Position numbers and translations under genes: made by a program
DNA from: Nitrospirota bacterium
GTDB taxonomy: Bacteria > Nitrospirota > RBG-16-64-22
Assembly (NCBI GenBank): GCA_016195465.1
Contig: JACPZO010000039.1
Span: forward strand, 1-33,131
Length of the DNA stretch: 33,131 nucleotides
Reading direction: 5' to 3'
Notes under the pieces: generated by a model
The model's input: the letters and a program-made list of their open reading frames with translations, nothing else
What the model was told of the DNA's origin: nothing
Database searches by the model: none
Shown here: positions 1-33,131 of the stretch, piece after piece
Position numbering within the stretch: the stretch's first letter is position 1
Layout of the letters: every line of letters starts with the position of its first letter

Positions 1-61
1 CGATCCCCGAAAAGACAAGCAGAACCGCCATTGCCGTCAGCACTGATGCCATCCTTCTCAT
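1..61 (-). CDS. N-terminus of a secreted or membrane protein (cut by window edge)
   Basis: Only the first 20 codons are inside the window. The minus strand reads GGGAGG, eight bases, then ATG and MRRMASVLTAMAVLLVFSGI. Two arginines followed by an uninterrupted hydrophobic stretch look like a Sec signal peptide or a first membrane helix. The well-placed Shine-Dalgarno supports this start (ATG at 61) over the in-frame ATG at codon 4. It lies 363 bases downstream of the MCP gene in the same direction, so it may be the next gene of the chemotaxis operon or start its own unit. The function cannot be told from this fragment. Confidence 0.6.
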   Translation of the reverse strand, partial: MRRMASVLTAMAVLLVFSGI

Positions 62-113
62 TTCTTCTTCCTCCCTGCGGCATGTCGATCCAACGATCGC
101 GCCGCGCTTTTTT

Positions 114-132
114 CCGGCAGATCGGCTGCCGG
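114..132. repeat. Small perfect hairpin
   Basis: CCGGCAG and CTGCCGG form a 7 bp stem with the 5-base loop ATCGG. The run of T lies on the wrong side for a terminator in either direction. Role unknown. Confidence 0.4.
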
Positions 133-145
133 CCCGATTCAAACC

Positions 146-231
146 CGTCAATCGTTATTCGTTATTCGTCAATCGTTATTCGGCCGCTCTTGTGGCCATC
201 AATCATTGACGATTGACAGATGACGAATGGC
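146..231. repeat. Heptamer repeat tract (CGTCAAT/CGTTATT, then GATTGAC-like)
   Basis: 146-180 divides exactly into five 7-mers (CGTCAAT, CGTTATT, CGTTATT, CGTCAAT, CGTTATT). After a 16-base interruption, 197-231 gives CATCAAT, CATTGAC, GATTGAC, AGATGAC, GAATGGC. The wording resembles the tract at 20412-20502, so the two probably belong to one loose family. Confidence 0.7.
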
Positions 232-254
232 CAACGCTGGTTCCGGGTTTTCCC

Positions 255-273
255 GCCTCTGTGCCTCTGTGCC
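255..273. repeat. Short GTGCCTCT octamer tract
   Basis: Two units of the same octamer that forms the long tract at 4816-4935 (GCACAGAG on the minus strand). Confidence 0.6.
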
Positions 274-275
274 AA

Positions 276-350
276 GCAACCCTGAAGGGTTGCCCTACAG
301 ACCCGTCGGTGGATAGCCTGGCAAAAGTTCTCCCCGTAGGGCAACTTCAG
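276..350. repeat. Dispersed-type palindrome with inverted arms
   Basis: 276-293 is a near-perfect palindrome (GCAACCCT, GA, AGGGTTGC). The part 282-300 also recurs inverted at 334-350 (GTAGGGCAAC...TTCAG) with a three-base gap, giving a second possible long hairpin. This looks like a small dispersed intergenic element. No second copy was found elsewhere in the window. Confidence 0.45.
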
Positions 351-406
351 CCTTGCAAAAGCAACTCCGGACCCCTATGTGCCTCCGCGGCATCATTGCT
401 TCCCCG

Positions 407-430
407 ATTCACCCATTCACCGATTCACCG
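407..430. repeat. GGTGAATN octamer tract, 3 units, at the mcp stop
   Basis: Three units of ATTCACCN (GGTGAATN on the coding strand). The TGA stop of the MCP gene (425-427) lies inside the tract, so the repeat supplies the stop codon. Confidence 0.85.
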
Positions 431-1486
431 TTCCTGCATGGCTCCGTTCAACCTGAACCGTCCCACCATTTCCTGGAGCCCCGTCGCGACTTTCGCCAGT
501 TCCTCGCTCGCCGACGTCGTCTGGCCCGCGCCCGACGCCACTTCCTTGCTCACGCCCGCGATCCGATCCACGCTCCCCGTAATCTCCTCCGACGCCGCGC
601 TCTGCTCCTCCGCCGCCGTCGCGATCTGCGCCACCTTGTCGTTCGCCTGACCCACCATCTCTACGATCCGCTTGAGAGCCGCCCCCGCCTGGTCCGCCTC
701 GTCCATCCCCCGCGTCACCTCCCGCGTCCCGGACTCCATCGCCTTCACCGCGCTCCCGGTGTCCCGCTGAATCGCGGAGATCATCTCCGAAATCTCCCGC
801 GTCGCCTTCGTCGTCCGCTCCGCCAGCTTCCTCACCTCGTCCGCCACCACCGCGAACCCGCGTCCCTGCTCACCCGCGCGCGCCGCCTCGATCGCCGCGT
901 TGAGCGCGAGGAGGTTCGTCTGATCGGCGATGTCCTCGATCGCCGCCTGAGACGCGTTCTTCGCCACCTCGATCACCGTCGCGCTCATCTCCTCCATCGC
1001 CGCCGCCACCTGCGACGTCTGCTGAACCTGCGCGTCCGCGCCCTTGGCCATTTCGCGCGACGTCGCGGAAAGCTCCTCGGAAGCCGACGCGACCCGGAGC
1101 GAGCTGTCGGCCACGCGCGACAAGGACCGGCTCATCTCCTCGGAGAGCAGATTGACCGCCCGCGCCACGTCCCCCACCTCGTCGGCGTTCTTCACGTCGA
1201 CGCGCGCGCGGAAGTCTCCCCGGGCGACTTCGCCTACGCAGTCCCTGATCTTGACGAGCGGAAGGACGACCGTCCTCCAGATGATCGTCATCCCCGCAAG
1301 ACCGAGCGCGACCCCCAGGAACGCCGCGATTCCCAGGAACCATTGCATCCACCGGATGCGTCCGGCGGCGTCCGCCTCGGACAGCCCGACCGCCCCGCCG
1401 AGATAGAGAAACCCCGTGGCCGCCAAACCGACAAAGAAGAACATGAACAAGCCGAACGTCAGCGCGGCTTTTGTCTTGATGCTCAT
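425..1486 (-). CDS. mcp: Methyl-accepting chemotaxis protein with shortened signalling hairpin
   Basis: Transducer that passes a signal to CheA. Two membrane helices (about 8-31 and 46-69) flank a loop of only about 15 residues, so there is no periplasmic sensor domain. A HAMP domain follows (about 70-125), then the cytoplasmic coiled coil with the highly conserved tip ([20 protein letters not shown], about 189-208). The first methylation region ([11 protein letters not shown]) is separated from the tip by only about 40 residues, whereas the descending arm is full length. About 40-55 residues therefore seem missing from the ascending arm near residues 180-183 (DNA about 940). The start chosen is ATG 1486, with GGAGG six bases upstream; an in-frame ATG at 1513 lacks this. 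It is the last gene of the chemotaxis operon, 83 bases after cheB. It could sense membrane or internal state. Confidence 0.93.
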
Positions 1487-1533
1487 CTTCCCCCTCCAAG
1501 CCAGCATTTCCATCCCCCGTGTTTCGCTTGTCG

Positions 1534-1565
1534 ATTCACCGATTCACCGATTCACCCATTCACCG
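1534..1565. repeat. GGTGAATN octamer tract, 4 units, after cheB
   Basis: Four ATTCACCN units ending four bases from the cheB TAA stop (1570-1572). Confidence 0.85.
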
Positions 1566-1569
1566 GCCG

Positions 1570-2661
1570 TTACACCATGTTCATGATCTCCCCCGCCATG
1601 TGATCGAGGGGCACCACCTTGTCGGCGAGACCGGCATCGACGACGGCCCGGGGCATGCCGTAGACGACGCACGAGGCCTCGTCCTGGGCGAGGACCTTCC
1701 CCCCGGCCTTCTTGAGCGCGGCGATCCCCTCCTTGCCGTCGGCCCCCATCCCGGTGAGAATGACGCCCAGTCCCGCGCCGCCGTACGCCTCGGCCACGGA
1801 CGCGATCATAACGTCGGCGGACGGCTTGTGCAGAAGGTCCGCCGGCTGGTCGGTCAGGACGACCTCCACGCCCGTCGCCCCCAGGCGGGAAATCTTCATG
1901 TGGACTCCGCCCGGCGCGACGATCGCCGTTCCCGCCTCGACCTTGTCGTGGGCCTGCCCCTCCCGGACCCGGATCTGGCATAGGGTGTCGAGCCTCGCGG
2001 CGAACGGCCCCGTGAACGCCTTGGGCATGTGCTGGACGATCACGATGCCCACGGGAAAGTCCTTGGGAAGGTGCGGAAGGACGTCCTGCAGGGCCTTGGG
2101 GCCTCCCGTCGACGTCCCGATCGCCACGATCCGCACCCGATGGAGCGCGTCGAGGCTTCGCGGCTTCGCCGTCAACGTTGGGACGGCCGATACGTGCGGG
2201 CCCGATCCGTTGTCCCGGCGCGGACGGAGGACGAGCCTGCGCCCCGCGATCGCCTTCACCTTCTCGACCAGTTCCCGCTGGATCTTCACGATGTTGATCG
2301 AGAGGCTGTCCAGGTTCTTCGGGAGAAAGTCCACGGCGCCGAGATCGAGCGCTTCGAGCGTCGCCTGCGCCCCCTCCTCCGTGAGCGACGAGAGCATCAG
2401 GACCGGGACGGGGCGCTTCTCCATGATCGTCCGGAGGGCTTCGAGCCCGTTCATCCGGGGCATCTCCACGTCGAGCGTGACGAGGTCCGGCTTCTTTTCG
2501 AGGACCTGGTCGACCCCGTCCTGGCCGTCGCGGGCCGTCCCGATCACCTCGATGGCGGGGTCGGAGGACAGCATGTTGACGATCGCCTTCCGCATGAAGG
2601 CGGAGTCGTCCACGACCAGAACGCGGATTCGCTTGGCTGTTGCCGTTTCCAGGGTGGTCAT
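1570..2661 (-). CDS. cheB: Chemotaxis response regulator / protein-glutamate methylesterase
   Basis: CheB removes methyl groups from (and deamidates) MCP glutamates when phosphorylated by CheA, giving adaptation. The receiver domain (about 10-130) has the acidic pair at 18-19 and the phosphoacceptor D64 in TLDVEMPRMNG. The methylesterase domain (about 175-360) carries the full catalytic triad: S184 in GTSTGG, H211 in QHMP and D308 in LTGMGADG. The 363-residue length is typical. It lies between cheA and mcp, separated from cheA by 123 bases of hairpin and octamer repeats. The ATG at 2661 is the only sensible start before the receiver domain; a GGGGGA lies about ten bases upstream. Confidence 0.97.
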   Translation of the reverse strand: MTTLETATAKRIRVLVVDDSAFMRKAIVNMLSSDPAIEVIGTARDGQDGVDQVLEKKPDLVTLDVEMPRMNGLEALRTIMEKRPVPVLMLSSLTEEGAQATLEALDLGAVDFLPKNLDSLSINIVKIQRELVEKVKAIAGRRLVLRPRRDNGSGPHVSAVPTLTAKPRSLDALHRVRIVAIGTSTGGPKALQDVLPHLPKDFPVGIVIVQHMPKAFTGPFAARLDTLCQIRVREGQAHDKVEAGTAIVAPGGVHMKISRLGATGVEVVLTDQPADLLHKPSADVMIASVAEAYGGAGLGVILTGMGADGKEGIAALKKAGGKVLAQDEASCVVYGMPRAVVDAGLADKVVPLDHMAGEIMNMV

Positions 2662-2695
2662 TGTCGATTCGTCCCCCGCCTCTCCCTCACCCCAT

Positions 2696-2730
2696 CCCTC
2701 TCCCGGAGGGAGAGGGGGCCTCGATCGAGG
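2696..2730. repeat. GC-rich hairpin element plus 12-bp palindrome (cheA-cheB gap)
   Basis: CCCTCTCCC and GGGAGAGGG (2696-2716) make a 9 bp stem with a 3-base loop, followed by the palindrome CCTCGATCGAGG (2719-2730). The same element type recurs at 30623-30653, where it serves as a terminator. Here there is no T-run on the transcribed strand, so it should not stop cheB transcription. Confidence 0.65.
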
Positions 2731-2738
2731 CTTTTCCT

Positions 2739-2818
2739 ATTCACCGATTCACCTATTCACCTATTCACCGATTCACCCATTCACCTATTCCCCGTTTCCC
2801 CGTTTCACCGTTTCCCGG
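2739..2818. repeat. GGTGAATN octamer tract, 10 units, overlapping the cheA 3' end
   Basis: Ten phased octamers, the last four degenerate (ATTCCCCG, TTTCCCCG, TTTCACCG, TTTCCCGG). The cheA stop (TAG, 2785-2787) lies inside, so the last residues of CheA (about ETVKRGNGE) are repeat-encoded. Confidence 0.85.
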
Positions 2819-4695
2819 CGTCCCGCCTGCTCCCGCTGGGCCACCATGTTCTTGATCAGGACCGCCATGTCGAGGATCAGGACGACCTTTCCGTCCCCCG
2901 TGATCGTCGCGCCCGCGATCCCGTCGTTCGTGTCCAGGTACTCGCCCACGCTCTTGATGACCACTTCCTCCTGGCCCCTCAGCCGGTCCACCACGACGCC
3001 GAACCTTTTCTCGCCCACGGCGATGACCACCACGTAGTACCGCTCCAGAGACCCGGCCGTTTCGATCCCGAACTCGGTCGCCAGGCGAATGAGCGGAAGG
3101 ATCGTCTTGCGGAGCGAGATCACCTCCCGCCCGTCCACCGTTCGGATCTCCGACGCGCCGATCCGGATCGTTTCAACGACCGTCGCCAGCGGGATCGCGA
3201 ACGCCTCGCGCCCGACCTCGACCATGAGCGCCTGGATGATCGCGACGGTGAGCGGCAAGCGGATCCGCATCCGCGTCCCTTTCCCGACTTCGGTATTGAT
3301 CTCCACGATCCCGTTCAGCTTCGTGATGTTGGTCTTGACCACGTCCATCCCGACGCCCCGGCCCGACAGTTCCGAAACCTTCTCGGCCGTCGAGAAGCCG
3401 GCCGCGAAGATCAGGTTGATGGCTTCCCGCTCGGTCATCCGATCCGCCGTCGCGCGGTCGATGGCCCCTTTCTCCACCGCTTTTTGCCGGATCACGGCGT
3501 GGTCGATTCCCTTTCCGTCGTCCTCGATCTCGATGATGATGGAGTTCCCTTCGTGGTACGCGGAAAGAAGGATCGTGCCCTTTCGGGGCTTCCCCGCCGC
3601 CTGCCGGGCGTCCGGCATCTCGATCCCGTGATCGACCGCGTTCCGGATCAGGTGGACCAGCGGATCGCCGATCTCCTCGATCACGCTCTTGTCGAGCTCC
3701 GTCTCCTCGCCGAAGACCTGGAGCTCGATCTCCTTCCCCTTGGCCCGGCCCATGTCGCGGACCATCCGGGGAAACTTCGAGAAGACCCGCCGGACGGGCT
3801 GCATGCGGGTCTTCATCACGGCGAGCTGGAGGTCGGTGGTAATCAGGTTGATGTGGGAGGACACCTCCCCCAGGGATGTCACGAGCGGGTCGTCCCCGTT
3901 CCGCCCCTCGAACTGGGCCTGGATTTTCGCAAGACGGTTTCTTCCGAGGACGAGTTCTCCCACCAGGTCGAGGACGCTGTCGAGCCTCTTCGTGTCGACC
4001 CGGATCGTCTGCTCCACTCCCGCCCCGGCGTGCGACTGCTTCTCCACGGCCCGGATGACGTCATCCTCCGCAACCATGTTCTTCTGCACCAGGATCTCGC
4101 CGAGCTTGGGGGCCTTCTGCTGGGCATCCAGGGCCTCGGCGAGCTGCTCCCGCGTGATCTTGCCCTCCGCCACGAGGATCTCGCCGATCGGCTTCTCCCC
4201 CGGCGAAGGAAGAGGCGGCGGGGGCGGAGAAACCGCCTTCGGCGCGGCGGGGGCGGCCTGAGCGACGGGGGCGGGGGAAGCCGCCCCGGCCGCCTTGCCC
4301 GACACCATGGCGGCTTCGAGACGGGCCAGGATCCCGCTCAGGTCGGCGGGCTTCTGATCGTGCTCTCGAATCTTGCCGAGGAGGACCTTGATCTGGTCGA
4401 CGGCCAGGAGGATGACGTCCATGATGGGCGGCGTGACCGACATCTCGCCGTTCCGAAGCTTGTTGAGGAGGCTCTCGGTCTTGTGAGCGAGCTCGACCAT
4501 CTGGGTGAAGCCCAGGAAACCCGCCGCCCCTTTGATCGTGTGGGCGCCCCGGAAGATCGAGTTGAGAAGATCGGGGTCGTCCGGCCGCTTCTCCAGCTCG
4601 ACGAACTTCTCGTCCAGCCCGTCCAGGATCTCCTGCGTCTCCACCAGGAAGTCCTGGATGATCTCCTGCATCTCGTCGCGTTCAGTCTCGCTCAT
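2785..4695 (-). CDS. cheA: Chemotaxis histidine kinase with MshEN-like insert
   Basis: Central kinase that phosphorylates CheY and CheB. Domain order: Hpt (about 8-110) with phospho-accepting H52 in RGAHTIKGAAGF; an Ala/Pro-rich linker (132-166); two tandem MshEN-like 24-mers (168-220, IGEILVAEG and LGEILVQKN); the dimerisation domain (about 228-300); the ATPase domain with N-box HLIRNAVDHG (348-357), G1 DDGKGI and G2 GRGVGMD (446-452); and a CheW-like domain (about 485-620). No CheY-binding P2 domain is recognisable and the MshEN-like block sits where P2 would be. The conserved first Arg of the MshEN motif is Pro or Lys here, and motif two has Asn for Gly, so cyclic-di-GMP binding is doubtful. 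The start has GAGG about eight bases upstream. The C-terminal tail is encoded by an octamer repeat. Confidence 0.97.
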   Translation of the reverse strand: MSETERDEMQEIIQDFLVETQEILDGLDEKFVELEKRPDDPDLLNSIFRGAHTIKGAAGFLGFTQMVELAHKTESLLNKLRNGEMSVTPPIMDVILLAVDQIKVLLGKIREHDQKPADLSGILARLEAAMVSGKAAGAASPAPVAQAAPAAPKAVSPPPPPLPSPGEKPIGEILVAEGKITREQLAEALDAQQKAPKLGEILVQKNMVAEDDVIRAVEKQSHAGAGVEQTIRVDTKRLDSVLDLVGELVLGRNRLAKIQAQFEGRNGDDPLVTSLGEVSSHINLITTDLQLAVMKTRMQPVRRVFSKFPRMVRDMGRAKGKEIELQVFGEETELDKSVIEEIGDPLVHLIRNAVDHGIEMPDARQAAGKPRKGTILLSAYHEGNSIIIEIEDDGKGIDHAVIRQKAVEKGAIDRATADRMTEREAINLIFAAGFSTAEKVSELSGRGVGMDVVKTNITKLNGIVEINTEVGKGTRMRIRLPLTVAIIQALMVEVGREAFAIPLATVVETIRIGASEIRTVDGREVISLRKTILPLIRLATEFGIETAGSLERYYVVVIAVGEKRFGVVVDRLRGQEEVVIKSVGEYLDTNDGIAGATITGDGKVVLILDMAVLIKNMVAQREQAGRRETVKRGNGE

Positions 4696-4710
4696 CGCTT
4701 ACCTCGAATG

Positions 4711-4802
4711 CAGGCACAGAGGATTAAGGGCAGGCACAGAGGAAAAGCAAACCTCAAATGCAGGCACAGAGGAAAAGCAAACCTTAAGGGCAGGCACAAA
4801 GT
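4711..4802. repeat. Direct repeats with core CAGGCACAGAGG
   Basis: CAGGCACAGA starts at 4711, 4731 and 4761, with a variant CAGGCACAAA at 4791. From 4721 on the unit is about 30 bases and includes AAAAGCAAACCT. The core is the complement of the octamer repeated in the neighbouring 4816-4935 tract, so the two blocks face each other as an inverted pair in the cheZ-cheA gap. Confidence 0.7.
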
Positions 4803-4815
4803 TAGCCCTGGCTCG

Positions 4816-4935
4816 CTTTGTGCCTCTGTGCCTCTGTGCCTCTGTCCCTTTGTGCCTCTGTCCCTCTGTCCCTCTGTCCCTCTGTGCCTCTGTGCCTCTG
4901 CGCCTCTGTCCCTTTGTGCCTCTGTCCCTCTGTGC
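4816..4935. repeat. 15-unit octamer tract (CTCTGTGC / minus GCACAGAG)
   Basis: Exactly fifteen 8-base units in unbroken phase (variants CTCTGTGC, CTCTGTCC, CTTTGTGC, CTCTGCGC), ending at 4935. The next three bases (4936-4938) are the TAG stop of cheZ, so the tract abuts the stop codon with no gap. Confidence 0.9.
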
Positions 4936-5610
4936 CTAGCTCGCTCCAATCCCCGCGCTCTTTAGAATGTCGTCCACAAGGTCCTGCTTGATCTCGCTCT
5001 TCAGATAGGCGTCGTGAAGCTGGCCGATCATCTCGACCCGCTTCTGCCGGTCCGCGTCGTCCGCATGCTCTCCCGGCCGGAGCCCGAAGGAGAGGATGAG
5101 TTCCAGGATCTTCGCCTCGACCTCCTGAACCAGGGCGACGATCTTCTTGATCTTCTGCCCCGTCAGGTCCTGGAACGAGAGATTGGTCATGATCTCGATC
5201 AGCTTCCCCTTCGTCCGGTCGGTCGCGGCGTCGATCGCGTCCAGCGCCGGCAGGAGCCCGTCGCTCGACGAGGCCGAGGCCGCCCCGCGCGCGGCGGCCA
5301 GGTGCTTGCCCAGCGACTCCTGCTCGTCCAGGATTTCCTCGGTGAGGGAGAGGACCTTGTGCGTCGCCTCCTCCGTGGCGCGGGTGACGTCGGAGAGCTG
5401 TTGCGACGCCATGGGGATGTTCTTCGTCGTCTCCCGGACGGACGGCTCCAGGTGCTGGAGCGACATCCGGGTCTTGTTGATGTACTCGGCGAGCTGGGAC
5501 AGCTCCCCCTTGACCGTCACCGACAGCTCCCGGTAGAAGTCCCCTTCGGACATCGCCCGCGCGACTTCGACCAGTTCCTTGATCCCGTGACTCTCCTTCT
5601 CGTCCGGCAT
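4936..5610 (-). CDS. cheZ: CheY-P phosphatase
   Basis: CheZ speeds dephosphorylation of CheY-P and so ends the tumbling/reversal signal. It is all-helical. The signature LSFQDLTGQKIKKI (about 144-157) contains the equivalents of the E. coli catalytic pair, here D148 and Q152. The C-terminus (KQDLVDDILKSAG, about 208-220) matches the CheY-binding tail, preceded by a flexible acidic linker. The 224-residue length is near the E. coli protein. It lies directly before cheA and after cheY. The start at 5610 follows AGGGGG five bases upstream. The presence of CheZ is informative about lineage, since many phyla use CheC/CheX instead. Confidence 0.94.
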   Translation of the reverse strand: MPDEKESHGIKELVEVARAMSEGDFYRELSVTVKGELSQLAEYINKTRMSLQHLEPSVRETTKNIPMASQQLSDVTRATEEATHKVLSLTEEILDEQESLGKHLAAARGAASASSSDGLLPALDAIDAATDRTKGKLIEIMTNLSFQDLTGQKIKKIVALVQEVEAKILELILSFGLRPGEHADDADRQKRVEMIGQLHDAYLKSEIKQDLVDDILKSAGIGAS

Positions 5611-5654
5611 GATGCCCCCTTTCAGGCAACTGGGCTGCTGGTTGGAACTTCCCC

Positions 5655-5726
5655 ATTCACCGATTCACCCATTCACCCATTCACCCATTCACCGATTCAC
5701 CAGCTTACCGATTCACCGATTCACCG
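5655..5726. repeat. GGTGAATN octamer tract, 9 units, after cheY
   Basis: Nine phased ATTCACCN units (one degenerate, GCTTACCG) in the cheY-cheZ gap, ending seven bases from the cheY TGA (5734-5736). Confidence 0.88.
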
Positions 5727-5733
5727 TTTCTTC

Positions 5734-6126
5734 TCATTTGTTCGCCAGCGCCTCGAAGATCTTGTCGATCTTCTCCTTGAGCGTCTCGGCCGTGAACGGC
5801 TTGACGATGTAGTTGTTCACGCCGGCCTGGACGGCCTGGACGACGTTTTCCTGCTGGGCCTCGGCCGTGACCATGAGGACCGGAACGTCCTTGAGCGCGG
5901 GGTCCGCCCGCATCGCCTGCAGGAGCTCCAGGCCCGTCATGTTCGGCATGTTCCAGTCCGTCACGACAAAGTCGAATTTCTCGACCTTGAGCTTGGCGAG
6001 GGCCGCCTGGCCGTCCTCCGCCTCCCCGATCTCCTGGTAGCCGATCTGGCGGAGGATGTTCTTGACGATCCGCCGCATCGTGGAAAAATCGTCCACGATC
6101 AGGATCTTCATCTTGAGGTCCGACAT
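5734..6126 (-). CDS. cheY: Chemotaxis response regulator CheY
   Basis: Single receiver domain that binds FliM at the motor when phosphorylated by CheA. Alignment by eye gives E. coli-like numbering: acidic pair D12/D13, phosphoacceptor D57 in TDWNMPNMTG, T87 in VTAEA, aromatic switch Y106 and K109 in NNYIVKPF. This is the classical motor-binding CheY type, unlike the neighbouring receiver. GGAGGGG lies eight bases before the ATG at 6126, in the 13-base gap after the upstream gene. It is followed by cheZ. Confidence 0.96.
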   Translation of the reverse strand: MSDLKMKILIVDDFSTMRRIVKNILRQIGYQEIGEAEDGQAALAKLKVEKFDFVVTDWNMPNMTGLELLQAMRADPALKDVPVLMVTAEAQQENVVQAVQAGVNNYIVKPFTAETLKEKIDKIFEALANK

Positions 6127-6139
6127 GTCGTTCCCCTCC

Positions 6140-6502
6140 CTAAAGTAATTTGGCCACTTCGTAGGCCAGCCGATCCTTCGTCACCGGTTTCGTCAGGTAG
6201 GCGCTCGCCCCCATCTCGATGCCTCGTTTCTTGTCCATCTCGTCCGACTCCGTCGTGACCATGACGACGGGGAGGTTTTTCATGTCCGCGTTGCCCCGGA
6301 TCGTCCGGATGAGCTCCAGCCCGTCCATCTGCGGCATGTTGAGGTCCGTCACCACCAGGTCCACGGCGTGTTGGGCGAGCTTCTCCAGGGCGTCGATCCC
6401 GTTTTCCGCCGCGATGGTCGCGTACCCCCGCCCCTTGAGGATGATGGAAAGGAGCTTCCGGGTGGTGCTGCAATCATCCACGATGAGGATCTGCTTGCCC
6501 AT
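6140..6502 (-). CDS. CheY-like single-domain response regulator
   Basis: A 120-residue stand-alone receiver domain: acidic pair D9/D10, phosphoacceptor D53 in TDLNMPQMDG, the conserved Thr in VTTES and a Lys in YLTKPV. It is clearly distinct from the adjacent cheY (no aromatic-rich NNYIVKPF motif). It may be a phosphate sink or a second CheY serving another output. It lies between cheR (14-base gap) and cheY (13-base gap), so it is certainly in the chemotaxis operon. The start ATG 6502 has GGGGA about eight bases upstream. Confidence 0.92.
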   Translation of the reverse strand: MGKQILIVDDCSTTRKLLSIILKGRGYATIAAENGIDALEKLAQHAVDLVVTDLNMPQMDGLELIRTIRGNADMKNLPVVMVTTESDEMDKKRGIEMGASAYLTKPVTKDRLAYEVAKLL

Positions 6503-6516
6503 GATCGTCGTCCCCG

Positions 6517-7365
6517 CTACGCCTTTTGGTAGACCAGCATCTTGTTCACCGTCACCAGCTTGAACGCCCGCGAGATCGTGTGAAGCGATTCCGAGTGGCC
6601 GATGAAGAGGTACCCTTTCGGGTTCAGGCTGTCGTACAGCGAAGCCACGACTTTCTTCTTGGCGGCCTCGTCGAAGTAGATCAGGACGTTCCGGCAGAAG
6701 ACGACGTCCATCCCCCGGACGAGCTTCATCCGCGACGGGTCGACCAGGTTCATGTGCTGGAACCGGACGAGGTCCCTCACCTCCGGACGCACCGCGTAGG
6801 AGCTTCCCTCCTGGGCGAAGTACTTCTTGAGGTATTGGTCCGGCGTATTCCGGATCGCGTACTCGCCGTACAATCCGCGCTGGGCCGATTTGAGGACCAT
6901 CTCGCTGATGTCCGTCGCCAGGACCTCCAGCCGCAAACCCCGGGACGCGATCCCTTTCTCGACCGCCATCATCGCCAGCGTATACGGCTCCTCCCCCGTG
7001 GAGCAGGCGGCGCTCCAGAGCTTGAGGGCCCTCGACGCCCCCGTCCCGTTCCGCAGGATCTCCGCGAGGACGCCCTCCGCGAAGGCGGAGAGCTGAGGCA
7101 TGTCGCGGAAAAAGGATGTCTCGTTGGTCGTAACGACGTTGTAGAGCGCCGTCATCTCCCTCTCCCGCTCGGGGTCGTACTTCAGGAAGTGGTAGTACGC
7201 CTCGAAGTCGGGGCAGTTCCGCTCCTCGAGGCGGCGCGTCAGCCGGCTCTCCAAGAGATACTTCTTGTTGTCGGCGAACCGGATCCCCGTCCGTTCGTAG
7301 ATGAGGTCACGGAGCTGACCGAACGTCTCCTGGGAAAGAACGGCTTTTGGAGCGGCTACGTCCAT
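6517..7365 (-). CDS. cheR: MCP methyltransferase
   Basis: CheR methylates MCP glutamates using S-adenosylmethionine. The N-terminal helical domain (about 8-80) is followed by TNETSFFRD (80-88), the SAM motif WSAACSTGEEPYTLAM (117-132), the acidic residue D152, FCRNVLIYF (223-231) and GHSES (256-260). The 282-residue length is typical for a CheR without TPR or C-terminal extension. The open frame continues upstream, but the start is placed at ATG 7365 because a GGGGGGAGGGG lies directly before it and the upstream part is a shadow of the HEAT gene. The start overlaps the end of the HEAT gene by ten bases, which indicates translational coupling. Confidence 0.95.
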   Translation of the reverse strand: MDVAAPKAVLSQETFGQLRDLIYERTGIRFADNKKYLLESRLTRRLEERNCPDFEAYYHFLKYDPEREREMTALYNVVTTNETSFFRDMPQLSAFAEGVLAEILRNGTGASRALKLWSAACSTGEEPYTLAMMAVEKGIASRGLRLEVLATDISEMVLKSAQRGLYGEYAIRNTPDQYLKKYFAQEGSSYAVRPEVRDLVRFQHMNLVDPSRMKLVRGMDVVFCRNVLIYFDEAAKKKVVASLYDSLNPKGYLFIGHSESLHTISRAFKLVTVNKMLVYQKA

Positions 7366-9296
7366 GCCCCTCCCCCCGGAGCGCCCTCGATCCGTTCCAG
7401 GGCCTGGAGGGCGGCTTCCTGGACGTCGTAATCCTCGTGCTCGAGGAGGGAGCGGATCTTTTCCTTCGCGGCGGAGGCCTTGAGCGCTCCGAGTGCCCGT
7501 GCCGCGGCGATGACGACGGGACCGGTGTCCCGGTCGAGCAGCTCGATGAGGACCGGCGCCGCCCGGCCGTCCCCCAGCTCGGCGAGCGATTCGACGGCGC
7601 GACACCGGACCCAGAGATTCTCGTCCCTCGCGGCGGCAAGGAGCGGGTCCACGCCCCGGCCGTCGCCGATCGACCCCAGGGACTGGGCGGCGGCCTGCCG
7701 GACTTCGGGGTCGGGGTCGGAGAGCACGGCGGCCAGCGTGTCGACCGCTTCCGCGCCGTGGTCCCGCAGGGCCCGGGCGGCCGCCTGCCTCACCTTGCCG
7801 TCGGCGTCGCGGACGGCGCCCAGCATCCCGCCGAGTCCCGTCTGCCCGCCGATTTTCGACAGACCCTTCACGGCCGCGAGGCGGCATTCGACCCGCGGCG
7901 CGAGGAGCAGTCGGCCCAGCCCGGCGACGATCTCGGCGTGGGCCTCTCCCGAGGCCAGGCGAACGAGCGCGCCGACTGCCCGATCGCGGACGTCCGGGTA
8001 CGGTTCGCCGTCCAGGAGAACGAGCAGGGGGCCCGCGCCGGCATGGTCCTCGATCTCTCCCAAGGCGACGGCCGCCTCGCGGCGGGCGTGTCCCAGTTCG
8101 TCCGTCAGAAGCGAGACGAGCCACGGGACCTGGCCCCGGTCCTTCGTTCTCCCGACGGCGCGGACGATCTCCAGCCTGACCTCGCGGTTCACGCGCCCAT
8201 ACGCCTCCCGGAGGACCGGGACGGAAGCGGGATCGGCGATCCGCGTCAGGGCCTTTGCGGCCGCCAGGCCCGCGTTCTCCTCCCTTGCGAGATTGGCTTC
8301 CAGCAACGGCCGGTCACGGATGGCGGCCAGGGCGCCCACGACGGCCTCCCATTCTTCCTCGTTGTCCGACGCGAGGCCCGCCGTATGGCGGAGGAGCGGG
8401 AGCGTCGCCCGCGGGTCGCGGACCCATCCGAGCGCCTTGACGACGTCCGTCCGAGGGCCCGACTCCGGATCGCCCAGGGCGTCCAGGAGACCCGTGGCGA
8501 AGATCTCGGTCGTTTGAGGGGTGAGCTTCTCCGTGAGCCTCTCGCCCGCGAGATCGATGAGCGTCTGGATGATCGTGTTCCGGAGGACCGGCTCGGCCCC
8601 CGGAAGGAGATCGATGAGCGGGCCGACCATCCGCTCGTCCGCGATCTTCCCGAGCGCCTCGATGACGGCGAACCGAACCTCCTCGCTGTCTCCCGAAAGG
8701 AGTTTCGTGAGCGGGCCCACGGCATCCGGACCCCCGAGGTTCCCGAGCGCCTCGATCGCCGAGAAGACGACCCACTCTTCCGGATCGCCGAGCAGCGCCG
8801 CGACGTCCGCCACGGCCCGGCCATCTCCCAGCTTTCCCAGCGATTCGGCCGCGCCCGCGCGGACGTTTGCGTTCGCGTCGCCCAGGGCCCCGATCAGGTC
8901 CGGAACGACGGTCTCGCTTCCGACCCGGCCCAGGAGGTCCACGGCGAACTTCCGGACGTCTTCGTCCTTGTCCCGGACGAGGGGGGCCATGAGGAAGAGC
9001 GCGGCGGCGGCCGTCTGCTGGAGGATCTCGACGGACATGTTGCGGACGGCGGCGTCCTCGTCCCGCAGGAGCGGAAGGAGGTTGTAGACGACGGCCTCGC
9101 CGCCGATCTGCACGAGCGCGTCGGTGGCGGCCTGCATGACGCCCCGATCTCCGTCCCGGAGTGCCCGGACGAGCGGATACAACGCCCGCCCGTCGCCGCT
9201 CTCGCCCAGGAGCATGGCGGATTCCCGGCGAACGCTCGGGTCGGGATCGGCCAGACGGGTCAGCAGGTCGGGAACGGTTTCCGTGTCGGTCGGCAT
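7356..9296 (-). CDS. HEAT-repeat (PBS-lyase type) scaffold protein
   Basis: The protein is built almost wholly of about twenty 31-residue helical HEAT repeats of the pattern DPxPxVRxxAAxxLGxxGD. No catalytic domain, signal peptide or membrane segment is seen, so it is probably a cytoplasmic protein-protein binding scaffold. The start is set at ATG 9296 (MPTDTETVPDLL) with GGGGTGAG upstream; an upstream in-frame TTG at 9338 is less likely. It is the first gene behind a sigma-28 type promoter and overlaps cheR, so it is the leading gene of the chemotaxis operon. A job in organising or tuning the chemosensory array is inferred, not shown. Its partner is unknown. Confidence 0.9.
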   Translation of the reverse strand: MPTDTETVPDLLTRLADPDPSVRRESAMLLGESGDGRALYPLVRALRDGDRGVMQAATDALVQIGGEAVVYNLLPLLRDEDAAVRNMSVEILQQTAAAALFLMAPLVRDKDEDVRKFAVDLLGRVGSETVVPDLIGALGDANANVRAGAAESLGKLGDGRAVADVAALLGDPEEWVVFSAIEALGNLGGPDAVGPLTKLLSGDSEEVRFAVIEALGKIADERMVGPLIDLLPGAEPVLRNTIIQTLIDLAGERLTEKLTPQTTEIFATGLLDALGDPESGPRTDVVKALGWVRDPRATLPLLRHTAGLASDNEEEWEAVVGALAAIRDRPLLEANLAREENAGLAAAKALTRIADPASVPVLREAYGRVNREVRLEIVRAVGRTKDRGQVPWLVSLLTDELGHARREAAVALGEIEDHAGAGPLLVLLDGEPYPDVRDRAVGALVRLASGEAHAEIVAGLGRLLLAPRVECRLAAVKGLSKIGGQTGLGGMLGAVRDADGKVRQAAARALRDHGAEAVDTLAAVLSDPDPEVRQAAAQSLGSIGDGRGVDPLLAAARDENLWVRCRAVESLAELGDGRAAPVLIELLDRDTGPVVIAAARALGALKASAAKEKIRSLLEHEDYDVQEAALQALERIEGAPGGGAWT

Positions 9297-9381
9297 GTCT
9301 CTCACCCCGCGGTTTGGGAGGGTGGATTCCAAGGGCAAAGGAATTCGAACCGGTTCCTCGAAGAAACTCCCGGCAGGAGAT

Positions 9382-9409
9382 TTATCGGCCGGCCGGGCAA
9401 ACTTCTTGA
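9382..9409 (-). promoter_or_regulatory. Sigma-28 (FliA) type promoter of the chemotaxis operon
   Basis: On the minus strand TCAA (9409-9406) is followed by 16 bases and then GCCGATAA (9389-9382). The -10 element matches the classic FliA consensus GCCGATAA in all eight positions, and the spacing is within the usual 14-16. It lies in a 137-base gap, about 86 bases before the HEAT gene start. fliA itself is encoded upstream in the same cluster. Confidence 0.75.
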
Positions 9410-9433
9410 GCGGAACCTACGGGTACTTGCGAT

Positions 9434-10792
9434 CTATCTCGTAACTTTGGCCGTCCTTCCGATCGACCCGCGGACAACGTAGATCCGGTCGACGATCGGG
9501 TCCAACTTGTGGAAATTCTTGATCTTCTCGAGGTTCAGGTGCCGGACCTCGTCGCCTTTGGCGAGGAGAAGGAGTCCCTTGGACGTCCTGAGGTCCCGGG
9601 CCAGGACCATCCCCTCCGCCAGGTCGTAGAACCCGACGGCCGCTTCCTCGTTCTCGTCCGGCCTTCCGTCCCCCGAGGGTCCCGTCAGGAGGACTTCGAA
9701 GAGGTTGACGGTATCCGGATCGAACCGCTTTCCCTTCTCGCGGATGACCGCGTCGAGCGCCAGGCGGGGGTTGTACTGCCCGCGGTAGGAACGATGGTTG
9801 AGGAGGGTGTCGTAGTGATCGCACAGCGCGACAATCCGCGCGGGCAGGGGAACGGCGTCCCCCTTGAGGCCGTTCGGATACCCCTTTCCGTCAAAACGCT
9901 CGTGATGATGGGCGATGACCTGCCCGGCCGGGGCCAGCCGGGGCATCCGCTCGACGATCCGGCGGCCCATCTCCGGGTGCTTCGCCATGATCTGGGCCTC
10001 CTCGGCGCTCAAGTCCTCTTCCGGCTTGGAAAGGATCCGGTCCGGGATGCCGATCGTTCCCAGATCGTGGAGGAGGGCGCCCAGCTCCACCTCGGTGATC
10101 TCGCCGTCGGACAGGCCCGCCTTCCGCGCCAGGGAGACGGCCATCGCGGCCGTCCTCTTGGCGTGCCCTCCCTGGAACGGATTGCTCAGATCGAGGAGGC
10201 CGGTGAACGTCCGGACCATCTCGACGAAGTTCGTCTCGAGCTCCTGGTAGAGACGGGAGAGGTCCTTGTTTCGCTGGTCGAGCTGGGCCGTCCGCTCGAA
10301 GACCTTCCGCTCGAGGTCCTGGTTGAGCGCCCTGAGGTCCTCGTTCTGCTTCTGCGTGAGGGCGTGAAGCGCCCGGACCTCCTTTTGCAGCCGGCCCGTC
10401 TCGATCGCCTGCCGGAGCAGGATCTTGAGCTCATCGTCGTTCCACGGCTTGTTCACGAACCGGTAGACCTGGCCGCGGTTGATGGAGTCCACGACGGCGT
10501 TCATGTCCGCGTAGCCCGTCAGGAGGATCCGCATCGTGCCGGGCGAGATCTCCTTCACCTTCGACAGGAACTCGACGCCCGTCATTTCGGGCATCCGGTA
10601 ATCGGAGACGACCAGGTCGACTTCCATCCCGTCGAAGACCTCGAGCCCCTCCCGCGCCGACGCGGCGGACAGGATGTCGTACCCTTCCTTCCTGAAGAGG
10701 CGCTTGAGAGAGCTGAGAATCGATTCCTCGTCGTCGACGAGCAGAACGACGGGATGTCTCGTTTCGGCCAATTGCGACGGTTGATCGCTCAT
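9434..10792 (-). CDS. Response regulator with HD-GYP domain (RpfG type)
   Basis: Predicted cyclic-di-GMP phosphodiesterase controlled by phosphorylation. The receiver domain (14-130) has D64 in VSDYRMPEMTG. A coiled coil follows (about 135-185). The HD-GYP domain (about 187-370) has GGHAKR (208-213), the HD pair H242/D243 in LLHDLGTIGIPD, HHHERFDGKGYP (295-306) and CDHYD. The Lys usually after HDIG is Thr here, but the metal ligands seem intact, so it is probably active. A C-terminal extension of about 80 residues (370-452) is of unknown role. It is a paralogue of the preceding gene. It is the last gene before the sigma-28 promoter. AAGGA lies about six bases before the ATG. Confidence 0.92.
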   Translation of the reverse strand: MSDQPSQLAETRHPVVLLVDDEESILSSLKRLFRKEGYDILSAASAREGLEVFDGMEVDLVVSDYRMPEMTGVEFLSKVKEISPGTMRILLTGYADMNAVVDSINRGQVYRFVNKPWNDDELKILLRQAIETGRLQKEVRALHALTQKQNEDLRALNQDLERKVFERTAQLDQRNKDLSRLYQELETNFVEMVRTFTGLLDLSNPFQGGHAKRTAAMAVSLARKAGLSDGEITEVELGALLHDLGTIGIPDRILSKPEEDLSAEEAQIMAKHPEMGRRIVERMPRLAPAGQVIAHHHERFDGKGYPNGLKGDAVPLPARIVALCDHYDTLLNHRSYRGQYNPRLALDAVIREKGKRFDPDTVNLFEVLLTGPSGDGRPDENEEAAVGFYDLAEGMVLARDLRTSKGLLLLAKGDEVRHLNLEKIKNFHKLDPIVDRIYVVRGSIGRTAKVTR

Positions 10793-10802
10793 TCGATTCC
10801 TT

Positions 10803-10826
10803 TCTCGTATCCGGAGGACGAGAAGG
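10803..10826. other. Hairpin overlapping the ribosome-binding site of the HD-GYP gene
   Basis: CTTTCTCGT and ACGAGAAG pair across an ATCCGGAGG loop, with one bulge. On the mRNA the downstream arm (ACGAGAAAGG) contains the AAGGA that precedes the ATG at 10792. There is no T-run, so it is not an intrinsic terminator. It could modulate translation. Confidence 0.4.
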
Positions 10827-10832
10827 TGTGTC

Positions 10833-10895
10833 TCTCAACCTTCGACTTTCGACATTCGACTGTCGACTTTCGACGCTGGATCCTGGACATCGGAC
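10833..10895. repeat. Heptamer tract (minus GTCGAAA-like) encoding a protein C-terminus
   Basis: Phased 7-mers: TCTCAAC, CTTCGAC, TTTCGAC, ATTCGAC, TGTCGAC, TTTCGAC, GCTGGAT, CCTGGAC, ATCGGAC. The TGA stop of the upstream gene (10835-10837) lies in the first unit, so about 14 C-terminal residues (VQDPASKVDSRMSKVEG region) are repeat-encoded. Confidence 0.8.
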
Positions 10896-11941
10896 ACGAC
10901 GGACATCAGCACGTCCGTCAACGTCGGATCGAACTGCCTTCCGCGCTGGTCGCCAAGCGCCTTCAGGATCTCGTCGTGCGGCCGGCGCGGCCTGTGCGGC
11001 CGGTCCGACGCCATGGCGTGGTAGGCGTCCGCGAGCGCGAGGACACGGGACCCGAGCGGGATGGCCTCGCCCGCGGTCCCTTCCGGATACCCGCTCCCGT
11101 CGTAGTGCTCGTGATGGTGCCGGACGGTCCGGGCCACCCCCGCGAAACGAGGGATGAGAGAGAGGACGCCCGCCCCGATTTCCGGGTGGCGGCGAATCTG
11201 CGCCTTGTCGGCTTCGGACAGGACTCGATGGGACCTCCTCAGCTCGGGATCGATCCCGACGCTCCCCAGGTCCATGAGGAGGGCGGCCGTCGCGATCGTC
11301 CAACGATCCGCGGCCGGAAGGTTCAAGGCCCGCGCCATCGCCAGCGCCAGGTCCCGGACCTTATCGGCGTGCCCGCGGAAGAACGGGTCCGCCGCTTCCT
11401 GGAGGGACGCCAGCGTCTCGGTCATCGCGGTCACCGCCCGCTCGATCTCTTCCTGTTTTTCCCTCGATTCGCTCACGGCGGCCTCGAGGCGGAGGTTCAG
11501 CGACGCGAGGTCGTTGTTCTTGACGGCCAGCTCCCGGGCGATGCGGTGCGACTCCGCGGAGATCCGGTACGCGTCGAAACAGCCCCTGACGTCCTCGCGG
11601 ACGGCGTTGTCGTCCCACGGCTTCGTCAGGAACTTCGCGATCCCCGCGCTGTTGACGGCCGCCACGATCGACTCCGGTTCCGCGTAGCCCGAGAGAATCA
11701 CGCGGACCGTCTCGGGCCACCGCCGGCGAACCTCCGTCAGAAATTCGACGCCGGTCATTTCGGGCATCCGATGGTCCGAGACGACGACGCCGATCGGCCG
11801 CTCCTCCAGGCACCTGAATCCTTCCGCCGCGCCGTTCGCCGTCACAACCTCGTACCCTTCCTTGCGGAACGCGCGCCGGAGGGCGGAGAGGATGTTCGGC
11901 TCGTCGTCCACGAGAAGAAGCGTGTTGAAGGGATCGCTCAC
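10835..11941 (-). CDS. Response regulator with degenerate HD-GYP domain
   Basis: Same architecture as the following gene: receiver domain (5-125) with phosphoacceptor D56 in VSDHRMPEMTG, coiled coil (about 130-180) and HD-GYP-like domain (about 185-345). GGH-like FRGHADK (188-194), HHHEHYDGSGYP (275-286) and ADAYHAM are kept. The catalytic HD motif, however, reads LLMDLGSVGID: Met223 replaces the metal-binding His and the following Lys is also lost. It is probably not an active phosphodiesterase and may bind or regulate instead. The start is GTG 11941, which overlaps the TGA of the upstream kinase (GTGA) and has GGAG eight bases before it. The last 14 or so residues come from a heptamer repeat and are unlikely to be functional. 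Confidence 0.9.
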   Translation of the reverse strand: MSDPFNTLLLVDDEPNILSALRRAFRKEGYEVVTANGAAEGFRCLEERPIGVVVSDHRMPEMTGVEFLTEVRRRWPETVRVILSGYAEPESIVAAVNSAGIAKFLTKPWDDNAVREDVRGCFDAYRISAESHRIARELAVKNNDLASLNLRLEAAVSESREKQEEIERAVTAMTETLASLQEAADPFFRGHADKVRDLALAMARALNLPAADRWTIATAALLMDLGSVGIDPELRRSHRVLSEADKAQIRRHPEIGAGVLSLIPRFAGVARTVRHHHEHYDGSGYPEGTAGEAIPLGSRVLALADAYHAMASDRPHRPRRPHDEILKALGDQRGRQFDPTLTDVLMSVVSDVQDPASKVDSRMSKVEG

Positions 11942-13551
11942 GGGCCCTTCTCCGCGGGAGGCCCGCCGATCGGGAGCGTGATGGAAAAAGCCGTTCCCCG
12001 GCCCGGCTCGCTCTCGACCTCGATCCGGCCCCCGTGCTTCTCGATGATTCCGTAGGTGATCGACAGCCCCAGGCCGGTCCCCTTCCCCGGCGGCTTCGTC
12101 GTGAAGAACGGCTCGAAGATCCGGGCCTTGACGTGCGCGGGCATCCCGCAGCCGTTGTCGGAGATCGTGACGGTCACCGCATCCCCCGCGGCGCGCGTGC
12201 CGACGCGGATGACCCCGTCCTTGTCGATGGCCTGGGCGGAATTGATCAGAAGGTTGAGGAACACCTGGTTGAGCTGCGGGCCGTACCCCAGGACCCGGGG
12301 GACCGGCTGGAAGTCCTTCTCGACCCGCGCCTTGTACTTGATCTCGTTCCAGGCGATGTTGAGCGTGCTCTCCAGGGCGTTCGCGAGGTCGACCTCTTCG
12401 AGCGCGCCCGCGTCGGGGTGGGAGAAACGCTTGAGATCCGAGAGGATCTTCTGGATCCGATCGATCCCTTTTTCGGTCTCCTCCAGGAGGCGCCCCGTGT
12501 CCTCGGCGATGAAGGCCAGGTCCTCCTTCTTGCGGTAGGCGGCCAGGTCGTCGACCAGTTCCCCCGTCTTCCCGCCGGCGACCAGGCCTTCCTCGATCCG
12601 CCGCGCGACCCACTCCAGCTCGATCAGGATGGAGGCGTACTCCCGGAGGGTCCGAATATTGGAAGAGATGAACCCGACGGGATTGTTGATCTCGTGGACG
12701 ATCCCGGCCGTGAGTTGGCCGATCGCCGCCATTTTCTCCGACTGGAGGAGCTGAATCTCCAGCGCGCTCCGCTCCGTGATGTCCTCGCCGAAGAGGACGA
12801 CCTCGCTCTCGCCCCCGCGCACCATGCGGACCGACGAGAGGGAGAGAATCCGCGTCGTCCCGTCGGGACGCGCGATCTCCGCCCTGCGCCCCTCCCGCGC
12901 CCCCGCCATGACCGCCGCCTCGACGACTGACGGACGCCCTTCGTCCTTCGTCCCCGCGGCGAGATCGAAGAAACCGCGGCCGAGCAGGTCGAGCCTCTTC
13001 CGCCCGAGAATTTCGATCCCGGCCGCGTTCACGTAGCGGATCACGCCGTCTCCCCCCAGCCGGGCGACGAGAAGGGGAGACCGGCTCACGAGGTCGTGGG
13101 AGAACTCCTTCTCCTGGAGGAGGGCTTTCTCGAGCCCCCGCGTCTCCGTCATGTCGTGGAAAACGACGACGCGGCGCGAGGGATTGGCGCCGTCCGCGGG
13201 CAGGGGCGAGATCCGGACCATGAAGTTTCCCTTGAGACGGACCGGGCCGGCGGGGACCACGCTCGGCGCGCCGGAGACGATCCGGCCGGCGAGGTTCGCG
13301 GCGGCCTCGCCCGCCGGATCGTCATGGATCGCTTCGAGGAGCGGCGCCTTGAGGACCGCCTGGGGCGTGACGCCCAGTCCCTCGAAGAAGGCCCTGTTCG
13401 TCCGCAGGATGAGGCCCGCCTCGTCCACGATCGCGAGGGGGTCGTCCATGGCGTCGAACGTCGACTGCCACTCCTTCTTCGCCCGCTCGACGACGGCGAA
13501 AAGCTCCGGCGAGACGGCCTGCTCTTCCGTGATTCGCTCCCTCGGGTTCAC
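11938..13551 (-). CDS. PAS-PAS sensor histidine kinase
   Basis: A soluble kinase of 537 residues. Two PAS-like domains (about 25-140 and 150-265) precede the H-box [20 protein letters not shown] with H286, a long helical insert (about 300-380), and the ATPase domain with [18 protein letters not shown] (465-471), FEPFFTTK and GTGLGL. No membrane segments are seen, so it senses a cytoplasmic signal or small ligand. The frame is open further upstream, but the start is GTG 13551. It overlaps the TGA of the preceding kinase gene (GTGA) and follows GGGAG. The C-terminal half is closely related to that kinase. It is the likely phosphodonor of the HD-GYP regulators downstream. Confidence 0.9.
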
Positions 13552-14879
13552 GACGGTTCTCCCGCCGCAGGGGGCTCGATCGGAACGACGACGCGGAAGG
13601 TCGAGCCCTTGCCCGGTTCGCTCTCGACCTCGATCCGCCCGCCGTGCTTCTGGACGATTCCGTACGAGATCGAGAGACCGAGACCGGTCCCCCGCCCCAC
13701 GTCCTTCGTCGTGAAGAATGGGTCGAAGATCCGCGCCTTCACGTCGGGAGACATCCCCCTCCCCGAATCCGAGACCTCGACCGCGATTTCCTTTTCGGCG
13801 GCCCGGGTCCGGACGCGGATCTCTCCGAACCCTTCGATCGCCTGGGCCGCGTTGACGAACAGATTCATGAAGACCTGATTGAGCTCCTGCGGGTAGCAAA
13901 GGACCGGCGGAAGGGGCTGGAGGTCTCGAACGACTTTCGCCTTGTACTTGATCTCGTTCCAGACGACGTTGAGCGTGCTCTCGATCCCCCGGTTGATGTC
14001 CGCGACCTTCCGCTCCGACTCGCCCGCCCGGGAAAACTCCTTGAGATCGGCGACGATCCGGCGGACCCGCTCGATCCCTTCCGCCGACTCGTCGATGATC
14101 TTCGGCAGGTCCTCCACGAGGAACGGAAGATCGACCTCCTCGGCCGTGTCCTCCAGCCGGGCGACCGCGCCGCCCGCGTCGGCCCCCGAGCGGATCGCGC
14201 GGCACGTCTCGGCCTGGACGGCCAGGAACCTGAGGAGCGAGTTCATGTAGTCCCGGAGCGAGTTCAGGTTCGACCCGACGAACCCGATCGGGTTGTTGAT
14301 CTCGTGCGCCACGCCCGCGGCGAGATGCCCGAGCGAGGCCAATTTCTCTTGATGGACGAGCTTCGCCTGCGTCTCTTTCAGGTTCCGGTACGCGTCCTCC
14401 ACGGAGTTCTTCGCGCTCTCCAGCTCGCGCGTCCGGAGGGCGACCTTCTCTTCGAGTCCCTCCTTCGCCTTCTCCAGTTCGTCGATGAGCTGGATGATCT
14501 CCCGCATGTCCCGGGCCGCCAGGATCAGCCCTTCTACCCCGCCGCTCTCGTTCCGAAGGAGAGAGCCGTTCACCGTGACCGGGATCGGCTCGTTCCCCTC
14601 GCCCATGAACGTGAGCCGATAGTTGACGATCGTCCCGGACCGGAACAGGCGCCGGACGGCGTGAAAGAGCTGGAGGTCGCCGTCGAAGACGAGGACGCCG
14701 ATCGGCCGCCCCGCCAGGTCGCCGATGGGACGCCCCAGCAGTTCCTGGGCGGCCCGGTTGACGAACCTGACGGTGGCGTTCGGATTCACCAGGATCAGCG
14801 CGTCCAGAAGGCTGTCGACGACCTTCTCGAAGACGGCCGGGTCCTCAACCGGAAGCTTTGTTTGGTTCGTCGTCCGCAT
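13548..14879 (-). CDS. PAS sensor histidine kinase
   Basis: A soluble kinase of 443 residues: one PAS domain (about 15-125), a coiled coil (about 130-175), the H-box QEKLASLGHLAAGVAHEINN with H192, and the ATPase domain with NLFVNAAQAI, DSGRGMS, FDPFFTTKDVG and GTGLGL. The kinase core and the region [16 protein letters not shown] match the next gene ([16 protein letters not shown]), so the two are tandem paralogues differing mainly in the number of PAS domains. The start ATG 14879 has only a weak AAAGAG upstream. It ends in a GTGA overlap with the next kinase. The upstream gap (14880-14991) is filled by heptamer repeats. Confidence 0.92.
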   Translation of the reverse strand: MRTTNQTKLPVEDPAVFEKVVDSLLDALILVNPNATVRFVNRAAQELLGRPIGDLAGRPIGVLVFDGDLQLFHAVRRLFRSGTIVNYRLTFMGEGNEPIPVTVNGSLLRNESGGVEGLILAARDMREIIQLIDELEKAKEGLEEKVALRTRELESAKNSVEDAYRNLKETQAKLVHQEKLASLGHLAAGVAHEINNPIGFVGSNLNSLRDYMNSLLRFLAVQAETCRAIRSGADAGGAVARLEDTAEEVDLPFLVEDLPKIIDESAEGIERVRRIVADLKEFSRAGESERKVADINRGIESTLNVVWNEIKYKAKVVRDLQPLPPVLCYPQELNQVFMNLFVNAAQAIEGFGEIRVRTRAAEKEIAVEVSDSGRGMSPDVKARIFDPFFTTKDVGRGTGLGLSISYGIVQKHGGRIEVESEPGKGSTFRVVVPIEPPAAGEPS

Positions 14880-14904
14880 CGCTCTTTAACCGTCCGTTTT
14901 GGCG

Positions 14905-15009
14905 TTCAGCATTCAGCTTCTAGCTTTTCAACCTTCGACTTTCAACTTTCAACTTTCAACTCTCAACTCTCAACTCCTCACTCTCAACTCCTCACTCCGA
15001 ACTCCTCGC
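14905..15009. repeat. 15-unit heptamer tract (TTTCAAC/TCTCAAC/TCCTCAC; minus GTTGAGA)
   Basis: The stretch divides into fifteen 7-mers without a slip: TTCAGCA, TTCAGCT, TCTAGCT, TTTCAAC, CTTCGAC, three TTTCAAC, two TCTCAAC, TCCTCAC, TCTCAAC, TCCTCAC, TCCGAAC, TCCTCGC. The TGA stop of the receiver gene (14992-14994) is inside, so its C-terminal residues (about ARSSE) are repeat-encoded. Confidence 0.88.
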
Positions 15010-15387
15010 TCCATCCTTCATTCCCTTCAGCGTCTCGTGGATCAGGCGCGCGGCTTCCGAGAAATCGGCCGCCTTCGGAAAAACGCCCGCGGCGCCCAGG
15101 GTCGTCGCCTGGCGGATCTTCTCGTCCGTCGCGAACGCCGTCACCATGATCACGGGCACATCCGGCCGAGCGGCCTTCAGTTTCCCGAGCGTCTCGATCC
15201 CGTCCATCCCGGGCATGAGGACGTCCAGGAAGACGACGTCGGGCGGCGACTGGACGACGGCCTCGAGCGCCTCCGCCCCGCTCGCCGCCTGCGCCACGTC
15301 GTACCCGTGGGCCATGAGGTAGAACCCCATCGTCTCCGAGTAGTCGGATTCGTCGTCGACCAGCAGGACACGGACCGGCCTCTCCAT
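14992..15387 (-). CDS. Single-domain response regulator
   Basis: A 131-residue stand-alone receiver: acidic pair D11/D12, phosphoacceptor D55 in VFLDVLMPGMDG, conserved Thr in MVTAFA and Lys in VFPKAAD. There is no output domain. It lies between a PAS kinase (upstream) and two further kinases (downstream), so it may shuttle phosphate among them. GGAG lies eight bases before ATG 15387. The last few residues are encoded by a heptamer repeat and are probably irrelevant to function. Confidence 0.9.
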   Translation of the reverse strand: MERPVRVLLVDDESDYSETMGFYLMAHGYDVAQAASGAEALEAVVQSPPDVVFLDVLMPGMDGIETLGKLKAARPDVPVIMVTAFATDEKIRQATTLGAAGVFPKAADFSEAARLIHETLKGMKDGARSSE

Positions 15388-15424
15388 GACTCACTCCACC
15401 CCGCGATTCCGGATTGCGCGTTTT

Positions 15425-15460
15425 GCAATCCGCAATCCGCAATTCGCAATTCGCAATTTC
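15425..15460. repeat. Heptamer tract (GCAATCC/GCAATTC; minus GGATTGC) abutting a stop codon
   Basis: Five 7-mers (GCAATCC twice, GCAATTC twice, GCAATTT) plus one base reach directly to the TAG stop at 15461-15463 of the upstream kinase. Confidence 0.8.
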
Positions 15461-17323
15461 CTAGTCCGCACTCTTCCCTCCAAAGGGCCTGGCCAGCGAC
15501 CTGAGGATCCACCCCCGGATCCGGCCTCCCCGCGGGACCGCCGGCGTCTCGATTCCCTGCGAAAGAAGCTCCGGCGTCGCCGCGAGGAGCGTGAAGTGGA
15601 ACGTCGTCCCCTGGCCCGGAACGCTTTCGACGCCGATCCGTCCCTTGTGAAGCTCCACCAGTTGCCGGGCGATCGTGAGCCCCAGGCCGGTCCCCTTGAC
15701 GTCGGCCGGCTCTTTCACGCCGACCTGGTGGAACTTGTCGAAGATCCTTGGAAGCTCCTCTTTCGGGATCCCCGGGCCGGTGTCGCTCACGAGGACCTTC
15801 ACGCTCGGCCGGTTCCCCGCTCCCGCCGCGGGCGGCGGAACGGTCGAGATCGTCACGCGCCCTCCGGCCGGCGTGAACTTGATGGCGTTTCCGGCCAGAT
15901 TGGTCAGGATCTGAACGAGCCGGTCGGGATCGGCGAAGACCTTGGGAAAATCCTCCGGCACTTCGCCCGCAAGGGACACGCGCCGGTTCTCCGCCCACGG
16001 TCCAAGCGATGTCACCACGTCCCGGACCACCTCCGGGAGCCCCGTCTCCCGGAGGCTCACGCGCATGGCGCCCGCCTCGGCCTTCGAGAGATCGAGAACG
16101 TCGTTCACGAGCCGGGTGAGCCGCTCGATATTGCGCCTGGCGATCGACAGGAGGTCCGCCTGCTTCTGCGAGATCGCCCCCGCCGTCCGGTCGAGAACGA
16201 GCGTGATCGACTGCTTGACGGCGACGAGGGGCGTCCGAAGCTCGTGGGAGACTTTTGAAATGAAGTCGGCCTTCATCTCCTCGACCTGCTTGAGCTTCGC
16301 CGCGTCGGGAGGGACGGCGAGAAGACCCACGACCTTTCCATCGGGGTTCCGGACGACCGCCGTCGCGGCCTTGAGCGACTCCTGGGCCTCCGAGCGCCCC
16401 TTGACCGTCACCCCCGCGTCGGCCGGACCCGCGACGGCGGGCGCCAGGTTTCCGGCGAGCGCGAGCATCCCGTCCTCCGGGAAGCCGGCCGAGAGCGGTC
16501 CTCCCGCTTTCTCCTTGAGCGGACCGCCGACGATCCGCTCGGCCGCCGGGTTCATCAGGAGGACCTTCCCGTTCTCGTCGACGACAACCTCGCCCCCGGC
16601 CACGCCGGCGATCACGGCCTCCGTCCGCGCCTTGTCCCCCTCGACGATTTCTTTCTCCCGCCGGATTCCGAGCGTCGCCTCCTCGACCTTCGCCTCGATT
16701 TCGGCCTTGAGCTTCGCCATGACGAGATCGAACACCCTCTTCCGGTCGGCCGGATCGGGCACGGCCCGCTTGACGATCTCGAAGAGAAGCGTCTCGATGG
16801 GAAGATCGCCCAGCCGGCGCGTCCAGTCTTCCTCGGGGGCCTCCGCCGGGCCCTTCGCCTCGTCGCCGTCCCGCCGGTAGAAGGTCGTGTTCACGGAGAC
16901 GCGGCGGGCGCCGCGCTCGGACAGGAACGCCTTCGCCCATTCATAGTCGCTCTCGGTGTCCGGCTTGTGGACGAAGAGGCGGTAAAGGGTCTCGATCTCC
17001 GAAAGCTCGACGCCGGGATGGAACGATACGCTCTCGAGATGCGTCCGGTCGAAGGCGGCCCGGAACGTGTCGGACAGCGCCCCTTTCAGGGGGATCCCGT
17101 CGACCAGGAACTGGCCGTCCAGCACGCCGAGCGTGAGGTCGCCGTACTTCCGCGTGTAGGCGGCGATGCGCCCGTGGGCCGCGGCCACGGCCCCCTGGAC
17201 CGAAGGGTGTTCGATCGAGTAGAGCGTCGTGCGTCCCAGCGCCCGGCCGGTCTCCTTGATCGACTCGAGGAGCTCGTCGCGGCGCTCGGCCGTCAGCGCT
17301 TTCGCGGGGGCGGACGGGTTCAC
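15461..17323 (-). CDS. Sensor histidine kinase with novel N-terminal domain and PAS
   Basis: A soluble kinase of 620 residues. The N-terminal part (about 12-150) contains LYSIEHPSVQGAVAAAHGRI and LTLGVLDGQFLVDGIPLKG, a pattern I know from the front of various HD-GYP and signalling proteins but cannot name. A helical region follows (about 165-230), then a PAS-like domain (about 235-340), the H-box VSHELRTPLVAVK with H360, and the ATPase domain with N-box, SDTGPGIP, FDKFHQV and GTGLGLTIA. The H-box is the common HELRTP type, unlike the HEINNP/HELNNP kinases around it, so it is not part of that duplication. The start GTG 17323 overlaps the TGA of the preceding gene (GTGA). Confidence 0.9.
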   Translation of the reverse strand: MNPSAPAKALTAERRDELLESIKETGRALGRTTLYSIEHPSVQGAVAAAHGRIAAYTRKYGDLTLGVLDGQFLVDGIPLKGALSDTFRAAFDRTHLESVSFHPGVELSEIETLYRLFVHKPDTESDYEWAKAFLSERGARRVSVNTTFYRRDGDEAKGPAEAPEEDWTRRLGDLPIETLLFEIVKRAVPDPADRKRVFDLVMAKLKAEIEAKVEEATLGIRREKEIVEGDKARTEAVIAGVAGGEVVVDENGKVLLMNPAAERIVGGPLKEKAGGPLSAGFPEDGMLALAGNLAPAVAGPADAGVTVKGRSEAQESLKAATAVVRNPDGKVVGLLAVPPDAAKLKQVEEMKADFISKVSHELRTPLVAVKQSITLVLDRTAGAISQKQADLLSIARRNIERLTRLVNDVLDLSKAEAGAMRVSLRETGLPEVVRDVVTSLGPWAENRRVSLAGEVPEDFPKVFADPDRLVQILTNLAGNAIKFTPAGGRVTISTVPPPAAGAGNRPSVKVLVSDTGPGIPKEELPRIFDKFHQVGVKEPADVKGTGLGLTIARQLVELHKGRIGVESVPGQGTTFHFTLLAATPELLSQGIETPAVPRGGRIRGWILRSLARPFGGKSAD

Positions 17324-18615
17324 GATCGGCCCTCCGCGACCGCCGCGCGGTCCGCGGCGGCTCCCGCCGCATCGACCGCGGGAAGGAATACCCGGAACGT
17401 GGAGCCGGACCCGGCGGCCGTCTCGACCTCGATCCGTCCGCCGTGGGCGCGGACGATCGCGTCGGCGATCGTGAGGCCCAGCCCCATCCCGGAACCGACC
17501 GGGCGGGTCGTGAAGAACGGCTCGAAGATCCGGTGCAGGGTTTCCTCCGGAATGCCGGGCCCCTTGTCCGAGACCGATACGACCACTCCGCCGGGCGTTC
17601 GGTCGATGTGCACGCGAACCGCCTCGGCGGGAGGCGATGCCTGGACGGCGTTTCGAACGATGTGTGCGACCGCCTCGACGATCTGGGCGGACGACGCCTC
17701 CACCAGTGCGTCCCCGGAGAACGGCGCAAACTCGACGCCCGCGTCGCCTCCGACCCCCCCCCGGACGCAGGCGTCGGCCACCAGGGGCATCAGGTCCACA
17801 CGCTCCGTCGTCTGGTCCACCGTCGAGTCAAGAGCCCTGAGCCCGCGGACCACCTCGGCGATCCGCCTCCCCCCTCCCTCCATCTCGTCGATCAGGTTCC
17901 CCATGTCGCGGAGAACGAATTCCACGTCCACCTTTCGCTCCAGCTCCCGGACCTCGTCCAGTTCCGCCTTGAAGAGATCTCCCTGGCGGGCGGCCGCCTC
18001 CCGGAGGACCTGGAACCTCTCGTACAGGCGGCCCAGGTCGTAGGCGTACTCCCGGAGGGCGGCGACGTTCGACGAAAGCGCTCCGGCGGGATTGTTGAGT
18101 TCGTGGGCGAGGCCGGCCACCAGGCCGCCCAGCGCGGCCAGGCGCTCCTGGCGCGTCATGCGCTCGCGCGCCTCGGACAGCTCCTGGACCTTGAGCGAGA
18201 GCTCCGCCACGAGCTCGGCGTTCCTCCGCTTGAGCCCCGCAACGTCGAGACCCCGCCGGACGGCCGCATCGAGGTCGGCCGGATCGAAGGGCTTCATGAC
18301 GTAGTCGTACGCCCCCAGGTGGATCGCCTTGAGGGCGGTCGAGAGGTCTCCCTGCCCGGTCACCATGAGAACGAGCTGGTCGGGCCGGAGCTCGCGGACC
18401 ACGCGGAGGAGCTCCAGGCCGTTCATCCCCGGCATCTCGATGTCGCACGTGACGAGATCGAACGCCTTCGGGTCCGCCTTGAACCGCCGGAGCGCGTCGA
18501 GGGCGTCGCCGGCCTCGACCGTGGCCGCGCCGAACCGCTCCACCGTCTCGGCCACGGACCGCCGCATGGCCGGGGAGTCGTCCACGATGAGGATTCGGGC
18601 CTGGACCACGTTCAC
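17320..18615 (-). CDS. Hybrid: receiver domain fused to a histidine kinase
   Basis: An N-terminal receiver (6-125) has the acidic pair D12/D13, phosphoacceptor D58 in TCDIEMPGMNG and K108 in YVMKPF. It is followed by a short coiled coil and a kinase with H171 in AGLAHELNNPAGALSSN, a helical insert, and an ATPase domain with IVRNAVQA, SDKGPGIP, FEPFFTT and GMGLGL. The receiver at the front suggests the kinase is itself switched by phosphorylation. No sensor or membrane domain is present. The start GTG 18615 overlaps the fliA stop (GTGA), so it is translationally coupled to fliA and probably belongs to the flagellar operon. Confidence 0.9.
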   Translation of the reverse strand: MNVVQARILIVDDSPAMRRSVAETVERFGAATVEAGDALDALRRFKADPKAFDLVTCDIEMPGMNGLELLRVVRELRPDQLVLMVTGQGDLSTALKAIHLGAYDYVMKPFDPADLDAAVRRGLDVAGLKRRNAELVAELSLKVQELSEARERMTRQERLAALGGLVAGLAHELNNPAGALSSNVAALREYAYDLGRLYERFQVLREAAARQGDLFKAELDEVRELERKVDVEFVLRDMGNLIDEMEGGGRRIAEVVRGLRALDSTVDQTTERVDLMPLVADACVRGGVGGDAGVEFAPFSGDALVEASSAQIVEAVAHIVRNAVQASPPAEAVRVHIDRTPGGVVVSVSDKGPGIPEETLHRIFEPFFTTRPVGSGMGLGLTIADAIVRAHGGRIEVETAAGSGSTFRVFLPAVDAAGAAADRAAVAEGRS

Positions 18616-19370
18616 CCCGCCATGAAGGACTTGAGTCGCCCACGCAGGCGAAGGACCGCCTGGCTGTGGATCTGCGAGACGCGCGATTCGGTCACTTCGA
18701 GGACGCTCGCGATCTCTTTCATCGTGAGCTCTTCGAAGTAATAGAGGCTGACGACCAGCCGCTCCTTCGCCGGAAGGCGGTCGACCGCCTTGGCGATCGA
18801 CTGTTTCGTCTCCCTGAGCCGGACCTGTTCGAGCGGATCGGCCGCCGCCGGGTCCGCGATCGTTTCGAAAAGGTCCCGATCCTCCCCGTCGTGCCCGTGG
18901 AGGTCCTCGACCGAGATGATCGCCGACCCGGCCGCGTCCTGGAGGAACCGAAGGTAGTCGTCCACCTCCATCCCCATCGCCCCGGCCATCTCCTCTTCCG
19001 TCGGCTCCCGGCCCAAACGCCTCTCGAGCTCCCGCATCGTCCGCTCGACGACCGTGGCCTTGCGGCGGACCGACCGCGGCACCCAGTCCAGGGAGCGGAG
19101 CTCGTCGAGCATCGCGCCCCGGATGCGGAACTCGGCATACGTCTTGAACTTGACGTCCCGTGACGGGTCGAACCGGTCAAGCGCGTCGATCAAGCCGATG
19201 ACGCCGGCGTTGATCAATTCGTTCACCTCGATGTGCGGCGGCAGGCGCATCGCCAGCCGATACGCGATGTACTTGATCTGCGGGGCGAACTCCTGGATGA
19301 ACGCTTCCCGGTCGACCGCCGCCGCGGCTGTTTCCGCCGCGGGCTCCTTGACTGATGCTGTTCGGCTCAT
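18612..19370 (-). CDS. fliA: Flagellar sigma factor sigma-28
   Basis: Directs RNA polymerase to late flagellar and chemotaxis promoters. Region 2 is seen in NELINAGVIGLIDALDRFD (50-68) and FKTYAEFRIRGAMLDELRSLD (75-95), region 3 around 105-150, and region 4 with the helix-turn-helix MKEIASVLEVTESRVSQIHSQA (217-238). The 252-residue length is typical. The start chosen is ATG 19370, which has GGTGGAG six bases upstream. An in-frame GTG at 19394 lies within a degenerate octamer repeat and would add MGETVERF. It follows flhG, as in many polar flagellates, and a matching sigma-28 promoter exists at 9382-9409. No FlgM is in the window. Confidence 0.96.
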   Translation of the reverse strand: MSRTASVKEPAAETAAAAVDREAFIQEFAPQIKYIAYRLAMRLPPHIEVNELINAGVIGLIDALDRFDPSRDVKFKTYAEFRIRGAMLDELRSLDWVPRSVRRKATVVERTMRELERRLGREPTEEEMAGAMGMEVDDYLRFLQDAAGSAIISVEDLHGHDGEDRDLFETIADPAAADPLEQVRLRETKQSIAKAVDRLPAKERLVVSLYYFEELTMKEIASVLEVTESRVSQIHSQAVLRLRGRLKSFMAG

Positions 19371-19377
19371 GAATCGC

Positions 19378-19401
19378 TCCACCGTTTCACCCATTCACGT
19401 C
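19378..19401. repeat. Degenerate octamers just upstream of fliA
   Basis: Three units (CTCCACCG, TTTCACCC, ATTCACGT). On the coding strand they give GGTGAAACGGTGGAG, and the last GGTGGAG acts as the fliA ribosome-binding site. Confidence 0.6.
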
Positions 19402-19403
19402 TC

Positions 19404-19438
19404 TACCCCACCCAACCTCCCCTTACAAAGGGGAGGAG
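19404..19438. repeat. GC-rich hairpin element (copy 3 of 3)
   Basis: CCTCCCC and GGGGAGG (about 19417-19437) flank TTACAAA, preceded by CTACCCCACCCAA. The same sequence occurs at 25072-25108 and inverted at about 25016-25050. The T-run after it faces the plus strand, so it is not a terminator for these genes. Confidence 0.7.
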
Positions 19439-19448
19439 TTTTGTTCCG

Positions 19449-19496
19449 ATTCACCGATTCACCGATTCACCGATTCACCCATTCACCGATTCACCG
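19449..19496. repeat. GGTGAATN octamer tract, 6 units, overlapping the flhG 3' end
   Basis: Six phased units. The flhG TGA (19475-19477) is inside, so the last residues (GESVNG) of FlhG are repeat-encoded. Confidence 0.88.
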
Positions 19497-20386
19497 CTCT
19501 CGTTTCCCCTCACCAGCCTCTGCCAGAAGAACTGGATGTTCCCTTTCGGCGATACGACCGGGGCGTCGTCCAGGAGCGTTCGCGCCACCTCCGCGAAATT
19601 CCGGGCGGCCGGCGAACGGGGGTAGAGGTCCACGACGGCCCGCTGCCTCCGAACGGCCATCGTGACGTGGTCGTCGGCCGGGATATGACCCAGGTAGCCG
19701 ATCGAGATGTCCAGGAAACGGTCGGCGACCTTGACGAGGTTACGGTAAACCTCCATGGCCTCCGCCGGCGTCCTGACCGAATTCACGAGGAGCTTGAACG
19801 AACGCTCGGCGTGCCTCGTCGAGAGGATCTTCATCAGGGCGTACGCGTCCGTCATCGACGTCGGCTCCGGCGACACGACGACGATGATCTCCTGCGCCGC
19901 GACCGTAAAATAGAGGACGTTCGACGAGACGCCGGCCCCGGTGTCCACGAGAAGGACGTCGGCCGCGCCGTCCAACTGGTCCACCTCCGTGAGCAGACCC
20001 GCCCTCTGCTCTTCCGTCAAGGCGGAGAGCTCCTGGACGCCGGACGTCGCCGGCAGGATCTGAATCCCCTCGGGACCGTGGACCAGGATCTCCCGGAGGC
20101 GGGCCTGTCCCGCCAGGACGTCTCCCAGCGTACGACCGGGCGTCAGGCCCAGGAGGACGTCGATGTTGCCGAGCGAGAGGTCCGCGTCGAACAGGAGGAC
20201 GCGCTGCCCCAGACGGGAGAGCGCGATCGCGAGGTTCGCGACAACGTTCGTCTTGCCGACGCCTCCCTTTCCGCTGGTCACGGCGATGACCCGGACCGGG
20301 GGACCGATCCGGCGGACCGGCGCGGAGAGATCCCGTGAGATCTGGTCTTGCCGTGCCATCGCGCGCAGCGTCGCCGCCTGATCCAT
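19475..20386 (-). CDS. flhG: MinD-like ATPase controlling flagellar number
   Basis: FlhG (FleN/YlxH) restricts flagellar number and activates the FlhF GTPase. The N-terminus MDQAATLR carries the DQAxxLR activator helix known to stimulate FlhF. The deviant Walker A SGKGGVGKT (38-46), the switch DADLSLGNIDVLLG (67-80) and VDTGAG (148-152) are all present. A C-terminal amphipathic region (about 275-295) may bind membrane. The start ATG 20386 follows GGGAGGG. It sits between flhF and fliA, the usual order in polar flagellates. The last five or six residues are read from an octamer repeat. In Pseudomonas, FleN also antagonises the sigma-54 activator FleQ; a FleQ-like box is noted upstream of fliL. 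Confidence 0.95.
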   Translation of the reverse strand: MDQAATLRAMARQDQISRDLSAPVRRIGPPVRVIAVTSGKGGVGKTNVVANLAIALSRLGQRVLLFDADLSLGNIDVLLGLTPGRTLGDVLAGQARLREILVHGPEGIQILPATSGVQELSALTEEQRAGLLTEVDQLDGAADVLLVDTGAGVSSNVLYFTVAAQEIIVVVSPEPTSMTDAYALMKILSTRHAERSFKLLVNSVRTPAEAMEVYRNLVKVADRFLDISIGYLGHIPADDHVTMAVRRQRAVVDLYPRSPAARNFAEVARTLLDDAPVVSPKGNIQFFWQRLVRGNESGESVNG

Positions 20387-20411
20387 CGAACCCTCCCACT
20401 CAGAAGCCGTA

Positions 20412-20502
20412 ATTCGTCATTTGTCACTCGTCATTCGTGACCCGTTATCCGTGCTGAGTTATTCATCCACCATTGACGATTGACTGTTGACCAATGACTG
20501 GG
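20412..20502. repeat. 13-unit heptamer tract (ATTCGTC / GACGATT types) overlapping the flhF 3' end
   Basis: Phased 7-mers: ATTCGTC, ATTTGTC, ACTCGTC, ATTCGTG, ACCCGTT, ATCCGTG, CTGAGTT, ATTCATC, CACCATT, GACGATT, GACTGTT, GACCAAT, GACTGGG. The flhF TAA stop (20459-20461) is inside, so about 14 residues (TQSLVNSQSSMVDE) at the FlhF C-terminus are repeat-encoded. Confidence 0.85.
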
Positions 20503-21766
20503 TTTGGGGGCGATTTTCCGATTCACCGAACAGGAGCCCCGCCAGCCTCTCCGCGTCCGCGACCTCGATGTCCTCCGGGACCTTCTGGCCCGTCGTCACG
20601 TACGAGACGGGGAGGCGCGACGCGATCGCGGCCGTCAGGAATTCTCCCGGAAGAACGCACTCGTCGATCTTCGTGAAAAGGAGGCAGTCCGGGGAGACGC
20701 CCGCGAACCGGTCCGCCGTGGCGAGCAGCGTCTCCGCCCCCGACGTGGCCGGAAGAACGAGGTGAACGACCGGCCGGCCGCCTTTCCAGGCGACGTTCGC
20801 GAGACCCGCCGCCGCGTCCGCGCGGAACGGGTTCCGCCCGGCCGTATCGATGAGGACGAGGTCCAGCCCCGAGAAGCGCGTGAGCGCCTGGGCCAGTTCT
20901 TCCGGCTTCGAAGCGACCTGGACCGGCACGCCGATGATCCGCGCGTAGATCTTGAGTTGCTCGACGGCCGCAATCCGGTACGTGTCGAGCGTCACGAGAC
21001 CGACCCGCTTCTTCCCGGCCGCCGATGAGCCCACCGACGCCGCGCCCATCGAGTGGATCGCCGCGAGCTTGGCGATCGTCGTCGTTTTTCCGGCCCCCGT
21101 CGGACCGACGAAGAGGTGAACATCCGGTCCCCCTTCCGGCGGCGGCCGCTTCGTCGATTCGCCGATCGCTCCTCCCGTGCGGATCCGCCGGGCGACGGCA
21201 TTCATCGGGGCCGAACCGTCGGCTTCTTCAAGAACCAGGACGGCGGCGAGCGACTCATCCATGCCCCGTCCGGCCAACTGCCGGGCGATCGCCCCCGACC
21301 GGGCGGGAATCTCCCGCGCGGCGGAGGGGTCGGCGAGGATCCGCGCGCCGAGAAGATTCCTGAGCGCGGCGACTTCCGACCGGAGGAGCCCGACCTCAGC
21401 CGACGGGACCCCGGCTCCGGCGGAATGCCGGAAAGCCGTCATCTCCTCTCGCAGGACCTGGATGTCGGCCCCAATCTGGAAGAGGGCCGACGGCCCCGGC
21501 GAGTCCCGCCGCGCCGACTTCTCGGTTTCAAAATCGGCGGCCGGCCGCCCTTCCGGCCGGGAAGCCCCGAGTCGAGGTCCGCGATGCGGGGCACCCGGAT
21601 CGGCCGCGGCCGTCACCTCGACGCGCGTCCGGCCGAAGAGGCCGAACACTCCCTTTTGCGGACGGACCTCGCGCGTGGACAGAATGACGGCTTCCGGCCC
21701 CAACGCCTCCTTCACCCGGCCGAGGGCGTCGGGCAGATCGAACCCTTCGAACGTCCTAAGCCGCAT
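20459..21766 (-). CDS. flhF: SRP-family GTPase for flagellar placement
   Basis: FlhF marks the site of flagellar assembly, usually a pole, and recruits early basal-body parts. The N-terminal basic B domain (about 1-90) begins MRLRTFEGFDLPDALGRVKE, followed by a variable linker, the N domain (about 125-210) and the G domain: G1 GPTGAGKTTT (221-230), DTYR (261-264), DTAGR (307-311) and TKIDE (365-369). It overlaps the end of flhA by 11 bases, so the pair is translationally coupled; GAGGTGG lies before the ATG. The last 14 or so residues are encoded by a heptamer repeat tract that supplies the stop, and they are absent from normal FlhF proteins as far as I know. Confidence 0.95.
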   Translation of the reverse strand: MRLRTFEGFDLPDALGRVKEALGPEAVILSTREVRPQKGVFGLFGRTRVEVTAAADPGAPHRGPRLGASRPEGRPAADFETEKSARRDSPGPSALFQIGADIQVLREEMTAFRHSAGAGVPSAEVGLLRSEVAALRNLLGARILADPSAAREIPARSGAIARQLAGRGMDESLAAVLVLEEADGSAPMNAVARRIRTGGAIGESTKRPPPEGGPDVHLFVGPTGAGKTTTIAKLAAIHSMGAASVGSSAAGKKRVGLVTLDTYRIAAVEQLKIYARIIGVPVQVASKPEELAQALTRFSGLDLVLIDTAGRNPFRADAAAGLANVAWKGGRPVVHLVLPATSGAETLLATADRFAGVSPDCLLFTKIDECVLPGEFLTAAIASRLPVSYVTTGQKVPEDIEVADAERLAGLLFGESENRPQTQSLVNSQSSMVDE

Positions 21767-23873
21767 CGGACCACCTCACCGTCCCGATCGACTGGATCCG
21801 CACGTGGTTCGCGATCTCGTTGTGGGAGAGGATCACGAGATTGGGAAGGAACCGTTCGGTGAGCCGCTTCATCGCGCTCCGGATCACCGGAGAGCAGAGA
21901 AGGATCGGCGTGTATCCGCGCTGGACGACCGACTCCACGGCCGGGCGGATGGCGCCCATGAGCCTCTGAAAGAAGCCCGGATCGAGCGTAAGATAAGAGC
22001 CCGGATGCGTCCCCTGGACGGCCTGCGCGATCCTTTCCTCGATCCGCGGATCGAGCGTGAGGAGGGGGAGCGAGCCGTCGGAGCCCGTGTACTGCCTCGT
22101 AATCGTCCGGTAGAGCGCCTGCCGCACGTACTCCGTGAGCGTGTCGGAGTCCTTCGTGATCGAGGCGAAATCGGCCAGCGTCTCCAGGATCGTGGCGAGG
22201 TCCCGGACCGGCACCCGCTCGCGCAGGAGATTCTGCATGACGCGGACGACGACACCCAGGGGAAGAAGGGCCGGAACGACGTCCTCGACCACCTTGGGGT
22301 GGGTCTTCGCCAGGCCGTCGAGGAGCTTCTGGGCCTCCTGCCTTCCCAGGAGCTCGTGAGCGTGCGACTTGAGGAGCTCGGTCAGGTGCGTGGCGACCAC
22401 GGTCGAGGGGTCCACGACGGTGTACCCCATGAACTGGGCCCGCTCCTTGTCGGCTTCGGGGACCCAGTGGGCCGGAAGACCGAAGGCCGGATCTTTCGTG
22501 GGGATCCCCTCGATGGGGCCCGACGCCGTTCCCGGATCCATCGCGAGGTAGTGGTGCGCGACGACCTCCCCGCCCCCCACCTCGTTCCCCCGGATCAGGA
22601 GGGAGTACTGCGCGGGCTTGAGCTGAAGGTTGTCGCGGATGTGAAGGGAAGGGACGACCATGCCGAGCTCGACGGCGAGCTGGCGGCGGATCGCGCGGAT
22701 CCGGTCGAGAAGGTCGCCGTTCTGCTCGGCGTCGACGAGTGGAATGAGCCCGTACCCGACCTCCAGCTCGATCGGGTCGAGCGGCGCGACGGTGTCCGCC
22801 TTCTCGGGGGCCGGGGCCGGCACGGCGCGTCTCGCCTCCTCCTCCGCCTCGCGGGCCTCCTCCCGGCGGCGCATCGCGATCAGGCCGAACGCGCCCGCCC
22901 CCGCGAGGGCGGCCATCGTCAGGAACGCGATGTGCGGAAGGCCGGGAATGACGCCGAAGAAGGCGAGGATCCCCGCGGCGCTCCCGAGCGCTTTGGGATG
23001 GACGAAAAGCTGGCCGGCCATCTCCTGGCCCAGGTTGGCCTCGGACGCCGCGCGCGTGACGATCATGCCGGCCGCCGTGGAGACGACGAGCGCGGGGATC
23101 TGGGCCACCAGGCCGTCTCCGATCGTGAGGATCGTGTACGTTTGCGCCGCCGTCTTCACGTCGAGGCCCTGCTGGATCACGCCGACGAACAGGCCCCCGA
23201 CGATATTCACGAGGGCGATGATGATCCCGGCCACGGCGTCCCCGCGGACGAACTTCGAGGCGCCGTCCATCGCGCCGTAGAAATCGGCCTCCCGCGAAAT
23301 CACCGAGCGGCGGCGGCGGGCCTCCGCCTCGTCGACCAGGCCCGCGTTGAGGTCCGCGTCGATCGCCATCTGCTTCCCGGGCATCGCGTCGAGCGTGAAT
23401 CGGGCGGCCACCTCGGCGATCCGGCCGGCGCCTTTCGTGATGACGACGAAGTTGATGACGGAAAGGATCGCGAAGACGACGATCCCGACGGCGTAGTTTC
23501 CCCCGACGACGAACTGGCCGAAGGCCTGGATCACCTTTCCCGCCGCCGCCGTTCCCTCGTTCCCGTGCAGGAGGATGAGCCGCGTCGAAGCCACGTTGAG
23601 CGAGAGCCGGAGGAGCGTCGCCAGCAGGAGGACCGTCGGGAAGACCGAGAACTCCAGCGGCCGCAGGGTGTACATCGACACGAGAAGGATCACGACGGAA
23701 AACGTGATCGAGAGCGTGAGGAGCAGGTCCAGCAGGAACGTCGGGAGCGGAACGATCATGACGATCAGGAGCCCCACGACGCCCACGGCCAGCAGGACGT
23801 CGGTGTGGCGCATGACTCCCTGGAGCGTCATCAGCCCCGGATTCGCGATCGCGTCCGTTCTCGCATCAGCCAT
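21756..23873 (-). CDS. flhA: Flagellar type III export protein FlhA
   Basis: Large export-gate protein that forms the ring binding substrate-chaperone complexes and uses the proton motive force. The N-terminal half (about 25-330) has about eight membrane helices with the strongly conserved segments RLSLNVASTRLIL and MPGKQMAIDADLNAG (the FHIPEP signature region). An acidic/Ala-Pro linker (about 340-375) leads to the cytoplasmic domain (about 380-700). The 705-residue length is normal. The start ATG 23873 follows GGGTGAG within a heptamer-rich 27-base gap after flhB, and the end overlaps flhF by 11 bases. Confidence 0.97.
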   Translation of the reverse strand: MADARTDAIANPGLMTLQGVMRHTDVLLAVGVVGLLIVMIVPLPTFLLDLLLTLSITFSVVILLVSMYTLRPLEFSVFPTVLLLATLLRLSLNVASTRLILLHGNEGTAAAGKVIQAFGQFVVGGNYAVGIVVFAILSVINFVVITKGAGRIAEVAARFTLDAMPGKQMAIDADLNAGLVDEAEARRRRSVISREADFYGAMDGASKFVRGDAVAGIIIALVNIVGGLFVGVIQQGLDVKTAAQTYTILTIGDGLVAQIPALVVSTAAGMIVTRAASEANLGQEMAGQLFVHPKALGSAAGILAFFGVIPGLPHIAFLTMAALAGAGAFGLIAMRRREEAREAEEEARRAVPAPAPEKADTVAPLDPIELEVGYGLIPLVDAEQNGDLLDRIRAIRRQLAVELGMVVPSLHIRDNLQLKPAQYSLLIRGNEVGGGEVVAHHYLAMDPGTASGPIEGIPTKDPAFGLPAHWVPEADKERAQFMGYTVVDPSTVVATHLTELLKSHAHELLGRQEAQKLLDGLAKTHPKVVEDVVPALLPLGVVVRVMQNLLRERVPVRDLATILETLADFASITKDSDTLTEYVRQALYRTITRQYTGSDGSLPLLTLDPRIEERIAQAVQGTHPGSYLTLDPGFFQRLMGAIRPAVESVVQRGYTPILLCSPVIRSAMKRLTERFLPNLVILSHNEIANHVRIQSIGTVRWSDAA

Positions 23874-23880
23874 TGCCGCT

Positions 23881-23901
23881 CACCCTTCCCCCTTCCCCCT
23901 T
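23881..23901. repeat. Short heptamer tract (CCCCCTT) touching the flhB stop
   Basis: CACCCTT, CCCCCTT, CCCCCTT; the last base is the first of the flhB TGA (23901-23903). On the mRNA the AAGGGGG/AAGGGTG units form the ribosome-binding region of flhA. Confidence 0.6.
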
Positions 23902-24971
23902 CAGCCCCTGCCCGCCTTCTTCTCCGAGCGGTACACATAAGCCAAGACCTCCGCCACCGTCTGGTACAGGGCGGCGGGGATCTCCCGGCCGATCTCGACC
24001 AGCTTGTGAATCGTCCGGGCGAGCGGCGGGTTCGAAACGACCGGCACGCCGGCGGCGCGCGCGGTATCGCGGATCCGCTCCGCGATCAGTCCCGCCCCCT
24101 TCGCCACGACGGTCGGCGCGCGCATCTCTCCGGCCTTGTACTGGAGCGCGACGGCGAAGTGCGTGGGGTTGGTGATGACGACGTCTGCCTTCGGGACCTG
24201 GGACATCATCCGCCGGCGGGCCGCCTGCATCTGGAGCGAGCGGATACGGCTCCTGATCAGCGGGTCCCCTTCCTGCTGGCGCTGTTCGTCCTTGATTTCC
24301 TGCTTCGTCATCCGAAGGTTCTTTTCGTAGTCGAAGCGCTGGTAGGCGTAGTCGAGCGCCGCCAGAATAATGAGGACGAGCGAGCAGGCGCCGAGGATCC
24401 TGAGCGTCACCCGTAGGAAGAAGAACGCGGTCGTCGCCGCGTCCGATTGGGCGAGGCCGGTCAGCTCCGGCAAGAGTCCCCGGACGGAGAGGTAGGCCGC
24501 GTACGAAAGGACGAAGATCTTCACGATCGACTTGGCGAGTTCCACGGCCGCCGTGAGAGAGACCAGCCTCTTGAACCCGGCGATGGGGTTGATGCGGCTC
24601 CCCTTCGGGACCAGCGGCTCGCCCGTCCACAGAAAGCCGATCTGCGCGACGTTCGCCGTCACGCCCGCCAGCAGGGCGGCGCCGAGGAGCGGCGCGAGGA
24701 TGAACCCGACTTGGGACGTTGTCACGATCAGCATCTCGTGAAGCGACCGCGTCGTGAGGGCAACGGTCCCGGCGCCGTCCAGGATCCGCCGGGTGAGGTC
24801 CGCCATTCCCGAGCCCAGGCCGGCCGCGCCCATGGCCAGGGCGAGAAAGGAGGCGATGAGGACGGCCGCGGAGCCGACTTCCCGGCTCCTGGCAACCTGC
24901 CCCTTCTGCCGTGCCTCCGAGCGCCGTTTGCCGGTCGCTCGTTCGGTTTTTTGGTCGCGGTCTTCAGCCAC
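23901..24971 (-). CDS. flhB: Flagellar export switch protein FlhB
   Basis: Substrate-specificity switch of the flagellar export gate, changing from hook to filament export together with FliK. The N-terminal cytoplasmic segment is basic (ERATGKRRSEARQKGQVARS). Four membrane helices follow (about 33-55, 85-112, 145-163, 182-208). The cytoplasmic domain contains the self-cleavage motif N268-P269-T270-H271 in VVITNPTHFAVAL. The 356-residue length is typical. The start is GTG 24971 with GGGGAG about eight bases upstream. The 221-base gap to fliR is unusually long for this operon and is filled with repeats. Confidence 0.96.
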   Translation of the reverse strand: MAEDRDQKTERATGKRRSEARQKGQVARSREVGSAAVLIASFLALAMGAAGLGSGMADLTRRILDGAGTVALTTRSLHEMLIVTTSQVGFILAPLLGAALLAGVTANVAQIGFLWTGEPLVPKGSRINPIAGFKRLVSLTAAVELAKSIVKIFVLSYAAYLSVRGLLPELTGLAQSDAATTAFFFLRVTLRILGACSLVLIILAALDYAYQRFDYEKNLRMTKQEIKDEQRQQEGDPLIRSRIRSLQMQAARRRMMSQVPKADVVITNPTHFAVALQYKAGEMRAPTVVAKGAGLIAERIRDTARAAGVPVVSNPPLARTIHKLVEIGREIPAALYQTVAEVLAYVYRSEKKAGRG

Positions 24972-24988
24972 GCTTAGCGCTCCCCATG

Positions 24989-25012
24989 ATTCACCGATTC
25001 ACCCTTTCACCC
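24989..25012. repeat. GGTGAATN octamers upstream of flhB, 3 units
   Basis: ATTCACCG, ATTCACCC, TTTCACCC, about 20 bases upstream of the flhB start and adjoining the GC-rich inverted pair. Confidence 0.75.
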
Positions 25013-25015
25013 ACC

Positions 25016-25108
25016 CCCCCCTTTGTAAGGAGGGGCCGGGGGAGGTAGAAGCAGCCGTCGAACGGAGGGCTTCTACCCCACCCAACCTCCCCTTACAAAG
25101 GGGAGGAG
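25016..25108. repeat. Two inverted copies of a GC-rich hairpin element
   Basis: The left copy (about 25016-25051, CCCCTTTGTAAGGAGGGG...GGTAGAAGC) and the right copy (about 25069-25105) are reverse complements at most positions over about 35 bases, separated by about 17. Each copy also has its own small stem. A third copy lies at 19404-19438. Together they could fold into a long cruciform or mRNA hairpin between fliR and flhB. Confidence 0.75.
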
Positions 25109-25118
25109 TGGTTTTCCT

Positions 25119-25206
25119 ATTCACCTATTCACCTATTCACCTATTCACCGATTCACCTATTCACCGATTCACCGATTCACCGATTCACCGATTCACCGAT
25201 TCACCG
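25119..25206. repeat. GGTGAATN octamer tract, 11 units, overlapping the fliR 3' end
   Basis: Eleven perfectly phased ATTCACCN units, the longest of the family here. The fliR TGA (25193-25195) is inside, so the FliR C-terminus (ESVNR) is repeat-encoded. Confidence 0.9.
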
Positions 25207-25975
25207 ATTCCAGGATCGCCGCGCTGTCGCGCAGGGCGCCCATCAAGGCCGTCTCCACGACCGGCCCGAAGAAAGGGAGAGTCGCGCCGAGGACGACGAG
25301 CCCCAGGGCGATCGTGATTGGAAATCCCACGATCAGAAGGTTGATCTGCGGCACCGTCCGCGCCACGACGCCCAGCACCACGTTCGCGAGGAAGATGGCC
25401 GCCACGACGGGAGCGGAGAGCTTGAGTCCCAGTCGGAAGATTTCCCCCCCCGCCTGGACCAGGTCTCCCGCGATCCCGGACGAAATGCCGGCCCCCAGAA
25501 GAGGAAGGCTCTTGAACGAATGGCCCACGAGCCGGAGGAACTCGTGGTGGGCGTTGGTCGCCAGGAACAAGAGGAACGCAAAGAGCATCTGGAGTTGGCC
25601 GACGAGCGACACTTGGGCGTTGTTCTGCGGGTCGATCGTGCTCACGATCCCGAACCCCATGTTGAACCCCATGAGCGTTCCGGACAGTTCGATCCCGGCG
25701 AAGACCGCGCGGACCATGAGTCCCAGCGCCGCGCCGACGAGGACCTCGCCGAGAAGTCCGACGACGACCGTCGCGGGCTCCGACATGAACCCCGGCGGCA
25801 GGGGCGGAACGGTCGGGAAGAGGACGACCGCAACGGCCAGGGCGAGGGCCGCCTTGACCCTGACCGGGACCGAGCGCGCGCCCATGAGGGGAATCGCCGC
25901 GATCAGGATCGACACCCGCGCGAAGATCAGCCCGAGCCGGAAAAAACCTTCAAGGGGAAGCGTCAGAGAGAGCAT
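25193..25975 (-). CDS. fliR: Flagellar export gate protein FliR
   Basis: Part of the FliP5-FliQ4-FliR1 export pore. It is an all-helical membrane protein of 260 residues with about six hydrophobic segments and the conserved stretch MGFNMGFGIVSTIDPQNN (about 102-119), typical of FliR/SctT. The start ATG 25975 lies 13 bases after the fliQ stop. A weak GGTGAAGG precedes it, overlapping the fliQ end, so coupling is likely. The last five codons come from the octamer tract. Confidence 0.95.
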   Translation of the reverse strand: MLSLTLPLEGFFRLGLIFARVSILIAAIPLMGARSVPVRVKAALALAVAVVLFPTVPPLPPGFMSEPATVVVGLLGEVLVGAALGLMVRAVFAGIELSGTLMGFNMGFGIVSTIDPQNNAQVSLVGQLQMLFAFLLFLATNAHHEFLRLVGHSFKSLPLLGAGISSGIAGDLVQAGGEIFRLGLKLSAPVVAAIFLANVVLGVVARTVPQINLLIVGFPITIALGLVVLGATLPFFGPVVETALMGALRDSAAILESVNR

Positions 25976-25988
25976 CGCGGCGGCGCCT

Positions 25989-26258
25989 TCACCGGATCAT
26001 GGCCGGAAGGTTCTGAAAGACCTGCGCCGTGTACGACACGATCGTTTCCGTCATCCAGGGGAAGAAGAACAGGAGCGCCGCGGCCACGGCCAGGATCTTG
26101 GGGATGAAGGTGAGGGTCATCTCGTTGATCTGCGTGACGGCCTGGAAGATGCTGACGGCAAGCCCCACGACCAGGGAGAGAACGAGCATCGGCGCCGAGA
26201 CGAGGAGCGTCGTCGTGAGCGCCTGCTGGCCGATGTCGAGGACCATCTCCGGCGTCAT
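25989..26258 (-). CDS. fliQ: Flagellar export gate protein FliQ
   Basis: An 89-residue membrane protein of the export pore. It has two hydrophobic helices (about 17-40 and 55-78) and the conserved LVVGLAVSIFQAVTQINE (about 27-44) plus LTFIPKI. The length is typical. GGAG lies upstream of ATG 26258, 19 bases after fliP. Confidence 0.95.
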   Translation of the reverse strand: MTPEMVLDIGQQALTTTLLVSAPMLVLSLVVGLAVSIFQAVTQINEMTLTFIPKILAVAAALLFFFPWMTETIVSYTAQVFQNLPAMIR

Positions 26259-26277
26259 GCGCGTCTCCGCCGCGGTC

Positions 26278-27090
26278 TCACGCGAAGCTCCGGACGAGCG
26301 TCCCGACGAGGAGGGCCCACCCGTCCACGAGGACGAACAGCATCAGCTTGAACGGAAGCGAGATCACGATCGGCGGGAGCATCATCATTCCCATCGACAG
26401 GAGAACGGACGCCACGACCATGTCCAGGATCAGAAACGGAATGTAAATCATGAACCCGATCTGAAAAGCCGTCTTCAGCTCGCTCACGATGAACGCCGGG
26501 ATCACGATGCGGATCGGCAGATCGCCGGCCGTCGACGGCGCGGGGATATTCGCCATCTCGACGAACAGGAGGAGGTCTTTCTCCCGCGTCTGCCTCAGCA
26601 TGAACTCCTTGAGCGGGCCGGCTGCCGTGGTGAGGGCCTGCTCCTGGCTCATCTCCTTCTTCAAATACGGCTGGAGCGCCGTCTCGTTCACCTTCTCCCA
26701 CACCGGCCCCATGATGAAGATCGTCAGGAAGAGCGCCAGACCGACCAGGACCTGGGTCGGGGGAGACTGCTGGGTTCCCAGCGCCTGCCGGAGAAATCCC
26801 AGGACGACGACGATCCGCGTGAACGACGTCATGAGGATCACGAACGCCGGCGCGAGCGACAGGGCGGTCAGGAGAAGGAGGATCTGGACGGTCATCGAGA
26901 GGTTCGCCCCGCCGGTCGGCGCCAGCGTGAGCGTCACGCCCGGCTCCGGCGGCGCCGCCGCCCCGGCCTGTCCGGCCGACGCCGCCAGCAGAACGATCGC
27001 GGTGAGGACGGGGCGTAGGAGCGCATGACCCTTCGCCCCCCCCGAAAAGCCGGGGAGGGACTTTGCCGGTATTCCGGCCGCCGGGCTCAT
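26278..27090 (-). CDS. fliP: Flagellar export gate protein FliP
   Basis: Main ring component of the export pore. An N-terminal signal peptide (hydrophobic core about 25-42, AGAAA cleavage region about 43-47) is followed by four membrane helices. Conserved FliP segments are LMTSFTRIVVVLGFLRQALGTQQSPP (about 85-110), GLALFLTIFIMGPV and FVVSELKTAFQIGF-like (VSELKTAFQIGFMIYIPFL). The frame stays open far upstream, but the start is ATG 27090. Its ATGA overlaps the fliO stop and follows GGGAGGGAGG. The resulting 270 residues agree with the family. Confidence 0.96.
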   Translation of the reverse strand: MSPAAGIPAKSLPGFSGGAKGHALLRPVLTAIVLLAASAGQAGAAAPPEPGVTLTLAPTGGANLSMTVQILLLLTALSLAPAFVILMTSFTRIVVVLGFLRQALGTQQSPPTQVLVGLALFLTIFIMGPVWEKVNETALQPYLKKEMSQEQALTTAAGPLKEFMLRQTREKDLLLFVEMANIPAPSTAGDLPIRIVIPAFIVSELKTAFQIGFMIYIPFLILDMVVASVLLSMGMMMLPPIVISLPFKLMLFVLVDGWALLVGTLVRSFA

Positions 27091-28217
27091 CGCCTCCCTC
27101 CCTCGCCGCCCATCGCCCCCCGCCCGACCAGATTCACTCTTTCCTGAATGCCGGCCAAGGCCGCTTCGAGGGCGGCGTCCGAGGAGGAGGAGGCGCCCGC
27201 ATGTTTCTTTCCGTCGCGCCGGACGGACCGGCCGAGGATCTTTCCGAAGAGATCGTTGCTTTTCGCTTGCGGAGGCGTTTCCCGGCGCGGAGACGGATCG
27301 TGACGAACGTCGGCCTGCGGGACCGGTCCGTCCTCGACGCGCGAGAGGAGCTGGACCTCTCCGGGCGTGACGCCCAGGACGAGCGTCTCGCCGCCGACTT
27401 CCACGACGGCGACCGACACCTTGGGCCCCAGCCCATGCCGCGCGACCACGCGGATTCCCGGCCCCGACCGGGCGGCCATCCCGTTCGAGAAAACCCGCTT
27501 CGCTCCGTAGGCGAGGGCGGCCAGAAGGCCCAAGACGAGCGCCAGGCCCGAACCCATTTTGATCAGGGCCCGGCCGAAGTCGGGCGGACCCGCGCCCGCC
27601 GCCGGGCTTTTCGCCGTCCCCTTGTCTTCGGTCGGGCGGGTGCCGAACGCGCCGCGCTTGTCTCCGGCCTCGCTCGCGGATGAAGCGGGCGGAGGCGCCT
27701 CCGGGACGGAGAGAGCGCGGGCGTCGACGGCAGGCAGGACCACGGCCGGGACGGGTCCTCCCGGCTGGACATCGGCAACCCTCGATGCCGCCGGCTCTTC
27801 CCCCGCCCTTGGATAAGGGAAGTCGAGCAGGATCCGGCCCTTCTTCGCGTGAACGCTTCCACGGCCGATGAGCCGCCTCCCTTCGGGCGTCAGCAGGAGG
27901 CGGACGCGCGCGATCTCGTCCTCGTACTGGTAGACGAAGACCTGCCGGACGAACGGCGATTCCACATCGATCGTCCGCTTCGGCGGATGCACGATCACGC
28001 CTGGAAGCTCGATCTGGATTAGATCCTCTTTGTAGTCGATCTCGGGAAGCGACGGACCGACCGGGCCGCGGAAATTGAGAAAGACGCCCAGGGCGGATTC
28101 GGCCGGCTGGACCGACACGCCGTCCAGGTGGTTGACCCCGGCCCCGGCCCACGCCTCCCCACCGATCATCCCGACAGCAAACACGGCCACCGCGACCCAT
28201 TCCCACGGGGTTTTCAT
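27087..28217 (-). CDS. fliO: Large FliO with AMIN-like N-terminal domain
   Basis: FliO helps FliP assemble into the export gate. At 376 residues this one is about two to three times the usual length. It has a signal peptide (MKTPWEWVAVAVFAVGM..., about 1-25), then an AMIN-like beta domain (about 28-125; LDGVSVQPAESALGVFLNF, then IQIELPGVIV). A Pro/Ala-rich linker (about 130-205) leads to a membrane helix (about 214-232, SGLALVLGLLAALAYGAK), and then the FliO domain with IRVVARHGLGPKVSVAVVEVGGETLVLGVTPGEVQLL (about 247-283). The start is ATG 28217 with GGAAGG upstream; an upstream in-frame GTG lies in the octamer repeat. Identification rests on the C-terminal domain and its place before fliP. 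The AMIN-like part may anchor it to the cell wall (inferred). Confidence 0.85.
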   Translation of the reverse strand: MKTPWEWVAVAVFAVGMIGGEAWAGAGVNHLDGVSVQPAESALGVFLNFRGPVGPSLPEIDYKEDLIQIELPGVIVHPPKRTIDVESPFVRQVFVYQYEDEIARVRLLLTPEGRRLIGRGSVHAKKGRILLDFPYPRAGEEPAASRVADVQPGGPVPAVVLPAVDARALSVPEAPPPASSASEAGDKRGAFGTRPTEDKGTAKSPAAGAGPPDFGRALIKMGSGLALVLGLLAALAYGAKRVFSNGMAARSGPGIRVVARHGLGPKVSVAVVEVGGETLVLGVTPGEVQLLSRVEDGPVPQADVRHDPSPRRETPPQAKSNDLFGKILGRSVRRDGKKHAGASSSSDAALEAALAGIQERVNLVGRGAMGGEGGRR

Positions 28218-28244
28218 GCGCCTTCCCTTCTCTTGCCTGTTCCC

Positions 28245-28276
28245 ATTCACCGATTCACCCATTCACCGATTCACCG
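28245..28276. repeat. GGTGAATN octamer tract, 4 units, after fliN
   Basis: Four phased units ending eight bases from the fliN TGA (28285-28287). Confidence 0.85.
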
Positions 28277-28284
28277 GTTGGCCA

Positions 28285-28716
28285 TCACGCAAGCTGTTTG
28301 ATTCTTTCGATCGGGCTCACGATGTCCGTCAGGCGGATCCCAAACTTATCGTTCACGACGACGACCTCTCCGCGGGCCACCAGTTTCTCGTTCACGTAGA
28401 CCTCCATCGGCTCCCCCGCGAGTTTGTCGAGCTCGATCACCGAGCCCTGGCCGAGCTGGATCAGGTCCTTGATTACCATCCGGGTCCGGCCGATCTCCAC
28501 CGACACGTGGAGAGGGAGGTCGAGGACGAAGTCGATATTCCCCGGCGCCCCGGCCGCCTCCGTGGAAGGGGCGATCGGCGCGAACGCCGCCGGCCGAAGC
28601 TGCGGCTGGGGGGATTTGGGGGCCTCGGTTGCGGGCGGCGCGGGGCTTTCCGAAACCTGGGCCTCCCAGGCCGCGGCCAAGTCTTTTTCCTTCTCGCTCA
28701 CCGATTCATTCGCCAT
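28285..28716 (-). CDS. fliN: Flagellar C-ring switch protein FliN
   Basis: C-ring component that takes part in switching and docks the export ATPase complex. The C-terminal SpoA domain (about 65-140) contains LPLHVSVEIGRTRMVIKDLIQLGQGSVIELDKLAGEP and the end VSPIERIKQL. The N-terminal 60 residues are a Pro/Ala-rich linker of low complexity. It overlaps the fliM end by 11 bases. The first codons (MANESVSE) include GAATCGGTGAG, which resembles one octamer unit. Confidence 0.96.
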   Translation of the reverse strand: MANESVSEKEKDLAAAWEAQVSESPAPPATEAPKSPQPQLRPAAFAPIAPSTEAAGAPGNIDFVLDLPLHVSVEIGRTRMVIKDLIQLGQGSVIELDKLAGEPMEVYVNEKLVARGEVVVVNDKFGIRLTDIVSPIERIKQLA

Positions 28717-29698
28717 CGTCCGCCCCCTTTGCCGCGAATTCCGAAATCTTCAGCGCGTAGTTTCCCCGGACGATGCCCGGATGCGCCCGCCACTTGGTGA
28801 CTCCCTGGACATCGACTTCCATGGGCATGCCCACTTCCCGGTTCAGGGTGATGACGTCGCCCACCCGCAGGTCGGTGACCTCCCGGACCGTCAGGCGCGC
28901 CCCGCCGAGCCGCGCGCGGATGTCCACGGGAACGTCGACGAGCCGGCGGCGGAGGAGGTTCGCCCACCGCGTATCCACCTCGAGCTGGTCGCTCTGGAAC
29001 CCGGCGTACAGCTTGTCCTTGATCGGCTCGACCGTGGAGTAGGGAATCATCAGGCTGAAAGTCCCCAGCGAGTTCTCCAGCTCGAGCTCGTAGGTCACGA
29101 CGATAACGACCTCCGTCGGCACGACGATCGTCGCGAACTGGGGGTTGATCTCCGAGCGCGTGTGGACCATCTTGACCTCATGGACCGGCTTCCACGCCCT
29201 ATCCAGGTCGTCCAGAATCATCGTGAGCGTCTTCTTGATGATCCGCTGCTCGATCGCCGTAAAGTCGCGTCCTTCCACCTTCATGTGGGTCTGCCCGAAT
29301 CCGCCGAAGAAATTGTCCACGAGGGAAAAGACGAGCCGGGCGTCGACGACGAGGATGACGAATCCGCGCAAGGGATCCATCCGGCAGATGTTGATGCTCG
29401 TCGGAACGGGGATCGTCTTCATGAACTCCCCGAACTTCATCATCTCGATCCCCTTGACGTTCACGTCGATCACTTTCCGGAGGGCGGAGGAGAGGGTAAC
29501 GCGGAAGAGGCGCGAGAACCTCTCGTTGACGATCTCGAGCGTCGGCATCCGGCCCCGGATGACCCGCTCGTGGGTCGTCAGGTCGTACTGGCGGACGCCT
29601 GACGTGTCGGCATCCTCGGTCTTCTCCGTCTCGATCTTGCCGGACGAGACGCCGCGAAGCAGCGCGTCGACTTCTTCTTGGGAGAGAATGTTCGCCAT
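28706..29698 (-). CDS. fliM: Flagellar motor switch protein FliM
   Basis: C-ring protein that binds CheY-P and relays the switch. The N-terminal peptide ILSQEEVDALL (4-14) is the CheY-P docking motif. The middle domain (about 40-230) has the conserved GGFG (132-135). The C-terminal SpoA domain lies at about 250-322. The 330-residue length is typical. The start ATG 29698 follows GAGAGGA. It comes after fliL and overlaps fliN, the standard fliLMNOPQR order. Confidence 0.97.
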   Translation of the reverse strand: MANILSQEEVDALLRGVSSGKIETEKTEDADTSGVRQYDLTTHERVIRGRMPTLEIVNERFSRLFRVTLSSALRKVIDVNVKGIEMMKFGEFMKTIPVPTSINICRMDPLRGFVILVVDARLVFSLVDNFFGGFGQTHMKVEGRDFTAIEQRIIKKTLTMILDDLDRAWKPVHEVKMVHTRSEINPQFATIVVPTEVVIVVTYELELENSLGTFSLMIPYSTVEPIKDKLYAGFQSDQLEVDTRWANLLRRRLVDVPVDIRARLGGARLTVREVTDLRVGDVITLNREVGMPMEVDVQGVTKWRAHPGIVRGNYALKISEFAAKGADDGE

Positions 29699-29722
29699 TG
29701 TCCTCTCTCTTCACGGACTCAC

Positions 29723-29770
29723 AAATCCCCCCTGGCCCCCCTTTGAAAAAGGGGGGCCAGGGGGGGATTT
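29723..29770. repeat. Long GC-rich inverted repeat between fliL and fliM
   Basis: AAATCCCCCCTGGCCCCCC pairs with GGGGGGCCAGGGGGGGATTT around a 9-base loop: about 19 bp with one extra G. It lies 25 bases before fliM. No T-run follows on the transcribed strand, so complete termination is unlikely; it may stabilise or process the mRNA. Confidence 0.75.
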
Positions 29771-29777
29771 CTCGTCA

Positions 29778-29849
29778 ATTCGCCGATTCACCGATTCACC
29801 CATTCACCCATTCACCCATTCACCTACTCACCTACTCACCGATTCACCG
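29778..29849. repeat. GGTGAATN octamer tract, 9 units, after fliL
   Basis: Nine phased units (including ATTCGCCG, ACTCACCT, ACTCACCG), ending four bases from the fliL TGA (29854-29856). Confidence 0.88.
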
Positions 29850-29853
29850 GCCT

Positions 29854-30405
29854 TCACTGGATCACGAAATCCGTGAAGTAGACCGACTTGGCCTTGCCAT
29901 TGGCGAGGATCTGGTCGATCCGGGCGATGATCTCCGACCGAAGCTGGCTCTTTCCCTGGGCCGAGGATATCTGTTCGTACGTCTTGCTGGAGAGGAGCGT
30001 GAGGAGGGAGTCGCGGATCTGCGGCACGCGGACCTCCGCTTCCTGCTTCGCGGACGGAGAAGAAAGCTCGACGTGCATGGCGATCTTGAGGTAGCGGGTC
30101 CCCTGGTCGTCGGCCAGATTGATGATGAACGGCTCCAGGGGGAACATCTCGCCCGCCAGCTTCTTGGCTTCCTCGGGGGTGAGCTTCGCCTCTTTCTCCG
30201 GTTTCTTGGCCGGCTTCTCTCCCGCCGCCTGCGCCGCGCCGCCCTCGTCGCCCTTCGGATGCGAGAAGAACTTCACGTAGGCGAACGCCCCGCCTCCCCC
30301 CAGGACCAGGACGAGGACGGCGGAGATGACGATCCACTTGAGCGCCCCGCCCTTTTTCTTCGGGGCCTCCTCGCCCTCTTTCTCTTCTTTTTCCTTCTCG
30401 GCCAC
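29854..30405 (-). CDS. fliL: Flagellar basal body-associated protein FliL
   Basis: Supports stator function near the MotA/B complex. A charged Lys/Glu-rich cytoplasmic tail (1-20) is followed by one membrane helix (about 23-44, WIVISAVLVLVLGGGGAFAY), a linker, and the periplasmic FliL domain (about 85-183) with PLEPFIINLADDQGTRYLKI and DQILANGKAKSVYFTDFVIQ. The start is GTG 30405 with GGAGG eight bases upstream. An ATG at 30420 would add five residues but overlaps that Shine-Dalgarno and has none of its own. It is the first gene behind the sigma-54 type promoter. Confidence 0.94.
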   Translation of the reverse strand: MAEKEKEEKEGEEAPKKKGGALKWIVISAVLVLVLGGGGAFAYVKFFSHPKGDEGGAAQAAGEKPAKKPEKEAKLTPEEAKKLAGEMFPLEPFIINLADDQGTRYLKIAMHVELSSPSAKQEAEVRVPQIRDSLLTLLSSKTYEQISSAQGKSQLRSEIIARIDQILANGKAKSVYFTDFVIQ

Positions 30406-30449
30406 GCTTCTGTCCTCCATTTGACGATCCGCCGGGCATCTGGGGAGAG

Positions 30450-30465
30450 AGCAACCGCGGTGCCA
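30450..30465 (-). promoter_or_regulatory. Sigma-54 (RpoN) type promoter upstream of fliL
   Basis: The minus strand reads TGGCAC, five bases, TTGCT. The invariant GG and GC pairs are exactly ten bases apart, as required for the -24/-12 elements. A start site near 30439 would give a leader of about 34 bases before the fliL GTG. It fits the gap between the flgE terminator and fliL, and the known use of sigma-54 for middle flagellar genes. Confidence 0.82.
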
Positions 30466-30560
30466 CGGCGAACCAACGTCAGAAAAACTGAAAACCCTTA
30501 TGATTCAATCTGTTACTGGCCGTTGGGAACAGGCATGGAAAGGGAAGCGAAGACACGTCC

Positions 30561-30574
30561 GTCATAAGATTGAC
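30561..30574. promoter_or_regulatory. FleQ-like palindromic box upstream of the sigma-54 promoter
   Basis: GTCATAAGATTGAC has GTCA/TGAC half-sites with the same spacing as the Pseudomonas FleQ consensus as I recall it (GTCaNTAAAtTGAC), agreeing at 12 of 14 positions. It lies about 100 bases upstream of the -24 element, a normal enhancer distance. No activator gene is in the window. Confidence 0.4.
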
Positions 30575-30617
30575 TGGCCTTGCTGGAGGCGTGACGAGAC
30601 CAGAGGAACGAAAGGTC

Positions 30618-30653
30618 AAAAAAGCCCTCTCCCCCGTCACGGGGGAGAGGGCT
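30618..30653 (-). terminator. Intrinsic terminator after flgE
   Basis: AGCCCTCTCCCCCGT pairs with ACGGGGGAGAGGGCT (30623-30653), directly followed on the minus strand by six T. It lies about 18 bases after the flgE stop and separates the hook operon from the fliL operon. The stem belongs to the same GC-rich element type as 2696-2716. Confidence 0.9.
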
Positions 30654-30670
30654 GAGGGTGGGGGGGACGA

Positions 30671-31897
30671 TTACCGCTTCAGGTTCACGAGCTCGTTCAG
30701 AAGTTCGTCCGTCGTCGTGATGATCCGGGAGTTGGCCTGGAAGCCCCGCTGGAACGTGATCATCTTGACGAACTCGGCCGCGAGGTCCGTGTTCGAAAGC
30801 TCCAGGGAGTTGGAAAGGACCCGGCCCTTCCCGCCCGTCATCGGCGTCGAGACGATCGGCTGGCCCGAGTCGCTCGATTCGGCGTAGAGGTTCTTGCCCA
30901 TCTTCGTGAGGTAGACGGGAGACTGGAACGTGGCGAGGGCCACCTGGCCCAGCGTCTCCGTCTGGCCGTTGGAGAAGAGGCCGGTGATGATTCCGTCCTG
31001 GCCGATGGAAATGGACGAGAGCGACCCCGAAGACGAACCGTTCTGGGTCAGATAGGTCGTGGCCGAGGGCGCCCCGTACTGCGTGAAGCCGGAGAAATCG
31101 AACGTGACGGTCTGCGGCGTGGCCGCGCCGCCCGCGATCGTTAACGAGAGCGCCTGGCTCCCGCCCGTGGAGAGCGAACCATCCGTCGCAAAGACCAGGT
31201 CGGTCCCGGCCGCCGCCGCGCCGCCGTCGATCTGGTAGTACATGTCCCAGTCCCGGGCCGTTGCGGTCTTGACGTAGTAGAACGTGACGGTGTGGTCGCT
31301 CCCCAGCGAGTCATAGATCGTGAGACTCGTGGAGAAGTTGTAAGTGTCGGGGTTGCTCACGCTGAACGCGCCGACAGGGACAGAGGCGGCCGCGTCGAGG
31401 TTCGCCGTGATCGTCGCGGTCGACGTGGCCACCGGCGCGGTGGACGTGGTCGAAAGCTGGAGATCGCCGATCGAGCCCGTCAGGCTGCCGGTCGATGAGA
31501 CCGTGTATCCCTGAAGCTTGGCTCCTTCGGGCGTCACGATGTACCCGTCCTTGTCGGTCCGAAACTGGCCCGCCCGCGTGTAGAACGTCCCCGTCGTATC
31601 CTTGACGAGGAAGAATCCGTTCCCGTCGATCCCCATGTCGAGGACGGAGTCGGTCGTCTCGAACGAGCCCTGCGTGAACTGCGGGGTCACGGCCGAGAGG
31701 TTGACGCCGCGGCCGATCTGGCCGCCGCCCGACGCCCCGCCGCCGATCGTCTGGGAGAGGATGTCCGAGAAGGCGACCGTCGAGCTCTTGTATCCGACCG
31801 TGTTGGAATTGGCGATGTTGTCGCCGACCACGGAAAGGGCCGACCCGTTGGCGTTGAGCCCAGAAACACCGGAAAACAGTGACGTCAGAATAGCCAT
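30671..31897 (-). CDS. flgE: Flagellar hook protein FlgE
   Basis: Structural subunit of the hook. The N-terminus carries the rod/hook motif LFSGVSGLNANGSALSVVGDNIANSNTVGYK (about 6-36). The middle is rich in Ser, Thr and Gly (variable hook domains, about 140-330), and the C-terminus has the family end SNTDLAAEFVKMITFQRGFQANSRIITTTDELLNELVNL. The 408-residue length is usual. The start is ATG 31897 with GGAGG seven bases upstream; an in-frame ATG at 31921 lacks one. It follows flgD and is the last gene before the terminator. Confidence 0.95.
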   Translation of the reverse strand: MAILTSLFSGVSGLNANGSALSVVGDNIANSNTVGYKSSTVAFSDILSQTIGGGASGGGQIGRGVNLSAVTPQFTQGSFETTDSVLDMGIDGNGFFLVKDTTGTFYTRAGQFRTDKDGYIVTPEGAKLQGYTVSSTGSLTGSIGDLQLSTTSTAPVATSTATITANLDAAASVPVGAFSVSNPDTYNFSTSLTIYDSLGSDHTVTFYYVKTATARDWDMYYQIDGGAAAAGTDLVFATDGSLSTGGSQALSLTIAGGAATPQTVTFDFSGFTQYGAPSATTYLTQNGSSSGSLSSISIGQDGIITGLFSNGQTETLGQVALATFQSPVYLTKMGKNLYAESSDSGQPIVSTPMTGGKGRVLSNSLELSNTDLAAEFVKMITFQRGFQANSRIITTTDELLNELVNLKR

Positions 31898-31925
31898 GGT
31901 GAATCCTCCTCGATTATCCAAGACA

Positions 31926-31943
31926 GGGTGTTTTTCAACACCC
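31926..31943. other. Small hairpin in the flgD-flgE gap
   Basis: GGGTGTT and AACACCC pair around a TTTC loop, 12 bases after the flgD stop, with no T-run. It may protect or separate the two messages. Confidence 0.4.
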
Positions 31944-31954
31944 TTCCGGCGCGA

Positions 31955-32677
31955 TCAGAACAAACTTGTCAGGCTCGCCGATTCGGCCGAGGCCGCCGGG
32001 GCGGGCGCCGCTTCCGTCACCTGCCCAAGCGGGATCTTGCGCCCGCCCACCATCAGGTAGGCCCCGCTCTCGTCGTACTCGACGGCCGTGACGGTCCCCG
32101 CGGATTCGGTCGTGCCCGTCACGGGTTTCCCGCCGGCGTCCACGCCGCTCACCGTGTACCGGTACTCGCCCGCGGGAACGGCGGTTCCGGCGTTATCGCG
32201 TCCGTCCCACGTCACGCGGTGGCTCCCCGCCGAGCGGATGCCCTCGTCGATCCTGCGCGCGAGCCGGCCGTCCGGCCCGTAGATCTGGACCGCGACCTGC
32301 TGGGCGCTCGTCGGAAGAGAATAGCCGATCGACGTGCTCCCCCCCGCCGCGTGGGCGACCGTGTCTCCGCTGAACCGGACCTGCTTGCCCAGGAACGCGA
32401 CTGCGGAGCTTCGCTCGGCGTTCCTCTGCGCGCCGACGAGCGCCTGGATCCCCTCGTTGATCCCGTAGAGCTGTTCGAGGGACGAGAACTGGGCAAGCTG
32501 GGCGATGAACTCCGTGTCCTTCATCGGATTGAGCGGATCCTGGTTCTCCATCTGCGTGACCAACAGCTTCATGAAGTCGTCCTTCCCGAGGACCGCCTTG
32601 CCGGATGAAGCCGATCCGGCCCGACCGGCCGACCCCGATGCCGGGGTTGTTGCCTGAATCTCGCTCGTAGCTATCAT
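31955..32677 (-). CDS. flgD: Hook cap / scaffolding protein FlgD
   Basis: Caps the growing hook so that FlgE can polymerise. The conserved N-terminal part is [41 protein letters not shown] (about 31-70). The C-terminal half has a FlgD Ig-like/tudor pattern with [38 protein letters not shown] (about 154-177) and [14 protein letters not shown]. The 240-residue length is typical. GGAG lies eight bases before ATG 32677. It lies between fliK and flgE, the usual order. Confidence 0.95.
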
Positions 32678-32700
32678 CGTCTTGTCTCCTCGCTCTTCCC

Positions 32701-32772
32701 ATTCACCGATTCACCCATTCACCGATTCACCGATTCACCGATTCACCGATTCACCCATTCACCGATTCACCA
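32701..32772. repeat. GGTGAATN octamer tract, 9 units, after fliK
   Basis: Nine phased units ending eight bases from the fliK TGA (32781-32783). Confidence 0.9.
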
Positions 32773-32780
32773 TTCTCCGT

Positions 32781-33131
32781 TCAAACCCTGATGTCGATTC
32801 CCGTTCCCGCGGAACGGGACGCTTCCACAAGCGTCGATTCTTCCGTCGCCGCGGCGTAGTCGGCGGACTCTCCCGACGCCCAAGCCAGGGCCTCCCTTTC
32901 CCGCGGACTGCCCTGTTCCCCTCCCACGAGGACGGTGAACTGGTCTACCGTAAATCCCTGCTCCCTCAGCGCGTCGCGGAGCTGTTGTCCGCCCGCCTCC
33001 AGGACCGCCCGCGACAGGGGGTTGTCCGTCACGAACGTCGCCCGGACCGACTGGTCGTCCACAAAGAGCGTCACCCTTACGGAGCCGAGCGACTCGGGAA
33101 CAAGCTGGAGACGGACTTCCGTCGTCCCGGC
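32781..33131 (-). CDS. fliK: C-terminal part of hook-length control protein FliK (cut by window edge)
   Basis: FliK measures hook length and switches FlhB. Only the last 116 residues are in the window; the frame continues past the right edge. The sequence EVRLQLVPESLGSVRVTLFV then SRAVLEAGGQQLRDALREQGF is the typical C-terminal hook-length domain, where L.P..LG.V..... is the family signature. The short low-complexity tail ends in GIDIRV. It is followed by flgD and flgE, which supports the call. Confidence 0.88.
   Translation of the reverse strand, partial: AGTTEVRLQLVPESLGSVRVTLFVDDQSVRATFVTDNPLSRAVLEAGGQQLRDALREQGFTVDQFTVLVGGEQGSPREREALAWASGESADYAAATEESTLVEASRSAGTGIDIRV

Follow-up and report, generated by a model that had tools for sequence, protein, structure and literature searches.

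The six heptamer tracts of the window, that is, of the whole 33,131-nucleotide stretch analysed here, are with a probability of roughly one half members, or single-arm forms, of dispersed, mobile and rearranging hairpin/array repeats which persist at gene 3' ends. The main structure of these repeats is inverted pairing, a feature absent from the original prediction, which had described tandem words of seven nucleotides anchored on stop codons. The window is contig C68 of a draft genome of 2.60 Mb (198 contigs, 66% GC) and carries chemotaxis and flagellar genes, every one of them called on the minus strand. The best match of its FlhA belongs to the Deltaproteobacteria SM23_61 MAG, with 60% amino-acid identity; hence the host is not cyanobacterial, and the expectation of a flagellated, non-cyanobacterial genome was borne out.

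Autocorrelation is strongest at lag 7 in all six tracts (0.54, 0.70, 0.72, 0.90, 0.60 and 0.93) and TRF recovers the same six arrays, which confirms the period of seven first proposed for them. When tested against Markov regenerations five tracts gave p<0.0005, and the one at 23881-23901, with merely three copies, is the weakest of the six and marginal (p=0.012). As had also been claimed, five of the six contain or touch a stop codon, in each case that of the minus-strand gene ending there (10835, 14992, 15461, 20459 and 23901); the exception, 146-231, neither contains nor touches a stop codon and no gene end was identified there. On the minus strand, the array at 10833-10895, whose word GTCGAAA belongs to the GTTGAAN family, overlaps the called end of an HD-domain gene (stop 10835), the GAATTGC/GGATTGC array at 15425-15460 is a single arm lying immediately past the stop of a histidine kinase gene (15461), and three copies of GGAAGGG at 23881-23902 fill the flhB-flhA junction at the called flhB stop (23901). 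A further array, at 14899-15012 on the minus strand, stands at the called 3' end of a response-regulator gene (stop 14992) with a lag-7 autocorrelation of 0.72. Between 14905 and 15009 it holds phase over 15-16 units, in line with the up to 15 originally counted, and on the coding strand its word drifts from GGAGTTC through GAGAGTT, GAAAGTT and GAAGGTT to GAAGCTG; adjacent units there differ at 1.9 positions versus 3.4 after unit shuffling (p<=0.001).

The two remaining tracts, to which no single strand is assigned, are inverted pairs, and the other heptamer tracts of the window resemble single arms. At 146-231, folding shows two inverted arms of the GTCAATC family, at about 146-183 and 199-231, which enclose the GC-rich loop GGCCACAAGAGCGGCC. 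At 20408-20502, according to TRF and gene calls, a GTCAATC-family arm followed on the coding strand by a GAATGAC arm lies astride the flhF stop (20459). The first of these arms (20459-20502) encodes the C-terminal codons of FlhF, so that the repeat has contributed protein sequence.

The octamer CGGTGAAT, read on the coding strand, is found at about ten junctions of the window and has a larger presence there than the heptamers. Its TRF arrays, all on the minus strand, lie at 400-430 (MCP gene, stop 425), 1532-1565 (adjoining the cheB stop, 1570), 2736-2814 (spanning the cheA stop, 2785), 5655-5730 (gene stop 5734), 19446-19496 (spanning the stop of a flhG-like gene, 19475), 25119-25210 (spanning the fliR stop, 25193), 28242-28276 (adjoining the stop at 28285), 29778-29849 (stop 29854) and 32701-32783 (spanning the stop at 32781), where the gene ends come from gene calls; the junction at 5655-5730 was also compared with its ortholog. 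Past the cheZ stop (4936), TRF and folding find an array of another octamer, AGGCACAG, with a complementary arm at 4729-4798, hence the region 4729-4937, which has no assigned strand, is an inverted pair. The fliR array is followed by a CTCCCCTTTGTAAGGGGAGG...CCCCTCCTTACAAAGGAGGGG hairpin (24956-25207), and array and hairpin occur together again at locus L010 (2858-3121), the two regions being 92% identical over 193 bp.

The genome-wide distribution was examined in 814 kb of sequence in stretches, 461 kb of which came from contigs not chosen by repeat. In the unselected contigs there are 6.1 arrays of period 7 and 5.7 of period 8 per 100 kb, compared to 0 and 0.12 in Markov-3 controls, and the search of periods proposed beforehand thus returned sharp peaks at 7 and 8 in the 814-kb sample. 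Genome-wide, such arrays between neighbouring genes number in the hundreds. Period-12 tandem repeats, possibly coding repeats, were observed in unselected G000 contigs at a similar density (6.3 per 100 kb versus 0.6 in the control). With genes called by a simple codon-based caller, which agrees with Pfam-supported genes, only 9 arrays of period 7 or 8 fall in 697 kb of coding sequence versus 154 in 101 kb of spacer. Their density is 0.63-1.05 per kb in aligned and convergent spacers versus 0.06 and 0.19 per kb in divergent ones, a 7-fold depletion of the latter (p=1e-7).

Between aligned genes, arrays lie closer to the upstream stop, touching it in 36 cases and the next start in 5 (p=8e-7), so that the enrichment at 3' ends for which a test had been suggested is strong. 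Anchoring on stop codons as such holds genome-wide for one class only. Octamers favour stops (26 contacts, 16.6 expected), whereas heptamers touch them about as often as random placement within the same short spacers predicts (10 versus 8.8) and touch the next start once versus 8.6 times expected; the heptamer signal consists largely in keeping away from that start. The presence of stop codons within the words was considered as a universal cause of their orientation and rejected, since the octamer fits and the heptamers do not: a stop trinucleotide is found in 54 of 79 octamer words in sense versus 5 in antisense, and in 20 versus 14 of 57 for heptamers.

Heptamer arrays often consist of a word, a loop and the reverse complement of the word. 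Where sense and antisense arms share a spacer, both belong to one family in 58 cases and to different families in 10, and a gene-blind scan found 59 pairs in which the word comes first versus 2 in which its reverse complement does. As a word-first pair is identical when read on either strand, the polarity says nothing about the direction of transcription. The predicted folds are long imperfect hairpins in which the cores pair and the free bases of the units are unmatched between arms. Octamer arrays are mostly single-armed (106 sense spacers, 12 paired). Matching of arms beyond the shared core was considered and rejected: in AATTGNA, GTCAATC and CGGTGAAT an arm pairs with its own partner no better than with a permuted one, and for TCAGCNN a first test (p=0.02) gave p=0.9 with tighter arm definitions.

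Comparable placement is known from the G-rich heptamers of Xanthomonas (GGGAATC) and Nostoc (GGGGA(C/T)T), studied as G-quadruplexes by Rehm et al. 2015 (PMC4692102). Those heptamers are intergenic, lie between aligned ORFs, are under-represented in genes and divergent spacers, stand in sense near stops and in antisense near the next start, and are mostly retained in orthologous contexts; in Xanthomonas they form 70-75 convergent inverted pairs per genome (PMC4692102). The present arrays share with both the period of 7, the placement between aligned ORFs, the scarcity in genes and divergent spacers, the position of sense words near stops and of antisense words near the following start, and the retention in most orthologous contexts, and with Xanthomonas the convergent inverted pairs, here with the word-first polarity given above. 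Unlike in Xanthomonas and Nostoc, many families occur in one genome, no G-tract is needed, a period of 8 is found too, and loops are seen inverted and shared between different loci. That the arrays are G-quadruplex repeats of the GGGAATC and GGGGATT type, as placement and pairing could suggest, is thus an explanation to which we give almost no weight and which is refuted for this genome, because AATTGNA, TCAGCNN, GTCAATC and CGGTGAAT have no run of three G and hence form no canonical quadruplex. The same placement without G-tracts also means that the placement rule does not need them.

The main word families are CGGTGAAT, AGGCACAG, AATTGNA, TCAGCNN, GTCAATC and GTTGAAN, and each of them recurs. 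The words had been taken to be specific to their locus, and this is so for GGATTGC/GAATTGC and GGAAGGG, found at one place each within the sample; most of the others belong to families recurring at many loci. With two units taken as anchor, the unit that follows has, in AATTGNA, TCAGCNN and CGGTGAAT, conserved core positions and one or two that are nearly free, the latter with 0.04-0.34 bits of information and the other positions mostly with 0.5-1.8. At the free positions the identity of adjacent units is about that of units from different arrays (0.13/0.13, 0.02/0.08, 0.34/0.32 and 0.40/0.35), and in 80 arrays of at least 6 units from the genus adjacent units are no closer than shuffled ones (p=0.5-0.7). 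The free bases keep no memory of the adjacent unit, therefore slippage by one unit does not keep the core constant. Stepwise drift, as if each word were copied from its neighbour with errors, consequently describes 14905-15009 but not these arrays as a group, and neighbour-to-neighbour copying is not supported as a general process. Some block copying of two units is seen: at lag two, identity at free bases is 0.67 in AATTG (0.34 at lag one), with a smaller excess in the octamer (0.48). In the AATTG arrays of the genus sample copying seems to run in blocks of 14 nt.

In form the arrays do resemble cyanobacterial STRR, as had been pointed out, being head-to-tail 7-nt arrays, intergenic and above chance; they differ from STRR and long-SSR heptanucleotides in that the host is not cyanobacterial and, 14905-15009 excepted, adjacent units are not the most alike. 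One could therefore regard them as simple long SSRs (STRR/LSSR), made by replication slippage and cleared by selection from genes and promoters. Heptamers are described as dominant among bacterial SSRs and a slippage model has been proposed for them (Mrazek 2007, as cited in passages of PMC4679880 and PMC4692102), copy number differs between orthologous arrays here (pairs 74 and 106), the copying at lag 2 involves two units (14/16 nt), and the drift in 14905-15009 fits copying from the neighbour. However, slippage alone cannot account for identical words at unrelated loci numbering in the hundreds, the free bases of adjacent units are about as alike as those of random units, and inverted pairing has a fixed polarity, and we consider this explanation unlikely.

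Orthologous junctions in the same genus bear on how the arrays came to be where they are. The octamer CGGTGAAT is common to two same-genus genomes and almost absent from 38 other relatives searched. No FlhA ortholog was found in the same-genus genomes G001 and G002, though both have CheA-like genes; hence, of the window's junctions, the comparison covered those of the che genes and not the flagellar ones. Flagella may be missing or unassembled in G001 and G002.

At 133 orthologous junctions (median protein identity between genomes 90-93%), arrays are present on both sides in 25, and in 5 of these 25 the words differ (pairs 62, 63, 110, 111 and 127). Two of the five are che junctions of the window: the G002 ortholog of the cheZ junction (4729-4937) carries a TGAATAGG octamer instead, and that of the junction at 5655-5730 holds a TCAGCNN-type heptamer hairpin. 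Given 35 and 33 occupied junctions of the 133, about 8.7 doubly occupied ones are expected from independence, and the five different-word cases lie within this number, so no special mechanism is needed for them. The comparison of sister genomes that had been proposed to look for word replacement thus found different words at five orthologous junctions, and site-directed replacement was rejected, since independent gain would give as many. That orthologous junctions share words more often than expected reflects common descent.

Furthermore, two orthologous junctions, L039/L197 (97%, 78 nt) and L019/L200 (87%, 135 nt), carry their loops in opposite orientations. The same or similar loops occur, in both orientations, at loci which appear non-orthologous, as judged from best-hit tables of partial genomes: L010, L017 and L189 (L029 by eye), L039/L184 and L197/L202. 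Many other loops have nothing in common with each other. From its sequence, L010 looks like a chimera with an L039-type outer arm around an L017-type loop. At pair 28 one species has the entire unit and the other lacks it, and no target-site duplication was seen in this sole clean presence/absence case. Inverted loops together with the recurrence of loops at unrelated loci suggest that whole units move.

As these are draft genomes, assembly error at inverted repeats is a possible source of the loop inversions. More broadly, all of the arrays might be artefacts of assembly or chance, given a draft of 198 contigs in which loop inversion in particular could be mis-assembly between inverted arms. 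This is very improbable, as the arrays exceed Markov controls about 50-fold or more and the same pattern is seen in three separate assemblies within the genus as well as in other families; at the inverted loops, moreover, the arms are imperfect, which makes mis-assembly less likely.

Concerning an enzyme for such movement, nine matches to Y1 transposase (Y1_Tnp) were found in three genomes, and none of the six loci fetched had arrays in their short flanks (0.1-1.5 kb a side), so that a Y1 (RAYT) gene flanked by the repeat, as in REPIN-RAYT pairs, was not seen there. Reverse transcriptase was rejected as the copier because its match is in G000 only, whereas G001 and G002 carry arrays too. REPIN and MITE-type repeats are short non-coding inverted-repeat units, dispersed extragenically and with fixed arm polarity. 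The short palindromic units described here are likewise dispersed as inverted pairs; unlike in dispersed palindromes of the REPIN and MITE type (e.g. PMC3116915), their arms are tandem heptads of variable length, and no associated transposase was found in the flanks seen.

Three other dispersed repeats were observed alongside. A MITE-like element of ~160 bp, bounded by the terminal inverted repeats TAGCAGGCTGCTGAAAAAC...TTTTTCAGCATCCTGCTAG, has several copies in G000 spacers (e.g. L001:7579-8072, L006:4934-5349, L033:11594-11906 and L042:18116-18395) and, unlike the heptamer units, lies in both divergent and aligned spacers. Another inverted-repeat family, CTAGCAGGTTGCGGAAAAAGTC...TTTTTCCGCAGCCTGCTAG, of about 150 bp, is found at L003:3390-3595, L011:4437-4639, L014:18708-18931 and L032:3722-4379. 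Finally, a palindromic repeat of 117 bp, GTAGGTTGGGTTAG...CTAACCCAACCTAC, is 99% identical across loci (L025:5775-6008, L025:8977-9201 and L056:10623-10975, at the last between two AATTGNA arrays).

Beyond the genus, TCAGCNN occurs in 60 of 197 genomes of the phylum (32 of 96 genera), the reversed pattern used as a control giving almost no matches, and AATTGNA triplets in 16 of 246 phylum genomes. In another family of the phylum (three genomes, loci chosen for AATTGNA) period 7 dominates; sense arms of AATTGNA begin there 13-78 bp past a stop, and antisense arms, all but one, are 13-84 bp ahead of the following start. The space from ORF to ORF is usually taken up by the hairpin in the case of TCAGCNN (20 fetched loci, partly picked for paired hits). 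A further word, GTTCTAN, is found in the same layout in Geotalea toluenoxydans JCM 15764 (L066, 8310-8420 and 15860-16010).

These observations bring in the strongest rival, in which the heptads are a functional element kept by selection, either as binding sites or as an RNA 3' hairpin serving mRNA ends, transcription or the nucleoid. Its strength comes from units whose fixed core and free bases keep one register from genus to genus, which is hard to obtain by copying alone: some positions of the unit are nearly fixed and one or two free, alike across loci and genera. Moreover, in distant genera the hairpins occupy the junction between the stop and the following gene, and the same word is kept at many orthologous junctions.

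According to the main-text passages of PMC2700814 and PMC2996986, tandem repeats of the heptanucleotides GGGACCG and MTYCTGA and of the word TCTCCGTS[Y], about eight letters long, occur in Geobacter metallireducens and G. bemidjiensis, several multicopy sequences being paired on opposite strands and many intergenic; intergenic direct repeats of 6-42 nt are given for Geobacter in PMC2996986. The paired heptamer arrays of G. metallireducens were published as 'predicted global regulator binding sites' (PMC2700814), a point in favour of a functional element. Geobacter, possibly of the same phylum as the window, thus resembles the present case in its paired tandem 7-/8-mers; its families are described there separately, as putative regulator sites, in single genomes, and the main-text passages hold no fixed-core/free-base rule, 3'-end statistics or phylum survey. 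Two further systems are more distant. In the P6b stem of the Nostoc tRNA-Leu intron degenerate heptanucleotide repeats pair into a hairpin of variable length (PMC3488679, in a passage citing Costa 2002), but this is one intron stem of one gene, whereas the hairpins here are intergenic and dispersed. The TAACTGA direct repeats of Beggiatoaceae are intergenic, have stop codons in all frames and are patchy across phyla (PMC4679880); they consist of a single word and lie mainly just before start codons, whereas the present arrays follow stops.

Against a functional element, the words vary among junctions, sometimes even among orthologous ones, presence or absence differs between close species, and no Rfam match at gathering score was obtained in the window. 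Intrinsic termination in particular is unlikely: inspection of the folds found no T-run after the stems, so that they do not have the GC-rich stem plus T-run of an intrinsic terminator, and the arrays stand inside a long same-strand run of che and flagellar genes. A functional element is hence a serious possibility, though not one that we would favour.

The reading that we prefer, mobile and rearranging hairpin/array repeats, may be pictured as follows. An arm consists of tandem units, 7 or 8 nt long, in which the core is fixed and one or two bases are free, and the complete form is a word, a loop and the reverse complement, foldable as an imperfect hairpin which fills the junction between two genes. 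Units would be copied to new loci by a putative copying enzyme, and complementary arms would mediate rearrangement, that is, inversion and exchange of loops and gain or loss of two-unit blocks. Selection would then let them persist almost only at gene 3' ends, since in that position they would leave reading frames, promoters and starts undisturbed. Such hairpins presumably form in the cell as well.

Bacterial heptamer repeats are already known; slippage, G-quadruplexes or word-specific regulators were invoked to account for them, in each case on the basis of one word and of one or a few genomes. Here a single placement rule and architecture hold for several unrelated words in one genome and across the phylum. 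As some of these words are spread over dozens of genera, no account that depends on one particular sequence can be general. We put forward, only tentatively, that these are phylum-wide junction hairpins with a fixed core of 5-6 nt plus free bases, the cores paired and the free bases unpaired, in which the core would be a recognition motif and the word would be interchangeable between lineages, and which, as imperfect, loop-flipping mobile units, might have a role at the 3' ends of mRNAs or in the nucleoid at gene junctions. With loops flipped and shared between sister species, the way in which the repeats move becomes directly testable, and the units could mislead gene-end annotation and assembly.
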